64,000 bases of DNA, taken from the NCBI GenBank assembly GCA_026645575.1, contig JAPKMW010000019.1, forward strand, positions 62,001 to 126,000, written 5' to 3'. A program made the position numbers and the translations under genes. The notes under the pieces were generated by a model. The model saw only the letters and a list, made by a program, of their open reading frames with translations. It was not told where the DNA came from and ran no database searches. Below are positions 1 through 64,000 of the stretch, piece by piece (within the stretch, counting starts at the first letter, position 1; each line of letters starts with the position of its first letter). The DNA comes from Caldilineaceae bacterium (GTDB lineage: Bacteria; Chloroflexota; Anaerolineae; Caldilineales; Caldilineaceae).

Positions 1-1
1 C

Positions 2-838
2 TGGCGTATGACCACCCCCTATCGTGAAACGCGTTTTTACCACGAAACTGAGGATGGCTGGCGGCAGATTCGTCCTGACGACGCCTTTTGGGGCGACCCC
101 ATCCAACGAGAGACCGTTCACCTGCGCTTTGAATTTATGACGCGTGACGCTGCCATCATTGAACCCTTGTTGGAACCCCTGGATGAACTCTATGAAAGTG
201 CGCATACGTTCTTGGGGCTTGATCTCCCCCCGCCATCAGCCAAACTGACGATTGAAATTACCCCGGAACGTGTCACCGGATGGGGCATGTCGAATGATCG
301 TCTCCGGATCACTTCCCCCCTTATGTCCCAGATTCCTACAACACTATCCGCCGCAACCTTCTTGCGCCATCAAATCACCAGCCGTCTCTTGTCGCTGATC
401 ATCAGCACCCAGCCTCCCAGCCAAACCATCGATTCAGTCAGTGAACGTTCTTATCTAGCGCAGTGGCGCGCCATGCGACGGGGGCTGCGCAGTTGGTTGC
501 AGCATGAACTGCTGGCCGAACGCTGGCCGTGGGATCAACAAGCTGCCACCTTTTTCCAGCAGAGTTATCAGCCGACTGAACCATTGACGCTGGGCGCACT
601 CTGGTGGGGGAACGGGCAGCAATTCGCTGAACTGGAACAGATGATGTGGCAAAGCGCCGCTGCCGAGTCGGTGATTGACTATGCCATTGCCACTTACGGC
701 CCGGAAATCTTACCCCGTCTCTGGCGCGGCTTTCATGAGTATGAAACTTCCGCCGAGTGGGTGAATGGCGTCTTTGATCGCACCGTTGAGGAGTTTGAGG
801 CTGGCTGGAATCAATATCTGGCCGAGCGACCAGGTTAA
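2..838 (+). CDS. Peptidase MA-like (gluzincin-fold) protein, 5'-truncated by window edge
   Basis: The frame is open back to the first bases, so the ATG at 8 may be internal and the gene probably begins upstream. The last ~60 residues (YGPEILPRLWRGFHE...FEAGWNQYLAERP) resemble the tail of peptidase MA-like proteins, where a helical segment ends in a W-x-x-Y/F-L motif. The position where an HExxH zinc motif would be expected carries RHQITSR instead, so if the fold assignment is right this copy is probably not an active metallopeptidase. No membrane segment is visible in the part present. The family link rests on the C-terminal pattern only. It lies just upstream of a YceI-like lipoprotein gene on the same strand. 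Confidence 0.55.
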   Translation, partial: WRMTTPYRETRFYHETEDGWRQIRPDDAFWGDPIQRETVHLRFEFMTRDAAIIEPLLEPLDELYESAHTFLGLDLPPPSAKLTIEITPERVTGWGMSNDRLRITSPLMSQIPTTLSAATFLRHQITSRLLSLIISTQPPSQTIDSVSERSYLAQWRAMRRGLRSWLQHELLAERWPWDQQAATFFQQSYQPTEPLTLGALWWGNGQQFAELEQMMWQSAAAESVIDYAIATYGPEILPRLWRGFHEYETSAEWVNGVFDRTVEEFEAGWNQYLAERPG

Positions 839-850
839 AAACTATTTTAG

Positions 851-900
851 TTCGTTGGTCGGTCCTGATCTGACGAACCAACCAACGAACCAACCAACCG
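851..900. repeat. Intergenic hairpin made of a CCAACCAACGAA-type word
   Basis: A 9-bp stem (TTCGTTGGT at 851-859 with ACCAACGAA at 881-889) lies in a stretch where CGAACCAACCAA is repeated in near-tandem. It fills the gap between the first gene and the lipoprotein gene. There is no T-tract, so terminator function is uncertain. Confidence 0.6.
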
Positions 901-911
901 ATAGGATCGTT

Positions 912-1628
912 ATGTTCCAATTGATTGACCGTAAGTTTACGATGATGCTTGTGCTTGTTCTCCTGTTAGCTAGTGCAGTGGCCGGTTGTCAAACGGGCGA
1001 CTTGGCAACCAACGTGACCAGTAATGAACCGGCGGCAACCAGCGCCCCTGCGGCTGGAACCGACAACAACACCCAATCGACTGCCGCCGGCGCAAAGACC
1101 TTTCAATTGACCACCGGCACCGAAGCCCGCTTTGCCATTGACGAAGTCCTCATGGGGCAAGACAAACGGGTTGTCGGCGTGACTTCGTTGGTGGAAGGGC
1201 AGATCACCGTCGATCCCGCCAACCCCAGTAGCGCCCAGATTGGCCCCATTCGCATTGATGCCCGGGACCTGACCACCGACAGCGACCGACGGAATAGCGC
1301 CATCCAACGCTTTGTCCTCCAATCCAATCAGGACGCTTACCGCTACATCACCTTTACACCAACAGCCGTTGAAGGTCTGCCGGCCACCATCGCCATCGGT
1401 GAACCCTTCCAGTTTACCGTCACCGGTGATCTGACCATTCGCGACGTGACGCTGGCCCAAACCTTTCCCATGACCGTCACCGCCAACACAGAAGATGAAT
1501 TGGTCGGCAGCGGCGCCACCACCATCATGTTGGCCGACTACCAGCTTTCGATCCCCAGCGTTCCCTCGGTCGCCTGGGTGGATGATAAAGTTACCCTGGA
1601 AATCGCTTTTACGGCGACAGCGCAATAA
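912..1628 (+). CDS. YceI-like domain lipoprotein
   Basis: This is a secreted lipoprotein of about 238 residues. The N-terminus is a hydrophobic signal ending in a lipobox (ASAVAGC), followed by a Thr/Ala/Asn-rich linker. The rest (about residue 65 to the end) matches the YceI fold: FAIDEVL near the start, an IRIDARDLTTDSDRRN segment, FxPTAVEGLP, and a late TVTANTEDELVGSG strand. YceI proteins are lipocalin-like beta barrels that bind isoprenoid-type lipids; the ligand here is unknown. ATG 912 is preferred over an upstream in-frame start at 765, which would overlap the previous gene; ATG 942 and 945 are also possible. The signal and lipobox are common to all three. Confidence 0.85.
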   Translation: MFQLIDRKFTMMLVLVLLLASAVAGCQTGDLATNVTSNEPAATSAPAAGTDNNTQSTAAGAKTFQLTTGTEARFAIDEVLMGQDKRVVGVTSLVEGQITVDPANPSSAQIGPIRIDARDLTTDSDRRNSAIQRFVLQSNQDAYRYITFTPTAVEGLPATIAIGEPFQFTVTGDLTIRDVTLAQTFPMTVTANTEDELVGSGATTIMLADYQLSIPSVPSVAWVDDKVTLEIAFTATAQ

Positions 1629-1637
1629 GTATTCAGG

Positions 1638-1712
1638 AGATTGGGTATAGGATATTCTATTCAAGCTATACACGTGGTCAACAAATCCCAATACCTAGTA
1701 TCCAATTGATCC
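1638..1712. repeat. Intergenic inverted micro-repeat (TTGGGTAT / ATACCCAA word)
   Basis: The words ATTGGGTATAGGATATT and CCCAATACCTAGTATCC face each other imperfectly across the gap. The same GGATATTGGGTATT word forms a perfect 21-bp hairpin at 23,684-23,756, so this is a recurrent family within the window. Confidence 0.55.
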
Positions 1713-1735
1713 AACTGCTATAAGGAACCGAAGAC

Positions 1736-3058
1736 ATGAATCGCTCGTCGTTTTTCAACCTGTTTGGTGTGGTCTTGATTTTGTTGTTGCTGACAACGTC
1801 GCCGCTGGCGCATGCCCAAAGCGTGACCGCTTGTGCGGCTGATGCTATCGTACAGCCCGGTGATACGTTATCGGGCATTGCGGCCCGCTACTACGGCAAT
1901 TTGGCAGCCTATGCACAGATTCTCACGGCGACCAATGCGCACGCCGCTGCTGATCCTTCCTATGCCACCATTGCCAACGCCAATGCGCTGGTGGTGGGCT
2001 GGAAGCTCTGCATCCCCGGCCCCCTCGGCGCCAGCCCACCTGCGCCACAGCTTGTCAGTGCTAATGCCGCCACGCCAACGCCAGCCGGGCCAACGCCGAC
2101 GCGCACGCCCATTGTCGCGCCGACGCCGCCGAAACTTGACCTGGCCCCCGGCGATATGCACCCGCTCATGATCGAAGCCATGCGCCGCCAGAGCTACCCC
2201 GGCAGCCCGATTGTGATTGAGCAGACGCTGGCGCCCGGTTCCAACTATAACCGTTACCTGACCTCCTATCAATCGGAAGGCAATAAGATTTTTGCCCTGT
2301 TGACTGTGCCGCAGGGCCAAAAACCGGTGACCGGCTGGCCGGTGGTTATCTTTAATCATGGCTACATTCCGCCGGAAGTCTATCGCACGACCGAGCGCTA
2401 CATCGCCTATGTCGATGCCTTTGCCCGCAGCGGTTATATTGTCTTCCGCTCCGACTATCGCGGTCACGGCTTTTCCGAAGGGGAAGCGGTTGGCGGCTAT
2501 GGCTCACCCGCTTATACGGTGGATGTCCTCAACGCGGTCGCTGCGGTCAAACAATATGCCGACGCTGATCCCAATCGTATCGGCATGTGGGGCCACTCCA
2601 TGGGCGGTCATATCACCCTGCGGGCGATGGTGGTAACGGATGACATCAAGGTCGGCGTGATCTGGGCCGGTGTCGTCGCCTCCTACCCCGATCTGCTCTC
2701 GCGCTGGCGACGTCAGCCCAGCACCTTCCAGCCTTCGCCTCGAATGCCGGAATCGGCGCGGCGCTGGCGGCAGGAGTTAAGCGAAAAGTATGGCACGCCC
2801 GAAGAAAACCCTGCCGTGTGGGCTGCCATCTCCCCCAATTCCTACGTGGCCGATCTCTCCGGCCCCATCCAATTGCATCACGGCACGGCGGACACCTCGG
2901 TGCCGCTGGAGTTTTCCGATACGCTGAATGAGGAAATCAAACTGGTGGGCGGCACGGTGGAATATTATGTCTACCCCGGCGATGACCACAACCTCGCCGC
3001 CAATTTAGGAACGGCCCTCGCGCGCTCTGTCGCGTTTTTTGATACGTATTTGAAGTAA
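1736..3058 (+). CDS. Secreted LysM domain / alpha-beta hydrolase fusion (S9-like)
   Basis: The 440-residue product has a signal peptide (hydrophobic core LVLILLLLTT type, ending AHAQ), a LysM domain at about 33-95 (VQPGDTLSGIAARYYG...LCIPGP), a Pro/Thr/Ala-rich linker at about 100-140, and an alpha/beta hydrolase domain to the end. The nucleophile is Ser288 in GHSMGG; Asp in HHGTADTS and His418 in PGDDHN complete a plausible triad. LysM suggests anchoring to peptidoglycan with an esterase or peptidase acting outside the membrane; the substrate is unknown. ATG 1736 follows an AAGGA site. The neighbour on each side is also an exported protein. Confidence 0.88.
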   Translation: MNRSSFFNLFGVVLILLLLTTSPLAHAQSVTACAADAIVQPGDTLSGIAARYYGNLAAYAQILTATNAHAAADPSYATIANANALVVGWKLCIPGPLGASPPAPQLVSANAATPTPAGPTPTRTPIVAPTPPKLDLAPGDMHPLMIEAMRRQSYPGSPIVIEQTLAPGSNYNRYLTSYQSEGNKIFALLTVPQGQKPVTGWPVVIFNHGYIPPEVYRTTERYIAYVDAFARSGYIVFRSDYRGHGFSEGEAVGGYGSPAYTVDVLNAVAAVKQYADADPNRIGMWGHSMGGHITLRAMVVTDDIKVGVIWAGVVASYPDLLSRWRRQPSTFQPSPRMPESARRWRQELSEKYGTPEENPAVWAAISPNSYVADLSGPIQLHHGTADTSVPLEFSDTLNEEIKLVGGTVEYYVYPGDDHNLAANLGTALARSVAFFDTYLK

Positions 3059-3061
3059 TTG

Positions 3062-3187
3062 TTGGTAGACAGGTAGACAGGTACACAGGTAGACACGTAA
3101 ACAGGGAAACACGTAAACAGGGAAACAGGACGTATTACCTGTGTACCTGTGTACCTGTGTACCTGTCTACCTGCCTACCTGCCTACC
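3062..3187. repeat. Large hairpin of tandem GTAGACAG-type words and their complements
   Basis: The left half is a run of near-tandem 8-9 nt words (GTAGACAG, GTACACAG, GTAAACAG, GGAAACAC). The right half is a run of complements (CTGTGTAC, CTGTCTAC, CTGCCTAC). Transcribed, this could fold in many registers into a stem of tens of base pairs. It ends just before the SD of the next gene. It lacks the unique spacers of a CRISPR array. Confidence 0.8.
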
Positions 3188-3207
3188 TCACAAAAAGGAG
3201 AACCCGC

Positions 3208-4173
3208 ATGAAAGAGACGCAAACCTTCCGCAAGTATCTCATTGAAGAATTCTATGACGACTATCGCGAAGGCGAGATCAGCCGCCGCACCTTTATTCGC
3301 CGAGTGGCGTTTCTCACGGGGAGCATGGCGGCGACCATTGCGGCCATGTCGGCAGTTGGCTGCAAACCCATTGAACTGCCGGCGGCAACCGAACCCATGC
3401 CGACCAACACCCCAGCGGCAGAAGCCCCACCCACCAGCGTCCCGCCCACCGACCCGCAAAGCCCCCTCTCCGTACCAGAAGATGACCCGGATGTCTCGGC
3501 CAGTGATGTCGCCTTCCCCAGCGGCAGTGATGAGATCATGGGCTATCTGGCCCGTCCGGCGGCGGATGGCGTCTACCCGGCGATCATGGTTTGTCATGAA
3601 AACCGCGGCCTCAATCCCCACATTCGTGATGTGGCGCGGCGCTTTGCCAAAAATGGCTATGTTGCCATTGCGCTGGATCTATTGTCCCGCGAAGGGGGCA
3701 CCGCCGCCCATGATCGCGATGCCGTGCCGGCGCTGTTGACCGAAGCCGGCGCCGACCGCCATGTGGGCGACTTCCTCGCCGCCGCCGACTATCTGCAAAC
3801 GCTCGACTATGTCGATGGCGAGCGGCTGGGCATGATCGGCTTCTGCTTTGGTGGCGGCATCACCTGGCGCGTCGCCACGGCGTTGCCAACCCTGAAGGCC
3901 GCGGCCCCCTTCTATGGCCCAGCGCCGGAACTGGAACAGGTGCCAAACATCCAAGCCGCCGTTCTGGGCGTTTACGCCGAACAGGATGAACGCATCAACG
4001 CCGGTGTCGAACCGTTGCAAGCCGCCTTGGAAGCCGCCGGCACCACCCACCAGATCAACATCTACCCCGGCGTCAACCATGCCTTCCACAACGACACCGG
4101 CCAACGCTACAACGAGGAGCAAGCAACCCAAGCGTGGAATGATGCCCTGGCCTGGTTTGCAGAACACATCTAA
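3208..4173 (+). CDS. Tat-exported dienelactone hydrolase family lipoprotein
   Basis: Residues ~27-55 carry a twin-arginine motif (SRRTFIRR), a hydrophobic stretch and a lipobox-like SAVGC, so the product is probably exported folded and lipidated. A Pro/Thr/Ala linker follows, then a dienelactone hydrolase domain (about 100 to the end, 321 residues total). The Cys-Asp-His triad is visible: Cys213 in GFCFGGG, Asp260 in EQDER and His291 in NHAF; the Glu of HENRG is also typical. Family members hydrolyse cyclic lactones or esters; the substrate here is unknown. ATG 3208 is chosen because AAAAGGAG lies just upstream; the frame extends further 5' only into the repeat. Confidence 0.9.
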   Translation: MKETQTFRKYLIEEFYDDYREGEISRRTFIRRVAFLTGSMAATIAAMSAVGCKPIELPAATEPMPTNTPAAEAPPTSVPPTDPQSPLSVPEDDPDVSASDVAFPSGSDEIMGYLARPAADGVYPAIMVCHENRGLNPHIRDVARRFAKNGYVAIALDLLSREGGTAAHDRDAVPALLTEAGADRHVGDFLAAADYLQTLDYVDGERLGMIGFCFGGGITWRVATALPTLKAAAPFYGPAPELEQVPNIQAAVLGVYAEQDERINAGVEPLQAALEAAGTTHQINIYPGVNHAFHNDTGQRYNEEQATQAWNDALAWFAEHI

Positions 4174-4181
4174 GCGCGAAG

Positions 4182-4232
4182 ACAGCATTAATCATTAATT
4201 GTTACCCGTTGACAATTAATGATTAATGCTGT
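4182..4232. terminator. Bidirectional terminator-like hairpin, perfect 21-bp arms
   Basis: ACAGCATTAATCATTAATTGT at 4182-4202 and its exact complement at 4212-4232 flank a 9-nt loop. It lies between two convergent genes (ends at 4173 and 4246), where a shared terminator is expected. The stem is AT-rich. Confidence 0.75.
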
Positions 4233-4245
4233 TTGCCTGGCGTAT

Positions 4246-5025
4246 TTATTCCGCCGTGTACCCACCATCCACCGGCCACGCCGCCGCCGTGACAAACGAA
4301 GCTTCATCCGAGGCCAGGAAGAGAATCACATTGGCGATCTCTTCCGGTTGGCCCAGGCGGCCCATCGGATGAAGCTTCTGCATCGTTTCGTGAACGTCTG
4401 GATTGCCGGTGACATTCGCCGTCAACGCGGTGTAGACAAAGCCGGGACAGACGGCATTGACCCGAATCCCTTCCCGCGCCACCCGCACCCCCAGATCGCG
4501 CGTCAATTGCACCACGGCCCCTTTGCTCTGCGGATAGGCGCTAAAGCCATCGGAAAAGGGCAGCGCCGTTGGATAGCCAACCAGCCCCATGATCGAAGCC
4601 AGATTGACAATTGCGCCGCCACCGCTGCGTCGCATCGCTGCCACGGCGGCATGACACATGAGCATCGTCCCCCTGGCATTGACCGCCATCACCCGATCCC
4701 AGCGCGTCGCCAGGTCTGCCGCCGGATCGACGGTACGCGGCGTAATGCCGGCGGAATTGACCAGAATGTCGAGCCGCCCAAAGCGCGCCACTGTCTCCGC
4801 CACAACCCGCTCTGTATCGGCCACTTGCGTAACATCGCAAACTAACGTAGTCAGCGCTTGTCCAGTTGAATGTATCTCATCGGCCAGGGCATTCAGCGCG
4901 GTAGGGTTTACATCTACCGCCACTACCTGCGCCCCCTCTGCCACAAAGCGCGTAACGGTCGCCCGTCCAATGCCGGAAGCCGCACCGGTAATCAGCGCAA
5001 TTTTGTTCTTTACTCGATCCGTCAT
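4246..5025 (-). CDS. SDR family NAD(P)-dependent oxidoreductase
   Basis: This is a classical short-chain dehydrogenase of 259 residues. The cofactor motif TGAASGIG lies near residue 15, NSAG near 90, catalytic Ser in NLASIMG near 145, and the Tyr-x3-Lys pair in YPQSKG near 165. The C-terminal PVDGGYTAE is the usual end of the FabG-like group. ATG 5025 is preferred because GAGAGGG sits 6-7 nt upstream; a TTG two codons earlier (5031) is the alternative. The substrate cannot be told from sequence. It is divergent from the haloperoxidase gene across a ~200-bp gap. Confidence 0.92.
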   Translation of the reverse strand: MTDRVKNKIALITGAASGIGRATVTRFVAEGAQVVAVDVNPTALNALADEIHSTGQALTTLVCDVTQVADTERVVAETVARFGRLDILVNSAGITPRTVDPAADLATRWDRVMAVNARGTMLMCHAAVAAMRRSGGGAIVNLASIMGLVGYPTALPFSDGFSAYPQSKGAVVQLTRDLGVRVAREGIRVNAVCPGFVYTALTANVTGNPDVHETMQKLHPMGRLGQPEEIANVILFLASDEASFVTAAAWPVDGGYTAE

Positions 5026-5232
5026 CAGCAACCCTCTCTTCTGTGCCCATCTTGATTCGCATAATCAGACTGATTTGCATTCAATTGAAAATTCGTGGCG
5101 GTTCATGCTGGAATTTTTTGTAACCTAGCGTTTATATCAATGGCAGCAAAAATTAACTTTCTTGCAATCTGCGCTGATTCAGCATTACCCTGACTGCCAA
5201 CAGCGCAAACGATACCCCGAAGGAGAAAGAAA

Positions 5233-6996
5233 ATGACTCTCGAAGCTGTACTGATGACGCCGCCTTCGACCAATGGCGCTGCTCACAAAGCAGCAAGCAT
5301 GGTTAAGGGAATGGCGCCAAATCTGAGCAACCATCGTCTGGAATGTGCTCAATTCTGGCAAGGCTATCAGCTAGCCGCGCAAGACCTGAATGGTGATGAA
5401 TCGTATACTGATTTCCGCGGTAATTACTCGAAAGGCTTGCCTCATGATGATCTTGGCTTGGTTGACCCAGACGCTTATCAGTGTCTGGTTGATGCCGCCA
5501 CTAGTGGCAACCCGACAGCGTTTGATGCCATTCCGATTGGCATGAGCGCCCCGCCGCCCTTCATCGCCGCTACGCAAAATCGCCCGTTGACCAGCCCACA
5601 GGCCGGTTTTGCCGTGGAACTGATCGGCCCCGATCCCAGACACCTCGCGATGATCGCTCCACCTGAGTTCAAGAGTGTCACCCAAGTCGCTGAGATCGCC
5701 GAGAACTACTGGATGGCGCTGGCGCGTGATGTCCACTTTGCCGACTACCAGAGTAATGCGACGGTTAGCGCGGCGGTGACGGACTTTGAACGTTCGCTCA
5801 GTGGCGGCGGCAAGCTGCGCCATGAACTGTACTATCGCGATCCGGCCATTGCCGGGCAAGTGATGACACCGGAGACGCTCTTCCGTGGCGTCTTTGTCGG
5901 TGAGCGCCAGGGGCCGTATCTCTCCCAGTTCTTCCTGCAAGATTGCTTTATCGGCGCCCAGCAGATCGACCAACGCATGTATACCACTGCCGCTGGCGTG
6001 GACTACATGACTGACTTTGGCAAGTGGCTGGCCGTGCAGCGTGGCCTGAAACAACCGGCGGATGTCCATGATCCCCAGGTGCGCTATATCCGCAATGGCC
6101 GGGATCTAGGCCAGTGGGTGCATGTCGATCAACTCTACCAAGCCTATCTGCTGGCCGGGTTGATGTTGCTCGATAGTGGCGCCGCCGTCAGCGCCAGCAA
6201 CCCCTATCGCCATCCGGTGAAACAGATGGGTTTTGCCACCTTTGGCGGGCCGCACCTGCTCTCGCTAGTGACCGAAGTGGCGACCCGTGCGCTTAAGGCC
6301 GTCTGGTATCAAAAGTGGGGCGTTCATCGCCGCCTGCGCCCGGAAGTGATGGGCGGTCGTATTCAGGTCAAGTATGTGGGCAACAGCGCCGGGACGACGG
6401 TCGACTTCGACATTCATCCGGCCATTGAACAGATTGACCTGCTCAATCAAGTCTATAGCAAGTATGGCAGCCTGCTCCTGCCGATGGCTTTCCCCGAAGG
6501 ATCGCCGACCCACCCAGCCTACGGCGCTGGTCACGCTACCGTGGCGGGCGCGTGTACAACAATCCTGAAGGCGTGGTTTGATGCGACACCGCCCTTCAGC
6601 AGCCTGCGCCATGCTCGCACCGGCGCGCCGCTTATGCCGGTGCAAGCTGCGGCGGATGGGCTGTCGCTCCAGCCCTACACCGGCAGCGACGCCGGCGCAC
6701 TGACCATTGAAGGCGAACTGAACAAGTTGGCCGGCAATGTTGGCGTCGGGCGTAACTTTGCCGGCGTCCACTGGCGTGCCGACTATCGCGAGTCGTTGCT
6801 GCTGGGCGAAAAGATCGCCATCGGCACCTTGATGGACTACATCGGCGTCTTCAACGAGCCGAACGTTCACTTCCAGTTCAACTCCTTCACCGGTCGCCCG
6901 GTGGTTGTGACCAATCACCAGGTGAACGTGGCCGGCGTGGATCGCATCCACCAGGCTGCCTCGTTCAGTGAAGAATTGGCCGTGTTAGACACTTAA
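5233..6996 (+). CDS. Vanadium-dependent haloperoxidase, algal bromoperoxidase type
   Basis: The 587-residue protein carries the two signature blocks of the vanadium haloperoxidase/PAP2 fold: SPTHPAYGAGHA, with His434 as the likely acid-base residue, and GRNFAGVHWRAD, with His513 as the likely vanadate ligand. The SPTHP-x-Y-x-x-GHA form and the trailing LLLGEKIA are closer to red and brown algal bromoperoxidases than to the fungal chloroperoxidase pattern. These enzymes oxidise halides with hydrogen peroxide and halogenate organic substrates. No signal peptide is visible. ATG 5233 follows AAGGAG. It stands alone between a divergent SDR gene and a convergent ppk2. Confidence 0.88.
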   Translation: MTLEAVLMTPPSTNGAAHKAASMVKGMAPNLSNHRLECAQFWQGYQLAAQDLNGDESYTDFRGNYSKGLPHDDLGLVDPDAYQCLVDAATSGNPTAFDAIPIGMSAPPPFIAATQNRPLTSPQAGFAVELIGPDPRHLAMIAPPEFKSVTQVAEIAENYWMALARDVHFADYQSNATVSAAVTDFERSLSGGGKLRHELYYRDPAIAGQVMTPETLFRGVFVGERQGPYLSQFFLQDCFIGAQQIDQRMYTTAAGVDYMTDFGKWLAVQRGLKQPADVHDPQVRYIRNGRDLGQWVHVDQLYQAYLLAGLMLLDSGAAVSASNPYRHPVKQMGFATFGGPHLLSLVTEVATRALKAVWYQKWGVHRRLRPEVMGGRIQVKYVGNSAGTTVDFDIHPAIEQIDLLNQVYSKYGSLLLPMAFPEGSPTHPAYGAGHATVAGACTTILKAWFDATPPFSSLRHARTGAPLMPVQAAADGLSLQPYTGSDAGALTIEGELNKLAGNVGVGRNFAGVHWRADYRESLLLGEKIAIGTLMDYIGVFNEPNVHFQFNSFTGRPVVVTNHQVNVAGVDRIHQAASFSEELAVLDT

Positions 6997-7029
6997 TCGG
7001 CTGATCAAACCTGGCGTTAGCGTTGTTTT

Positions 7030-7104
7030 GTCCCGTAGGGACGGGTGAGTTTAGGGAAGGAACAGATGATACCTTAGCCCTAAATTCAAGCGTCCCTACG
7101 GGAC
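7030..7104. terminator. Convergent-gene hairpin containing the GTCCCGTAGGGACG word
   Basis: Two 27-nt arms (7030-7056 and 7078-7104) are complementary at about 24 positions. Each arm carries GTCCCGTAGGGAC, which is itself palindromic, plus a TTTAGGG/CCCTAAA end. It lies between the convergent ends of the haloperoxidase and ppk2 genes. One arm recurs at 11,440-11,466. Confidence 0.7.
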
Positions 7105-7119
7105 GGGCGATCTCATGCT

Positions 7120-8220
7120 CTAAAAGAATTGATCAAGCGTCATTTCGCTCTGTTCCAACACCTTGGCCGCCGACCCCACCAATAAGGGGTCGGGGCTACA
7201 GGCAATCTCCGGGTTTTTGTCGGGATAGTCCAGCTTGGACAAGAAGTGACGCATACAGTTGAGTCGCGCCCGCTTCTTGTCATCCGACTTGATCACCGTC
7301 CAAGGGGCGTCGGCGGTGTCGGTGTGGAAGAACATCGCCTTTTTGGCTGTGGTGTAAGCATCCCACATATCGAGCGACTTGATGTCAATCGGCGAGAGCT
7401 TCCAATGTTTGAGCGGATCATCGCGCCGGGAGATAAAGCGGCGGCGCTGTTCCTCCCGGCTGACCGAGAACCAATATTTGAAGAGATGAATGCCGCTGTT
7501 GACCATCATCCGCTCAAATTGCGGCGCCTGACGCATAAATTCCAGGTACTCCTGGGGTGTACAGAAGCCCATTACCCGTTCAACGTTGGCGCGGTTATAC
7601 CAGGACCGGTCGAAAAAGACCATTTCGCCGGCTGTGGGAAAGTGTTCAATGTAACGTTGGAAGTACCATTGTCCCCGCTCCACATCCGATGGCTTTTCCA
7701 GCGCGACGACCCGCGCCCCACGTGGGTTGAGATGCTCCATAAAGCGCTTGATGGTCCCCCCTTTGCCGGCGGCATCGCGCCCTTCAAAGAGGATCATGAT
7801 CTTCTGCCCCTTCTGCTTCACCCAACTTTGCACCTTCAAGAGTTCGATCTGTAACTCATGTTTGATCGCCTCGTACTCCTTGCGCTTCATGCGGGTGGGG
7901 TAAGGGTAGTCTGCCGGTAATTCAGCTTCGGTGCTGTCTTCCCAAGTGCCGTGGGGCGCCGTGGCGACTTGGGTTGCGACCGCACCGTGACTAATGGCCA
8001 GGATTTCGGCAGCGGCGGCAGCGCGCTGCGCTGGGGAAGTGTGGCTGTCGTAGACAAGCGGGTCATCTAATGTCTCGACAAGATCGTCATCGTCATCATC
8101 ACGGGGGGTGGTCACTTGCAATGAAACGGTTGGTTGGCTCAGGGTGAGCGCCTGGTCATCGGCAAGAGCAGCGACGCCGTTGCCGGATGGATCGGTAGTT
8201 CCTTGTTTCCGTTTTGCCAT
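7120..8220 (-). CDS. ppk2: Polyphosphate kinase 2 family protein
   Basis: PPK2 enzymes transfer phosphate between polyphosphate and nucleotides. The core (about 105-340) has the Walker A GRDAAGKGG at 147-155, the lid/Walker B segment FFDRSWYNRA from 212, and the FSVSREEQRRRF and DPLKHWKLSP blocks of the family. The 366-residue protein has an unusual N-terminal extension of ~100 residues that is low-complexity and acidic (a run of six Asp near 41-46). GAGGTGA precedes ATG 8220. Whether it favours ADP or GDP (PPK2 class) cannot be settled here. Confidence 0.93.
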   Translation of the reverse strand: MAKRKQGTTDPSGNGVAALADDQALTLSQPTVSLQVTTPRDDDDDDLVETLDDPLVYDSHTSPAQRAAAAAEILAISHGAVATQVATAPHGTWEDSTEAELPADYPYPTRMKRKEYEAIKHELQIELLKVQSWVKQKGQKIMILFEGRDAAGKGGTIKRFMEHLNPRGARVVALEKPSDVERGQWYFQRYIEHFPTAGEMVFFDRSWYNRANVERVMGFCTPQEYLEFMRQAPQFERMMVNSGIHLFKYWFSVSREEQRRRFISRRDDPLKHWKLSPIDIKSLDMWDAYTTAKKAMFFHTDTADAPWTVIKSDDKKRARLNCMRHFLSKLDYPDKNPEIACSPDPLLVGSAAKVLEQSEMTLDQFF

Positions 8221-8266
8221 GATTTCACCTCTTTGTGAAAATCAGTTTGTGTTGGGAATTTACCAC

Positions 8267-8299
8267 AGACCGTTAGGGTCTCGCAGACCCTAACGGTCT
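8267..8299. terminator. Perfect 15-bp hairpin (AGACCGTTAGGGTCT)
   Basis: AGACCGTTAGGGTCT at 8267-8281 and its complement at 8285-8299 enclose a 3-nt loop. It lies downstream of the FAH-family gene and upstream of ppk2 (both minus strand). There is no clear U-tract, so a terminator or mRNA-end role is inferred. Confidence 0.65.
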
Positions 8300-8329
8300 A
8301 AAGTTGTGGATAAGTCCTATTGGGTTGTT

Positions 8330-9217
8330 TTACTGATGATTTTTCAACGGGTTGGTCAGGGTGCCAAGCCCTTCGATCTCCACCGAGACGACGTCGCCCT
8401 CTTTCATGAAGACGGGCGGTTTGCGCGCAAAGCCGACCCCTTCGGGCGTGCCCGTGAGGATCACGTCGCCCACTTCCAGGGTGCAGATGCGGGCGAGATC
8501 GGCAATGCTGACGGCGACGCTAAAGATCATATCTTTGGTGTTGCCGTCCTGCATCAGTTGACCGTTGAGATAGGTGCGCAGGTGCAGGTTTTGTACATCG
8601 GCGATCTCATCCTTGGTCACCAGCGCCGGGCCAAGCGGGCCAAAGGTATCGACCATCTTGCCCGCGGTGAATTGGGTGGTGCGCCGTTGCCAATCGCGCG
8701 CGCTCACGTCGTTGGCGACGGCATAGCCGGCCACGTAGTCGAGCGCCTCTTCGGCGGTGACAAACTTGCAGGTCTTGCCAATGATCACCGCCAGTTCCCC
8801 CTCATAATCGACCTTGCTGGTGCCGGGCGGAATGATGACCGGCTGCTGATGACCGGTGAGCGAAGTATGGGTCTTGTGGAACCACATGGGGAATTCGGGA
8901 ACTTCGGCGCCCCCTTCCTTGGCATGTTCGGCATAGTTGCGCCCCATGGCGATCACCTTGCCGGGGCGGACGACCGGCGGCAGGAAGGTGACGGCGTCGG
9001 CAGCGATGGCATGGTTACCGCTCTGTTGGGCATGGGCCAAGGCGGCACGCGCTTGCGTGATCCCCGCTTCGCCAGCGTTGAGCAGGGCAATCATATCCGC
9101 TGGGAAGGCATTGCTATTGCCTGCCGCCGCCTGAGCCGCCGCCAGATCGATGACTTGATCGCCGACAAGGGCGCCCACTTTGGTCGCGCCGTTTAATTGG
9201 TAGGTCACTAATTTCAT
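8330..9217 (-). CDS. Fumarylacetoacetate hydrolase (FAH) family protein
   Basis: The 295-residue product matches the two-domain FAH family: a small N-terminal domain (MKLVTYQLNG...), then GRNYAEHAKEGG near 92, KTHTSLTG, DYEGELAVIIGK near 140 with the metal-binding Glu residues, NDVSARDWQ, and the terminal VSVEIEGLGTLTNPL. Members hydrolyse C-C bonds in acylpyruvates or decarboxylate catechol-pathway intermediates; the exact reaction is not evident. GAGAG precedes ATG 9217. It is codirectional with the acetoacetyl-CoA synthetase gene upstream, with a hairpin between them. Confidence 0.9.
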   Translation of the reverse strand: MKLVTYQLNGATKVGALVGDQVIDLAAAQAAAGNSNAFPADMIALLNAGEAGITQARAALAHAQQSGNHAIAADAVTFLPPVVRPGKVIAMGRNYAEHAKEGGAEVPEFPMWFHKTHTSLTGHQQPVIIPPGTSKVDYEGELAVIIGKTCKFVTAEEALDYVAGYAVANDVSARDWQRRTTQFTAGKMVDTFGPLGPALVTKDEIADVQNLHLRTYLNGQLMQDGNTKDMIFSVAVSIADLARICTLEVGDVILTGTPEGVGFARKPPVFMKEGDVVSVEIEGLGTLTNPLKNHQ

Positions 9218-9288
9218 GGTTCTCTCGTTTGCTTTCTAAGGTTTGGTAGATTTATGGCTCACCGGGAACCCAAAGAGTCGAGCAACTA

Positions 9289-9347
9289 ATCTTCCGGGAA
9301 GGTCGATTTCGTTGACAGGATCGTCTGCTTGAACCTTCCCGGAAGAT
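9289..9347. repeat. Perfect 15-bp inverted repeat (ATCTTCCGGGAAGGT)
   Basis: The arms at 9289-9303 and 9333-9347 are exact complements separated by 29 nt. The TTCCGGGAAGG core recurs in the larger hairpin at 40,572-40,646, so the two belong to one dispersed family. It lies between aacS and the FAH-family gene. Confidence 0.7.
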
Positions 9348-9404
9348 GGTTGACAGGCCCCTTTGTTCCGCGGTGAAGCCAGGTTTACTTGATATTGGGT
9401 TGGA

Positions 9405-11429
9405 CTACCCGCTACCCAGCCGTTTGGCAAATTGCACAAAATACTTAAGCGCCTGTGGATTGCGCATCGCCCCCACATTCGCCGCCTTTTCCACCGGATG
9501 ACCGAGCAAAATGCGACGCACCGGCACCTCCATCTTTTTACCGCTCAGGGTGTAGGGTACTTCCTGGATCACAAAAATTTCATTTGGCACATGGCGCGGG
9601 GAGATGTCAGCGCGGATTTTAGCCGTAATGCGCCGCTTTAGGTCATCATCCAGTTGGGAACCTTCGCGTAGTGAAACGAAGAGCGGCATGTAGGATTCCC
9701 GCCCCAGCAATTCCAGGTCAATGATCAGGCTGTCCAGCACTTCGGGAATGCTCTCCACTGCCTGATAGATTTCACTCGTGCCCATACGCACGCCCTGGCG
9801 GTTGATCGTCGAATCAGAGCGGCCATAGATGACGCAGCCGTTGCGGGCGTTGATCTTTAACCAGTCGCCATGGCGCCAGACTGCTTTTGCTGCGCCCCTG
9901 CTCGTAGAGGGGCGCCCGGCAGGAAACATTTCAAAATAGCTCTCCCGGTAGCGGGTCATAGCTGGATCGTTCCAGAAGTAGAGGGGCATGGAGGGCATCG
10001 GTTCGCAAATAACCAACTCGCCAACTTCATCAATGATCGGCTCGCCGGTCTCTGAGAACGATTGAATCTTGGCGCCGAGCATGGGCGCTTGCAATTCACC
10101 GGCATAAATTGGTTGCAGGCGTGTGCCGCCGATAAAGGCAGTGCAGACATCGGTGCCGCCACTGAGGGATTCGAGCGCTAAGGTTTGACTCACTTCTTTG
10201 TAGATCCATTGAAAGCCAGTAACCGGTAGCGGAGAACCGGTCGAGCCGAGGGCGCGCAAACGGCTCAAATCGAAGTCGCGACCGGGGTGGATCTCCGCTT
10301 TCATACAGGCCAGAATAAAGGCGGCGCTGGTGCCAAAATAGGTCATGCCGGTTGATTCCGCCAACCGCCAGAGCGTGTTCATATCCGAGTAACCAGGGCT
10401 GCCATTGTAGAGGATAATGGTCGAACCATTGAGCAGACCGCCCACCAGGAAATTCCACATCATCCAGCCGGTGCTAGTGTACCAGAAGAAGCGATCTTCC
10501 GCTTTGAGATCAAGATGAAAGTGAATAGCTTTGCGGTGTTCCAGTAGAATGCCGCCGTGACCCTGGACAATTGGTTTGGGTAAGCCGGTGGTGCCGGAGG
10601 AGTAGAGCACCCAAAGCGGGTGGTCGAAAGGTAATTGCGCATAGTCAAGTTCAGCGGCGTCAAAGGTTGCCAGTAGATCGGCCCAAAGCACGGTGTTGGC
10701 TAGGGTCGTTGCCGCCGCGCCGTCGGTGACTTGCGAGATCAAGATTGTTTTTTCCAGCATGGGCAACGCCGCTTGCAGCTTGGCGACCACAGCGGTGCGA
10801 TCAAAGGTTTGTCCATTCCAGCGATAGCCGTCGGCAGCAATCAGCAACTTTGGCTCGATCTGGGTGAAGCGGTCGAGAACGCTACGATCGCCAAAGTCGG
10901 GGGGGCAGCTTGACCAGATCGCGCCCAAACTGGCGGCGGCGAGAAAGGCGGCAACGGTTTCAGGGATGTTGGGCAGATAAGCTACCACTCGATCACCCGG
11001 TTGGATGCCCAGCGCTTTGAACGCTTGCGCCAGTTTGGCCGTCTGCGCATATAATTCCGGCCAACTAACCGTGACAAGCGGGCCATCTTCGGCTTGATAG
11101 AGAATGGCCGGGTTTGTGGACGCCCGATGACGAAAGAGGTTTTCGGCATAGTTCAACCGCGCGCCGACAAACCACTGCGCGCCCGGCATCGTCTGTTCGG
11201 CTAACACAGTTTGATAGGGGACGCTGGCGGTGATGTCAAAATAATCCCACAACGTTGCCCAGAAGCGTTCAACCTCCGTCACCGACCAGTGCCATAAGGC
11301 TTGATAGTCTTCCAAATGCAGCCCGTATTGTTCGTGTAGCCAAGATAGGTAGTGCGTTAGATTGGCGGCTTCCCTCTCTGCGGCTGTTGGCTCCCAGAGG
11401 AGGCTGCCTTCGACAATTTCTTCGATCAT
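9405..11429 (-). CDS. aacS: Acetoacetyl-CoA synthetase (acetoacetate-CoA ligase)
   Basis: The 674-residue protein is an adenylate-forming ligase: AMP-binding P-loop YSSGTTGLPKPIVQGHGG near 270, TSTGWMMWNF near 315, ESLSGGTD near 420, WRHGDWLKI and the C-terminal catalytic Lys region TLSGKKMEVPVRR. Spacing and the N-terminal cap (WSVTEVERFWATLWDYF) fit acetoacetyl-CoA rather than acetyl-CoA synthetase. It activates acetoacetate to acetoacetyl-CoA with ATP. Between EMFP and VWRHGDW there are about 12 extra residues (GRPSTSRGAAK) encoded by a palindromic repeat at 9889-9921; other members, as I recall them, have only a Gly here. No SD is obvious at ATG 11,429. Confidence 0.93.
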   Translation of the reverse strand: MIEEIVEGSLLWEPTAAEREAANLTHYLSWLHEQYGLHLEDYQALWHWSVTEVERFWATLWDYFDITASVPYQTVLAEQTMPGAQWFVGARLNYAENLFRHRASTNPAILYQAEDGPLVTVSWPELYAQTAKLAQAFKALGIQPGDRVVAYLPNIPETVAAFLAAASLGAIWSSCPPDFGDRSVLDRFTQIEPKLLIAADGYRWNGQTFDRTAVVAKLQAALPMLEKTILISQVTDGAAATTLANTVLWADLLATFDAAELDYAQLPFDHPLWVLYSSGTTGLPKPIVQGHGGILLEHRKAIHFHLDLKAEDRFFWYTSTGWMMWNFLVGGLLNGSTIILYNGSPGYSDMNTLWRLAESTGMTYFGTSAAFILACMKAEIHPGRDFDLSRLRALGSTGSPLPVTGFQWIYKEVSQTLALESLSGGTDVCTAFIGGTRLQPIYAGELQAPMLGAKIQSFSETGEPIIDEVGELVICEPMPSMPLYFWNDPAMTRYRESYFEMFPAGRPSTSRGAAKAVWRHGDWLKINARNGCVIYGRSDSTINRQGVRMGTSEIYQAVESIPEVLDSLIIDLELLGRESYMPLFVSLREGSQLDDDLKRRITAKIRADISPRHVPNEIFVIQEVPYTLSGKKMEVPVRRILLGHPVEKAANVGAMRNPQALKYFVQFAKRLGSG
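9889..9921. repeat. Palindromic repeat inserted in frame in aacS
   Basis: An 8-bp stem (GCGCCCCT at 9892-9899 with AGGGGCGC at 9908-9915) lies inside the coding sequence. It encodes the extra residues between EMFP and VWRHGDW. It looks like an intergenic hairpin carried into a gene without breaking the frame. Confidence 0.6.
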
Positions 11430-11439
11430 TGGTTGCTTG

Positions 11440-11466
11440 CCTAAACTCAGGCGTCCCTACGGGACG
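11440..11466. repeat. Dispersed copy of the CGTCCCTACGGGACG word
   Basis: This 27-nt stretch differs at two positions from the right arm of the hairpin at 7078-7104. It sits just upstream of the aacS start. Alone it can form only the short GTCCCTACGGGAC palindrome. Confidence 0.7.
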
Positions 11467-11689
11467 CAATGCTCTTTTGGATGGGTGATAGTTTGATTAT
11501 AGCACAGGCTGTGGTTGATACAAGGAAGCCGATGGCCTGCTATACCCAAAACACCAGCAAAGGCACATCGACAAAAGGGGCCGAATCTGGTATGCTATCG
11601 GTAGCGCCCCCTGCCTGCATCAAATTCATACACAGAAGCAATCACTGTCTTACTGTCTCACTGTCGAACTCACCTAGAATGAGAATCCT

Positions 11690-13300
11690 ATGGCCGTCGC
11701 TTCCGCCAATCAACCCCTGCCTGCTGCCGATACCCAACCCTTTGACTGGCCCCGGCGCAAGGCGCTGCTCTGGCAAGTTTGGCGGTTGGCGCTGCCGGTG
11801 ATTTTAACCAACTTGTTACAAAGTTTGGTCGATGTGGTCGATGTCTTTATGGTTGGTCGCTTGGGGCCAATTGCCATTGCGGCGGTCGGCATGAGCAGCG
11901 CCATTCGCATGTTGGTGCTGGTCATGTTACTCTCGGTGGCCGGCGGCGCCATGACCTTGATCGCCCAGGCCAAGGGCGCACGTGATCCGGAGCGCATGAG
12001 CTTTGTCACCCGCCAGGCGATCTCGTCGGGGGTGTTACTCTCGCTGGTCTTGACAGCCGTGGGGTTGCTGTTGGCGCGCCCGCTGCTTGTCCTGGCCAAT
12101 GGCAATGGTGAACCGGAAGCTGTGGAACTAGGGACGCAATTTCTGCAAATTCTCTTTCTCGGCACCCCTTTCATGGTCTTGAGTATCGTCTTTAGTCGCT
12201 TGATGCAAGGGGCGGGTGATACGGTGACGCCGTTGGTGTTGAACGGCAGCATCAATCTGCTCAATATCCTCTTCAACTACCTGCTTATTTTTGGTATCGG
12301 GCCGTTTCCGGCAATGGGGGTGGCGGGATCGGCAGTAGGAACGGTGCTGGCGCGCGGGTTGATTGTACTGGCCGTCTTTATCATCATCTACTCCGGGCGC
12401 AATGTAATCAAGATTTTGCCTGGCACCTACTGGCCCAACTGGCGCATGTTTGCCGACATTTTCAGCATTGGCGTGCCGTCTGGCGTCCAGGGCATCTTTC
12501 GCAACGGTTCGCGCCTCTTTGTGTTGGGCATTGTGACGGCTACCGAAGTCGGCACCTATGGGGCCGCTGCGCTGGCGATTGGTTTTCAGGTGGAGTCGTT
12601 GGTCTTTATGCCGGGGCTGGCAATTAACGTCGCTGCCACCAGTATGGTCGGCCAGGCGTTGGGCTATTGGCAACCGGAAGAGGCGCGGCGGCGGGGCAAC
12701 ATGGCCATGTGGCTGGGGCTGATCGTCATGATCATCCTGGCGACGCCGATTGTGATCTTTGCGCCGGCCATTATCCGCCTCTTTGATCCCAGCGCCCACC
12801 CTATTTTGTTGAAAACGGGTGTAACCTATTTGCATATCAACACGGTGGTGCTACCCTTGAGCGCGGTTGCGTTGGTGGCCAATGGCGCACTACGGGGCGC
12901 CGGCGATTCCGTGCCGGGGTTGATCAGTACGATGGTGACACGGGCGGTGGTCGCGGTGGCGTTGGCCTATCTTTTGGCCTTCCCGGTTGGCCTTGGTTCG
13001 TTGGGCGTCTGGATTGCGCTGGCGATTGGCATTGTGCTGGACGCCATCTACATGGGGATTCGCTGGCGCAGCAATGTCTGGTTGGATGTCGCCTTGCATC
13101 AGAGTGATCTCTACCGCACCCATCTGCGCCACTTGCCCAAAGGAGTGCAAGAACAATATTTACGCGAAGTGCGCACCCCGTTGATGGCGACGCCGACCGC
13201 GCGGGAACGGGTCGATGCCCAGGGCGTCGTCTATGTCCTACCGGAACGAGAGGTTGCTGTTCGTTTTAGTGATCACACTTACCGCATAACTGAACCTTAG
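11690..13300 (+). CDS. MATE family efflux transporter
   Basis: The 536-residue protein has about twelve hydrophobic helices in two homologous halves, starting with LPVILTNLLQSLVDVVDVFMVGRLG near 38, the typical MATE opening. MATE proteins export cationic drugs or metabolites using Na+ or H+ gradients. A hydrophilic ~75-residue C-terminal extension (from about 460, including SDLYRTHLRHLPKG and a V-Y-V-L-P-E-R segment) follows the last helix and is longer than usual. The SD is weak before ATG 11,690. The gene starts right after a CTGTCTTACTGTCTCACTG micro-repeat. Substrate unknown. Confidence 0.92.
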   Translation: MAVASANQPLPAADTQPFDWPRRKALLWQVWRLALPVILTNLLQSLVDVVDVFMVGRLGPIAIAAVGMSSAIRMLVLVMLLSVAGGAMTLIAQAKGARDPERMSFVTRQAISSGVLLSLVLTAVGLLLARPLLVLANGNGEPEAVELGTQFLQILFLGTPFMVLSIVFSRLMQGAGDTVTPLVLNGSINLLNILFNYLLIFGIGPFPAMGVAGSAVGTVLARGLIVLAVFIIIYSGRNVIKILPGTYWPNWRMFADIFSIGVPSGVQGIFRNGSRLFVLGIVTATEVGTYGAAALAIGFQVESLVFMPGLAINVAATSMVGQALGYWQPEEARRRGNMAMWLGLIVMIILATPIVIFAPAIIRLFDPSAHPILLKTGVTYLHINTVVLPLSAVALVANGALRGAGDSVPGLISTMVTRAVVAVALAYLLAFPVGLGSLGVWIALAIGIVLDAIYMGIRWRSNVWLDVALHQSDLYRTHLRHLPKGVQEQYLREVRTPLMATPTARERVDAQGVVYVLPEREVAVRFSDHTYRITEP

Positions 13301-13395
13301 CCAAAGCTTGTGCTAAAATAGTGTTGCCAATCTATCAGTGCCTAGCTGTGTCTTGAGAATGTTAGTTTGATCCGAATTTTGCAGAAGCGAACCCT

Positions 13396-14529
13396 ATGTT
13401 AACCGAAATAACATTACGTCATTTCAAAAGTCATCGCGAAACAAAATTAACCTTGGATGAGTCGCGCTTGCATGCCATTGTCGGGCAGAACAGTTCCGGC
13501 AAAACCTCGATTTTGCAAGCTTTGCATTATCTCAGCCAACTTGTCCAGCGTCCCTTTTCTGCTATTTTTCAATCTGACCGTTCACCGGAATATTTAGTGA
13601 GTTCAGGCCAGCAGAAAGCTGAAGTGATTGTTGATGGTTTCTGGGGATATAACACCCGGCAGGAGTGGACTGCTTCCTTCTCCTGGGAGCGACAGAATGA
13701 AAGTTATTGGCATCCTGGTTGTAGCTGGAAACTAAAAGATGATGCAAAAGAATTTGATGGTTGGTCGAGTTATTTAGCAGAGGCCCCTTACCCGCTGCCA
13801 CAAGCAGTAGGGCGCGCCGTCTATCTAAAATTAGTAGCCAGCAATTTGGCGCAAGCTGCTTATAGTGATGAAGTTGTCCCGCGTGTCGGCTATGACGGTT
13901 CCGGCTTAGCGCCAACCCTCGATTATTTGCGCGGTGAAAGCCCTGAAACTTTCCATAAAATCCAAGAACTGCTTCAGCATGTTGTTCCTGGTGTGCGCCA
14001 ACTGGAGGTTAGACGCGCAAAGGTCGAAGTTTTACGCCAGCGCACAATTGAAGTAGACGGCAAAGCTTTGCCCTACGAAGAACGGCGAGAAATGACTGGC
14101 CAGGAGATCGTGTTAAGCATGAATAGCGGCGAGCGGATTCCTGCTCATGCCATCAGTGAAGGTACGATGCTTACCTTAGGTCTCTTGACGGTCTTGTTGA
14201 ACCCGCGCAAACCCAATCTTGTGCTGCTGGATGACGTTGAACAAGGATTGCATCCCTATGCACAGCGTGAACTAGTTCGTGTCATCAAGCAAATTTTGTG
14301 TGAAAACGCTAATCTACAAATCTTGTTTTCCACCCATTCGCCCTATATTATCGATGAACTTACCCCTTCGCAGGTGCATGTGTTGAATAGCACGGCGCAA
14401 GGCTTTACCCTAGCAAAAAGGTTAGATCAAAACCCAAATGCAGAATGGGCCACACAAACCCTGACAACAGGTGAATTTTGGGATGCTGAAGGCGAAGGTT
14501 GGGTCACTGGGGAGGAAACCAGTGCTTGA
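13396..14529 (+). CDS. OLD/RecF-like AAA ATPase of a two-gene defence-type pair
   Basis: The 377-residue ATPase has Walker A GQNSSGKTS near 31, an ABC-signature-like ISEGTMLTLG near 254, Walker B LVLLDDVEQGLHP near 275 and an H-loop STHSPYIIDEL near 315, all in the order of OLD/AAA_21 proteins. It has no nuclease domain of its own. The next gene overlaps it by 8 bp and encodes a TOPRIM-like protein, so the two are translationally coupled and probably form one complex. Similar ATPase/TOPRIM pairs (class 2 OLD, PARIS) act against phage; that role here is inference. A TAAAAT at 13,314-13,319 is a possible -10. Confidence 0.85.
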   Translation: MLTEITLRHFKSHRETKLTLDESRLHAIVGQNSSGKTSILQALHYLSQLVQRPFSAIFQSDRSPEYLVSSGQQKAEVIVDGFWGYNTRQEWTASFSWERQNESYWHPGCSWKLKDDAKEFDGWSSYLAEAPYPLPQAVGRAVYLKLVASNLAQAAYSDEVVPRVGYDGSGLAPTLDYLRGESPETFHKIQELLQHVVPGVRQLEVRRAKVEVLRQRTIEVDGKALPYEERREMTGQEIVLSMNSGERIPAHAISEGTMLTLGLLTVLLNPRKPNLVLLDDVEQGLHPYAQRELVRVIKQILCENANLQILFSTHSPYIIDELTPSQVHVLNSTAQGFTLAKRLDQNPNAEWATQTLTTGEFWDAEGEGWVTGEETSA

Positions 14530-15292
14530 GTTTATTGTGATCGTTGAAAGTTCTGCTGATTATCGCATTGCCACTGACCTGGCAACCCGTATCATTCTCG
14601 ATAAAATTGACTGGATAGAGCCTTATGTCGCCACTGCTTTCAAATGGAGCGGTATACAGGAGGCAACTTCGTATTCATGTTGGCGTGACATTGGCAAAAT
14701 TAGAAAAGAAGTAGAAGCGCAGGGCATTCTCCATCTCCCTAGGTTTCGCAGTCGAACTAACCAGCCTTTGAAAGCCGATGGTGCTATTGCAATTCAGGCG
14801 TTACAACTTGTCGCACTATTGCAGAGAGACCGTCCAATCAAAGCAGTTTTCTTGATCCGTGATCTGGATAATCAGTCTGAGCGCCGGAGGGGGCTTGAAC
14901 AGGCGCGCGAGGAGTTCAAACAACGTGCAGTTTCACTGGTGACGATCCTAGGAACGGCTGACAGTAAACGCGAGGCATGGGTATTAAATGGTTTTGAACC
15001 ACAGAACGATCGTGAAGAGGCGATCCTCGTTGAATTGAGAAAGGCGTTGGGCTTCGATCCTCTACTTGAAGCGCATCGGTTGCGTTCTGTTTCAAGAGAA
15101 GGTGCAGAGCGAATTCGCAATGTTAAGGTTGTAGTTGAGCAACTAACTGAAAATAATCATGAGCGAGAAGCTCAGTGTTGGACAGAGACAGCATTAAATT
15201 TGCTACGACAGCGCGGTGTCCACACTGGATTGACAGCCTACTTGCAAGAGATTGAAGACCAACTTATACCAATCTTGGCGAATGACGAGTAA
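14522..15292 (+). CDS. TOPRIM-like nuclease partner (DUF4276/DUF4435-like)
   Basis: The start chosen is GTG 14,522, which has GGGGAGGAA just upstream and overlaps the ATPase stop by 8 bp; the frame also opens earlier inside that gene. The 256-residue product begins with a beta strand and acidic residue (FIVIVESSAD, Glu9) and has an FLIRDLDNQ strand with Asp114 and Asp116, the Glu and DxD arrangement of a TOPRIM fold. A later KREAWVLNGFEP resembles DUF4276 proteins. It is probably a metal-dependent nuclease controlled by the adjacent ATPase. The exact family is not settled from sequence alone. Confidence 0.75.
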   Translation: MLEFIVIVESSADYRIATDLATRIILDKIDWIEPYVATAFKWSGIQEATSYSCWRDIGKIRKEVEAQGILHLPRFRSRTNQPLKADGAIAIQALQLVALLQRDRPIKAVFLIRDLDNQSERRRGLEQAREEFKQRAVSLVTILGTADSKREAWVLNGFEPQNDREEAILVELRKALGFDPLLEAHRLRSVSREGAERIRNVKVVVEQLTENNHEREAQCWTETALNLLRQRGVHTGLTAYLQEIEDQLIPILANDE

Positions 15293-15358
15293 AGTTCCTG
15301 GCTACACGCTCATCAATGACAGTGCATGCGCGATTAGGAACGGGGGCAACGGCGAACC

Positions 15359-17110
15359 ATGACCGAATCAACTGTGAAACGCATCCCCTATGGTGTGGCT
15401 GACTACCGGCGGCTGCGCGAGGGAAATGGCTACTATGTCGATAAGACACGCTTCATTCCGCTATTGGAAGCGCAGCCCTACTACCTCTTTTTGATTCGCC
15501 CACGCCGCTTTGGTAAAACCCTTTGGCTCTCGGTGCTTCAGCATTATTATGACATCAATTTGCAGGACGAATTTGAGGCGCTCTTTGGCGGCACCTACAT
15601 TGGCGCCAATCCCACGGCAGAACGCAACCGCTATCTAGTCATGGTCTTCAACTTTGCCCTGGTCAACCCGGAAACAGGGAATGTGCAAGAATCATTTGCC
15701 GAAAATGGCCGGTCCGTCGTTCAGGATTTTCTGATCCGCTATGAACGCTTCTTCCCGGAAACTGTGGCCCAAGATATTTTGGCGACACCGCGTCTGGAAG
15801 ACCAGTTGCGCCGTCTCTTTTTTCACGCGACCCGTGAACGGTTGCCGATCTATTTGCTGATCGATGAGTATGATAACTTTGCCAATACCATTCTGACGCA
15901 GGAAGGAGAAAACGCCTATCATACCTTGACCCATGGCGCTGGCTTTTTTCGCTTCTTTTTCAGCCTGCTCAAAGGCGCCACTGGTGGACAGATCTCTGGG
16001 TTAAGCCGCCTCTTTATCACTGGCGTATCCCCCATCACGATGGATGACCTGACCAGTGGCTTTAACATTGGGCGCAATATCAGTCTCTACCCGCAGTTCA
16101 ATGAACTTCTCGGTTTTACCGAAGAGGAACTGGTAACGATGGTGCGCTACTTTCAGGAGGCCGGCCACATTCCCAATATGCTTGACACCTACCTCGACTT
16201 AATGCGCCAGTGGTACAATCATTATCGTTTCGCACGGCAGGCGACAACCCAACTCTATAACACTGATATGGCGCTCTATTTTCTGGATGCGTTGGCGACA
16301 ACCGGTGCGATTCCCGAAGAGTTGATTGACCAGAATATCCAGATCGACTATGGCAAACTGCGCCATCTAATTACAATGGATCGCAAGCTTAATGGCAATT
16401 TTAGCCGTTTGCGCACCATTGTGGAAACAGGTGAAATTACGAGTCGCGTGGTTCCCAGTTTCCCGTTGGAAGGCTTGCGCAATCCCCAAAATTTTGTCTC
16501 TTTATTGCACTACTTTGGCCTACTCACCTTTTCGGGCGTCGAGGTTGGCGATCCGGTGTTGCGCATTCCCAATCTGACCATTAAAGAGCTGCTGTATGGC
16601 TATATTCGTGACAGTTTTAGTGATGTTGATCTCTTCCGCGTCGATCTGTGGCAACTTTCCACCCGTTTGCGTAACATGGCCTACAGCGGCGACTGGCAAC
16701 CAGTTTTTGACTTTCTTGCCACCGAGATCCAGAAGCAAACTTCTGTACGTGACTACATCAGCGGTGAAAAGGTTATCCAAGGTTTTTTGTTGGCCTATCT
16801 GAATGTTACTAACTTTTTTCTTTTATGGTCTGAGAAAGAAATGGGCGGCGGCTTTGTCGATTTTTACCTGGAACCATTCCTGGCCCGTTATCCTGATATT
16901 CCATACGGATACTTGATCGAACTGGAATATATTGCGCGTAGTGAATACAATGAGGCTAAGTTAAAAACCAAGATTGCCGAAGCAGAGGCGCAATTGCGGA
17001 AATACGCCAACGATGCACGCATTCAGCAGATGGCGGCGCAGGTTACGTTAAAAAAATTGGTCTTGATTTACAACGGGTGGGAGCTAGCCTATCGCGCCGA
17101 AGTTGTCTAG
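15359..17110 (+). CDS. AAA-ATPase_like / PD-(D/E)XK protein with altered nuclease motif
   Basis: The N-terminal half is the AAA-ATPase_like domain: YVDKTRFI near 29, then RPRRFGKTLWLS as Walker A near 48, and a Walker B-like IYLLIDEYDNFAN near 160. The C-terminal ~100 residues match the PD-(D/E)XK domain usually fused to it (GGGFVDFYLEPF, then YGYLIELEY). The usual E-x-K is E-L-E here: residue 523 is Glu where Lys is expected, which should impair cleavage. The function of the family is poorly known; it is abundant and often multicopy. A second, intact paralogue is at 20,095-21,642. Confidence 0.88.
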   Translation: MTESTVKRIPYGVADYRRLREGNGYYVDKTRFIPLLEAQPYYLFLIRPRRFGKTLWLSVLQHYYDINLQDEFEALFGGTYIGANPTAERNRYLVMVFNFALVNPETGNVQESFAENGRSVVQDFLIRYERFFPETVAQDILATPRLEDQLRRLFFHATRERLPIYLLIDEYDNFANTILTQEGENAYHTLTHGAGFFRFFFSLLKGATGGQISGLSRLFITGVSPITMDDLTSGFNIGRNISLYPQFNELLGFTEEELVTMVRYFQEAGHIPNMLDTYLDLMRQWYNHYRFARQATTQLYNTDMALYFLDALATTGAIPEELIDQNIQIDYGKLRHLITMDRKLNGNFSRLRTIVETGEITSRVVPSFPLEGLRNPQNFVSLLHYFGLLTFSGVEVGDPVLRIPNLTIKELLYGYIRDSFSDVDLFRVDLWQLSTRLRNMAYSGDWQPVFDFLATEIQKQTSVRDYISGEKVIQGFLLAYLNVTNFFLLWSEKEMGGGFVDFYLEPFLARYPDIPYGYLIELEYIARSEYNEAKLKTKIAEAEAQLRKYANDARIQQMAAQVTLKKLVLIYNGWELAYRAEVV

Positions 17111-17154
17111 GGTGAGGCGGCTATGGGCGCAGCTTACAGTCGATGGCTATCAAC

Positions 17155-17194
17155 CCTGTTACAGTAAACGCTGGACAGTTTACGTTGTAACAGG
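17155..17194 (+). promoter_or_regulatory. Palindrome over the P450 ribosome-binding site
   Basis: CCTGTTACAGTAAAC (17,155-17,169) and GTTTACGTTGTAACAGG (17,178-17,194) are complementary apart from a 2-nt bulge. The right arm ends in CAGGAAAG, the likely SD for ATG 17,206. It could be an operator for a TetR-like regulator or an mRNA hairpin that masks the SD. No regulator gene is adjacent. Confidence 0.5.
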
Positions 17195-17205
17195 AAAGTT
17201 ATCGC

Positions 17206-18423
17206 ATGACAACACAAACACAAGCAACGCCACCGAGCTTTTTTAGCCTCTCGCCGGCGAATCCCTTTCCCACCTTGGCCCAATTGCGCGTACATGGCGC
17301 TGTGGTGCCGACATCCGCTTGGGCGGGCAACAGCTTTGGCAAGATGTGGCTGGTGACGCAGTGGGCGGAAGCCGTACAGGTCTTGAAAGATAAACGCTTC
17401 ACCGTCGATGCCACGCTGATCAACCCCAAGGCCGGCGCCTTTGGGCAGATGGGCGGCAGTACAGCCACCGAAAGCAATTTCTTTGGCGGTCGCTCGATGA
17501 TCAGCGTTGATGGCGTCGATCACGCCCGGTTGCGCGGGTTGGTCTCCAAAGCCTTTACGCCCCGTTATATTGAAGCCTTGCGTCCCAAAATTCAGCAGAT
17601 CGCCGATGACCTGCTCGATCAGGTACAGGGACAAGGCACAATGGACCTGGTGAGCGACTACGCCTACCCCTTGCCGATCAATGTGATTTCTGATATGCTG
17701 GGGGTGCCGGCAGCGCGCCGGGAGGATCTGCGCCAATGGTCAGCGTCGATGGCGAGCGGCGGGGCGGGGCGTGACCTGCGCGCCTTTGCGGCCTACATTA
17801 TGGAATTGGTGGCAACCAAACGCCGCCAGCCGCAAGATGACCTGATCAGTAATCTGATCCATCTGGAAGCGGCAGACGACGCCCTTGATGAACAGGAATT
17901 ACTTTCCATGGTCGGCTTGCTCATCTTTGCCGGCCATGAGACCACCTCTAACCTGATCAGCATTGGCATGTTGACCCTCTTTGATCATCCGACGGTTCTG
18001 GCCCAGCTCAAGGCCGATTTATCGCTGGTGCCGGCGGCGGTGGAGGAATTGTTGCGCATCAACGGCCCGGTGTTGTCGCCGGCGCCCCGCTTTGCGCTGG
18101 AAACGATGGAACTGGGTGGCGTGACGATCAACCGGGGTGATATGCTCTTTGTCTCGCTAGGGTCAGCCAACCATGATGAGACAGTTTTTACTGACCCGGA
18201 AGAGCTAAACATTGCCCGCGATTTAAGTCGTCACATAGCCTTTGGGCAGGGCATTCATTTCTGTTTGGGGGCGCCATTGGCCCGCCTGGAAGGGGAAATT
18301 GCCTTTACCATGCTGTTGCAACGGATGCCTAATCTACGGATCAGCGTCTCACGCGATAGTGTTACCTGGCGCGGCAGTGTCAACCTCCGTGGGTTGACGG
18401 CGCTGCCGGTCGCTTTTTCATGA
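17206..18423 (+). CDS. Cytochrome P450
   Basis: This is a soluble bacterial-type P450 of 405 residues. The I-helix oxygen-activation motif AGHETTSN is near 244, the K-helix E-x-x-R is in VEELLRINGP near 285, and the heme-binding loop FGQGIHFCLG places the thiolate at Cys353. No membrane anchor is present. No ferredoxin or reductase gene lies next to it. The substrate is unknown; the closest general type is the CYP107-like group of soluble hydroxylases. A strong hairpin directly follows the stop. Confidence 0.95.
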   Translation: MTTQTQATPPSFFSLSPANPFPTLAQLRVHGAVVPTSAWAGNSFGKMWLVTQWAEAVQVLKDKRFTVDATLINPKAGAFGQMGGSTATESNFFGGRSMISVDGVDHARLRGLVSKAFTPRYIEALRPKIQQIADDLLDQVQGQGTMDLVSDYAYPLPINVISDMLGVPAARREDLRQWSASMASGGAGRDLRAFAAYIMELVATKRRQPQDDLISNLIHLEAADDALDEQELLSMVGLLIFAGHETTSNLISIGMLTLFDHPTVLAQLKADLSLVPAAVEELLRINGPVLSPAPRFALETMELGGVTINRGDMLFVSLGSANHDETVFTDPEELNIARDLSRHIAFGQGIHFCLGAPLARLEGEIAFTMLLQRMPNLRISVSRDSVTWRGSVNLRGLTALPVAFS

Positions 18424-18427
18424 TCCC

Positions 18428-18461
18428 AGAAGGCCGACTTTTGCACAAAAGTCGGCCTTCT
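18428..18461. terminator. 15-bp terminator-like hairpin after the P450 gene
   Basis: AGAAGGCCGACTTTT (18,428-18,442) pairs exactly with 18,447-18,461 across a GCAC loop, starting 5 nt after the P450 stop. The same design, with a few bases changed, forms the inner hairpin at 34,014-34,046, so it is also a dispersed repeat. Confidence 0.75.
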
Positions 18462-18481
18462 CCAAGCACAGGAGGAGTGGC

Positions 18482-19165
18482 ATGATCGTCTTTGTCGATT
18501 TGGAACACGCCCGCCTACAACAAGAAGACCCGGAGCGGGGCCAACGCACCTATGCCAACCGTTTGCGGGTCAAATACCGGCTGGAAGACATGGCCGGCGA
18601 ACCTTGTTTGGTCATGCGGTACAATCATGTCACGCCGGAGCGCCTGCGCGATCTGCGGGTGAAGGCGCTCTTTGTCAGTGGCAATTCGACCGAATTTGAA
18701 CATTATGCCGAGGCCGATATGGCTGGGCTACGGGCGGTTTTTCGCGAAGCCGCCTACCCCACCATTGCGTTCTGCGGTGGTTGCCAAGTTCTGGCGCAAA
18801 GCTACGGCGCGGCGATTGGGCCGATTGGCGTACTGCCTGTGGGTGTCATCGACCCAACCGCTGATGAGCGTCTAGCCCCTGGTATGATCCAGGAGCGGGG
18901 TTTTATGCCGGTGACGGTCGTCAACGATCATCCCCTTTTCGCTGGACTTGGCCCGGCGCCGGTCTTTCTGGAATCGCATTATTGGGAAGTCAAAGCATTG
19001 CCGCCCGGTTTTCAGCTCTATGCTTCAACCGAAAAGTGTAAGCTGCAACTGATCGCCCACGAAAACCACCCCCTGATTGCCACCCAGTTTCACCCCGAAT
19101 TTTACGATGAAACCCACCCCGATGGACAGACCCTGCTGGCGAATTTTTGCCGGCTTTATTTATAA
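18482..19165 (+). CDS. Class I glutamine amidotransferase-like protein
   Basis: The 227-residue protein is a stand-alone GATase1 domain. The nucleophile elbow is FCGGCQVLAQSYG with Cys98 in the C-x-G-x-Q pattern, and the His-Glu pair is in THFHPE-like QFHPEFYDE near 205. Such domains release ammonia from glutamine or hydrolyse gamma-glutamyl compounds. No synthetase partner is adjacent, so a peptidase C26-like or regulatory role is possible. A strong AGGAGGAG site precedes ATG 18,482. It may be cotranscribed with the alpha/beta hydrolase downstream. Confidence 0.85.
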   Translation: MIVFVDLEHARLQQEDPERGQRTYANRLRVKYRLEDMAGEPCLVMRYNHVTPERLRDLRVKALFVSGNSTEFEHYAEADMAGLRAVFREAAYPTIAFCGGCQVLAQSYGAAIGPIGVLPVGVIDPTADERLAPGMIQERGFMPVTVVNDHPLFAGLGPAPVFLESHYWEVKALPPGFQLYASTEKCKLQLIAHENHPLIATQFHPEFYDETHPDGQTLLANFCRLYL

Positions 19166-19218
19166 CGAAAACTACTTCATGCGATCACTTTGATCACCAC
19201 ACACAAAGGAGAATACCC

Positions 19219-20031
19219 TTGTCTACCTGGCAATCGGCTTATGTGGAAGCCAATGGTCTACGTCTACATTACACGCGCACAGGCGGTAACAAACCACCGC
19301 TGCTCTTGACGCACGGTTTTTCTGATGATGGCCTCTGTTGGACGCCTGTGGCGGAACAGTTGGCGGCCAACTATGATGTCATTATGCTCGATGCCCGCGG
19401 CCACGGACGCTCTGCCGGCCCCGAAGAAGGCTATGGTTCGGTGGAACACGCAACCGATGTCGCTGGCGTGATTACGGCCCTTGGGTTACTACGGCCAGCC
19501 GTCTTAGGCCATTCGATGGGTGCGGCGACAGCGCTGGCGCTGGCCGGTCTCTACCCGGAACTGCCGGGCGCCATTCTGCTCGAAGATCCGCCGGCCTGGT
19601 GGCTGGATGCCGCCCCACCGACGTTGGATCGTCGCGCCCGCTTTGGTGAGCGGATTGTGGCGCTGAAACGCAAAACACGCGAAGAGTTGCTGGCCGACCA
19701 ACGCCTCCAATCCCCCCGTTGGTCGGAAGCGGAATTGCAGCCGTGGGCCGATGCCAAGTTGCGCCTCAGCTTTAACGTCCTCAACCGTGACGTTGCGGCC
19801 CCGCTGGATTGGCGAGCGACTGTGTCACGCATCACCTGCCCCACCTTGCTGATTACGGCTGACCCGGAACAGGGCGCCATTGTCACCGCCGAGGGCGCCG
19901 CCGCCTTCCAAGCGCTCTTGCCCCAAGCCCAGGTGGCCCATATCCCCGACGCCGGCCATAGCATTCGTCGTGAACAATTCGACCACTATATGGGAGTGGT
20001 ACGCACCTTTTTGGCCGAGCTTCAGCGCTAA
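19219..20031 (+). CDS. Alpha/beta hydrolase
   Basis: The 270-residue protein has an oxyanion loop LTHGFSDDGLCW near 31, nucleophile Ser99 in GHSMGA, an acid in ITADPEQ near 215 and His in PDAGHSIRRE near 245. The start chosen is TTG 19,219 because AAAGGAG lies 7 nt upstream; the frame extends 24 codons further back to an ATG inside the previous gene but without a site. It probably hydrolyses a small ester or amide; the substrate is unknown. Confidence 0.9.
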   Translation: MSTWQSAYVEANGLRLHYTRTGGNKPPLLLTHGFSDDGLCWTPVAEQLAANYDVIMLDARGHGRSAGPEEGYGSVEHATDVAGVITALGLLRPAVLGHSMGAATALALAGLYPELPGAILLEDPPAWWLDAAPPTLDRRARFGERIVALKRKTREELLADQRLQSPRWSEAELQPWADAKLRLSFNVLNRDVAAPLDWRATVSRITCPTLLITADPEQGAIVTAEGAAAFQALLPQAQVAHIPDAGHSIRREQFDHYMGVVRTFLAELQR

Positions 20032-20057
20032 ACGCAGGTCAACAAACGCAAGACTGT

Positions 20058-20093
20058 AGTTCATTGTGGCTGTTACGTCAGCCGCAATGAACT
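20058..20093. terminator. Convergent terminator-like hairpin
   Basis: AGTTCATTGTGGCTG (20,058-20,072) pairs with 20,079-20,093 with one mismatch (a G-U in RNA). It sits exactly between the ends of two convergent genes (20,031 and 20,095). Confidence 0.7.
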
Positions 20094-20094
20094 G

Positions 20095-21642
20095 TTATAC
20101 GATCTGCTCCATCTTCCATTCTGCAATGTTGTGTTTCTCTTGGTCAAAGGCAATGCCCAACAGGATAATGGGCTTGCCCTGGTTGCGGTAGGGCAGGTCA
20201 TACTGTTTGTTGCGGATTTGGTCGAGGGCGATCTGCGCAGTTGATGTCTTAAATTCCAAGATGTAGACCGCTTCCGGCAACGCGACCACCGCGTCAATGC
20301 GCCCCACATTCGTTAGCGGTTCGGCGTGAATTGTGAAGCCCAACAACTTCAAGAGGAGATAAACCAGAGAATGATAGTAAGCTTCTTGACTCAAAAAGAG
20401 GGTGTAGGGAATACCGGCGAAAACCGATTTCAAGACATTGATAAACCCTTCAACGTTTTTGGTTCGTAGCGTCTTTTGGAGGTGTGAAAGAATGCTTGCA
20501 CTCACCTGCCCGGCAGACGTTTCCAAGTAGTCGGCCAAAAGGTGTTGCGTGAAAGCTTGTTCAACTTCAAAATTGGGATACCCCAATTCATACTCTTGCC
20601 CCGTGGCGCTAAACCAACTCTGTTTGACGGTGAGATAACCCGTTTGGAAGAGCAGCGAATGAACATTGATGTTATTCACATCGGCGCTGTTTAGGAGTCG
20701 GCTATCAGCTATAATCGACTCCAGATCATAGGCCGGTACGCGTTGTTTCCGTAACAACTGAATGAGAAAGCTGGGTGTTGCCGTGGAAAACCAGTGATTG
20801 GCAAACATCTGCTGTTCCAAAAAGACCAGCGTTGAGAAGGGAACATAGACCTTATTGACGCCATCCCAGGAGTAGCCATTATACCAGTGCGCAATCAACG
20901 CCAACACCTCCAGCCGACTCATATTGTACGTTTGCGCCACCTGGTCAATACGCTCCGGGAAGTATTGTTCCAACTCGGTTTGCGTATAACCCAACAGGGT
21001 GGCAAAGCGGCGATCTAGCGTAATATCGAGCAGGTTATTGAGATCCGAAAAGATGGAAATTTTGCCATACTTCGAGACGCCGGTGAGCAGGACAAAGTGC
21101 AGGCTTTCTGCCTCAGTTGCTTTCAAGACAGAATAAAAGTTTTTTAGTGTACCGACATGTTCTTGTACTTTCTGCTCATTCTCCAACAAATCAGTGATTG
21201 GCTTATCATATTCGTCGATTAACAACGCTACTTTTTGTTCCGTCGCCAATTGGACAATGAGTTCCTGAAATTTGTCTTTGTAATGAGTGCTGGTTAGCGT
21301 AATGCCCTGGGCATGGGCCAACTTATCCATATAGTTGGTTAACGCAACATCAAGGATTTGACTGCGATAATCGATATCATTGAAATTGATCAGAATCACC
21401 GGACGCGGTTGCCAATCGATCTTGTCTTCGATCCACAGTCCCTGAAAGAGCGCTTTATTCCCGCGGAAAAGCTCTTGTAGCGTTGTCGTCAACAACGATT
21501 TACCAAAGCGACGCGGGCGCGCCAGAAAGACAAATTTGCCCGTGTTGAGCAGATCATAGATCTGCCGGGTCTTGTCCACGTAAACTTTATTCTCTTCCCG
21601 CAAACTGCGAAAGAATTGTTCACCGATGGGTAACTTTTGCAT
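20095..21642 (-). CDS. AAA-ATPase_like / PD-(D/E)XK nuclease family protein
   Basis: The 515-residue protein has KVYVDKTRQIYDLL near 20, Walker A RPRRFGKSLLTT near 40, Walker B-like VALLIDEYDKPI near 137, and a C-terminal PD-(D/E)XK domain. In the latter GRIDAVVALPE and YILEFKTS supply Asp and the complete E-x-K, unlike the paralogue at 15,359. ATG 21,642 has an AGGGG stretch upstream. The role of this family is not established; its abundance in Chloroflexota and Bacteroidota suggests mobile or defence-related genes. Confidence 0.9.
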   Translation of the reverse strand: MQKLPIGEQFFRSLREENKVYVDKTRQIYDLLNTGKFVFLARPRRFGKSLLTTTLQELFRGNKALFQGLWIEDKIDWQPRPVILINFNDIDYRSQILDVALTNYMDKLAHAQGITLTSTHYKDKFQELIVQLATEQKVALLIDEYDKPITDLLENEQKVQEHVGTLKNFYSVLKATEAESLHFVLLTGVSKYGKISIFSDLNNLLDITLDRRFATLLGYTQTELEQYFPERIDQVAQTYNMSRLEVLALIAHWYNGYSWDGVNKVYVPFSTLVFLEQQMFANHWFSTATPSFLIQLLRKQRVPAYDLESIIADSRLLNSADVNNINVHSLLFQTGYLTVKQSWFSATGQEYELGYPNFEVEQAFTQHLLADYLETSAGQVSASILSHLQKTLRTKNVEGFINVLKSVFAGIPYTLFLSQEAYYHSLVYLLLKLLGFTIHAEPLTNVGRIDAVVALPEAVYILEFKTSTAQIALDQIRNKQYDLPYRNQGKPIILLGIAFDQEKHNIAEWKMEQIV

Positions 21643-22099
21643 TGCAGCCCCTATGTGCTGATTTCAATAACACCGATGCCTACTGCTACGACAGGCATGG
21701 TCGGGTCATATTCATTCCTGTAGAAAAGTATAGCACAATGATTGAGCATTCTCAACAGCCATTCGCTGTGCGGTAGCGGGTAAGCTTCGTCGGTATCCTC
21801 AGCGGGGCCCGGTCTTTACGACGCTGGTGCGCGCAGCGCCGATTACGCTCAATGGGGTGGAAATCAGCACTCCATAGCATTTACTGACATTTCAACATAA
21901 ACCCAGCAACAAAAGGGGTAGGCAGCCACACCAATTGTCGGCTGCCTACCCCTTTTGTTGCGTTCTCCGCCACTTTGTGATACGCTCTCTCCGCCACGTT
22001 AAAAGACCGCTCCCTGAACAAAAAAGTAAATCAATTGTCCGGTCACTTCATTGATTTGAAGCAGTTCATTCACTCAATTCGATCGATAAGGAGTAAGAA
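21643..22099. other. 457-bp intergenic region with a perfect 22-bp hairpin
   Basis: No convincing gene is seen. The main feature is a perfect inverted repeat: 21,906-21,927 (GCAACAAAAGGGGTAGGCAG core) and 21,940-21,961, with a 12-nt loop. It lies 139 bp upstream of the ABC binding-protein gene, whose SD is AAGGAG at about 22,088. The divergent promoters of the two flanking genes must also lie here, but I see no strong -10/-35 pair. Confidence 0.7.
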
Positions 22100-23677
22100 A
22101 TGGTTCGACAAAAAACATTGCTACTATTCTCCCTGATTTTCATTCTTGCACTGGTGGCCGGCTGCGCCGTGCCGGCAGCGCCCACCGGTAGCACCGGTGG
22201 CGATTCATCCGCTGCTGCCCCTGTCGCCGAAGGCCCGCAAGGCACGCTCACCATCGGCTTGACCACCGATATTGCCGCTGTGGAAGTCCCTTACTCGCCC
22301 GAACGCCAGGCTGCCAATGCTTCGTGGACGATGTACGACGCCCTGGCCTTCCCCGAAGCGGACGGCACCTATTCGCCGGCGCTGGCCGAAAGCTGGGAAG
22401 TCGCGGAAGATGGTCTTTCCTACACCTTCAATCTGCGCCAAGGCGTGACCTTCCACAACGGCGAACCGTTCAACGCCGACTCCGTGGTCTATAGCTGGCA
22501 GGTTTATTCTCAGCCGGAAGTGACCTATGCCAACGAGTGGAGCTTTGTGCAGAATGTGGAAAAGATCGACGACTACACCGTCAAGATTTCCACCGAAAAG
22601 CCGAATGCGCTGCTGCTCGGTCGCGTCGCCGGTTGGTCGATGATCCCGCCCAAGGCGCACGCCGAAATGGGCCTGGAAGCCTTTGCCCAAAGCCCCATTG
22701 GCACCGGCCCTTTCATGTTCAAGGAGTGGATTAAGGGCGATCACCTGACTGTTGTCGCCAATCCCAACTACTGGCGCACCGGCCACCCCAAGGTGGCGGA
22801 GGTCGTCTTCCGCTTTATGCCCGAATCGGCGACCCGTGTGGCGGCGGTGCAGGCCGGGGAAATCGACATTGCGCCCCGCCTGAGCGCCGAGGAAGCCGAC
22901 ACCCTCAGCAGTGATGAAGCCCTGACGGTGGTCAATTACCCGGTGGATCGCGTCTACTATGTTGCCTTCAACAACATGACCACCGGTCTCGACACCCCAA
23001 TCATGGATCTGAAGGTGCGCCAGGCCATTGCCCATGCGATTGATGTCCAAACGATTATCGATGCGATCTTTAGCGGCGCGGCCAGCCGCACGGTTGGCTT
23101 AATGACTGCCGGCAACCTGGGTTTTGTCGAGATGGAGCCGGTCGCCTATGATGTGGAACAGGCCAAGGCGCTGCTGGCCGAAGCTGGTTATGCCGACGGC
23201 TTTGACATTGGGATGGCTTGCCCTGAAGCCGCCTACCCCAGTATCAATGAAGTCTGTCAGGCCATTCAAGGCTATCTGACCGATGTCGGCATCAACACTG
23301 ACTTGGAACTACAAGAGGCCAACGCCTACTGGGAACGCGAAGCCAACAAAGAACTGCCGCCGCTCTTTGTCGATAGCTGGTCGAACACCACCAACGAATC
23401 CTACAGCCGCCTTGAAGGCGCCGTGGGCAAAGACCAATCCTATGCCAATTGGTCGGACGAAAAGATCCACGACCTGCTGGCCCAGATTTTGACCACGGCT
23501 GATGTTGATGCACGCGCTGCCCTCTATGGCGAACTGCAAACTTATATGGCCGAAACGCAACCCTTTGTCTTCCTCTACGCCCCCCAAGCCTTTGAAGGGG
23601 TCAACAAGCGGGTGCAGAACTATCAACCCCGTGGCGCCGAGAATTATTTCTTGTGGGATGTAAGTGTTAGTGAATAA
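22100..23677 (+). CDS. ABC transporter substrate-binding lipoprotein (peptide/nickel type)
   Basis: The 525-residue protein has a signal with lipobox LVAGC near 18, a short Ser/Ala/Gly linker, and the SBP_bac_5 fold (family of DppA/OppA): YDALAFPEADGTYSPALAESWEVAEDG near 73, GVTFHNGEPFNADSVVYSW near 115, GTGPFMFKEW near 205, KVRQAIAHAID near 305. It captures oligopeptides or similar ligands outside the membrane for the two permeases that follow. AAGGAG lies 6 nt before ATG 22,100. Ligand unknown. Confidence 0.93.
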   Translation: MVRQKTLLLFSLIFILALVAGCAVPAAPTGSTGGDSSAAAPVAEGPQGTLTIGLTTDIAAVEVPYSPERQAANASWTMYDALAFPEADGTYSPALAESWEVAEDGLSYTFNLRQGVTFHNGEPFNADSVVYSWQVYSQPEVTYANEWSFVQNVEKIDDYTVKISTEKPNALLLGRVAGWSMIPPKAHAEMGLEAFAQSPIGTGPFMFKEWIKGDHLTVVANPNYWRTGHPKVAEVVFRFMPESATRVAAVQAGEIDIAPRLSAEEADTLSSDEALTVVNYPVDRVYYVAFNNMTTGLDTPIMDLKVRQAIAHAIDVQTIIDAIFSGAASRTVGLMTAGNLGFVEMEPVAYDVEQAKALLAEAGYADGFDIGMACPEAAYPSINEVCQAIQGYLTDVGINTDLELQEANAYWEREANKELPPLFVDSWSNTTNESYSRLEGAVGKDQSYANWSDEKIHDLLAQILTTADVDARAALYGELQTYMAETQPFVFLYAPQAFEGVNKRVQNYQPRGAENYFLWDVSVSE

Positions 23678-23683
23678 GGAGTA

Positions 23684-23756
23684 GGATATTGGGTATTAGA
23701 TATTAGGTATTGGCGATTTGGTGATTGCCGTATCCAATATCTAATACCCAATATCC
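23684..23756. repeat. Perfect 21-bp hairpin of the GGATATTGGGTATT word inside the ABC operon
   Basis: 23,684-23,704 and 23,736-23,756 are exact complements; the word is also partly repeated in tandem on both sides. It lies between the binding-protein stop and the permease start, 12 nt before the permease ATG. It could reduce expression of the permeases relative to the binding protein. Confidence 0.75.
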
Positions 23757-23768
23757 AATACCCAACCT

Positions 23769-24686
23769 ATGCGACGTTACCTTCTCTCCATTTTCAGCCA
23801 GGCGCTCCTGGTGATCTTGGGCGTTTTTATCCTGGTCTTTGTCATGGTGCGGTTGACCGGCGACCCCACGTCGGTGATGCTCGCACGCGAGGCGAGTGAA
23901 GCCCAACGCGCCGAGTTTCGCGCGCGGATGGGCTTTGATCGACCACTGCCGGTGCAATTTGTCGATTTTGTCGCCAAGGCAGCAGTAGGGGATCTAGGGA
24001 ATTCACTCCATTATCGTTTGCCGGCGTTGCCGCTGGTGTTGGAACGGTTGCCCGCGTCGCTGCAACTGGCCTTTGTCGGCTTGTTGATGGCGGTGGGGAT
24101 TGCCATTCCGCTGGGGTTGGCCGGCGGCACACGGCCCGGTTCCTGGATCGATGCCGTGGGGCGCACGATTGGCCTCTTGGGGCAGACGGTGCCGGCTTAT
24201 TGGTTGGCGCTGGTGATGATCATTGTCTTTGCCGTCAACCTGCGCTGGTTGCCCACCTCTGGCCGCTCCGATTGGTCATCGGTCTTGATGCCGGCCTTCA
24301 CCCTGGCGTTGCCGACCATGGGGCGGTTGGTGCGCTTGACCCGTTCCGCGGTAATGGAGATTATGGGTGATGACTATGTGCGCACGGCGCGGGGCAAAGG
24401 CTTGTCCAACCAGACAATTTTTTATCGCCATGTGTTGCGCAACGCCGCCATTGCCCTGGTCAGCGTCATCGGCATCCAATTTGGTTATATGTTGGGCGGC
24501 TCGGTGCTGATCGAGAATGTCTTCTCCTGGCCGGGGCTGGGCAAGCTGGCCTATGAATCGATCTCCAACCGCGATTTCCCGCTGGTGCAGGCCATTGCGC
24601 TCTTCACCAGCTTGGTAGTCATTCTGCTCAATCTGTTGGTAGACCTGGCTTACCCCTTAATTGACCCAAGGATTCGGTATGAGTAA
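23769..24686 (+). CDS. ABC transporter permease (DppB/OppB type)
   Basis: The 305-residue protein has six hydrophobic helices and the typical order of this family: an N-terminal helix, GDLGNSLHYRLP near 76, and the cytoplasmic EAA-like loop MGDDYVRTARGKGLSNQTIFYRHVLRNA near 200, followed by LIENVFSWPGLGKLAYE. No SD is visible before ATG 23,769, which lies right after the repeat hairpin. It pairs with the next permease. The last 8 bp overlap the next start. Confidence 0.92.
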   Translation: MRRYLLSIFSQALLVILGVFILVFVMVRLTGDPTSVMLAREASEAQRAEFRARMGFDRPLPVQFVDFVAKAAVGDLGNSLHYRLPALPLVLERLPASLQLAFVGLLMAVGIAIPLGLAGGTRPGSWIDAVGRTIGLLGQTVPAYWLALVMIIVFAVNLRWLPTSGRSDWSSVLMPAFTLALPTMGRLVRLTRSAVMEIMGDDYVRTARGKGLSNQTIFYRHVLRNAAIALVSVIGIQFGYMLGGSVLIENVFSWPGLGKLAYESISNRDFPLVQAIALFTSLVVILLNLLVDLAYPLIDPRIRYE

Positions 24687-25608
24687 TAGCGTCCTCTCGC
24701 CAACTGCGTTATCAAATGCAGAAGCCGAACCGTCCTTCTGGGCCGAGCAATTACGTTCCTTTGCTCGTTCGCTAGCGCGCGATACCGCCGGGCTGGTTGG
24801 CCTGCTTCTCTTCCTGCTGGTGGTCTTTGCCGCGCTCTTTGCCCCGTGGCTCGCCCCGCACGATCCGCTAGAGCAGGATCTCAAGGCCAGCAAATTGCCG
24901 CCTGCTTGGATGGCAGAGGGCGATTGGAGCCACCCCTTAGGCACCGACCCCCTGGGGCGCGATCTCTTTAGCCGGATTCTCTATGGCAGCCGCGTCTCTT
25001 TGCAAGTGGGCTTCTTTGGCGTCCTGATTGCCGGCGGGTTGGGTTTGGTGATCGGCCTCTTCTCCGGCTTTGTCGGCGGGCGCACCGATAATGCGATCAT
25101 GACGGTGGTCAACATTATCCTGGCCTTGCCCTATCTGCTCTTTGTCGTCTTTATTGCCGGTATCCTGGGACGTAGTCTCTTCAATGTCATTCTGATTTTT
25201 GGCATTACCGACGCGCCGATCTTTGTGCGCGTGGTGCGCGGCGAAGTGTTACGCATTCGCCGCTCGGTCTATGTCGAGGCAGCTCAGAGCACCGGCGTTT
25301 CCCAAAACCGCATTCTCTTCCAACACATTCTCCCCAACCTCATCGGCCCCTTCCTCACCGTGATGACCTTTGAGATGTCGGCCATGATCCTCTATGAAGC
25401 CGGTTTGGGTTTTCTCGGCCTCAGCGTGCCGCCCGACATTCCCAGTTGGGGCAACATGCTGGAAGCTGGTCGTCAACATCTCCAGCGCTACTGGTGGATC
25501 GCAACCTTCCCTGGTCTAGCGATTATGGTCTCGTCGCTGGGGATGAATCTGCTCGGTGATTGGCTGCGCGATGCCCTTGATCCGCGGTTGCGGCGGTTGA
25601 AGAAATGA
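24679..25608 (+). CDS. ABC transporter permease (DppC/OppC type)
   Basis: ATG 24,679 overlaps the upstream stop (ATGAGTAA), indicating coupled translation; an in-frame ATG at 24,661 is less likely. The 309-residue product has the N-terminal OppC_N segment, PLGTDPLGRDLFSRILYGSR near 90, and the loop EAAQSTGVSQNRILFQHILPNL near 195. No ATPase genes (DppD/DppF type) follow; the next genes are a small membrane ORF and a two-component system, so the ATPases must be encoded elsewhere. Confidence 0.92.
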   Translation: MSNSVLSPTALSNAEAEPSFWAEQLRSFARSLARDTAGLVGLLLFLLVVFAALFAPWLAPHDPLEQDLKASKLPPAWMAEGDWSHPLGTDPLGRDLFSRILYGSRVSLQVGFFGVLIAGGLGLVIGLFSGFVGGRTDNAIMTVVNIILALPYLLFVVFIAGILGRSLFNVILIFGITDAPIFVRVVRGEVLRIRRSVYVEAAQSTGVSQNRILFQHILPNLIGPFLTVMTFEMSAMILYEAGLGFLGLSVPPDIPSWGNMLEAGRQHLQRYWWIATFPGLAIMVSSLGMNLLGDWLRDALDPRLRRLKK

Positions 25609-25649
25609 TCCATGTTGTCCACCAACAACGGCGTTGAAAGGACACGGCC

Positions 25650-25766
25650 ATGTTGAATTTTCTGCTCTGGCTGCTTGGATTGCTTGTTTTGGTCTTCGCG
25701 ATTGTGTATTGTACCCCAACCCAACTAGGAGCAGAGTGGTTACCTCAAATTTTGATTAATGGGTAA
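25650..25766 (+). CDS. Small predicted membrane protein, 38 residues
   Basis: ATG 25,650 is preceded by GAAAGG at good spacing, and the frame encodes one hydrophobic helix (FLLWLLGLLVLVFAIVYC) and a short polar tail. It follows the permease gene by ~40 bp on the same strand. The stop TAA at 25,764-25,766 is also the first three bases of the repeat element that follows. No homologue is recognised; short single-helix ORFs of this type can be real but also arise by chance. Confidence 0.45.
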   Translation: MLNFLLWLLGLLVLVFAIVYCTPTQLGAEWLPQILING

Positions 25767-25853
25767 CTGCTCAGGTGCGTGGCACTGGTCAGGAATGGTT
25801 TGTCGATCCGATGATCCGCTGCCCAGTGCCGCGCACCTGAGGCTGAGTAGTTA
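25764..25853. repeat. Palindromic element A, copy 1 (TAACTGCTCAGGTGCGTGGC...)
   Basis: The arms TAACTGCTCAGGTGCG-GGCACTGG and CCCAGTGCC-GCGCACCTGAGG-TAGTTA face each other across ~30 nt. A second copy with the same arms lies at 29,174-29,313. There is no open reading frame inside, so it would be a MITE- or REP-like passive element. Confidence 0.8.
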
Positions 25854-25995
25854 TAGTAATGGTTAAAATCACCAACCAGCTAACAAGTACAGCGAGAAAC
25901 CAACTGTACGAACTGTGTGTGACGTTGCTGCGCTGATCGAAGAGCAATCGAGCAGACGGATTGGGCGCAGCCCCATCCTAGTCGAAGGGACGTTC

Positions 25996-26688
25996 ATGAG
26001 CCAGGTCAGAATTCTCGTTGTCGATGACGAACCGGCGATCCGCGATACAGTGCGCGCCTATATGGAAGCGGAAGGATACACCGTGCAAACGGCCGGTGAT
26101 GGGCTTGGCGCGCTCAAATTGGCCCGCACCTTTGAGCCTACAATCATGATCCTTGACATTCTGCTGCCGGGCTTGGATGGCATTGCCGTGTTACAACGGC
26201 TCCGTCAGGAATCGCAGGTTTATGTCTTGCTGCTAACGGCTAAAACTCACGAGACCGATAAGGTCGTTGGCTTAACGCTAGGCGCTGACGACTATGTGAC
26301 CAAACCCTTTAGCCCACGCGAACTGGTGGCGCGTGTCAAAGCGCTTTTGCGGCGCGGCCGTGGCGACGGTAAGGGCGCAGCCATCCTGCTCTTCCGCCGT
26401 CTGCGCATCGATCCGCAAGCGCGCTGCCTTTGGAAAGATGAAAAACTCATCGAATTGACGCCCTTTGAGTTTGACCTACTCTATGCATTGGCCCGCCATC
26501 ATGGGCGCGTACTTAGTCGCGACCAATTGATCGAACAGGTGTGGGGCTATGATTATTATGGGGATGACCGGGTAGTGGATGTCCACATCGGACACATTCG
26601 CAAAAAAGTGGAAGATGATGTGGCCAACCCTACGCTGATCGCCACGGCGCGCGGCGCCGGTTATCGCTTTGCAGATGATCCCGTATGA
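25996..26688 (+). CDS. OmpR/PhoB-family response regulator
   Basis: The start chosen is ATG 25,996, preceded by CGAAGGGA; the frame continues 27 codons upstream without a better site. The 230-residue protein has a receiver domain (acidic pair in VVDDEPAIRD, phospho-acceptor Asp in MILDILLPGLDG near 53, Lys in DYVTKPF near 103) and a winged-helix DNA-binding domain (ELTPFEFDLLYALARH, GYDYYGDDRVVDVHIGHIRKK). Its partner histidine kinase overlaps by 4 bp (ATGA). Target genes are unknown; the flanking ABC importer or hflKC are candidates by position only. Confidence 0.95.
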   Translation: MSQVRILVVDDEPAIRDTVRAYMEAEGYTVQTAGDGLGALKLARTFEPTIMILDILLPGLDGIAVLQRLRQESQVYVLLLTAKTHETDKVVGLTLGADDYVTKPFSPRELVARVKALLRRGRGDGKGAAILLFRRLRIDPQARCLWKDEKLIELTPFEFDLLYALARHHGRVLSRDQLIEQVWGYDYYGDDRVVDVHIGHIRKKVEDDVANPTLIATARGAGYRFADDPV

Positions 26689-27797
26689 AACTGATCAACA
26701 CGATCCAGCAGCGGGTTGGCTGGAAACTCTTTCTCTCTTATCTGGTGATCATTCTAGTTGTCGTTGTGGTCCTTGACACGATTTCCGAGTTGCGTGCCGC
26801 CACTTTCTTTGAACAGCGTTTCGCCCAGTTGCCAGCCTCCTTACGCGCTGATCCAGCACTCATTGCGGCGATGCTTGACAGCTTCCAGGTCGCCATCAAT
26901 CAATCGCTGGCTATCGGTAGCGTCGCGGCCATTTTGGTGGCGGCGCTCCTCAGTCTCTTCGCCGTCCGCCGCATCGTGCGCCCCATCCAGGTGATGATGC
27001 AGGCCAGCCGGCGCATTGCTCGTGGCGACTACCACCACCGTATCGATCTGCCAGGCCAAGATGAACTAAGCATGTTGGCGCAACACTTTAATCAGATGAG
27101 CGAGACCCTGGAGCGCACCGAAGAGCGCCGGGTCGAGGGGATTGGCGACCTAGCCCACGAATTGCGCACCCCACTCAGCAGCATCAAAAGTATGATGGAA
27201 GGGTTGGTTGATGGTGTGTTGAGCGCCGAGCCAGCTACTTTTCTGCGCGTCCAGCGCGAAGTTGCCCGCTTGCAACGGTTGGTGCATGATCTAGAGGAAC
27301 TTTCGCGGATCGAGGCCGGCCAGATTCTACTCGATCTACGCCAGGTCAACATCAATGAAGTGATCCAAGCCGCTGCTGACCGCCTGCAACCACAATTTGA
27401 GGACAAAGAAGTCCAGCTACAACTCGATCTGGCGCCCGCCCCGCTACATGGCTGGCTCGATACCGGTCGTATCTTGCAAGTGCTGCTCAACTTGATGGGC
27501 AATGCCCTGCAATATACGCCATCCGGGGGCAGCGTGACGGTGCATCTCCAACGGCAGGCGGGAGAGGTTGCTGTCACTGTGCGCGACAGTGGCATTGGCA
27601 TTGCCAGCGAGCATCTCCCCTACTTATTTGAACGTTTCTACCGGGTTGATCGCGCGCGGGGCACCGGCAATGGAAGCGGCGTCGGCCTGACTATTGCGCG
27701 TCACCTAGTGGAAGCCCACCATGGACGGATTTGGGCCGCTAGCCCTGGTTTGGGCCTGGGTAGCGCTTTTACCTTTACCCTTCCTTTGCTTGACTAA
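26685..27797 (+). CDS. Membrane sensor histidine kinase with HAMP domain
   Basis: The 370-residue kinase has a helix near 14-32, a short ~50-residue outer loop, a second helix near 70-95, HAMP at about 96-150, the H-box HELRTPLSSIKS near 163 (phospho-His in the first position), N-box NLMGNALQYTP near 270, G1 DSGIGIASEHLPYLFERF and G2 GNGSGVGLTIARH. The sensory loop is small, which suits a membrane or envelope stimulus. ATG 26,685 overlaps the regulator stop, so the pair is one translational unit. Confidence 0.95.
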   Translation: MKLINTIQQRVGWKLFLSYLVIILVVVVVLDTISELRAATFFEQRFAQLPASLRADPALIAAMLDSFQVAINQSLAIGSVAAILVAALLSLFAVRRIVRPIQVMMQASRRIARGDYHHRIDLPGQDELSMLAQHFNQMSETLERTEERRVEGIGDLAHELRTPLSSIKSMMEGLVDGVLSAEPATFLRVQREVARLQRLVHDLEELSRIEAGQILLDLRQVNINEVIQAAADRLQPQFEDKEVQLQLDLAPAPLHGWLDTGRILQVLLNLMGNALQYTPSGGSVTVHLQRQAGEVAVTVRDSGIGIASEHLPYLFERFYRVDRARGTGNGSGVGLTIARHLVEAHHGRIWAASPGLGLGSAFTFTLPLLD

Positions 27798-27996
27798 CCA
27801 GCGCTTTTCTTCATCAAATCTTCACACTATCTTCAAACGCCCGTTGTAAAGCTCAGCTACACTCAGCGTGATCGAGGGGAAGCGGCCAGAGTCAAGCAAA
27901 CTTCTGACCAATGACTTCCTCGCAACCCACAACAAATGTTACACAGTTCAGGTCTATGCAATTCATGCTTGCTGTCACGCGATGTAAGGAGCTGCC

Positions 27997-29160
27997 TTGC
28001 CGGAGTATTGGATTGACGATCTTGAATTCACAACCATTCTCTTTGTGATTACTGTGGTCGGCCTGGCTGTGTTGGTGGTAAGCAAACTCTTTCCCGCCTA
28101 TCCGCAAATTAAGGAGCCAACAATGAGACGAGTAAATGGACCGAATGAACCCGGAGCGAGCGATGCTCTCGACCTGGAAAGGATCTTCCAGTCGCTGCGC
28201 GACTGGTTGTCTGCCCGCCTGATCTGGGTCGTGGGGATCGGCGTGCTGGGGCTATGGCTGCTCTCCGGCGTCTACACGGTGGGGCCAGGCGAGCGGGGCC
28301 TGGTGCTGACCTTTGGCCGGTTGACCAGTCAAAGCGAATCCGGGTTGCACTACCGCTTCCCGTCGCCCATCCAATCCCACTTTATCGTAGACACGGCGCA
28401 GGTGCGCACGGCCGAAGTCGGCTACCGTACTGACGGAAGCAGCCAAAGTGTGGTGTTGGAAGAGGCGCAGATGCTCACCGGCGATGAGAATATGGTGATG
28501 GTGCAACTCTTCATCCAGTATCTGGTGCAAGACCCGGTGGCCTATCTCTTTGCTGTAAAAAACGCCGAAGAGGTGTTGAGTGACTCGGCCGAGATCGCGT
28601 TGCGCTCTGCCGTTGGGCAGAACACGATTGACTTTACCATGACCGAGGGGCGAGTGCAGGCACAGGAACAGGTGCGGTCGCTCCTCCAAGCGCTGCTCGA
28701 CCAATACCGCACTGGCCTACTGGTCACCGAGGCTCGGTTGTTGGCCGTGGACCCGCCGACGGACGTGCGCGATGCCTTCCACGATGTAGTGCGCGCCTTT
28801 GAAGATCGAGAGCGGCTGGTCAAGGAAGCCGAAGGCTACGCCGAGCAGGTCGTGCCGGCGGCGCGCGGCGAGGCAGCCCAAATGGTGTTGGAGGCCGAAG
28901 CCTACCGCGAGCAGCGCATGATCCGGGCGGAAGGCGACGCTGCTCGTTTCCTGACCCTCTTGGCGGAATACGACAAGTCGCCGGAAGTGATGCGCGAGCG
29001 GCTGTACCTCGAAAGCATCGAACGGGTCCTATCCGGCGCCGATATCTTTGTGCTGGAAACCGGTAGCGGCGGCGTCTTGCCATTCTTAGGGTTGACCGAT
29101 CAAGCCCCGGTTGCGCCACCGCCGCTTGCTGTGCCCATTGAACCGACACCGGCCCCGTAA
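27997..29160 (+). CDS. hflK: HflK-like SPFH/band-7 membrane protein
   Basis: The SPFH core (about residue 85-330) begins after a helix LIWVVGIGVLGLWLLSG and contains YTVGPGERGLVLTFGR, VRTAEVGYRTDG, SAVGQNTIDF and a long charged coiled coil (YAEQVVPAARGEAAQMVLEAEAYR). With HflC it forms the large membrane cage that regulates FtsH. Two starts have good sites: TTG 27,997 behind AAGGAG, and ATG 28,123 also behind AAGGAG. The longer form adds a second hydrophobic helix (TTILFVITVVGLAVLVV). The Pro-rich C-terminus is typical. A palindromic element lies between this gene and hflC. Confidence 0.88.
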   Translation: MPEYWIDDLEFTTILFVITVVGLAVLVVSKLFPAYPQIKEPTMRRVNGPNEPGASDALDLERIFQSLRDWLSARLIWVVGIGVLGLWLLSGVYTVGPGERGLVLTFGRLTSQSESGLHYRFPSPIQSHFIVDTAQVRTAEVGYRTDGSSQSVVLEEAQMLTGDENMVMVQLFIQYLVQDPVAYLFAVKNAEEVLSDSAEIALRSAVGQNTIDFTMTEGRVQAQEQVRSLLQALLDQYRTGLLVTEARLLAVDPPTDVRDAFHDVVRAFEDRERLVKEAEGYAEQVVPAARGEAAQMVLEAEAYREQRMIRAEGDAARFLTLLAEYDKSPEVMRERLYLESIERVLSGADIFVLETGSGGVLPFLGLTDQAPVAPPPLAVPIEPTPAP

Positions 29161-29173
29161 TTGTCCATTAACA

Positions 29174-29313
29174 TAACTGCTCAGGTGCGTGGCACTGGTC
29201 GGGTGTAGCGGATTGATCCAATCAGTCTTTGACCAGTGCCGTGTCGGCGAGCGTTCGACTGAACTCACGCCGAAGTCTCACGTCGAGCTGCGCACCTGAG
29301 GCTAAGTAAGTTA
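29174..29313. repeat. Palindromic element A, copy 2, carrying a 49-bp nested insertion
   Basis: The outer arms match copy 1 at 25,764-25,853 almost exactly. Between CCAGTGCC and GCGCACCTGAGG there is an extra 49 bp (29,241-29,289) that begins GTGTCGGCGAGCGTTCG and has its own TCGGCG...CGCCGA arms. One palindromic element thus seems to have inserted into another. It lies inside the hflK-hflC intergenic gap. Confidence 0.8.
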
Positions 29314-29340
29314 CCCATTAACAAGGTAAGGAGTAAACCC

Positions 29341-30234
29341 ATGATGAGATTCATTGTCAGCGGCGTATTGGCTGTATTGGTCTTCGCCGCCTTGCAGTCG
29401 ATGTATATTGTTAGCGAGTGGCAGCAAGGCTTGGTCTTTCAGTTTGGCGATCCGGTGCGGGTGGTGCGCGAACCAGGTCTCTACTTTAAGACGCCCCTCG
29501 TCCACGACCTGGTCATGCTGGATAAGCGCGTCCTGGGTACCCAACCCCAGAGCGCCGAGTATCTGACGCTGGACAAGAAACGGCTACTGGTGGACCACGT
29601 CTCGCGCTGGCAAATCACCGATCCATTGTTGTTCTACCGCACTGTGCGCAGCGAAACCGGCGCGATGGCCCGGCTCGATCAGGTCATTGCCGGTCGGCTG
29701 CGCGAGGAGATCGCCAAGCACAATTTTATTGACATTGTGCGAGCGAAGCGTGAGCAAATTATGGCGACAGTGACCGAAGGCGTGCTGGGTTCGGCCACAT
29801 CGTTTGGCATTACGCTGCTGGACGTGCGCATTATGCGGGTTGACCTGCCAACCGAGGTGCAGGCCAGCGTTTTCGCCCGTATGCAGGCCGAGCGCGAGCG
29901 CATCGCCAAACGCTACCGGGCTGAGGGCGAGGAACAGGCGCTAGAAATCCGGGCGGCATCCGATAAAGAACGCGAGATCATCCTGGCTACAGCCTATGGC
30001 AAGGGCCAGGTCTTGCGGGGCGAGGGCGATGCACAGGCCGCCCTAGTAACCGCCGATGCCTTTGGTCAGGACTTGGAGTTTTATGGCCTGGTGCGCCGGC
30101 TTCAGGTCTATGAGACGATTTTGGCCGAGGGGTCAACGATCATGTTGCCACCAGACTCAGATCTGCTGCGCTATCTTGAGTCACCGACCTTTGTGCCACC
30201 CGCCAACGTAGCCGCGGCAGCCGCCAGCGAGTGA
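29341..30234 (+). CDS. hflC: HflC-like SPFH/band-7 membrane protein
   Basis: The 297-residue protein has an N-terminal helix (IVSGVLAVLVFAALQSMYIV), then the SPFH domain: VSEWQQGLVFQFGDPVRVVREPGLYFK near 23, LTLDKKRLLVDHVSRWQITDP near 78, GITLLDVRIMRVDLP near 155, and a coiled coil with RMQAERERIAKRYRAEGEE and YGKGQVLRGEGDA typical of HflC. It is the partner of HflK in the FtsH-regulating complex. AAGGAG precedes ATG 29,341. Confidence 0.93.
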   Translation: MMRFIVSGVLAVLVFAALQSMYIVSEWQQGLVFQFGDPVRVVREPGLYFKTPLVHDLVMLDKRVLGTQPQSAEYLTLDKKRLLVDHVSRWQITDPLLFYRTVRSETGAMARLDQVIAGRLREEIAKHNFIDIVRAKREQIMATVTEGVLGSATSFGITLLDVRIMRVDLPTEVQASVFARMQAERERIAKRYRAEGEEQALEIRAASDKEREIILATAYGKGQVLRGEGDAQAALVTADAFGQDLEFYGLVRRLQVYETILAEGSTIMLPPDSDLLRYLESPTFVPPANVAAAAASE

Positions 30235-30994
30235 TCGCTTGCGGGGAAATCCTATCACGCGCTAATAAACCCGCGTTGAGGGACTGAAGCATACTCAGTA
30301 GAGTGCAACGTAACCCAAGTGAGATGAATTGACGCTGGACTACGCGACCAAACGACTGCGGACTACGAATACGTTGTCAACCGATCCAGAAAAGTTTTGT
30401 CTAGCGCCCAGGGGGTCCCCACCTCTGGGCGTCATACGTTTTCGCGTAGCTGTTCTACGTCGCACTCCTCTACTGCTGTTGCCGTCGCGCTAATGCCCCG
30501 GCAATTCCATAACCTTGCAGAATTGTACAATCATTTGCAATAATTATTCATGGTAGTATAGCATAGACAACCCTTCTAAACCCAGTATGATAGTAGCAAA
30601 CAGAAGATAGAAAGACAAGAGTCATTGATGAAAACAAATAGTAACAACAGGAAGCTGCTTTTCTGGTCTCACCGCTGGCGGCCGCATTTGGCGAGATGCC
30701 CCACGCCCAGCCCAGTCTGGCCTTTCTCTTGCGAGCCGGTGCGTTTTTGGCGTTTTTGAGTGGTTTGTATATTTTGGTTTGTGAGCAGAAGGAATGACGA
30801 TGCTCCAGTAGCTGTGGGCTGGTGTGCAGGCAATTGCGGGCTGATTGCGAACAACAAAATAGTTTAACTGTCTGAATTCTCGTTGAGCTATTAAGGTAAC
30901 GGTTGCTGAAGAATTGCACAACTAAGGATAAATTAGTATAAGATTTCATTTATATTCTGTAAGATAAGCAATTCCTTAAAATAGAGGTGAAATC
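30235..30994. other. 760-bp region without a convincing gene
   Basis: A short hairpin (CGCCCAG 30,405-30,411 with CTGGGCG 30,425-30,431) may end the hflKC transcript. GACGCTGGACTACGCGAC at 30,331-30,348 recurs inverted with one mismatch at 50,800-50,817. The stretch 30,600-30,950 has AT-rich flanks around a GC-richer core near 30,670-30,750; minus-strand ORFs there overlap in two frames and resemble nothing I recognise. A relic gene or structured RNA is possible. Confidence 0.5.
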
Positions 30995-31789
30995 ATGGAC
31001 AATCAAGAGATCGACATTGTGTTGCAAAACCAATCGCTGAAGTTTGAATTCGCCCTGCGCAATCTCGATCTGACCGAGGTGTTTTGCTACACGCCCGATG
31101 ATCTGGTGCGGGAAAATCGGGCGTTGGCTCACCTGTTGGATTGGGTACAAAAATACACTGAATATCGCGACCGCCTTCGCATGGAGCGGGAAGGCTATCT
31201 GTTCCCGCCCATCGACCCTGGCATTTCTCCGGAGAATGATTGGTATCGCTTTAAAGAGTGGATCCACGGCCGGCCCCTGCGCACGAAGCTCAAAGAGCAA
31301 CTGCTCCGCGACTACACGCCCCAAAGCCCGGAACAGTTGACCGACGAAGCGATCGCGTTGGAGGTAGAAACATTGCTCGATCTGTTCGCCGCGATCTCTG
31401 TCCAGGTGGATCTACAGGGGGAACTGCCGCCCCGGCTGCTCTATGCGTATCTGCTGGAACGGCTGGAAACTGATCTCGATATTCTGGTCGACGGCATGTG
31501 GCATATTGATGGCTGTAGCGGCTATTGCCCCGGTTGTTTTCAACGACCGTGGTGTGAATTCGGCAGCCGCTCTTGCTGGCGCGAGGATGAAGAAGCGGGC
31601 AAAATGGTGTTGATCGAGCTGACTCAGCAATATGTCTCCGCAAGTCCGGCTTCGTTATCGTTGCTACAGAAATACCAGGCCGAAGAAGATCGCGCATCCG
31701 CCGAATTTAAGCAGAATTACAAGAATGGGGATAACCCGATTGATCCCTGGCCCTTTGCTGACGACGATGATTCTCGGATTCCTTTCTGA
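30995..31789 (+). CDS. Hypothetical protein with a C-terminal Cys cluster
   Basis: The 264-residue product is not recognised. It is acidic and largely helical (TEYRDRLRMEREG, LLDLFAAISVQ, YAYLLERLETDLD). Near 168-192 it has a compact Cys motif, DGCSGYCPGCFQRPWCEFGSRSCW, with five Cys that could bind zinc or an iron-sulphur cluster. The last 20 residues are acidic (FADDDDS). AGAGGTG precedes ATG 30,995. It stands alone after a long non-coding gap. Confidence 0.8.
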   Translation: MDNQEIDIVLQNQSLKFEFALRNLDLTEVFCYTPDDLVRENRALAHLLDWVQKYTEYRDRLRMEREGYLFPPIDPGISPENDWYRFKEWIHGRPLRTKLKEQLLRDYTPQSPEQLTDEAIALEVETLLDLFAAISVQVDLQGELPPRLLYAYLLERLETDLDILVDGMWHIDGCSGYCPGCFQRPWCEFGSRSCWREDEEAGKMVLIELTQQYVSASPASLSLLQKYQAEEDRASAEFKQNYKNGDNPIDPWPFADDDDSRIPF

Positions 31790-31913
31790 GGATACGGCCT
31801 ATGGGACTTCCAACCTAGTTCGACCATGGGGCAATCGTCCTGTCCGCTGATGAACTGCCAGGCCATGACAGGCGTGACCATGGGGTGCCCGTACGATGCC
31901 TCAAGCGCCGCGC

Positions 31914-32858
31914 CTAATCGATGGTCAAGCCATTGGCCTCCCGCAGCCGTTCTACATCACGCTGCGGGGGCAGACCAAAAAGTCGTTTGTACTCGCGATT
32001 GAAGTGTGAGGCGTCGTTGTAACCCACACGGAAGGCGGCGCTGACCGCATCCAACTGCTCGCCCAATATCAAGCGCCGCGCCTCCTGCAGGCGGATCTGC
32101 TTCTGAAATTGCAGCGGACTTAGCGCCGTAACAGCCTTGAAGTGATGGTGAAAACCGGAAACGCTCATGCCCAGATCGTGTGCCAACTGCTCAACCCGCA
32201 GCGGTTGGTCGAATTCCCGCCGCAGTCGCTCCACCGCTTTGGTAATGTGTGATCGGTTGTCACCCTGCACGGTCAGGTGACGCAGCCGCGCGCCCTGTTC
32301 ACCCGTCAGCAACCGATACACAATCTCGCGTTTGACCAGCGGTCCCAGCGCCGACGCCTCGGTTGGGCAATCGATAAGCCGCACAAGCCGCACGACTGCA
32401 TCCAGCAACTCTCCGTCCAGTGGGCTGACAGCAATGGCGCGCACATCCTTTTGATTGGGCGACCCTATGTATCCGCTATCGAGAATGGCTGAACTGATGA
32501 GCGCAGGCGACAGATCCAAACGCAAGCTGAGATAGGGCTTGGCCGGCGATGCCTCCAAAACGTGACTGACGCGCGGCAGATCAACCGTGGTGAGCAGATA
32601 GTGATAGGGGTCATAGCGATACCGGTAGCCGCCCTGCAGAATTTCTTTACTGCCCTGGGCAATCACACAAAAGGATGGCTCGGTCACGCCATGGATCGGT
32701 CCCTGCGGTTCGCAAAGTCGGAAGAGATGCAGCCCTGCCAGCGGCTCCACCGCAAATCCACTGCGCGTGATCCGCTCGGTACGCTCAAGCAATTCGGTGC
32801 GATTGGATTGCATACGCAGCAATTCACGATTGGCAGCAATGTCAGTGATTTTGTCCAT
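31914..32858 (-). CDS. AraC family regulator (YqhC-like, AraC_N domain)
   Basis: The 314-residue protein has the N-terminal AraC_N domain (GLHLFRLCEPQGPIHGVTEPSFCVIAQGSKEIL, YDPYHYLLTTVDLP) and two HTH units at the C-terminus (VEQLAHDLGMSVSGFHHHFKAVT and AAFRVGYNDASHFNREYKRLFG). ATG 32,858 is chosen because GTGGAG lies 6 nt upstream; a GTG at 32,870 is part of that site. It is divergent from an aldo-keto reductase gene, as yqhC is near yqhD/dkgA in enterics, so it probably activates that gene in response to reactive aldehydes. Confidence 0.93.
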   Translation of the reverse strand: MDKITDIAANRELLRMQSNRTELLERTERITRSGFAVEPLAGLHLFRLCEPQGPIHGVTEPSFCVIAQGSKEILQGGYRYRYDPYHYLLTTVDLPRVSHVLEASPAKPYLSLRLDLSPALISSAILDSGYIGSPNQKDVRAIAVSPLDGELLDAVVRLVRLIDCPTEASALGPLVKREIVYRLLTGEQGARLRHLTVQGDNRSHITKAVERLRREFDQPLRVEQLAHDLGMSVSGFHHHFKAVTALSPLQFQKQIRLQEARRLILGEQLDAVSAAFRVGYNDASHFNREYKRLFGLPPQRDVERLREANGLTID

Positions 32859-32959
32859 CAAAAACTCCACCCGTATTCAAACCCATGTCAAACTTTTGCA
32901 GGATTGTTCAATCATTCTCGACAATCATCCTATCACCATCTATCGAAACGTGTCTATAA

Positions 32960-33976
<1,017 letters not shown>

Positions 33977-33983
33977 ACCATTT

Positions 33984-34064
33984 AGGACTTACGCAACACG
34001 GGCGAGCGGCCAGAGAAGTTCAACTTTTAACAAAAGTCGAACTTCTGCGTGTTGCGTAAGTCCT
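33984..34064. repeat. Nested double hairpin with TAGGACTTACGCA-type ends
   Basis: Outer arms AGGACTTACGCAACACG (33,984-34,000) and their complement (34,048-34,064) are perfect over 17 bp. Inside is a second hairpin, 34,014-34,028 with 34,032-34,046, with one mismatch. The inner part matches the design of the hairpin at 18,428-18,461. It lies between convergent genes. Confidence 0.8.
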
Positions 34065-34079
34065 ATTGATACCTGATTC

Positions 34080-34964
34080 TTAGTTGCCAGTGAACATGAG
34101 CCTGACCTTCTCTTGCGCCAAATAAATGAAGATCCCTGCATCAATGACGGCCTGAACAGCAGGCACAGTTGTGTTGGACAATGATGGGGTTGTTCCCACA
34201 CCAAAACTTTGGATAAAAAATTGTGGCGGCGGTGTGGTCGCTGACGCCACAACTGTACTCATGTGATCATAGATCGAGAGGAAGAGCCATAACAAGGTAA
34301 AAGCCCAAACCCAAAGCCCGCGTTGGCGCCAGACTGTATACATGACAACTGGCGCCAACGTTGCAATGACAATATCGCCAAAGGCAGGAAGCAACCAGGC
34401 GGCGGGGTCGGTGCCGCCTGAAAAAATGTTTTGGAGGATAGGAATGGCAATATAGCGTGGGATTTGCAAAAATGCCCACACGACGACAACGATCACCATC
34501 ACCCTCGATTTTTTGCTAACATTCGCAAGATTTGTGGGATGCCCAACCAACATCTGTTGCCACAGGATGACCAAGGCAATGGCATCAAAGCTTGCGAAGA
34601 TTGCTAACTCTAGCGCGATGGCTGACTGGTTCGCACCTAAAAACGCATGGGGTTTGACCGAAATCAGATTGAGGGCGATAGTTTCAACATGCTCTAGAAA
34701 AGAGACAGCAAACCAAATCAATGCTGCCATGCGATACCACAGCCCATCTTTCCTCCAGATGAAGAATGCAACCAGCGGCGCTGATAGCCCGATGACTAAA
34801 TCAATCAGGGCAGGATAAAGCCACTCGATAGGTTTACTGCCTGCCCAAATGCCTTGGATGGTTGCAAACGACCAAACTCTGGCAAGTTGTAGAAAAGCCC
34901 ATAGTGCGACTACAGGCAATAATCGGTTGATCACAATGGCACGTTTGCTAGGTGAATTTGACAC
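34080..34964 (-). CDS. Multi-pass membrane protein with internal duplication
   Basis: The 294-residue product is hydrophobic, with about seven or eight helices, and is not recognised. The two halves are homologous: WAFLQLARVW...EWLYPALIDLVIGLSAPLVAF...WRKDGLWY near 18-80 matches WAFLQIPRYI...AWLLPAFGDIVIATLAPVVMY...WRQRGLWV near 165-230. It starts at GTG 34,964 behind GAGGG. It is divergent from a MarR regulator across a region with a tandem operator, so it is probably repressed by it; a transporter or stress membrane protein is a guess. Confidence 0.85.
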   Translation of the reverse strand: MSNSPSKRAIVINRLLPVVALWAFLQLARVWSFATIQGIWAGSKPIEWLYPALIDLVIGLSAPLVAFFIWRKDGLWYRMAALIWFAVSFLEHVETIALNLISVKPHAFLGANQSAIALELAIFASFDAIALVILWQQMLVGHPTNLANVSKKSRVMVIVVVVWAFLQIPRYIAIPILQNIFSGGTDPAAWLLPAFGDIVIATLAPVVMYTVWRQRGLWVWAFTLLWLFLSIYDHMSTVVASATTPPPQFFIQSFGVGTTPSLSNTTVPAVQAVIDAGIFIYLAQEKVRLMFTGN

Positions 34965-34995
34965 AGGAACCCTCTTTTTGCTTTTTGCTTTTTGG

Positions 34996-35024
34996 TTGAC
35001 GGATCGCCGGAATTACGCTACACT
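34996..35024 (+). promoter_or_regulatory. Promoter of the marR-type gene
   Basis: TTGACG (34,996-35,001) and TACACT (35,019-35,024) are separated by 17 bp. The first MarR operator starts 5 nt after the -10, so it would cover the transcription start. Confidence 0.65.
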
Positions 35025-35028
35025 TTAT

Positions 35029-35066
35029 GTGACTGGTCACGCAATATATATTACGTGACCAGTCAC
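35029..35066. promoter_or_regulatory. Tandem MarR-type operator
   Basis: Two 12-bp sites, GTGACTGGTCAC (35,029-35,040) and GTGACCAGTCAC (35,055-35,066), each have perfect 5-bp half-sites and together form a larger palindrome. Their centres are 26 bp apart. They lie between the MarR gene and the divergent membrane-protein gene and follow directly on the -10, which fits autorepression plus control of the neighbour. Confidence 0.75.
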
Positions 35067-35093
35067 ATATTTGTCAAATAGCAAGGAGATGCG

Positions 35094-35543
35094 ATGCAAG
35101 GGTTTTCACAACTAGAGCGCGCTGCTTGGGGTGGATTTATTCAGGCGTGGGCACATATGAATCGGCTGGTGGAGGATGATCTACAAGCTTCTGCTCAGAT
35201 CACCCATGTCGAGTTTGAAATTTTACTGCGATTAAGTTGGGCGGAAAATCAACGGATGCGGATTCAGGATTTGGCAGCGCAGAGTTTGCTGACGCGCAGC
35301 GGAACCAGCCGTGCGTTAGCGCGTCTAGAGAAGGCCGGATTGGTGAGGCGCGAAACAGCGAACGAAGACCGCCGCGGTGCCTATGCCGTATTAACGGCAG
35401 CCGGCATGCAACGCTTTCAACAAGCGGCTGAACCGCATATTGCCTTAGTAAGGGCGAATTTTATCAATTTGTTTAGCGATGCAGAATTGCAACAAATGGC
35501 AAAGTTCTGGGAGCGGCTAAACGCCTTGCCAAAGTCAGAATGA
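35094..35543 (+). CDS. MarR family transcriptional regulator
   Basis: The 149-residue protein has the MarR winged helix: FEILLRLSWAENQRMRIQDLAAQSLLTRSGTSRALARLEKAGLVRRE near 42-88 and the wing NEDRRGAYAVLTAAG near 90. The helices around it form the dimer interface. AAGGAG precedes ATG 35,094. The tandem palindrome just upstream is its likely binding site. The ligand is unknown. Confidence 0.93.
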   Translation: MQGFSQLERAAWGGFIQAWAHMNRLVEDDLQASAQITHVEFEILLRLSWAENQRMRIQDLAAQSLLTRSGTSRALARLEKAGLVRRETANEDRRGAYAVLTAAGMQRFQQAAEPHIALVRANFINLFSDAELQQMAKFWERLNALPKSE

Positions 35544-35584
35544 GAAGCAGAACGAAGGACTGTCGCGTAAGGCCATTATACATT

Positions 35585-35900
35585 ATGAGTGAGATCGATA
35601 AAAGCCTGAAGCGGCTGGCGACGCATTATATAGATCCACCGCTGGGATTATCAAACGCCCATCGAAGAGACAATGGAAGCGTTCCATGATGCGGTAAAGG
35701 CCGGCAAGGCGCGCTACATCGGCGTGTCCTCCATTTGGCGTGCCGCGGGCTTATGGCTCTCTAGCCTGGCTGTTGCAGAAAGTGCCTGTAGTCGCGCTGG
35801 TGATCGGCGCCACAAGGAGAGTATGGTACACTTGCTTTCACTCCCCGCGTTCCGCACGCTGTGTGGAATGTCCATCCTGACGCAACGCGTCTTATCCTAG
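35585..35900 (+). pseudogene. Aldo/keto reductase relic, frameshifted
   Basis: Reading frames must be switched to follow it: [11 protein letters not shown] (from ATG 35,585) continues after a frameshift as [20 protein letters not shown] and [11 protein letters not shown], the central barrel part of an aldo-keto reductase of a different subfamily from 33,011. The N- and C-terminal thirds are missing, and downstream sequence to 35,900 has no recognisable domain. This explains the 370-bp gap between the MarR gene and the DUF4038 gene. Confidence 0.75.
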
Positions 35901-35913
35901 ATCGACAACGACC

Positions 35914-37221
35914 ATGACAACAACCCAATTTCGCTTGCAAGTCACCCCCAACCGCCGCTTTCTCCAATACGCTGATGGCACGCCCTTTTTCTACTTGGGC
36001 GACACCGCCTGGGAACTCTTCCACCGTTTGACGCTGGCCGAGGCCGACCGTTACCTAGCCAATCGCGCGGCCAAAGGCTTTACCGTGATTCAAGCCGTGG
36101 CGTTGGCCGAGTTGGAGGGCCTCACCACCCCCAACGCCAATGGCGATCTCCCGCTGTATGATCAAGACCCCACCCGACCCAACGAAGCCTACTTCCGCCA
36201 TGTGGACGCCATCGTTGCTCGCACCAATGAGTTGGGATTGGTCATGGGCCTGTTGCCCACGTGGGGGAGCTATTGGCGGCAATCGGGCTGGAACGCCAAC
36301 CCCATCTTCACGCCCGAATCGGCTTACAGCTATGGCCGCTTCCTGGGCGAACGGTATCGCCAGAGCAGCCTGATCTGGATTCTGGGTGGCGACCGCAATG
36401 TCACCGACGACGCGGAACTCGCCATCATCACCAACATGGCCGCAGGGTTGAGCGCGGGCGATGGCGGTGTCCACCTCAAGACCTTCCATCCGATTGGGCC
36501 GGGACGTTCAGCCGAACTCTTCCCCGATGCGGCATGGCTGGACTTCCACATGTGCCAGAGTTCCCACGGTGCGCATGACCACGACAACGGCCTCTTTATC
36601 GACGCCGATTATGCCCAAGCACCCACCAAGCCAACCCTGGATGGCGAGCCGCGCTATGAGACGATTCCGGTGGGTTTCTACTTTCAACACTACAACCGCT
36701 ATGACCGCTTTGATGCCTATGATGTGCGCCAGGCCGCCTATTGGGCCATGCTGGCGGGGGCGTGTGGTCATACCTATGGCAACAACAATATCTGGCAGAT
36801 GTGGGACGTGGGGCGCAAAGCTGTTCTCTTCGCTGACATCCCCTGGTACGAAGCAATGGATCATCCCGGCGCCTTTCAAATGGGGCTGTTGCGCCGTCTC
36901 TTCACCAGTCGCGCCTTTCAGACGTTACGCCCTGCACCGGAATTGATCGTGGATGGGCCGCGTCACGGTGGGGCTAAGGTGCGGGCGGCTTGTGCCGAAG
37001 ATGGTTCCTTTGCCTTTGTCTATTCACCACGTGGCGAAGCCTTCACGGTGGATCGCTGGCGACTCATGACCTCACGTCTCAAGGAAAGCTGGTTTGACCC
37101 GCGCTATGGCAGCGAACACCACATCCATACGGCTGATAACGGTGCAATCCAGACCTATACCCCACCCACCAGCGGGCGCGGCAACGACTGGCTCTTGATT
37201 TTGGATGGTGAAGCCGTATGA
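35914..37221 (+). CDS. DUF4038 (apiosidase-like) glycoside hydrolase
   Basis: The 435-residue protein begins with the DUF4038 pattern: RRFLQYADGTPFFYLGDTAWELFHRLTLAEADRYLANRAAKGF, then GLVMGLLPTWGSYW near 108, and SLIWILGGDRN near 150 with the likely catalytic acid. The C-terminal ~100 residues (AEDGSFAFVYSPRGEAFTV... WFDPRYG) match the collagen-binding-like domain that closes GH140 apiosidase-type proteins. It probably acts on plant pectin side chains, but no signal peptide is seen, so the site of action is unclear. Confidence 0.88.
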   Translation: MTTTQFRLQVTPNRRFLQYADGTPFFYLGDTAWELFHRLTLAEADRYLANRAAKGFTVIQAVALAELEGLTTPNANGDLPLYDQDPTRPNEAYFRHVDAIVARTNELGLVMGLLPTWGSYWRQSGWNANPIFTPESAYSYGRFLGERYRQSSLIWILGGDRNVTDDAELAIITNMAAGLSAGDGGVHLKTFHPIGPGRSAELFPDAAWLDFHMCQSSHGAHDHDNGLFIDADYAQAPTKPTLDGEPRYETIPVGFYFQHYNRYDRFDAYDVRQAAYWAMLAGACGHTYGNNNIWQMWDVGRKAVLFADIPWYEAMDHPGAFQMGLLRRLFTSRAFQTLRPAPELIVDGPRHGGAKVRAACAEDGSFAFVYSPRGEAFTVDRWRLMTSRLKESWFDPRYGSEHHIHTADNGAIQTYTPPTSGRGNDWLLILDGEAV

Positions 37222-37317
37222 TCAACCGCCGACTAACTAGTTTCAGCAAAGTTTGCCATATCATTCACGCTCGATGATTGAGGACACAGCTTTGCTGTCA
37301 GGGGGGCGAAATTAGGT

Positions 37318-38688
37318 TTATGCCTGTGCTTCGCCCAACTGCGTGAACATAAACACATTGAACTCAATCGCCCGCCCAATATCGCTCACGCGGATGTGTT
37401 CGTTCGGCGCGTGGGCGCCGCTGGCATAATAGGCCGGGTTTCCCGATGTCGAAAGGCCCAAGACGCCGACGTTGTTCTTCATGGCGCCGAGCAAAGGCAG
37501 GGTGCCGCCGCCGAGGGGGATGATCTTCGGTTCCTGGCCGGTGAAGGTCTGGCAGATGTCCATCATCTTTTGTACGAACGGCCCTTCCAGCGGCGTGACG
37601 ACCGGATCGCCGCTGCCCAATTGGGTGACTTTCACGTCATCAAAGCCCTGCGCCGCCAGGTGCGCCTGCAATTTTGCCAAAATATCATCGGGGCGTTGAT
37701 TGGGCACGAGACGAAAATCCATCTTGGCCATTGCTTTGGCCGGCAGCACAGTCTTCACGCCCGGCTCCGTATAGCCGGTGAGGAAGCCAGCGATGTTGGC
37801 CGTCGGCTCATAGACTGCGATTTCGAGATCGTAGCCACTCCGGTTGTGCAGGAAAGCATCGATGCCGTACATCGCCTTTGCTCTGGCTTCCTGTTCCAGA
37901 TCAACATTGGCGCGAGATGCCGCTTGCTCCATTGCCGTTGGCTCGCGTACATCATCATAGAAGCCGGGGATCAGCACCCGACCGTTGTCATCTTTCAAGC
38001 TGGCAAGCGCCTTGACCAGGCGCCAGGCTGCACTGGGGAGGTTATGGGCGCCACCGGAATGAGCATCGCGTGCCATTGTTTCTACGCTGTACTCGACATA
38101 TAGCAGGCCCCGGAAACCGACGGCAATATGGGCTTGCCCTTTTTCGTTGAAGCCGCCGCCTTCCCAGAGGGCGCCATCGGTCTTCAAGAGATGGCCATAC
38201 TGCCGCGTCATGGCATCGAAGTGGGTGCTGCCGATCTCCTCTTCGCCTTCAATGATCCACTTGAGGGTAATCGGAAATTCGCCCTGCGTGGCTTGAATGG
38301 CGCGGATGGCGCAGATGCGTGCAATCAACTCGGCTTTGTTATCACAGATGCCACGGGCCACCAGCTTGCCCTCTTTCTCCGTGACGGTGAAGGGCGGGCT
38401 ATCCCACAGTTCAATGGGCGTTTCCGGTTGCACGTCATAGTGGTTGTAGAGCAAAAGCGTGAAATCACTTTTGCCTTTGAGCGTGCCATAAACATAATTA
38501 GGCGCGCCTTCCACTGCCAATTGACGCGTCTCGAAGCCAGTCTCTTTGAGCAAGGTTTCTACCCAATCCGCCGTCTCGCTCATCATCCGGTTCTGGGCGG
38601 CGACACTTTCCAGGCGGCAATAGTCAGCAATAAGGGCTTTGAAGTTTTGGGCTTGTATTTCTAGTTCTTGGGCCAGTCGTTCATTCAT
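37318..38688 (-). CDS. M20 family metallopeptidase (dipeptidase)
   Basis: The product of 456 residues has the M20 zinc ligands in LYNHYDVQPE near 79 (His, catalytic Asp), GICDNKAEL near 112, EGEEEIGS near 145 (catalytic Glu), Asp/Glu near 170 and the late His in SGAHAPNEHI near 425. A dimerisation domain with AHSGGAHNLPSAAWRL lies between. It belongs to the larger dipeptidase/CNDP-like branch. ATG 38,688 is chosen because AAGGAT lies upstream; the frame extends 14 codons further. Probably cytosolic; substrate unknown. Confidence 0.92.
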   Translation of the reverse strand: MNERLAQELEIQAQNFKALIADYCRLESVAAQNRMMSETADWVETLLKETGFETRQLAVEGAPNYVYGTLKGKSDFTLLLYNHYDVQPETPIELWDSPPFTVTEKEGKLVARGICDNKAELIARICAIRAIQATQGEFPITLKWIIEGEEEIGSTHFDAMTRQYGHLLKTDGALWEGGGFNEKGQAHIAVGFRGLLYVEYSVETMARDAHSGGAHNLPSAAWRLVKALASLKDDNGRVLIPGFYDDVREPTAMEQAASRANVDLEQEARAKAMYGIDAFLHNRSGYDLEIAVYEPTANIAGFLTGYTEPGVKTVLPAKAMAKMDFRLVPNQRPDDILAKLQAHLAAQGFDDVKVTQLGSGDPVVTPLEGPFVQKMMDICQTFTGQEPKIIPLGGGTLPLLGAMKNNVGVLGLSTSGNPAYYASGAHAPNEHIRVSDIGRAIEFNVFMFTQLGEAQA

Positions 38689-39041
38689 TGGATTATCCTT
38701 TGTAATGATTGGGGCAGGTTGGTTGCCCACTGTTTTCTCTTTTCACGCGCTGGTCGGTGTCACTGGACGCCTTTGACTAAGCTATATTATGCCGCAATCA
38801 TGCAGCTCAGTGCAAGCGTATTTCCTGTCCAAATCGTGAGCGCTTTGTCGAATTGCTTACCGTAGGTTATAATGGCCTTATTGTTACCACTACAGCAAAC
38901 CCAATCATTGCCCTGATCAACAGGAAACTCGACGATTTTTCGCCAGTGGCTGACCTGGCCCATGCTTCCATCTTCCCGGCGCGTTGGTATATCGCGCCGG
39001 CCTTTGCTGCCAGGCTGTTCATGCCCAAGAAAGGATGACTG
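38689..39041. other. 353-bp divergent promoter region
   Basis: The gap separates the M20 gene (minus) from the deaminase operon (plus). A clear plus-strand promoter lies at 38,845-38,873. A TTG-started ORF of 61 codons (38,853-39,038) is present but has no SD or recognisable motif and I do not call it. Nothing else is seen. Confidence 0.6.
38845..38873 (+). promoter_or_regulatory. Promoter for the deaminase/carnitine dehydrogenase operon
   Basis: TTGTCG (38,845-38,850) and a perfect TATAAT (38,868-38,873) are spaced by 17 bp. The leader to ATG 39,042 would be about 160 nt. Confidence 0.65.
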
Positions 39042-39539
39042 ATGCAAGCTGATTTGCTCGCCCCGGCCCTTGCTACCTTGGATTTAGCCGCCTTTATGCG
39101 TGAAGCCCTCTATGAGGCCGAACAGGCCGGTTTAGCCGGCGAACTACCCATCGGCGCGGTAGTGGTGATCGACGGTCAGATTATCGCTCGTGGGCGCGCC
39201 CGACACAACGAACAACGCAATCAACTCTGTCACGCCGAACTCAATGCGCTACTCGCCGGTGGGGAAGCGCTGTGGGAACACCATGACCGCGCAATTCTTT
39301 TCACCAGCGCCGAGCCTTGCCCCCTCTGTTTGGGCGCAGCCGTGATGGCGGATGTCCCCCATATTATCTTTGCAGCCCATGATGAAGTGGTCCATTCGCG
39401 CAAGACCGTCGCCGAAAATCCCTATGTCCGTCGGCATATTCAAAGCTATTACGGCGGCGTCCTTGAAGCGGAAGCCCATACGATTATGGCGCGTTTTAAT
39501 CCGACGCTGCTCCGGCGCGTCACAACGGATCACGAATAA
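39042..39539 (+). CDS. Nucleoside deaminase (TadA/guanine deaminase-like)
   Basis: The 165-residue protein has the zinc-dependent deaminase motifs: CHAELNAL near 66 (His ligand and catalytic Glu) and EPCPLCLGA near 91 (two Cys ligands). The N-terminal MREALYEAEQAGLAGELPIGAVVV is typical of TadA, but the C-terminal part is longer and lacks the tRNA-binding signature I would expect, so a free-base or nucleoside deaminase is possible. AAAGGA precedes ATG 39,042. It is 10 bp from lcdH and probably cotranscribed. Confidence 0.88.
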   Translation: MQADLLAPALATLDLAAFMREALYEAEQAGLAGELPIGAVVVIDGQIIARGRARHNEQRNQLCHAELNALLAGGEALWEHHDRAILFTSAEPCPLCLGAAVMADVPHIIFAAHDEVVHSRKTVAENPYVRRHIQSYYGGVLEAEAHTIMARFNPTLLRRVTTDHE

Positions 39540-39549
39540 AGGAACACCC

Positions 39550-40527
39550 ATGACTCGTCCTCTTCCTACGGGAGTGCAATACGTAGGCATTATCGGCACC
39601 GGTGTCATCGGCGGCGGTTGGGCTGCTCACTTTTTACGCAACGGCATGGATGTCGTCGCCTATGATCCCGCTCCTGGCGCTGAAGACAAATTGCGCCGCC
39701 GCATTGCCGATGTCTGGCCAGCGTTGACGCGGTTGGGGCTGCACGCCGATGCCAGCCCGGATCGGTTGACCTTTGCGCCCAGCTTGGCTACCGCGGTGGC
39801 TGAGGCCGAATTCGTTCAAGAAAATGCGCCCGAACGCGCCCAGATCAAGATCGACACCCTGGCCGCCATCGACGCTGCCACACCGGTCGATACGGTGATC
39901 GCCAGCAGCACCTCTGGCTACGCCATGACCATGATGGCGCAAAATTGTCGTCACCCGGAGCGCTGTGTCGTCGCCCATCCCTTTAACCCGCCCTATCTCA
40001 TGCCGGTGGTGGAAGTGGTGGCGGGGGAAAAGACCGCGCCGGAAGCACACGATTGGGCCGTCGCTTTTTATCGCGCTACCGGCAAACAACCGCTCAAACT
40101 GACCAAAGAGATCCCCGGTTTTGTTGCGGATCGACTCATGGAAGCAATTTGGCGCGAAGCGTTGCACATGATCAACAACGACATGGCGACTGTGGAGGAG
40201 ATCGACGCCGCCATCCGTTACGGCCCCGGCCTCCGTTGGGCGCTCATGGGACCGTTGACGGTGCTGCACCTTGGCGGTGGCGAGGGGGGCATGGCTCATC
40301 TCATCCACCAATTTGGCCCTTCGCTCAAAGAGCCGTGGACCTTCTTGGAGGCGCCCGAACTGACCGATGAACTGGCGCAAAAGGTGATCGATGGCTGCGC
40401 TAATCTGACCCAAGGCTTTTCGATCCGCGACTTGGAGCAGGAGCGGGATGATCTGCTGATCAAGCTGTTAGCGATGCTCAAGGAAAGTCGTCTCTGGCAC
40501 TTGGGGGAGAACACAACAACGGATTGA
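39550..40527 (+). CDS. lcdH: L-carnitine dehydrogenase (3-hydroxyacyl-CoA dehydrogenase fold)
   Basis: The start chosen is ATG 39,550 (AAAGGA upstream); the frame runs back into the deaminase gene. The 325-residue protein has GTGVIGGGW as the NAD site near 17, VAYDPAPGAEDKLRRRI, QENAPERAQIK near 93, STSGYAMTMM and HPFNPPYLMPVVEVV near 140, and PGFVADRLMEAIWREALHM near 190. These match L-carnitine dehydrogenases more closely than 3-hydroxybutyryl-CoA dehydrogenases. The reaction would be carnitine to 3-dehydrocarnitine. A gamma-butyrobetaine dioxygenase gene follows, which supports the assignment. Confidence 0.85.
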   Translation: MTRPLPTGVQYVGIIGTGVIGGGWAAHFLRNGMDVVAYDPAPGAEDKLRRRIADVWPALTRLGLHADASPDRLTFAPSLATAVAEAEFVQENAPERAQIKIDTLAAIDAATPVDTVIASSTSGYAMTMMAQNCRHPERCVVAHPFNPPYLMPVVEVVAGEKTAPEAHDWAVAFYRATGKQPLKLTKEIPGFVADRLMEAIWREALHMINNDMATVEEIDAAIRYGPGLRWALMGPLTVLHLGGGEGGMAHLIHQFGPSLKEPWTFLEAPELTDELAQKVIDGCANLTQGFSIRDLEQERDDLLIKLLAMLKESRLWHLGENTTTD

Positions 40528-40544
40528 GGAGGCAACTGATTTTG

Positions 40545-40685
40545 TAACTACTAGGACAATGTTCAATTAGAAGCAGACCTCCGGGAAGGGGTCAGGAACA
40601 ATCGCCAAATTTGAGAAAACCTTTGACCCCTTCCCGGAGGTCTGCTGGTGCCCCGATCGCGAATCTAACATTGTCGTAGTCGTTA
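40545..40685. repeat. Nested inverted repeats with perfect 23-bp inner arms
   Basis: Inner arms 40,572-40,594 and 40,624-40,646 (core GACCTCCGGGAAGGGGTC) are exact complements. Outer arms 40,545-40,563 and 40,667-40,685 (CTAGGACAATGTT type) match at 17 of 19 positions. The CCGGGAAGG core also occurs at 9289-9347. Confidence 0.8.
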
Positions 40686-40795
40686 CCTGATTTTTACCTT
40701 TAGGCCACAATGGCCCATAGCGTCGCCCTACCTAGCCAACAAATCTGTTGCTACCCAAATCTGTTGTAGTACCACGGGACAACCAAATAACCAAA

Positions 40796-40874
40796 GGGTG
40801 CGTCCCATTTTGGGGAATTGCAAATAGGGCTATCGAAAGCGCCCGGTGCAATTCCCCAACTGTGGTACGCACCC
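40796..40874 (+). promoter_or_regulatory. Leader hairpin upstream of the gamma-butyrobetaine dioxygenase
   Basis: GGGTGCGTCCCA-TTTTGGGGAATTGCA (40,796-40,822) faces TGCAATTCCCCAACTGTGG-ACGCACCC (40,847-40,874). It ends 18 nt before ATG 40,893. It may be another dispersed repeat or a leader structure. Confidence 0.5.
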
Positions 40875-40892
40875 ATAACCAAAGGACAATCC

Positions 40893-42080
40893 ATGTCACC
40901 CAACGCCATTCCCACGCCTGACTTTGAAAGCTATGCCATGACCTGCGCCGTGACTGCCGCCACGATAGACCAGGAAACGGTCAACGTCACCTGGGCCGAC
41001 GGCCAACGAAGCCGCTTTCACTTTCTCTGGCTGCGCGACAACTGCGCCTGCGAACAGTGTATCGACAGCGGTTCCCATGAACGGGTCTATAGCATCCTTG
41101 ACATACCGGCTGATCTACAGGCGCGCACGGCAACGGTTGGCAACTTGGGCGGTTTGCAAGTCACTTGGTCGGATGGTCATCATAGCCACTATCATCCCGG
41201 CTGGCTACGCCACTTTGACTATGCCAACGGCAGCCGACCGGTGGAAAGCTGGCCGGTGGCGACGTGGCATCGCTCCTTAGAACAGAACTTGCCGCTCTTT
41301 ACGGCGGATGCGGTTCTGAATGATGAAGATGCGCACTATGACTTTCTCTGCGCCATTCGCCGCTTGGGGATCGCCCTTGTCACTGGTGTGCCGAAAGATG
41401 GCGCCACTTTTGAACGGCTGTCGAGTAAGGCTGGTCTGCTGCGCGATATGAACTGGGGCAAAATCTTTGAGATTGTCACCGACCCGCAGGGCGAGTATGT
41501 CGCCAATCGCAACCACCCGCTCGATGCTCATTCGGACGCCGCCACGCGCGAACACATGCCGGGCCTGCAAATCTTCCAGTGTGTGGAAAATAGCTCGGAG
41601 GGGGGCGAAAGTTTTTGGGTCGATGGCTTCTATTTGGCCGACCTGCTGCGTCGTGACCATCCTGACGCGTGGCACTTGTTGTCCACTGTCCCCTGGGAGC
41701 AGGCCAACCGTTCCGGCGGCACCCATTACCGCTGGAATGCGCCGATCTTTGACCTGGATCGTTACGGTAATGTCACCGCCGTGCGCGACACCACTTGGCT
41801 GCGCGAACCCTTGCGCGCCGATTTTGATTTGACACCCCGCCTCTACGCCGCTTACCGGCTTTATTCGCAACTCAAAGCGGATCGGGCGAATCAAGTGGAG
41901 CGCAAACTGGTAGAAGGGGATGTCGCCTTTGTCAACAACCGGCGTGTGCTACATGGGCGACGAGGGTTTAACAGCAGCAGTGGTCTCCGCCATATTCGCA
42001 CCTGTTACGGTGAGTTGGAAGAGCTACATTCCTCGATCCGTATGATTGAACGAGTACGCCTGGCGCGGCAAGTTCGGTAA
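40893..42080 (+). CDS. Gamma-butyrobetaine dioxygenase-like (DUF971 + TauD/TfdA)
   Basis: The 395-residue protein has the N-terminal DUF971-type zinc domain (LWLRDNCACEQCIDSGSHERV near 46) and a C-terminal TauD-like 2-oxoglutarate dioxygenase domain. The iron ligands are visible: His213 and Asp215 in DAHSDAATREHMPG, and His354 in NNRRVLHGRRGF. This two-domain order is that of gamma-butyrobetaine and trimethyllysine hydroxylases. With the carnitine dehydrogenase gene upstream, it probably makes carnitine from gamma-butyrobetaine. AAAGGA precedes ATG 40,893, preferred over an earlier in-frame ATG inside the hairpin. Confidence 0.87.
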   Translation: MSPNAIPTPDFESYAMTCAVTAATIDQETVNVTWADGQRSRFHFLWLRDNCACEQCIDSGSHERVYSILDIPADLQARTATVGNLGGLQVTWSDGHHSHYHPGWLRHFDYANGSRPVESWPVATWHRSLEQNLPLFTADAVLNDEDAHYDFLCAIRRLGIALVTGVPKDGATFERLSSKAGLLRDMNWGKIFEIVTDPQGEYVANRNHPLDAHSDAATREHMPGLQIFQCVENSSEGGESFWVDGFYLADLLRRDHPDAWHLLSTVPWEQANRSGGTHYRWNAPIFDLDRYGNVTAVRDTTWLREPLRADFDLTPRLYAAYRLYSQLKADRANQVERKLVEGDVAFVNNRRVLHGRRGFNSSSGLRHIRTCYGELEELHSSIRMIERVRLARQVR

Positions 42081-42175
42081 CGGAGGAGTTGGCCCAAGGG
42101 CGCCCGCCACGTGCGAACCAGACTTCTAGCCGGCCCAAAGAGTGATGATCGTTAGGAAATTGTCTCTGCCCAACT

Positions 42176-42243
42176 ATCATCGCGAATCATAGGATTTGCG
42201 AATCAACACAGGAAGATTCGCAAATCCTATGATTCGCGATGAT
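42176..42243. repeat. Perfect 29-bp inverted repeat
   Basis: 42,176-42,204 and 42,215-42,243 are exact complements around a 10-nt loop (core CGCGAATCATAGGATTTGCG). It lies between convergent genes (ends at 42,080 and 42,277) and is the longest perfect stem in the window. The words GCGAATCATAGG and GATTTGCGAATC suggest an internally repetitive arm. Confidence 0.85.
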
Positions 42244-42276
42244 ATGGTTCACGCCCCGGAGTCTTAAATGCTGCGT

Positions 42277-43695
42277 TCAATAACTGTGCCACGGTGGCGT
42301 AAATGCTGTGTTGGGCAACTGTAAATGGGTTTCTGCAATCGCTTTCGCCGCCTGCTGTCCCGATTCCAACGCCGCATGAACCGTGCCATAGTGCGTTAGA
42401 TGGGTCGCTTCGCCGGCAAAGTAGAGCCGCTCATTGACCGGTTCGGCATAGGTCACACGGTCTTCACTACGATTGCCCACCGCCGGGTAGGAATAGCTAC
42501 CCATCGCCCACGGATCGCTCAACCAGCGGGTGAAGACATAATCAACCGGATCGGGAACGGTAGGGCCAAACATACGGCGCAAGGTGCTCATTCCCTGGTT
42601 TAATACTTCTTCCTCCGTGCCATATCGGTCAAAGTGAGCGCCGGTGTACCCATCGGTAAAGGACATGAGAATTGGTTGTTGTACCACCGGCCACAAACTA
42701 ATCCACGACGTAAAGATGCCGCGGCGGGTTGGTTCATCGAGTAAGGCCAAAAAGCGATTCCGGTTCTCTGCCCAGAAGACATAGGGGAAACGCAAGACTA
42801 GCTTATTCAAAGAGCCATCACCCCCATAGCCGATGCGCGCAATCGCTTCGCTCTTAGCCGGCGGCAACGGGGGATCAAAACGTACTTTACCGCTTGTGAG
42901 AAGGGCTAATGGTACGGTGATCAGGGCAACATCGGCGCGATAACGCTTTTGTGTGGTCATAACCGTGACGCCGCTGTCGTCATAGCCGATACACTCCACT
43001 GGCTCATGTACGCAGATGGTTAAGCCTTGGGCCGCGTCGTTGATCAACTGACTATAGCCGCCACGGGGCAGCGCATTGACCATGGAGACTTCTTTGGGAA
43101 ACCACTCGCGCAGGTCAAGCTGATCAGCCGGCGCGCCCTGCACCCCTTCGGCCATCGACACGCGCCAGGCCAACACGCGCTGGTCAAGTGGACGCAGGCG
43201 ACGGCTAGTGAGCAGTGGCTCCAGCGCATCGGCCAGGGAGATCTGTGGAATGCGCCCGGCCTCCACTTCACGTTGAACACGCGCCGAGTGGCGTTGGATC
43301 GCCCGATTGGCATAGAGCCGACTGCGCCACGCCCGGTCCAACACCTCCCCTTCGGCGTGAAATTGCCCATTGGCAAAGACAAAGCGCGTCTCCTCCGAAG
43401 TGACGGCCAGCCCAATGCCCAACGCCCCACACCAATCGGCCAGCGGGTTATGGTCGGCGCCATGGACCCAGGAAGCGCCCAAATCACAGGGCGCACCCAG
43501 CCGCTGATCCGTCCAAATGCGTCCGCCTAACCGGTTGCGCGCCTCTAACACGGTGACAGCACAACCGCTGTCATGCAACATGCGGGCGGCCACGAGTCCC
43601 GCCATCCCTGCACCGATCACGATCACGTTGAGTGGGGCGCGTTTGGACTCCGTTTGCCCTACGCGCTCGGCCCACGGCCCAGAATTTCGCATCAT
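42277..43695 (-). CDS. Flavin-containing amine oxidase
   Basis: The 472-residue protein has the FAD site NVIVIGAGMAGLVAARMLHDSG near 23, then LEARNRLGGRIWTDQ near 52, and DLGASWVHG near 72. The C-terminal FAD segment LYFAGEATHLTHYGTVHAALESGQQAAKAI closes the fold. The pattern fits polyamine oxidases and LSD1-like amine oxidases. The substrate amine is unknown; a link to the quaternary-amine genes downstream is possible by position only. AGGTG precedes ATG 43,695. Confidence 0.92.
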   Translation of the reverse strand: MMRNSGPWAERVGQTESKRAPLNVIVIGAGMAGLVAARMLHDSGCAVTVLEARNRLGGRIWTDQRLGAPCDLGASWVHGADHNPLADWCGALGIGLAVTSEETRFVFANGQFHAEGEVLDRAWRSRLYANRAIQRHSARVQREVEAGRIPQISLADALEPLLTSRRLRPLDQRVLAWRVSMAEGVQGAPADQLDLREWFPKEVSMVNALPRGGYSQLINDAAQGLTICVHEPVECIGYDDSGVTVMTTQKRYRADVALITVPLALLTSGKVRFDPPLPPAKSEAIARIGYGGDGSLNKLVLRFPYVFWAENRNRFLALLDEPTRRGIFTSWISLWPVVQQPILMSFTDGYTGAHFDRYGTEEEVLNQGMSTLRRMFGPTVPDPVDYVFTRWLSDPWAMGSYSYPAVGNRSEDRVTYAEPVNERLYFAGEATHLTHYGTVHAALESGQQAAKAIAETHLQLPNTAFTPPWHSY

Positions 43696-43809
43696 TTTAC
43701 ACCTGATTTGGTTTGCATCAAACGATAACTTGTTCTATTCTACCCGAATCGCTTGCGTTTGCCAATGGTCGGCTGCCCTGCCGTAATGCCAATGTTGGAG
43801 CGTGCTATG

Positions 43810-43846
43810 TGATGCGTGGTTTGTGTTTGTTGAAGACCACGCATCA
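43810..43846. repeat. 11-bp hairpin (TGATGCGTGGT)
   Basis: 43,810-43,820 and 43,836-43,846 are exact complements. It lies in the divergent gap, 25 nt upstream of the lipoprotein start, so it would be in the leader of that mRNA. Confidence 0.5.
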
Positions 43847-43871
43847 TGCCGATTGATAAAGGAGAAATGGC

Positions 43872-45128
43872 TTGAAACAACAGATTACTCTACTAGCGAC
43901 CGCATTTGTTCTTTTGGCCCTGGTGCTGATTGCCTGTTCCGGCGGCAGCATGACTGATGATGAGAAAGAAATTGCGATTGCAGTTGCCCTTACACAAACG
44001 GCCGCTGCCTCGCCACAAGCAACCACAATTACGACAGCCACCACGGCGCCTGCGGGTACGCCTGTGGCCGCTGCGGCTGTACCGACCGCTACGGCTGTCA
44101 CCACCGATACGACTTCGGCCTTACCCTCTCCCACGGACACGCCAGCGGCTGTCGCGGCTACAGCAACAGCGACGCCGACCGTACAAGCTGCGGCTGTGCT
44201 GGGTAGCGATGGCCCTTTGCCGGTGACACAACCTGGCGCTAAAGTTCGCACGTTGCTGGTGGCGCCTGGTGAGCCTGGCCCGCTGTATGCGCTAGTAACC
44301 GATGAGCTGGCTGACAATGCCCCCGCGACCAATGTCCAATTCCTGGTCAGCCGCGACTTTGGGCAGCAGTGGGGATTGGCGCCCAGCGGTTTGCCGGCTG
44401 TCCCACCGGACTGTCTCTTTAATGTCAGTATGGATTATTACGGCGACACGGCCCTTTTTGCCAGCACCTGCCAGGGTCTCTACCGCTGGTCAGCCGCCAG
44501 CCCGCAGTGGACGCAATTGACTGAGGAAGCGACCACGATGGTGGCTGTGGTCTATGGCAATGCCAACCTGATGTGGGCGACCCGTCCCCATACCGAAGGG
44601 GTTGCCCCGCTTCTGCGCACCCAAGACGGCGGCGCCACCTGGGCTACGGCTGAATTGACCCACACCACGGGTGTCGCCAACATCGGCATCAACCCGCGCG
44701 ATGCCCAAACGGGCTATGCCATTGTCTGGCCCGACGAAGAACCGGGCAGCGACCTGCGCCGCGGCTCCTTCTTTACCGACTGGCTGATCATGCCAGGCCC
44801 CAATAACAATCAGCCGATTAACACCGGCATGACCATCGACGGCGGCACCGGCAACCTCTTTGTCACCACCAGAGGCGCCGAAGGGGCTACCCTCTGGTAT
44901 AGCAACAACCCGGATGCGCTGAACATTGCCAACGTCCAGTGGAATGCGATTTATAGCACTGCGCCTGGGGTCAATCTGGAATTACTCTCTTCCGGTTGGA
45001 GTTCGCAAGAGGATCAGATTTCGATCTACGCCAACTTTACCAAAGTTGAAAACGGCACGTTAACCTACGCCCTCTACCGTTCACTCGATAGTGGGCGGAC
45101 TTGGGCGCCGGTGGTGATTGGGGAGTAA
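43872..45128 (+). CDS. BNR/sialidase-type beta-propeller lipoprotein
   Basis: The start is TTG 43,872 behind AAAGGAG; no ATG fits. The 418-residue product has a signal with lipobox VLIACSGG near 20, a long Ala/Thr/Pro linker to about 110, and then a propeller-like region with BNR-type repeats (SRDFGQQWG, TQDGGATWATA, RSLDSGRTWAP). Such repeats occur in sialidases and photosystem assembly factors; no catalytic residues are identifiable. It is probably a surface binding or structural protein. Confidence 0.85.
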   Translation: MKQQITLLATAFVLLALVLIACSGGSMTDDEKEIAIAVALTQTAAASPQATTITTATTAPAGTPVAAAAVPTATAVTTDTTSALPSPTDTPAAVAATATATPTVQAAAVLGSDGPLPVTQPGAKVRTLLVAPGEPGPLYALVTDELADNAPATNVQFLVSRDFGQQWGLAPSGLPAVPPDCLFNVSMDYYGDTALFASTCQGLYRWSAASPQWTQLTEEATTMVAVVYGNANLMWATRPHTEGVAPLLRTQDGGATWATAELTHTTGVANIGINPRDAQTGYAIVWPDEEPGSDLRRGSFFTDWLIMPGPNNNQPINTGMTIDGGTGNLFVTTRGAEGATLWYSNNPDALNIANVQWNAIYSTAPGVNLELLSSGWSSQEDQISIYANFTKVENGTLTYALYRSLDSGRTWAPVVIGE

Positions 45129-45155
45129 GGGGGGACAGGAGAGATAGAGAGATTC

Positions 45156-45194
45156 AGAGATAGAGAGATTGAATCACTGAATCGCTCTATCTCT
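45156..45194. terminator. Convergent hairpin of the AGAGATAGAGAGATT word
   Basis: 45,156-45,170 pairs with 45,180-45,194 with one mismatch; the word is also tandemly repeated on its left side. It lies between convergent genes (ends at 45,128 and 45,202). Confidence 0.65.
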
Positions 45195-45201
45195 CGTTCC
45201 G

Positions 45202-46188
45202 CTACACCTTTGTGCTTTCCGACCGATTCGCCCACTGCTCCAGGATTATGACAAGGGAGAAGCCGACAATGGCTAATAGGAGAGCATAGACGATTTCCAG
45301 GTTGAAAGCGCCGTTGAGGGTAAAGGGTGGGAGGATATTGCGTTCAATGGTGGGAATCAATTCGCCGTGGCGGTCGGTAATGGTGGCGAGAACTTCTTTC
45401 CACGGCCAGACTTTGCGCAAACTGCCCAACATAAAGCCGGTGAGCAAAGCCACGGTGAGATCATGATAGCGCTTGAAGAGCCAGCTCAAAATTTGGGCAA
45501 AGCTGACCAAGCCCACTACAGCGCCGATGCCAGCCAACGCAATACTGACTAGGTCGCGCTGGTTAACGGCGTTGATAAAGAATTGATACTTACTGAGCAG
45601 CACCAGGATAAACGATCCGGAAATGCCGGGCAGGATCATGGCGCAGATCGCCAACGCACCGCTAAAGATCAAGAACCACCAAGTTTCCGGCGTTTGTGTG
45701 GGGACAAGCCCCACCAGCCAGTAGGCGCCCACCGTACCGGCTGCCAAGGCCAGCCACAAGGCCGGCGTCCACTGGGGAATCTTCCGGCTGACCGTTACCA
45801 CCGACGCCAGCACCAACCCAAAAAAGAAGCTCCAGAGCAAGATCGGTTGATTCGCCATCAACCATTCAATGCCGGGCGCCAGCGTAATGATGGCGGTGGC
45901 AATGCCGGCTAGGAGCGTCACCATAAAGGTGAAATTCACGAGTCGGAGCGCTTCCCCGATCTGCAACCCTATCACTGCCCGCCAGAATTGGGGCTGACCT
46001 ACCATACGAATACTATTCAATAGCTCTTCATAAATGCCGGTAATAAACGCAATCGTCCCACCGGAAACTCCAGGCACGACATCTGCACTGCCCATTGCAA
46101 AGCCGCGCAATAAGACGCCAAGATACGCGCCCCATGAGCGTTGTTTTGGCGTTCCCGCGGCAATTGGATGTGGTTGAGTTGCCTCCAT
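45202..46188 (-). CDS. DUF368 membrane protein (PopT-type polyprenyl-phosphate transporter)
   Basis: The 328-residue protein has about eight to nine helices and the DUF368 hallmark near the N-terminus, GFAMGSADVVPGVSGGTIAFITGIYE, with a second copy-like segment AICAMILPGISGSFILVLLSKY in the middle. Members of this family recycle undecaprenyl phosphate across the membrane in other bacteria. The start chosen is ATG 46,188 with GAGGG upstream; the frame extends 28 codons further through the tandem repeat, giving an improbable N-terminus. Confidence 0.9.
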   Translation of the reverse strand: MEATQPHPIAAGTPKQRSWGAYLGVLLRGFAMGSADVVPGVSGGTIAFITGIYEELLNSIRMVGQPQFWRAVIGLQIGEALRLVNFTFMVTLLAGIATAIITLAPGIEWLMANQPILLWSFFFGLVLASVVTVSRKIPQWTPALWLALAAGTVGAYWLVGLVPTQTPETWWFLIFSGALAICAMILPGISGSFILVLLSKYQFFINAVNQRDLVSIALAGIGAVVGLVSFAQILSWLFKRYHDLTVALLTGFMLGSLRKVWPWKEVLATITDRHGELIPTIERNILPPFTLNGAFNLEIVYALLLAIVGFSLVIILEQWANRSESTKV

Positions 46189-46233
46189 AACAGTACCCTC
46201 ACTGATTGGTTGATAGGTGGATACACCCACCTT

Positions 46234-46275
46234 GTTGTTGACAAAAGGTTGTTGACAAAAGGTTGTTGACAAAAG
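46234..46275. repeat. Three perfect 14-bp tandem repeats, each with TTGACA
   Basis: GTTGTTGACAAAAG is repeated three times (46,234-46,247, 46,248-46,261, 46,262-46,275). Each plus-strand unit contains TTGACA. It lies upstream of the DUF368 gene (minus strand). It may be replication slippage, or a set of binding sites. Confidence 0.8.
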
Positions 46276-46411
46276 AAAATCGCCAGCGTAGACGCCGACG
46301 ACTTGTGCAATGAATAATCACGAAGCCACAATACCTTATGTCAGGCAAAAGCGCAAAATGTATGTGATCTGTACTGCGTGCTAAAGGTTCTTACCAAATC
46401 CGTCTCCCGCA

Positions 46412-47158
46412 TTAACCTGTCGCCAGCACCGGTCCATCCAAACAGAGTACTTTGCCCTCATGTTCGCAAGAACCGCAGATCCCAATGCCACAGCGCATGT
46501 AGGCTTCCCAACTCAACTGGCTTGGCGCCTTGTATTGCTGTCCCAATCCGGCTAGTGCCGTTAACATGCCATGCGGCCCACAAGCATAGATGCCATCAAT
46601 TTTGCCCGCCGCCAGTAGGGGCTGGAGCAGATCCGTAACACGTCCCTGTTGACCAGCGGAACCATCTTCGGTTGTTTGGTGAATTGAGATTTTAGATTTT
46701 AGATTTTGGCTTTTGGATTGTTGCAACGTTTGGAAGCGATCGGTGTAAAGAAGATCGGCGGCAGTGCGGGCACCGATAATAACATCAATGGTTGCCGCCC
46801 GCTCGATTTGGGTGCGTGCTAACCAGTAGAGCGGTGCGACGCCGTAGCCGCCGCCGACAAGTGCCAGTCGCTCTCCTGGTAATGGCGTATAGCCCTGCCC
46901 AAAGGGGCCGCGCAGCCAGAGTTTGTCACCCGGTTGCTTTTCATGGAGCAAGCGGGTAAAGGGGCCGACGGCGGTAATCATCACGGTAACGGGGTCGGCA
47001 TTGACCAAGGAAAAGGGCTTTTCATCAAAACGGGGGAGCCAGACCATGACAAATTGTCCAGGCGTAGCCGGCAATGTCGTATCTAGCGTAAAAGTCTTAG
47101 TGCGGTAATTATCCTGTGTGACCGCTGTGATTGTTGCGGCGGTTGGTAATCTCAACAT
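46412..47158 (-). CDS. pyrK: PyrK-like dihydroorotate dehydrogenase electron-transfer subunit
   Basis: The 248-residue protein has the FAD domain (PGQFVMVWLPRFDEKPFSLVN near 32), the NAD domain (LALVGGGYGVAPLYWLA near 97) and the C-terminal [2Fe-2S] cluster Cys (MRCGIGICGSCEHEGKVLC near 222). It would pass electrons from NADH or NAD to the PyrD subunit, but no pyrD is in the window. Between TDRFQTL and TTEDGSAG there are about 15 extra residues (SKSQNLKSKISIHQ) encoded by a repeat. No SD is visible at ATG 47,158. Confidence 0.88.
   Translation of the reverse strand: MLRLPTAATITAVTQDNYRTKTFTLDTTLPATPGQFVMVWLPRFDEKPFSLVNADPVTVMITAVGPFTRLLHEKQPGDKLWLRGPFGQGYTPLPGERLALVGGGYGVAPLYWLARTQIERAATIDVIIGARTAADLLYTDRFQTLQQSKSQNLKSKISIHQTTEDGSAGQQGRVTDLLQPLLAAGKIDGIYACGPHGMLTALAGLGQQYKAPSQLSWEAYMRCGIGICGSCEHEGKVLCLDGPVLATG
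46688..46716. repeat. In-frame AGATTTT micro-repeat inside pyrK
   Basis: GATTTTAGATTTTAGATTTTGG, an AT-rich tandem of a 7-nt word, sits in an otherwise GC-richer gene. It encodes the Lys/Ser/Asn-rich insertion described for PyrK and does not break the frame. Confidence 0.6.
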
Positions 47159-47385
47159 ATTGTTTAACTTTTTGGTTACTTACTTTGTCTTGTTAAATGG
47201 CTAAATCATACGTAAACATAATGAAAAATCTACGCACTATTGCGTATGGAAACCGTCGCCAACCCGTGCTACAATAAGGACGGGATAGGGTTGTGGGGTT
47301 AAGTTGGTTTTCTCCTTTTCCTCTCTGTGTGGAGCCGGCTCTTGTTGATACAGGAACCGGCTTCGCCGTTTTTAAAGCCAATTCA

Positions 47386-47426
47386 TAGGAATTACGAGTT
47401 ACGAAATATCCGGCTCGTAATTCCTA
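47386..47426. repeat. Hairpin plus tandem CCTAATT words at the end of the epimerase gene
   Basis: TAGGAATTACGAG (47,386-47,398) pairs exactly with 47,414-47,426, which is followed by three tandem TTCCTAA words. The stop codon of the epimerase gene (47,424-47,426) lies inside the repeat, so its last residues are repeat-encoded. Confidence 0.65.
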
Positions 47427-48422
47427 ATTCCTAATTCCTAATTCATGCCATTGTTGGAGTAATTCCGTTTCACGTTCCGCAGCCAGGCCAGCCCGCCATT
47501 GGTGTGATTCGTTGCGTGTCTTATGCCAATCAATGGTGTCGCGGATGGTTGTTGCCAAGGGGCGGTACTGCAACCCCGCCTGCATCGCTTTTTGACAATT
47601 CACCTGTTCCAACCCTGCCATCTCTGCCGGCACCCATAGGGGTAATTCAACAAAGGCGCCCACCTGCTTTTCCACCAAAAAGGCTTCGTTGACCCAAGTT
47701 AACTGGGCATCATTCGCCGCCACCTGTTGACATGAACTGAGAAATTGTTGCATCGTCAGCGGCTGCGCCGGGCCAGTGGCGTTGTAAATGCCGGTCTGCT
47801 TGCGTTCAACCATGTTGATGGTCCACTCAGCCAGATCCCGGACATCAATAAATTGCACCTCCTGGGTCGGCTCACCCGGCGCCAGGATTTCACCACCACG
47901 TGTTACCCGTACGGGCCAATAGGTAAAGCGGTCCGTCGGGTCGTTTGGGCCGACAATCAACCCTGGCCGAATCGTTAAGACCCGTCCCGGCATTGCCGTT
48001 TCTGCCGCCGTTTCACAAAGCGCTTTGAGCGGCCCGTAGGTTTCCCCAGTCACTTCCTCCACGGTTGGGTCGGCCAGCGTGCCAACAGCGGCTGTTTCAT
48101 CCAGTCCTGCTTTTGAATAATCGGGATAGACCGAAATGGTCGAAATAAAGATGTAGTGATCCACCTGGCTTGCCAATTGATCGGTTGCCATTTTTACGGC
48201 CCGCGGAATGTAGCCGCAGGTGTCGATCACCGCATCCCAGCGCCGGCCAGCCAACGCGCTCAGATCGACCCCGCGATCGCCGCGCAATTTTTCCACGGTT
48301 GGAAAGAGTTCCGGGTTGTGCTGCCCCCGGTTAAAGAGCGTGACCGTATGCCCCCGTGCCAGCGCCACCTCCACCAAATGGCGCCCGACAAAGACGGTGC
48401 CGCCGAGAATTAATAGTTGCAT
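47424..48422 (-). CDS. NAD-dependent epimerase/dehydratase family protein
   Basis: The 332-residue protein is an extended SDR. The NAD site is atypical, LILGGTVFVGRHLVEVALARGH at the start (GGTxFxG), as in the CSP41-like/atypical branch. DTCGYIPRAVK near 70, FISTISVYPDYSK near 93 and LTIRPGLIVGPNDPTDR near 147 follow. The Tyr-x3-Lys is replaced by Y-G-P-L-K near 130. Enzymatic role is unclear; some relatives bind RNA. AAGGAG precedes ATG 48,422. The C-terminus (HELGIRN) is encoded by the repeat. Confidence 0.9.
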   Translation of the reverse strand: MQLLILGGTVFVGRHLVEVALARGHTVTLFNRGQHNPELFPTVEKLRGDRGVDLSALAGRRWDAVIDTCGYIPRAVKMATDQLASQVDHYIFISTISVYPDYSKAGLDETAAVGTLADPTVEEVTGETYGPLKALCETAAETAMPGRVLTIRPGLIVGPNDPTDRFTYWPVRVTRGGEILAPGEPTQEVQFIDVRDLAEWTINMVERKQTGIYNATGPAQPLTMQQFLSSCQQVAANDAQLTWVNEAFLVEKQVGAFVELPLWVPAEMAGLEQVNCQKAMQAGLQYRPLATTIRDTIDWHKTRNESHQWRAGLAAERETELLQQWHELGIRN

Positions 48423-48442
48423 CGTTGGACTCCTTCCGTATA

Positions 48443-48528
48443 ACAGTGGGTCAGTAAGACAGTATATCAGTGGAACAGTAAAATAATCGGCGATCCATGA
48501 CTGACCTACTGTCTTACTGACCCACTGT
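48443..48528. repeat. Perfect 21-bp inverted repeat of the CAGTAAGACAGT word
   Basis: 48,443-48,463 (GTGGGTCAGTAAGACAGT core) and 48,508-48,528 are exact complements, with further near-copies CTGACTTACTGACTTACTGTC to 48,562. A related CTGTCTTACTGTCTCACTG lies just upstream of the MATE gene near 11,645. Confidence 0.8.
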
Positions 48529-48606
48529 CTTACCGTCTCACTGACTTACTGACTTACTGTCTTGGATTTAACAAACTGCTACCCATTATAACACACCTTG
48601 TCCAAC

Positions 48607-48642
48607 GCAAAAGGCCCGGTGCGGAAACACCAGGCCTTTTGC
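48607..48642. terminator. Terminator-like hairpin after the double SDR gene
   Basis: GCAAAAGGCCCGGTG (48,607-48,621) pairs with 48,628-48,642 with one mismatch. On the minus strand the second half of the stem ends in a CCTTTTGC run, so it could stop transcription from the SDR gene at 48,775. Confidence 0.65.
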
Positions 48643-48774
48643 CGTGCAAGGAGGAAAGTGTAAGAGGTAACACTGAGATGCTGCCACAGAAACAAGGAGT
48701 AACGTTTCTGTCTAACTTATTAATCGCAATTTCCGCGCCAATCCTTCGCGCCTTTTGGAAAATTCGTAAAACGC

Positions 48775-50334
48775 CTAGCGTAACTGCTCATAAAGCGTTC
48801 GTCGCATGATTTCTTCGGTAAGGCGCGGCCAAAGTTGGCCGGCTAATGCCGTGGCGCGGTGGGCAAAGCCGGGGATCAAGTGTCGTTGGCGTCGCTGTAA
48901 AGCTATGGCAATCTGGCGCGCTAACACTTCCGGCGCCATCCGCCGTTCTTCGCGGCGATTGTCCGGACTATAGCGACGGGCATGGGCGGTGCGTGTTGGG
49001 CCAGGATAGATTGTCAGTACATGTTTGCCTTGTAGCGCCAGTGCAATTGCCAAACTACGTGCATATGACGCCAGCCCATCTTTGGTTGCGGCATAGACAG
49101 TTGCGCCCGGATAGCTGACAAAGTGGGAGAGCGATGAGACAAATGCCAACGAACTTTGCGGCGTTAACAGCCCGCGTTGTAACAAGCCGGCAGTGAGGAG
49201 GAGGGGCGCCGTCAGGTTCAAATCGATGACCTTGCACTGACGCTCGATGTCGCTGGTGACAAAAGGGCCAACGGCGCTAATGCCGGCATTATGAATAAAA
49301 ATGTCAATGGGCGGGCGTGTGGTTAACCGTTCCAAAATGTTATTCATCTTGGGCAACGCCGTCAGATCTGCCAGCAGAAAGCGAATGCGTCCTCCGGCGT
49401 TGATCAAGTCGGCCTGGGTTTGGGTCGCCCGATCTACATCCATATCAATGCCGGTGACAGTGGCGCCACTGCTGGTAAATTGTTGCGCCAGCGCTCGCCC
49501 AATCCCGTCAGCAGCGCCGGTGATGACGCAATGGCGCGCTTTGCCGGTTGACAAGGTGGCAAGATGACTGGGTGACTGGGTGACTGGGTGATGGCGTAAT
49601 GCGACTAAACGATCTATGAGAGCAGGAAAGCGGCGACCAGCGGTATAGAGCATGGCGTTGGGCAGCCCCAACGTGGTTGCGCGATAGTTAGCGACCGTGG
49701 CATGGACAATTTGTTGGGCGATAGCGTCCGGCGTAGGAAAGCGATCCCAGCCCAGCCGTTGCAGGTCGGCGCCGCTTTTTTCATGCATGTTGGTGCGCGT
49801 GGCGCCGGGGCGGATGATCTGGGCGCGAACTGGGCTGCGGTCGGCGCGCAGTTCGATCTGCCAATTGCGCACAAAACTGTCGAGCGCCGCTTTGGTCGCC
49901 GTATAGACAGCGTAACCAGGGCCAGGTAAGCCGGCGACCACCGAACTGACAAAGACAAATTTCCCCGCCGCCCGTTCCACCAACGGATAGAGAGCGTGGC
50001 TCAACATAATCGGCGCCCGCAAATTGACATTCACTAGTTGGCGAATATTTTCTTCGCCTTGTGTTTCCACTGGACCGACATACCCTACCGCCGCATTGTG
50101 GATGACCAGGTCTAAATGGGCAACTCTATTTTCGTGTAGCCAGAATGAGATCTGCTTCGCACTGTCCAGGTTCGCTAAATCGGCCTGACAGTAGCAGTCG
50201 GGCGCGAAGAAAGTGTTGTCCAATAATTCGATTGGCCGACGACCAATGAGGATCAGGCGCGCCCCCTGTTGTTGGTACTGTCGCGCCAGCGCAAGGCCGA
50301 TGCCATCGGTGGCTCCTGTGATTACAACATTCAT
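48775..50334 (-). CDS. Fused double short-chain dehydrogenase
   Basis: The 519-residue protein has two SDR domains in tandem. Domain 1 (about 1-225): TGATDGIG at the start, HNAAVGYVG near 81, SSVVAG near 130, YTATKAA near 144. Domain 2 (about 270-500): TGAADGIG, HNAGISAVG, SSLSHF and YAATKDG. Both have complete Ser-Tyr-Lys sets. The linker LRHHPVTQSPSHLATL is encoded by an 8-nt tandem repeat (TGACTGGG at 49,563-49,594). ATG 50,334 is the likely start. Each domain resembles DltE/YqjQ-like SDRs; substrates are unknown. Confidence 0.88.
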   Translation of the reverse strand: MNVVITGATDGIGLALARQYQQQGARLILIGRRPIELLDNTFFAPDCYCQADLANLDSAKQISFWLHENRVAHLDLVIHNAAVGYVGPVETQGEENIRQLVNVNLRAPIMLSHALYPLVERAAGKFVFVSSVVAGLPGPGYAVYTATKAALDSFVRNWQIELRADRSPVRAQIIRPGATRTNMHEKSGADLQRLGWDRFPTPDAIAQQIVHATVANYRATTLGLPNAMLYTAGRRFPALIDRLVALRHHPVTQSPSHLATLSTGKARHCVITGAADGIGRALAQQFTSSGATVTGIDMDVDRATQTQADLINAGGRIRFLLADLTALPKMNNILERLTTRPPIDIFIHNAGISAVGPFVTSDIERQCKVIDLNLTAPLLLTAGLLQRGLLTPQSSLAFVSSLSHFVSYPGATVYAATKDGLASYARSLAIALALQGKHVLTIYPGPTRTAHARRYSPDNRREERRMAPEVLARQIAIALQRRQRHLIPGFAHRATALAGQLWPRLTEEIMRRTLYEQLR

Positions 50335-50361
50335 CCGTTGTCGATGCACCCAATCTTTGTT

Positions 50362-50514
50362 ATGCTGAGGCTAGCCTCAACCAGCCGAATTGAATTGCCT
50401 CACCTGTATCAATCGGCATTGATACAAGATTGGGAACGAACTGAGCGTTGCCAACGTTTTATGGACGGACTGCGCGCAGGATTGTTTCCCATCCAACTTT
50501 CTGTCAACCGATGA
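50362..50514 (+). CDS. Possible small protein, 50 residues
   Basis: ATG 50,362 opens a frame ending at 50,514 with amphipathic residues (YQSALIQDWERTERCQRFMDGLRAG). No SD is clear. It ends 70 bp before the small HTH gene on the same strand. It may be a remnant or a chance ORF. Confidence 0.3.
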   Translation: MLRLASTSRIELPHLYQSALIQDWERTERCQRFMDGLRAGLFPIQLSVNR

Positions 50515-50584
50515 CACTGGTCGTTTTCCGGTCGCTCTCCCAAAGCTACCAGTGCATCAAGTGGATTTGAAGGAGCTTAAAGAA

Positions 50585-50800
50585 ATGAAGCAAGGATTCA
50601 CCGTTGGTCAAATCGCTCGCACCCTTCGCTGTCACGAACGTTCCGCCCGTCTCTACCTCCATGAAGTAAACCAGGCCATTGATCATTACGCAGAAAATAT
50701 TGGTGAGTTGATTGATCTCCACACCGTTATTGCCCTTTGCCGCCGTCACCAGGATTCGATGCTGGGGCGTCGGTTGGCGCTGCTTTTACAAACGAATTAG
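50585..50800 (+). CDS. Small helix-turn-helix protein
   Basis: The 71-residue product contains a plausible HTH near the N-terminus (TVGQIARTLRCHERSARLYLHEV) and a helical remainder. AAGGAG lies 9 nt upstream of ATG 50,585; a GTG at 50,552 would add 11 residues. It converges on the radical SAM gene and may be a small regulator. No family is recognised. Confidence 0.65.
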   Translation: MKQGFTVGQIARTLRCHERSARLYLHEVNQAIDHYAENIGELIDLHTVIALCRRHQDSMLGRRLALLLQTN

Positions 50801-50877
50801 TCGCGTGGTCCAGCGTCAGGTAGTCCAGCGTCAGAATCTATGGACACCGGACTAAACGACTTGGGGCTACGCAACTT

Positions 50878-52299
50878 TTAGACTTTGGTTAATTCAGGAG
50901 CCAACTGCTCCTCGGTTGGCTCCGCTCAACAATACCACGGTTCGCTCAGACGGGGCGCATAGGCGCTGTGGCGTTGATGGCGGGTGGGTGGTTCGGTTAA
51001 ACGCAAACCACCGCTGGCGTTTTGCGCTTCTTGCGCCAGTCGCCAGATGTTCATGAAAATGTCGCTCCGACTTTGCCCCGCTTTTTCTGCCCGTTGAACC
51101 AAGGCAATGACATCCTGTTGTAACTGATCAACGCGTGGATCAGGGTGCTGCCAGGGATAGACCAGCGCTGCTTCGTCAAAAGGATGAATCAACGCCTGAA
51201 TACTCGGCAATTCCAGCAAACGTGAAGAGGCGGTAATCAGCAGACGAATCGCATATTGAATGGGCGGTACATGCTCCACCAACCCTAACTCCCCAATGAC
51301 GGTTAACAAGTCACAATAGCCGGCGACACTGATCCAGGGATTGAAGGCGACAAAGGTTGGATTGAGCGTTAAGCCGATTGCTTGACAGTGTTGGGCTGCG
51401 GCCATAAAGTCGGCGCGTGTATGACCTTTGTCCAAGAAGCGCAAAATCTGATCATCCACCGACTCTACGGCGCTGGTGACAAAAAGGCAACCGGTGTCGC
51501 GCAGAATGGGCAACTGCTCGGCCTGTTGTAGTAAATGCTCCACCTTGATCGTCACATCATAGGTTAAGTCAGGAAATTCAGCATGTAGCGCCTGAACAAG
51601 CGGCAAGGCATGACCGGGGCCGTTGAAAAAGTCGGGATCGCCAAAGGTGATGTGTTGTGCGCCCGCCGCCACCTGGTTGCGAATATCGGCCAACACCACA
51701 TCTCGTTGGACAATCCGAAATTGACCATCATAGACTGGCACAATCGGGCAGTGGCGACAGCGATGTTTGCAGCCGCGCGTCGCTTCGGTGTAGCCAACGG
51801 TACGCTGCTTGCCGTCACCCAGATCGAGAAACGCATAACGCTCTAGAGCCGGCAGGTCGTGTCGATCGGGTGTTTGAAATTGTTGCCGCCGTAGGTCGAT
51901 GGCCGGCTTGCGGTCAATTACCGTTGCCGCGTTTGCTTGCAATTGTTTTGCCAGCGCCACCAGTCCCGTTTCAAACTCGCCCCCCAAGATACTCTGAACG
52001 CCTAATTTGCGCAAGAAGGCTTCATTGAGCGGTGCATAGAGGCCATAGCAACAGAGATGGGCGCGGGGATTCCATCGTTTCACCCGCTCAATAATGGGTG
52101 CGGCAATGCGCGTCGCCGTGTGCATCGGCAGGTAGAAGGCCACCAGATCCGCCGCATTGACAACGTCAGCTTCCAACGCATTGATCGCCAGGTCACAACA
52201 AGTAACTTGCGCCCCCACCTGTCGCAACCAAGCGGCCGGCGAGGCCAGACCAAAGGGCTGCCTGCCTAATTCATAGGTGGAAAGTAAGACAACGTTCAT
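50878..52299 (-). CDS. CUAEP-tail radical SAM selenoprotein (B12-binding-like N-terminus)
   Basis: The N-terminal ~140 residues resemble a cobalamin-binding-type domain (VVLLSTYELGRQPFGLASPAAWL). The radical SAM cluster motif is TRGCKHRCRHC, with Cys177, Cys181 and Cys184; FGDPDFFNG near 222 and KVEHLL follow. A conventional reading stops at TGA 50,926-50,928 after SEPWYC. The next codons read Ala-Glu-Pro and the frame stays open 15 codons to TAA 50,878-50,880. C-[TGA]-A-E-P is the tail that names the CUAEP/CCAEP-tail radical SAM (seleno)protein family, so residue 458 is probably selenocysteine and the protein has 473 residues. A stem-loop follows the TGA. Function is not established. No SD is visible at ATG 52,299. 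Confidence 0.87.
50897..50928 (-). promoter_or_regulatory. Candidate bacterial SECIS element at an in-frame TGA
   Basis: On the coding strand, TGA (50,928-50,926) is followed by GC and a perfect 9-bp stem GGAGCCAAC/GTTGGCTCC (50,923-50,915 with 50,905-50,897) around the loop CGAGGAGCA. A G among the first loop bases fits bacterial SECIS elements. The loop starts 11 nt after the TGA, somewhat closer than I recall as typical. A terminator is less likely since no U-run follows. Confidence 0.7.
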
Positions 52300-52319
52300 T
52301 TATTATAGTTAGATCTGGC

Positions 52320-52480
52320 TCATCCAAAAATTTGGCTAACGAGAATACGTAGATTGAGTTTTTCATCAATCACTGCATCGTGCGTATAAGTTTCCCAACG
52401 ATCAATGGCTGTGTAGACGCTAACTGCATTAATAGTCGGCTCGACTAACCAACACGATTGGATGCCCAACACAAAATAGA
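52320..52480 (-). pseudogene. Uma2 family endonuclease, C-terminal relic
   Basis: The frame reading YFVLGIQSCWLVEPTIN, then AVSVYTAIDRWETY, then AVIDEKLNLRILVSQIF matches the C-terminal third of Uma2 (PD-(D/E)XK-like) proteins, where W-L-V-x-P and a final L-x-x-I/L-F are typical. The catalytic N-terminal part is absent; upstream the sequence runs into repeat-like DNA and the end of tex. Confidence 0.65.
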
Positions 52481-52522
52481 CACGAAATTTATTGCATCTG
52501 ATTTCTGTCTTCTGGCCTCTGA

Positions 52523-54697
52523 TTACCCCGCCACACCCCAATCCACCACCGCCGTCTTCCCCGGCCAGCCGAGGCTGATGCGACCGCGTTCCTTTTCGAC
52601 TTTTTGGATTTCGACCGTGATCACCTCACCAACGGTGAGTTGTTGCCCGCGCGGGATCTGGCTGCGGTGGAGCAGACCATCCTGTTTGACGCCGATGTCA
52701 ACAAAAGCGCCAAAGTCGATGACGTTGCGCACGGTGCCGGCCAATTGCAAGCCTGGATAGAGATCATCCATCGACAGCACATCGTTGCGCAGAACCGGCG
52801 CGGGCAGATCTTCACGCGGGTCGCGACCAGGGCGCACCAACTGTTCCAAAATGTCGGCCAGGGTTGGTTCACCTGTGCCCAGTGTGGCGGCCAGTTGCGC
52901 CAGCGGTTGGGCTTTTTGTAACGCTGCCAACTTGGCTTCGCGCTCCTGCATGGGGGCAGTCGGCTCTAGCTTGACCTGTTTGAGAACCTTATAGGCCACG
53001 GCATAACTTTCTGGGTGAATCGCACTGGCGTCAAGCGGTTCATCGCCCCCGCGCACACGGAGGAAGCCGGCGGCCTGTTCAAACGCTTTGGGGCCTAACC
53101 CACTGACTTTCATGACCGCTTTGCGTGTCGGGAAAGGACCATTCTCGTTGCGATAGGCAACAATCCGTTCGGCTAGCTTGGGGCCAATGCCCGCCACGTA
53201 GGTAAGCAGCGCCGGTGACGCCGTGTTCAGGTCAACCCCCACACGGTTGACGACGCTCTCCACCACACCGTCGAGCGCCTGGGCTAGCGCCTTTTGGTTA
53301 ACATCATGTTGATACATACCCACGCCGATTGATTTGGGGTCAATTTTGACCAGTTCGGCCAACGGGTCTTGTACGCGCCGGCCAATCGAAACTGCACTGC
53401 GCAAGCTCACATCCAAGCCCGGTAACTCGCTCTTCGCCAGCGGACTGGCGCTGTAGACACTGGCGCCGGCTTCATTCACCATCAGATAGTGAACCGGCTG
53501 GCCTTTGAGAACATTGTTGATCAATTCTGCTACCAATTGCTCGGTCTCACGCGAAGCCGTGCCGTTGCCAATGGTGATGAGGGTAACGCTGTGCTGTTGC
53601 ACCAACTCTTTTAAAGTGCGCAGACTGGCGGCTTTCTGATTCTGTGGCGGGTGCGGATAGATTGTGTCGGTGTCCAGTAGCTTGCCCGATGGATCCACCA
53701 CCGCCACCTTGCAACCGGTGCGAAAGCCAGGGTCAAGCGCCAGCACGGTCTGCCCGGCCAGCGGCGGCTGGGTGAGCAAGCCGCGCAGGTTGGCGCCAAA
53801 GACTCCAATGGCGTGGTTTTCGGCCATTTCGGTTAACGTGCTGCGCACATCGCGTTCAATGGCTGGCAACAGTAAGCGCTTGGCGGCGTCATCAATCGCT
53901 TCTTCCAGCTGACCGGCTAGCGGCGAGAGCGGATGGGGCCGAAAAACATTGTTGATGGCGTTGCGCCAATCCCGTTCGGGGATGTCAATCGCCACCCGTA
54001 AAATTTTCTGTTCCTCGCCACGATTGAGCGCTAAGATTTGGTGTGGGCGTAGTTTGTCAAGGCGGAATTCAAAATCATAGTAGAGGGCGTACACCTGCTT
54101 TTCATCGACCGCATCTTCGATCTTACCGGCGCGGGCGTTGGCAAATTTCAGCGCCTTTTCGCGCGTCACCCGGCGTACTTCGGGATGATCGCTAATGGTT
54201 TCAGCGACAATGTCGCGGGCGCCCGCCAACGCTTCCTCACTATTGGCGACATTTTCGTTGAGAAAGGCCGCGGCCAAACTTTCGGCGCTTTCCCGGCTGC
54301 GCAGTTGGGCCAGAATCTGGTCGGCCAGCGGTTGTAACCCCTTTTCGCGGGCGATCATGGCGCGCGTGCGGCGCTTAGGTTTGTAGGGCTGATAGAGATC
54401 CTCTAATGCCGTGAGTGTATCAGCGGCAAGCAGTTGGGTGCGCAATTCAGGCGTGAGCTTGCCCTGTTCTTCAATGGAGGCGAGAATGCTCTCCCGCCGT
54501 TCATCCAATTTCCGCAATGCTTCGAGTTGGCTTTGGATGGCGCGTAACTGTTCTTCATCCAATCCCCCCGTCACTTCTTTGCGGTAGCGGGCGATAAAGG
54601 GAATGGTATTGCCCCCGTCGAGCAGTTCAATCGTTGCCGCCACTTGGGGGGCGCGAATGGTTAATTGAGCGGCAATTTTGCCGGCATACTCCTGCAT
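52523..54697 (-). CDS. tex: Tex family transcription accessory protein
   Basis: The ~724-residue protein has the full Tex order: N-terminal helical domain (QVAATIELLDGGNTIPFIARYRKEVTGGLDEEQLR), YqgF/RuvC-like domain (VLALDPGFRTGCKVAVVD near 325), helix-hairpin-helix (LLTYVAGIGPKLAERIVAYR near 505) and a C-terminal S1 domain (GTVRNVIDFGAFVDIGVKQDGLLH near 655). Tex binds nucleic acids and affects transcription. ATG 54,697 is preferred; GTG 54,706 is the alternative, and neither has a strong site. Confidence 0.95.
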   Translation of the reverse strand: MQEYAGKIAAQLTIRAPQVAATIELLDGGNTIPFIARYRKEVTGGLDEEQLRAIQSQLEALRKLDERRESILASIEEQGKLTPELRTQLLAADTLTALEDLYQPYKPKRRTRAMIAREKGLQPLADQILAQLRSRESAESLAAAFLNENVANSEEALAGARDIVAETISDHPEVRRVTREKALKFANARAGKIEDAVDEKQVYALYYDFEFRLDKLRPHQILALNRGEEQKILRVAIDIPERDWRNAINNVFRPHPLSPLAGQLEEAIDDAAKRLLLPAIERDVRSTLTEMAENHAIGVFGANLRGLLTQPPLAGQTVLALDPGFRTGCKVAVVDPSGKLLDTDTIYPHPPQNQKAASLRTLKELVQQHSVTLITIGNGTASRETEQLVAELINNVLKGQPVHYLMVNEAGASVYSASPLAKSELPGLDVSLRSAVSIGRRVQDPLAELVKIDPKSIGVGMYQHDVNQKALAQALDGVVESVVNRVGVDLNTASPALLTYVAGIGPKLAERIVAYRNENGPFPTRKAVMKVSGLGPKAFEQAAGFLRVRGGDEPLDASAIHPESYAVAYKVLKQVKLEPTAPMQEREAKLAALQKAQPLAQLAATLGTGEPTLADILEQLVRPGRDPREDLPAPVLRNDVLSMDDLYPGLQLAGTVRNVIDFGAFVDIGVKQDGLLHRSQIPRGQQLTVGEVITVEIQKVEKERGRISLGWPGKTAVVDWGVAG

Positions 54698-54752
54698 AAG
54701 AATCACTTTCCTATTCGTGTGATGGCTGATCGGATTGACTTACTCTTTGCGC

Positions 54753-55685
54753 CTATGCTTGCAAATCTTCATTTTGACTGGATAACGCGGCAATTTCAGC
54801 CGCCGTCAAACCGGTGACTTTGGTGATTACTGCATAATCCAAACCTAGATCCCGCATGGTACGCGCCGTTGCTTTTCGTTCTTCTTCGCGACCTTCTTCG
54901 CGACCTTCTTCAACTCCCGCTTCATGACCGGCGCGCGCAGCTTCTGCTACGGCTTGGGTCAGCACTTTTTTGTGATATTCTGCTTCCCACGGGAAGGCGA
55001 ACGGTTGCTCTTTGGGTGGGTAATCGCGCCAGAAATCTTCTTTGGTATACATGTTCACCATCTCCTTGCCATAATACTCAGCAATCTTTTGAAAGTAAAC
55101 ACTGACTTCGTCAAGTAAGTCGCTATATTGCCGCAAATAGTCGTAACTGGCAAAAACTTTCTCTGGTTTGCCGGAAAAGAGACCCAACACCGGATTGTCC
55201 GTCTGCTGGCAGAGAATAATCCGTACAGGGTGTAACAGTCCTGGTTTGAGATCGTAGGCTTCGCCACCACGTACTTCGCTCACCTGACTCTTTTGGTGAA
55301 ATGATCCCAGCAGGTCACGGGGGTAGTGATGGACAATGGCATACAGATTCACCTGTTCGCGCCGGATTTCCCTGGTCTTGCAAAAATTGGTCAGGTGTCC
55401 ATACAATTCTTCCAGCGCCTGCGCCGTAAATGATTCACTATAGGACTTGAAGGTAATCAAATTATACTCGTTTAACGTGCCAAAGACTTCCCAGAAGATT
55501 GGGTCGAGTGGCTGGGCGGGCGGCGGCAGATCATCCTGATAAACCACCATAATGTCTACGAGCTGCCTTTGGGATGCCAGATCGACCTCGACCTCGGTCA
55601 TATAGCGCAGCCGGATAAAGACCGCATACAAGATCATGCCGATCAACCGATGCCATTCTGTCTTTTCCTTGTCCTCACTCGCCAT
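54753..55685 (-). CDS. Rpn/PD-(D/E)XK-type transposase-like protein
   Basis: The 310-residue protein has Asp in QRQLVDIMVVYQDD near 46 and an ITFKSYSES segment near 77 that corresponds to the motif III of a PD-(D/E)XK fold; in this subfamily Thr-Phe-Lys appears to be the norm. The C-terminus has EEGREEGREEERK (from a repeated 12-nt word) followed by a helical DYAVITKVTGLTAAEIAAL, typical of Rpn-like proteins. These may promote recombination, but the activity of this branch is unknown. Confidence 0.8.
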   Translation of the reverse strand: MASEDKEKTEWHRLIGMILYAVFIRLRYMTEVEVDLASQRQLVDIMVVYQDDLPPPAQPLDPIFWEVFGTLNEYNLITFKSYSESFTAQALEELYGHLTNFCKTREIRREQVNLYAIVHHYPRDLLGSFHQKSQVSEVRGGEAYDLKPGLLHPVRIILCQQTDNPVLGLFSGKPEKVFASYDYLRQYSDLLDEVSVYFQKIAEYYGKEMVNMYTKEDFWRDYPPKEQPFAFPWEAEYHKKVLTQAVAEAARAGHEAGVEEGREEGREEERKATARTMRDLGLDYAVITKVTGLTAAEIAALSSQNEDLQA

Positions 55686-55819
55686 ACGATCCTCAAGCTT
55701 CGTTTGGGTTGCTTGTTGTTATTACATTTATTCTAGCACAACTGTGCTGTAGAATCAAGCATATAAGGTTAGGGGAATGGATTCCGCCACTTTGTGTTCA
55801 ATGAAGCGTAAAGCGGCTA

Positions 55820-55828
55820 TGCTATAAT
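55820..55828 (+). promoter_or_regulatory. Extended -10 promoter for the ABC exporter
   Basis: TGCTATAAT (TATAAT at 55,823-55,828) is a perfect extended -10 element. No good -35 is seen, as is usual for extended -10 promoters. The leader to ATG 55,862 would be about 27 nt. Confidence 0.6.
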
Positions 55829-55861
55829 AGACGGACAATTCTTCATCGTTCAGAGATAGAA

Positions 55862-57616
55862 ATGGATTTGACACATATCATGATTCGGCAATTCTTCGCT
55901 TACTACCGCCCCTACATGGGGCTGTTCTACCTGGATTTTACCTGCGCCGTCGTTGTTGGTCTGCTGGAATTGGGGTTCCCGCTGGCCGTCAATCAATTTG
56001 TCGATCAACTGTTGCCCAGCAAAAATTGGCCGATGATTTTGCTGGCGGCGGCGGGGTTGTTGGCGATCTACGCCTTGAATACGGCGTTGCAATATGTCGT
56101 CACCTATTGGGGCCACATGCTCGGCATCAACATTGAGACCGATATGCGGCGCAAGCTCTTTGACCATATTCAGAAGCTCTCCTTTCGCTTTTTCGACAAC
56201 AACAAAACCGGCCACCTGATCGCCCGCGTCACCAGCGATCTGCACATGATCGGCGAGGTGGCCCATCACGGCCCGGAGGATGTCTTTATTGCGATCATGA
56301 CGCTGGTGGGCGCCTTTGGTCTCATGGCCTGGATCAACTGGGAGTTGACGCTATTGACCTTTTTGGTTGTGCCGTTGGTCGGCTGGGTGGCGGTCTACTT
56401 TAACCAGAAGATGACCAACACCTACAGCGAAATGTTTGACAACCTGGGCCAATTCAATGCGCGGGTGGAAGACACCGTGGGCGGCATTCGGGTGGTGCAA
56501 GCCTTTGCCAACGAAGCGCACCAGTCCAAACTCTTTGCGGTGGATAACAGCAACTATCGCGCCACCAAGTTGACCGCTTACAACATTATGGCAAAGAGCC
56601 TCTCACTTAGTTACATGTTGATGCGCTTTATCGCGCTTTTTGTCATGGTCTGCGGCACCTGGTTTGTGATCAACGGCGAGTTGACCTATGGTGAATTTAT
56701 CGCCTTCCTGCTGCTGACCAATCTTTTCTTCCGTCCGGTGGAAAAGATCAACAGCGTGATCGAAAGCTACCCCAACGGCATTGCCGGCTTCAAGCGCTAC
56801 CAGGAACTGCTGGCAACCGCACCGGACATTGTCGATGCGCCCGACGCCATTGAGGTCAAGGAGCTAAAAGGCGACATCCGCTACCACAACGTTACCTTTG
56901 GCTATGACCAACACCGCAAAATCGTCGAGAATATCAGCTTGTCAATTACACCGGGGGAAACCGTCGCATTTGTTGGGCCATCGGGCGCGGGAAAGACAAC
57001 GCTCTGTAGTCTCCTGCCGCGCTTTTATGAGCTAGACAACGGCAGTATCACCATCGACGGCATCGACATCCGTCAGATGACGCTGGCCTCGTTGCGCCGC
57101 CAGATCGGCATTGTGCAGCAGGATGTCTTTCTCTTTGCCGGCACCATTGGCGAAAATATCGCTTATGGCAAACTGGGCGCCAGCGAAGCAGAATTGTGGG
57201 CGGCAGCGCGTTTAGCCCAATTGGAAGATTTTATTCGCAGCTTGCCCGATGGCATGAATACGCTCATTGGTGAACGGGGCGTGAAGCTATCAGGTGGGCA
57301 GAAGCAGCGCGTCTCGATTGCGCGCATGTTCCTCAAAAACCCGCCGATTTTGATCCTGGACGAAGCCACTTCTTCCCTGGATACCGAAACCGAAATGGCA
57401 ATCCAGCGTTCCCTGGAAGAACTGGCGCAGGGTCGTACCACCCTAGTCATTGCCCACCGCCTCAGCACCGCCGCCCGCGCTGATCGGATTATTGTCATCG
57501 ATCACGACCGCGTGGCCGAGATGGGGAACCATCGCGACTTGTTAGCTGGCAATGGTCGCTATGCCACACTCTGGCGTGCGTTTGAACATGGGGTTGGGGT
57601 TGGCGTACAAGCCTGA
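55862..57616 (+). CDS. ABC exporter, fused membrane and ATPase domains
   Basis: The 584-residue half-transporter has six membrane helices in about 1-310 and an ATPase domain with Walker A GPSGAGKTTL near 376, Q-loop IGIVQQDVFLF near 417, signature LSGGQKQR near 479, Walker B ILILDEATSSLD near 497 and H-loop IAHRLS near 530. It is of the MsbA/BmrA type and works as a dimer, exporting lipids or drugs. An extended -10 promoter lies just upstream. Confidence 0.95.
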   Translation: MDLTHIMIRQFFAYYRPYMGLFYLDFTCAVVVGLLELGFPLAVNQFVDQLLPSKNWPMILLAAAGLLAIYALNTALQYVVTYWGHMLGINIETDMRRKLFDHIQKLSFRFFDNNKTGHLIARVTSDLHMIGEVAHHGPEDVFIAIMTLVGAFGLMAWINWELTLLTFLVVPLVGWVAVYFNQKMTNTYSEMFDNLGQFNARVEDTVGGIRVVQAFANEAHQSKLFAVDNSNYRATKLTAYNIMAKSLSLSYMLMRFIALFVMVCGTWFVINGELTYGEFIAFLLLTNLFFRPVEKINSVIESYPNGIAGFKRYQELLATAPDIVDAPDAIEVKELKGDIRYHNVTFGYDQHRKIVENISLSITPGETVAFVGPSGAGKTTLCSLLPRFYELDNGSITIDGIDIRQMTLASLRRQIGIVQQDVFLFAGTIGENIAYGKLGASEAELWAAARLAQLEDFIRSLPDGMNTLIGERGVKLSGGQKQRVSIARMFLKNPPILILDEATSSLDTETEMAIQRSLEELAQGRTTLVIAHRLSTAARADRIIVIDHDRVAEMGNHRDLLAGNGRYATLWRAFEHGVGVGVQA

Positions 57617-57950
57617 AGTCGGCATCAGGTAACTGAAAGTTAACCATCTTTAAATGGTCAGCTAAACGCGTTTAGTGCTTTTGTATAGAGCTTCCGCATG
57701 GTGAAAGCTTGAATTAGCCTAAATCACCCCCTTGAATTGATCCCTGCATTGTGTTACCGTTATGCGCGCCGATTGCTGACTATGGTCCAGCAAACAAAAA
57801 GGGACGCCACAAGTCACCGCTTGTGGCGTCCCTGCCGGCAAAAATTCACTTGGTGGCAAATTTCTTCCAGACGCTCTGATCATAGCATCAACGCGCCTGG
57901 GTGGCAATTCAACGCGCGTTTTTTTGCTTACGAACGGAGCAAGACATCGA
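57617..57950. other. 334-bp region upstream of the siderophore operon
   Basis: No gene is seen. The main feature is a perfect 14-bp hairpin, AGGGACGCCACAAG (57,800-57,813) with 57,820-57,833 and a 6-nt loop; its AAAAAGGG side could act as a terminator on the minus strand or as a leader structure. I do not see a convincing Fur box. Confidence 0.6.
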
Positions 57951-58982
57951 ATGTGTAAAGAATTCAACCCCATCTACCTGACCCTTGTTATGGCGCTGGT
58001 GCTTACTGCCTGTATCGCACCAGTTGCACCAAGCGTCGTTCCTGCCACGGAAGTAATTTCAACGGCAACAGATGCCGGCTTCCCCGTCACCCTTGACCAC
58101 AACTATGGCAGCACCACCATCACCGCCAAGCCCGAACGGGTTGTCACCGTTGGCTTGGTTGAACAGGATGCACTGTTGGCCTTGGGTATTGTGCCGGTTG
58201 GCACCACCGAATGGTTTGGCGGCTACCCCGGTTCGATCTGGCCCTGGGCGCAGGATGAACTGCAAGCGCTGGGTGGCGCGATCCCCGAAGCGGTCGGTGG
58301 CGAGTCGATCAATTTTGAGAAGATCGCCGCCCTACAACCCGATCTGATCCTGGCGCTGTATAGCGGTCTTACCCAAGAACAATACGACATCTTGACCCAA
58401 ATCGCACCCACAGTGGCCCAACCCGCCGACACGGTGGACTATGGCATTTCCTGGCAGGCATTGACCTTGACCGTTGGCAAAGCGGTTGGGCAGGCCGCCG
58501 AAGCCCAAATGCTGATTGACGAAATCCAGGCGCAGTTCACCCAAGTGCAGAGCGCACATCCGGAGTTTGTCGGGGCGACGGCGGCAGCGGCGATGGCCTG
58601 GCAGGGCATCTATCTCTATGGGCCGCAGGATATTCGCAGCCGCCTGTTGACCGAATTGGGCTTTGTGCTACCGACGGGCATTGAAGAGATTACCGGGTCT
58701 ACCTTTGGCGGCAACCTGAGTATGGAACGCGCTGACCTGCTGAATGTGGATGTGATTGTCTGGCTCGACCCTCAGGAAGCCGAAGGGGAATTAGGTGGAC
58801 CCGTCTATCAGGCGCTGCCTGTCCACACCGAAGGGCGCGAGGTGCTTCTCCGCAGCATTGGGGATCCCGTGGGCGGCGCCACCTCCTTTATCACTGTCCT
58901 CAGCTTACCCTATTTGTTGGACAATCTAACGCCCATGTTGGTGGCCGCCCTCGATGGCGACCCGGCGACTACGGTGGACTAA
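57951..58982 (+). CDS. Ferric-siderophore ABC substrate-binding lipoprotein (first)
   Basis: The 343-residue product has a signal with lipobox VLTACIAP near 20 and the periplasmic-binding-protein-type II fold of the FecB/FhuD group: [20 protein letters not shown] near 61, [14 protein letters not shown] near 125, and [20 protein letters not shown] near 240. It binds an iron-siderophore outside the membrane. ATG 57,951 is the only start that keeps the full signal. The ATPase gene begins 4 bp after its stop. Confidence 0.92.
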
Positions 58983-58986
58983 AGCT

Positions 58987-59874
<888 letters not shown>

Positions 59875-60910
59875 CACCGCTACCGTGCCAACCGCCGTTG
59901 TCGAAAAAGCCACAGTTGGCGCAATCGGCGCCACCACTGAATGCGAAACCGGCTTCCGCCGCTTTGATCACGAATTGCTCGCCACCGATCCGGTCTGTAT
60001 TCCCGAAAACCCGCAGCGCATTATTGCCCTGGATGTGGCATCCGTTGAGTTGACGATGATGACCGACAAAACCTTGTTAGCAACCAGCAACTGGATTCTC
60101 AGCGAGATGCCGCTCATGTCACCCCAGTTTGCCGATAGACTGGCAACCGTTGAAGATGTGGGCTATCCCGCCAATCTGGAAAAGATTCTACTGCTGAAGC
60201 CGGATCTGATTCTAGCCGTGGGCGGGACCAACGTGGGTGACACCATTGATGTGGAACAAGCGTTGCAGATCGCACCAGTCGTCGTCGCTGATCCGATTAT
60301 CTATGAGGATTGGAAGTTGGGAACCCAGTTTTGGAGCGAAGTACTCAATGTGACTGAGTTTTACAGTGACATGGAGCAGAACTATTTCGCCCGTATTGCG
60401 GAGTTGCAAACGGCACTGGGCAATCCGGCTGATCTGGAAATCTCGGTGATCGGCGCCAGCACCTATGGCATCTATCTGTGGATGCCCGACACGCCGCCCG
60501 GTCATATCCTGCGTGATGTCGGCCTATCGCGCCCGGAAGCACAGGCGTTGATCGGGGAAGAAGCAGTGGCGCGTTACGAAGCCAGCCAATATGTCCTGAT
60601 CTCTGAGGAACGCCTGGATCTGGTGGATGGCGATGCCGTCTTCTATTTCACCTATTTCTCCAGTGATGCCGAGACTGCCGACAAAGAACAGGCGTTTCTC
60701 GCCGCATTGGCCCAGAAGCCGCTTTGGCAAGCGCTCAACGCTGTCAAGGCGGGCAATGCCTTTCAAGTACCCGGTTATTGGTGGCGCTCACAAACCTACC
60801 TGTTAGCCAACAAAGTGCTTGATGATCTCTTTGCCAGCCTGACCGACACCACAGCAACGACGCCGGTTTTGGTCGAGCCATAAGCTTTTGCAAGGAATTA
60901 GGAAGATCCC

Positions 60911-61768
60911 ATGAACCTTCAGCCCTCTGTTCACCCCCTATACCAAACCTTTGTACATAGTCATCAACTCAGCCCCTACATTGCGGCGCGTTTGGGGACA
61001 CCAACGGCAGCGGGATGGTTGACGCCCGCCGCAATGTTCGCAGCGGATTCACCGTATCTAGCGACTTTGGTCAGCGCCACGCAAAAGCGGCTGCACACCA
61101 CGGCAGTCAACACCATTGGCGGCGCCTTGCTCCAGGAGTATCAATGGCCGCTGATTGCCACCGCGGTCGCCTGCTTCCTGCTGGATCGGCGCGTGCCGGA
61201 TCTGCAACGGACCAATGTGCGGCTCCGCCTACCAGCCGTAGAACAGGTCGAAGGCGCTGGCACGGATCCCACTGCGATTGCTTACACCAGTGGCCGTTTT
61301 GCCGCCCTGCCCACCGATCCGGCGGCTGACCACCCCGATGCCCTCATCCTGGGCGATGAGACTGCCCTGCGCGACTATCTGCGAACTGGATTGGAAAGTC
61401 ACTTCGCTTGGGTGATTGCCGCGTTGAGCGCCGCCGTCGGCTGTAATGAGCGCGGACTATGGCTCTCCGTCACCGATCGCATCGCTAGTACACTGGCCTG
61501 GCTGATGCAGATGCAGAATGGACAAAGTTGTCTCACCTGTATCGACCGGGAAGCAGACAAGCTGTTGCGGGTGGCCGGTTCGCCGCTCTATCACAAAACG
61601 ATCAGCTTTTTTGAACTCACCTACAAGGAGCGGAAGCATGTCTATTCCGACCGCGTCACCTGTTGTTACTGGTACAAGACCGACGGCGGCGACTATTGCA
61701 GCACCTGTCCACACCGGACGAAGGAAGATCGCAATGGCTGTTTGCTCAAGCACCTGGCAAAGGAATGA
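60911..61768 (+). CDS. FhuF-like siderophore-iron reductase
   Basis: The 285-residue protein ends with the FhuF-type [2Fe-2S] motif: [20 protein letters not shown], i.e. C-C-x10-C-x2-C, near 257. Proteins of this type reduce ferric iron bound to siderophores in the cytoplasm and release it. The body ([29 protein letters not shown]) fits the family. Its place between the binding proteins and permeases of a siderophore operon supports the role. The stop overlaps the next start (ATGA). Confidence 0.88.
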
Positions 61769-62823
61769 CAAGAAACCGAATGACCACCATAACCATCACA
61801 CAACCCACAACTACTTTCCGGTTTGTCCGCTCGCGCCCTCTTTTACTGCTGGGACTGCTAGCCGGCGTGGGCGTGCTGCTCTTAGCGATGATGAGCAGCA
61901 TTGCCTTTGGCGCGGCGGATATTGCCCCCGCTGACGTATGGGCGGCTCTTTTCAACTTTGACCCTTCCGCGACTGACCATCTGATCATCCGCACCTTGCG
62001 CGTGCCGCGGGCGGCGGTGGCGGCACTGGTGGGCGCTTCCTTGGCCGTGGCCGGGGCGATTATGCAAGGGTTGACGCGCAATCCACTGGGCGATCCCGGC
62101 ATTCTGGGCATCAATACCGGGGCGGCGCTGGGCGTGGTGGCGGCGGTCTTTTTTCTCAACATTGGCTCGCTTGCGCTTTACGCGCTGTTTGCCTTTATCG
62201 GTGCGCTGTTGACGGCGCTGGCGGTTTATGGCCTCGGTTCCCTGGGGCGGGGCGGCCCGACCCCGCTCAAGTTGACCATTGCCGGTGCAGCGTTGACGGC
62301 GCTGCTTTCGTCCTTTACCACCGGCGTCCTGATTCTCAACCAGCGCACACTGGAGGAGGTGCGCTTCTGGCTGGCTGGTTCGGTGGCGGGGCGCGACTTG
62401 ACGTTGCTGTTGCAGGTTGCGCCCTATCTGCTGGGCGGGTTACTCCTGGCACTGGCGTTGGGGCGGCAGATTACCACAATTTCGTTAGGTGAGGATGTCG
62501 CCAAAGGCTTGGGGCAACGCACGGGGTGGGTGAAAGGCTTATCGGCGGTGGCCGTGGTACTGCTGGCCGGTGGTTCAGTGGCGGTGGCCGGACCGATTGG
62601 CTTTATCGGGCTGGTCATTCCCCATGTGGTGCGCTTTCTGGTGGGGGTGGATTATCGCTGGATTCTGCCCTATGTGGCGCTGTTGGGGGCCAGCTTTCTC
62701 CTCTTCTCCGATGTAGCGGCGCGGTTGATTTTGCGCCCAATGGAGTTGCCCGTCGGCGTGATGACCGCGCTGATAGGCGGGCCGTTTTTTGTCTACTTGG
62801 TGCGCTGGCGGGTGAAGCGGTGA
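61765..62823 (+). CDS. FecCD-type iron ABC permease (first)
   Basis: The 352-residue protein has about nine to ten helices and the FecCD hallmarks: [44 protein letters not shown] near 73, and a later [19 protein letters not shown] near 270. ATG 61,765 overlaps the FhuF stop; ATG 61,780 is also possible. It would pair with the second permease at 63,783, from which it is separated by two antisense genes. Confidence 0.93.
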
Positions 62824-62826
62824 AAG

Positions 62827-63231
62827 TTAGGGAATAAACAAACGGGTGACGCCGCGATATTTGTGTAGCTCATCGACAATCTCGGCAAGGCGCTCGGCAC
62901 AGGCGCGACAATAGGCCGGATCGGCCAAGACCCGCTGGAGATTGCCGATGGTCAGTACGGGCAGGCTATCTGGCGTGACCAAGCGGCGAATTGCGAATTC
63001 AAGCGACTTATTCTTATCACTTGCAGTGCGATTGCCAGTCAGTAGAAGATAGCCGCGGTCCTGACAGAGCTGCCATACCTCTTCATCCTTTGCTTTGGTT
63101 GACAGCTTGATATCACGGAACCACTGTAACTGCATGGGTACAAGCTGTAACCAAGCACTATCGTAGAGGAGTATAGTAAAGATCGCTTTGGCGTGCCCCT
63201 CGCAATTGTGGTCGGAGAGTATGACCTGCAT
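62827..63231 (-). CDS. DUF5615/PIN-like toxin-type protein
   Basis: The 134-residue protein begins with VILSDHNCEGHA, has DEEVWQLCQDRGYLLLTGNR near 50 and a polar C-terminus. The acidic residues and order fit DUF5615/Mut7-C-like PIN-fold proteins, which are usually paired with DUF433 proteins as a toxin-antitoxin-type module. ATG 63,231 overlaps the DUF433 stop by 1 nt (TGATG). It lies antisense inside the iron operon. Confidence 0.75.
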   Translation of the reverse strand: MQVILSDHNCEGHAKAIFTILLYDSAWLQLVPMQLQWFRDIKLSTKAKDEEVWQLCQDRGYLLLTGNRTASDKNKSLEFAIRRLVTPDSLPVLTIGNLQRVLADPAYCRACAERLAEIVDELHKYRGVTRLFIP

Positions 63232-63713
63232 CAAATGGCTCCGCGCTCACGCCGGCTCTTCTCAATCAATGCTTTGAGGGCTTGCCGTTCTGGTGTCATA
63301 ACAGATGGAATTTGCCGTTCACGTTCAGCGGCCAATGCACGATAGTAGCGCTCGCGCTCTGCTAACTGAATCTTAATTCTTTTGAGTTCCGGCTCTAACC
63401 GGGTGCGGTGCGCTTGAATATAGGCAAGCGCAACTTCAACCTGATAAGGCGAAAGGTTGTAGAGGTCACCAATTTGGGAAGGATTGTAGCCTTCATTGGA
63501 CGCATCGAGTACATCATAAACGGAGGCGCGACTCTCACTGATCATTGGGCCGCTATCACTTTCAATGATCTTGATGACATCGCTATCCGCTTCGCCATTG
63601 GATGGCCAAAGGGTGTCAACACCCATGTCAACGACAAAATCAAAATCAGCCAACACCTCACGAATCTGTTCGGCCTGTTGGTCTGTGTTAACACGGATTG
63701 TAATCTGTTTCAT
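63231..63713 (-). CDS. DUF433 antitoxin-type protein
   Basis: The 160-residue protein carries a DUF433 HTH-like core near 82-125 (SRASVYDVLDASNEGYNPSQIGDLYNLSPYQVEVALAYIQAH), preceded by an extra ~75-residue domain and followed by a charged helix. DUF433 proteins typically bind DNA and neutralise the adjacent DUF5615 protein. ATG 63,713 has GGGGGAG at a usable distance; ATG 63,719 is closer than usual to that site. Its promoter would lie in the gap before the second permease. Confidence 0.78.
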   Translation of the reverse strand: MKQITIRVNTDQQAEQIREVLADFDFVVDMGVDTLWPSNGEADSDVIKIIESDSGPMISESRASVYDVLDASNEGYNPSQIGDLYNLSPYQVEVALAYIQAHRTRLEPELKRIKIQLAERERYYRALAAERERQIPSVMTPERQALKALIEKSRRERGAI

Positions 63714-63782
63714 GGGCATCTCTCCCCCATCGCGCTGAACAACTATCTCTATATTGAATTATAGCACAAAGGAAATATTTTG

Positions 63783-64000
63783 ATGCAACAACCTTGGCTC
63801 ATCATCCGCCCCAACCGTCTCCCCCTCTCCTTTCGGCTTGACCGGCGTGTGCCGTTGGTCTTGCTGGCGGCCCTTGTGGTGACGCTGGCCGTGATGGTCG
63901 TCAACATCGGCGTGGGTGAATATCCGATTGCGCCGCTGGATGTGATCAAGACGGTGCTCCATCTACCGACCGACAACAACGATTACAACTTTATCGTCAA
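63783..64000 (+). CDS. FecCD-type iron ABC permease (second), 3'-truncated
   Basis: ATG 63,783 follows AAAGGA. Seventy-two residues are visible: a polar N-terminus ([20 protein letters not shown]), a first helix ([20 protein letters not shown]) and [18 protein letters not shown], the start of a FecCD/FepG-type permease. The rest is beyond the window. It is the expected second permease of the siderophore importer. Confidence 0.85.

Follow-up and report, generated by a model that had tools for sequence, protein, structure and literature searches.

The closest named relative of the protein described here is ArsL, of arsinothricin biosynthesis (the RCCLKC-tail family, NF040542), which, according to the accessible portions of two papers, transfers a 3-amino-3-carboxypropyl group from SAM onto As(III) (PMC8552651; PMC12159101). 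Radical SAM selenoproteins are likewise on record, as the accessible portion of a 2026 review treats TIGR04167 rSAM_SeCys and TrsS NF045646 as such (PMC13188914), but these are other families, and neither was among the family matches of the present protein at E 0.01. The family that this protein matches over its whole length, with both the radical SAM motif and the C-U-A-E-P tail, is NF040546 of NCBIfam. No paper on that family was found in the openly available literature by its name or accession, and the accession is absent from the main text of the same review.

The window analyzed here, a stretch of 64,000 nucleotides from a Caldilineaceae bacterium (contig JAPKMW010000019.1, positions 62,001 to 126,000), holds a radical SAM open reading frame at 52299-50926 on the minus strand that ends in translation as ...LSEPWYC-TGA. 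An earlier note on this DNA had proposed that the TGA encodes selenocysteine and that Ala-Glu-Pro follows it within a frame of 15 codons. The letters bear out both the ending and the frame, which starts with A-E-P, runs through the tail given below and closes with a TAA at 50880-50878; the conserved stem-loop behind the TGA is a different one from that described in the note. The TGA at 50928-50926 is very probably the codon for selenocysteine 458, in which case the predicted gene spans 52299-50878 on the minus strand and encodes a 473-residue CUAEP-tail protein. For the window protein, this selenocysteine is a prediction from sequence. The features of the gene are as follows.

50878..52299, minus strand: predicted CUAEP-tail radical SAM selenoprotein gene, 473 codons and TAA with one in-frame TGA; 636.8 bits for NF040546 and 44.6 bits for PF04055
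50926..50928, minus strand: TGA codon of predicted selenocysteine 458; Cys or TGA in relatives, a conserved hairpin, and SelB tracking the TGA
50929..50931, minus strand: Cys457, TGT codon, first residue of the Cys-Sec pair; Cys or TGA in 46 of 46 aligned sequences, TGA in the UU/UC clade
50878..50925, minus strand: tail translated on read-through, AEPTEEQLAPELTKV, with its TAA stop; A-E-P kept while its codons vary synonymously
51748..51771, minus strand: radical SAM motif Cys177-x3-Cys181-x2-Cys184; invariant in 46 aligned sequences and common to five RCCLKC-tail proteins

Judged by its sequence, the window gene belongs to NF040546, a family whose name indicates no function. The family had been named correctly in the earlier note, as the read-through protein scores 636.8 bits against a cut-off of 500, carries the family's C-U/C-A-E-P motif near the C-terminus (Cys457-TGA458-Ala-Glu-Pro) and has the CX3CX2C motif, and its PF04055 radical SAM domain lies above the gathering score of 29.5. 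The 'B12-like' character suggested alongside is weak; PF02310 has a gathering score of 32.1 bits and reaches 19.3 here, and the B12-binding domain that would place the protein among the cobalamin-dependent radical SAM enzymes thus falls below threshold.

Were the TGA a true stop, the 457-residue protein would be the product, and the AEP tail and the hairpin behind it would be untranslated or due to chance. The truncated form still scores 614.8 bits with NF040546, above the cut-off, and read-through adds 22 bits. Further, 115 of the 120 listed protein-database homologues, the window's own protein included, are called as ending at the Cys of WYC or WFC, while the other five have the CCAEP tail. 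Truncation of this kind by gene callers had been anticipated. It can be read as support for termination, or as a loss of the most conserved part of the tail from annotation because the apparent gene end is very likely a selenocysteine codon, so that, throughout a widespread radical SAM family, routine annotation stops short of the residues that are best conserved. The relatives, their hairpins and their selenium machinery bear on the choice.

A scan of named genome contigs found at least 80 relatives, and the 80 loci listed carry the C-terminal pair as Cys-TGA (CU) in 53, Cys-Cys (CC) in 21, TGA-Cys (UC) in three and TGA-TGA (UU) in three. One of the 53 Cys-TGA tails reads UAEA and another ends in masked bases after the TGA. 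The 21 Cys-Cys loci are the CCAEP homologues that had been predicted, and they supply the Cys homologues at the TGA position that are expected of a bacterial selenoprotein. Among 78 distinct Cys-TGA tails (counted after three repeats of one locus and two identical tails were dropped), the codon after the TGA encodes Ala in 76 and Ser in two, the following codon Glu in all 78, and the next Pro in 77. The A-E-P codons of these tails vary synonymously (GCG/GCC/GCA/GCT, GAG/GAA and CCC/CCG/CCA/CCT), a mark of translation beyond the TGA. Across 46 aligned full-length sequences, window included, the invariant positions comprise C177, C181 and C184 and, toward the C-terminus, E453, W455, the pair (as Cys or TGA), E460 and P461. 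At E 1e-60, 35 of the 298 genomes in the Chloroflexi class of the nearest relative with a genome (G001) yield a homologue. One TGA is present in 34 of these matches; the remaining match breaks off at residue 412, and a TGA is found in its tail as well. The annotated CUAEP gene of a cultured carrier, Thermomicrobium roseum DSM 5159, likewise shows Cys-TGA-Ala-Glu-Pro. CUAEP proteins are found in 92 of 220 genomes of an Acidobacteriota class (that of G027). It should be noted that the name of NF040546 covers CU and CC tails, and the UC and UU tails described here fall outside the named motif.

In the RNA behind the TGA of the window gene, two folds compete for one 3' arm.

50896..50912, minus strand: apical hairpin, likely the SECIS; 6-bp stem of 50912-50907 with 50901-50896, loop AGUUG; covariation, spacing of 19 nt
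50897..50923, minus strand: 9-bp stem with a 9-nt loop, as in the earlier note; an alternative fold that is not conserved, covariation 0.116 vs 0.110 when shuffled

The rules for bacterial SECIS elements in the accessible portion of the review are a loop of 3-9 nt, a stem of 4-16 bp, a distance to the UGA of 16-37 nt, a G within the first two positions of the loop and an MFE of -7.5 or lower (PMC13188914). The inner hairpin agrees with these rules as far as that portion gives them, with its loop AGUUG, 6 bp, spacing of 19 nt and -8.5 kcal/mol. The perfect 9-bp stem reported to start 2 nt after the TGA does exist (GGAGCCAAC, 50923-50915, with GTTGGCTCC, 50905-50897) but was rejected as the SECIS because it does not covary (141 of 500 shuffles were as high) and is wrongly spaced, its loop beginning 11 nt after the UGA and outside the published 16-37 nt. 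In isolation, the window RNA favors this 9-bp stem, at -16.2 kcal/mol (45 nt) vs -9.7 kcal/mol for the stretch of the inner hairpin. A ribosome positioned with its A site on the UGA would occlude a good part of the 5' arm of the 9-bp stem.

Conservation of the inner hairpin was assessed in a gapless alignment of 54 of the 78 distinct CU tails, chosen for spread, against 500 shuffles. Its positions are paired in 87.0% of cells vs 69.4 when shuffled, covariation is 0.454 vs 0.166 and double-change cells number 60 vs 20.2, in each case with 0 of 500 shuffles as high; two other measures, how many pairs show a double change and how many further pair types occur, were not above the shuffles (equaled or exceeded in 311 and 339 of 500). 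When the partner strand is slid along, pairing, double-change cells and covariation all drop. Folding energy over tail positions 12-38 averages -10.11 kcal/mol in the 78 CU tails vs -4.95 kcal/mol in 20 Cys-Cys tails, and the difference between all Sec tails and CC tails is significant (Mann-Whitney p 3.7e-8). When the codons of the CU tails are shuffled synonymously, the mean is -7.8 kcal/mol and none of 200 shuffles is as low as the real tails. The Cys-Cys tails, too, are slightly more structured than their codon-shuffled versions, 8 of 200 of which are as low. The three UU and four UC distinct tails examined keep both A-E-P and the hairpin.

Hairpins are also common behind ordinary TGA stops, which is the remaining point in favor of termination. 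At -4 kcal/mol or lower, a threshold chosen for this analysis, the model hairpin occurs in 64 of 78 CU, 7 of 7 UU/UC and 6 of 20 Cys-Cys tails and behind 58 of 281 ordinary TGA stops; at -7.5, the corresponding counts are 41 of 78, 1 of 7, 2 of 20 and 22 of 281. Applied to the whole 45 nt behind the TGA, the -7.5 rule barely discriminates, as it passes 78 of 78 CU tails, 17 of 20 Cys-Cys tails and 216 of 281 stops. With its covariation and spacing, the inner hairpin at 50912-50896 is likely the SECIS, which, lying just downstream, would help to insert Sec458 at the TGA. Rfam and tRNA scans of the window at the gathering threshold gave no match.

The selenium machinery of the relatives follows the form of the tail. 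Among 50 genomes of listed relatives, SelB scored above its cut-off in 23 of 23 with CU, 6 of 6 with UU/UC and 13 of 21 with Cys-Cys tails, and the comparison of TGA tails (29 of 29) with Cys-Cys tails gives a Fisher p of 3.8e-4, with relatedness uncorrected. All eight genomes without SelB carry a Cys-Cys tail. In the relatives, the check for Sec machinery that the earlier note had suggested came out in favor of its reading. In a second set of 19 genomes with Sec tails, 17 of them new, SelB exceeded the cut-off in 16 (14 of the 17 new); the misses are G202, G326 and G184, and the last two hold pieces of SelB. Combined, SelB is present in 43 of 46 Sec-tail genomes. SelD lies above its cut-off in 21 of 23 CU, 6 of 6 UU/UC and 14 of 21 Cys-Cys genomes. 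tRNA-Sec, counted at 59 bits or more (a threshold set here), was found in 17 of 23 CU, 6 of 6 UU/UC and 9 of 21 Cys-Cys genomes and in none of the eight SelB-less genomes; six of the 23 CU genomes gave no clear tRNA-Sec among the 67 candidates scored in each, and as just 67 candidates were scored per genome, some may have been missed. Termination at the TGA is highly improbable in the face of an A-E-P kept behind it through synonymous codon change, Cys relatives that continue with the same tail, a hairpin that covaries and Cys in 8 of 8 SelB-less genomes.

Even less probable is decoding of the TGA as some amino acid other than Sec, through a changed code or leaky termination. Such a reading could appeal to the sources consulted, in which no direct proof of Sec was found for any member of the family, but TGA serves as an ordinary stop in the window, ending 14 of the 45 non-overlapping mechanical open reading frames of at least 250 aa (the CUAEP frame counted). 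Cys occupies the second place of the pair in 21 of 21 listed loci without any TGA and also in the three UC loci (74 tails matched the pattern, and 80 listed loci were viewed in all), and SelB tracks the TGA form. Selenocysteine at position 458 is the reading carried forward here.

The occurrence of the pair as CU, CC, UC and UU leads us to infer that it acts as one unit. A tree of 110 CUAEP proteins with four RCCLKC outgroups was built with the pair left out, by a quick search with SH-aLRT as the only support measure. In it, UU and UC tails group in a single clade of nine (support 98), within which the five UC tails form a clade (support 98) and the four UU tails are paraphyletic around them. 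This suggests CU to UU to UC as the simplest order, and therefore that Sec would have shifted by one residue toward the N-terminus, with a double-Sec intermediate. The Cys-Cys form requires at least six changes on strongly supported branches and 12 when all branches are counted. Among 396 genomes of the class of G005, a pattern search identified two with UU and four with UC tails, and 0 for a reversed control pattern. No report of adjacent or tandem Sec in bacteria was found among the best matches listed from the openly available literature, as far as the accessible portions of those sources extend; the UC and UU tails, their order and the inner SECIS hairpin are new as far as these literature searches reach. 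With the CC/CU/UU/UC series, the contribution of selenium at each position of the pair can be asked within one enzyme, and adjacent UGA codons with one hairpin would probe how SelB decodes two Sec in succession.

Comparison with ArsL bears on a possible chemistry. After NF040546, the window protein scores highest with the ArsL model NF040542, at 291.6 bits, which is below the ArsL cut-off of 450, and the tail is C-U-A-E-P, not R-C-C-L-K-C. Identity to ArsL/RCCLKC proteins is 29-35%, and 41 positions, the three cluster cysteines among them, are common to at least 97% of 109 CUAEP proteins and to 5 of 5 RCCLKC proteins. ArsL/RCCLKC proteins also have a Cys pair at the C-terminus, from which CUAEP differs by its predicted Sec. 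The C-terminal pairs of the two families align together (the pair entered as Cys-Cys for the relatives), though they may do so merely because both sit at the protein end. Of 16 RCCLKC/ArsL records found, five loci were viewed, and four of these carry an ATP-grasp gene; the ATP-grasp proteins on the ArsL side are only distant relatives (82-133 bits) of those on the CUAEP side.

Structure adds a more remote relative. The AlphaFold model of the protein (mean pLDDT 92.2, with residues 451-460 at 77) best matches AprD4 (6fd2), a radical SAM diol dehydratase, at a TM of 0.65-0.70; AprD4 was also the only solved structure returned by sequence search (E 0.0015). It shares 18% identity, and the AprD4 model NF033070 gives 20.0 bits against a cut-off of 500.

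As ArsL is the closest named relative, an ArsL-like aminocarboxypropyl transfer, with a soft atom on the Cys-Sec pair as acceptor, is predicted by analogy, as a tentative proposal. The Cys457-Sec458 pair would hold the soft atom, and the CUAEP enzyme would move the SAM-derived 3-amino-3-carboxypropyl group onto it, as ArsL does with arsenic. Arsenic families were not among the 25 commonest of the 90 scanned co-directional neighbors, and for this reason the acceptor may not be arsenic.

Two partner genes recur with CUAEP. Across 81 loci (the 80 listed and the window), a gene for an ATP-grasp protein of ~430 aa occurs in 40, mostly directly downstream, and a YggX-type gene occurs in 18, all of which also have the ATP-grasp gene. 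The one ATP-grasp protein scanned (L034) has ATP-grasp_4 and the L-amino-acid-ligase domain LAL_C2, and one YggX-type member is named an oxidative damage protection protein (NF003817). Neither gene was found within the window itself, which counts against the proposed transfer. Counted over the class of G001 (298 genomes), CUAEP is present in 35, ATP-grasp (E 1e-120) in 39 and YggX (PF04362) in 42; CUAEP co-occurs with ATP-grasp in 32 genomes and with YggX in 32, and all three are found in 30. ATP-grasp is thus present in 32 of 35 CUAEP genomes vs 7 of 263 others (Fisher 9e-33) and YggX in 32 of 35 vs 10 of 263 (Fisher 9e-31), both with relatedness uncorrected. In a mixed multi-phylum set, ATP-grasp reached at least 480 bits in 30 of 35 CUAEP genomes vs 1 of 14 without CUAEP; the exceptions are G009, G022 and G034, with no ATP-grasp match, and G014 and G025, with 140 and 295 bits.

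The genes are also often close together. Within 1.5 kb, across the 298 genomes, CUAEP and YggX are neighbors in 8 of 32, ATP-grasp and YggX in 23 of 36, and CUAEP and ATP-grasp in 2 of 32, and YggX adjoins a CUAEP or ATP-grasp gene in 31 of the 42 YggX genomes. YggX is near universal in the Acidobacteriota class of G027 (200 of 220 genomes), so that its presence there is uninformative and adjacency alone speaks. From these distributions, the peptide-ligase-like and the YggX iron-handling families share a likely but unproven pathway with CUAEP. The ATP-grasp partner, of L-amino-acid-ligase type, would couple the amino-acid product to another amino acid, and YggX would handle iron for the pathway. 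The co-occurrence, counted as new here from genome counts and not from a comparison with the literature, gives a testable pathway hypothesis for the CUAEP family.

The same YggX counts admit a different role, in Fe-S or oxidative-stress maintenance, in which the Cys-Sec pair, together with YggX, would serve the radical SAM cluster by redox switching or by relaying electrons. In addition to the YggX distribution and adjacency, NifU-like/NfuA genes make up 6 of the 90 co-directional neighbors scanned (of 107; seven under 110 aa and ten others were left out), and an aconitase-like gene of 896 aa, recognized by eye from its sequence, is present in 15 of the 81 loci. Such a role leaves the ATP-grasp ligase of 32 of the 35 CUAEP genomes and the conserved residues of ArsL type unexplained, and it gains nothing from YggX in the Acidobacteriota class. 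It is possible but rather unlikely, and only slightly less probable than the transfer.

A few loci point instead to other organometal chemistry, in which mercury or a similar metal would be methylated or detoxified. A DUF169 gene adjoins CUAEP in six loci. In one of the loci viewed (L023), the gene order is CUAEP, DUF169, CpaM (244.9 bits, above 180) and an HgcAB-like fusion (332.2, above 285), and in another (L008) a gene of the DUF169 cluster is followed by a methyltransferase and a CdhD/ferredoxin protein in the same places. This chemistry is improbable for the family, given that a CdhD/HgcAB-like domain occurs in 2 of the 90 scanned neighbors and that the two scanned proteins upstream of the CUAEP gene in L008 matched no mercury family.

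Returning to the ArsL-like transfer, the parts can be assembled into one proposal, which as a whole we regard as conceivable though on balance doubtful: an undescribed three-gene system of CUAEP, ATP-grasp and YggX that would make a small soft-element peptide on a SAM-derived amino acid, with a chalcogen pair that would be fully interchangeable and whose Sec, in one Anaerolineae lineage and with a single hairpin, would have shifted from the second to the first residue via a UGA-UGA stage.

The immediate neighbors of the window gene are an SDR pair, an epimerase and Tex, none of which formed recurrent clusters with CUAEP across the 81 loci. An order-level genome search returned proteins 65% and 68% identical to that of the window as its closest matches. 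The 68%-identical protein is that of G001, in which the PF04362 search found no YggX and the ATP-grasp gene lies on another contig.

Four genomes of Anaerolineae type have a tandem TGA-TGA where the Cys-Sec pair would lie, with a conserved A-E-P tail and a hairpin downstream, at these loci of CUAEP relatives:

L009, 10001-11401
L018, 10001-11416
L028, 6197-7591
L115

A double selenocysteine is predicted for these genes. SelD itself is probably a selenoprotein in the Cys-TGA genomes and in the TGA-TGA and TGA-Cys genomes, as a single in-frame TGA occurs within SelD in 16 of the 21 Cys-TGA genomes with a SelD above the cut-off and in 6/6 of the others.

Behind the CUAEP gene, two relatives have a DUF169 gene, then a methyltransferase gene of the CpaM type, then a fusion gene resembling HgcAB (named in L023), a set that is close to mercury methylation proteins:

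L008, 11169-13900, CUAEP gene and the three genes
L023, 10363-13039, the same arrangement

Near the ATP-grasp partner, a formyltransferase-like gene occurs in L129, L130, L131, L132 and L039; those scanned score under the fmt cut-off, and the gene is possibly an additional pathway member.

Other genes in the window are:

48775-50349, single protein with two short-chain dehydrogenase domains, directly downstream of the CUAEP gene
39352-42080, 3-hydroxyacyl-CoA dehydrogenase-type protein and gamma-butyrobetaine hydroxylase-like TauD protein
57924-62820, + strand, iron uptake cluster (Peripla_BP_2, ABC ATPase, FhuF-like ferric reductase, FecCD permease)

The double dehydrogenase does not recur beside CUAEP in the relatives. 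The two genes at 39352-42080 look like carnitine metabolism, and the iron uptake cluster lies ~5.6 kb upstream from the CUAEP gene start.
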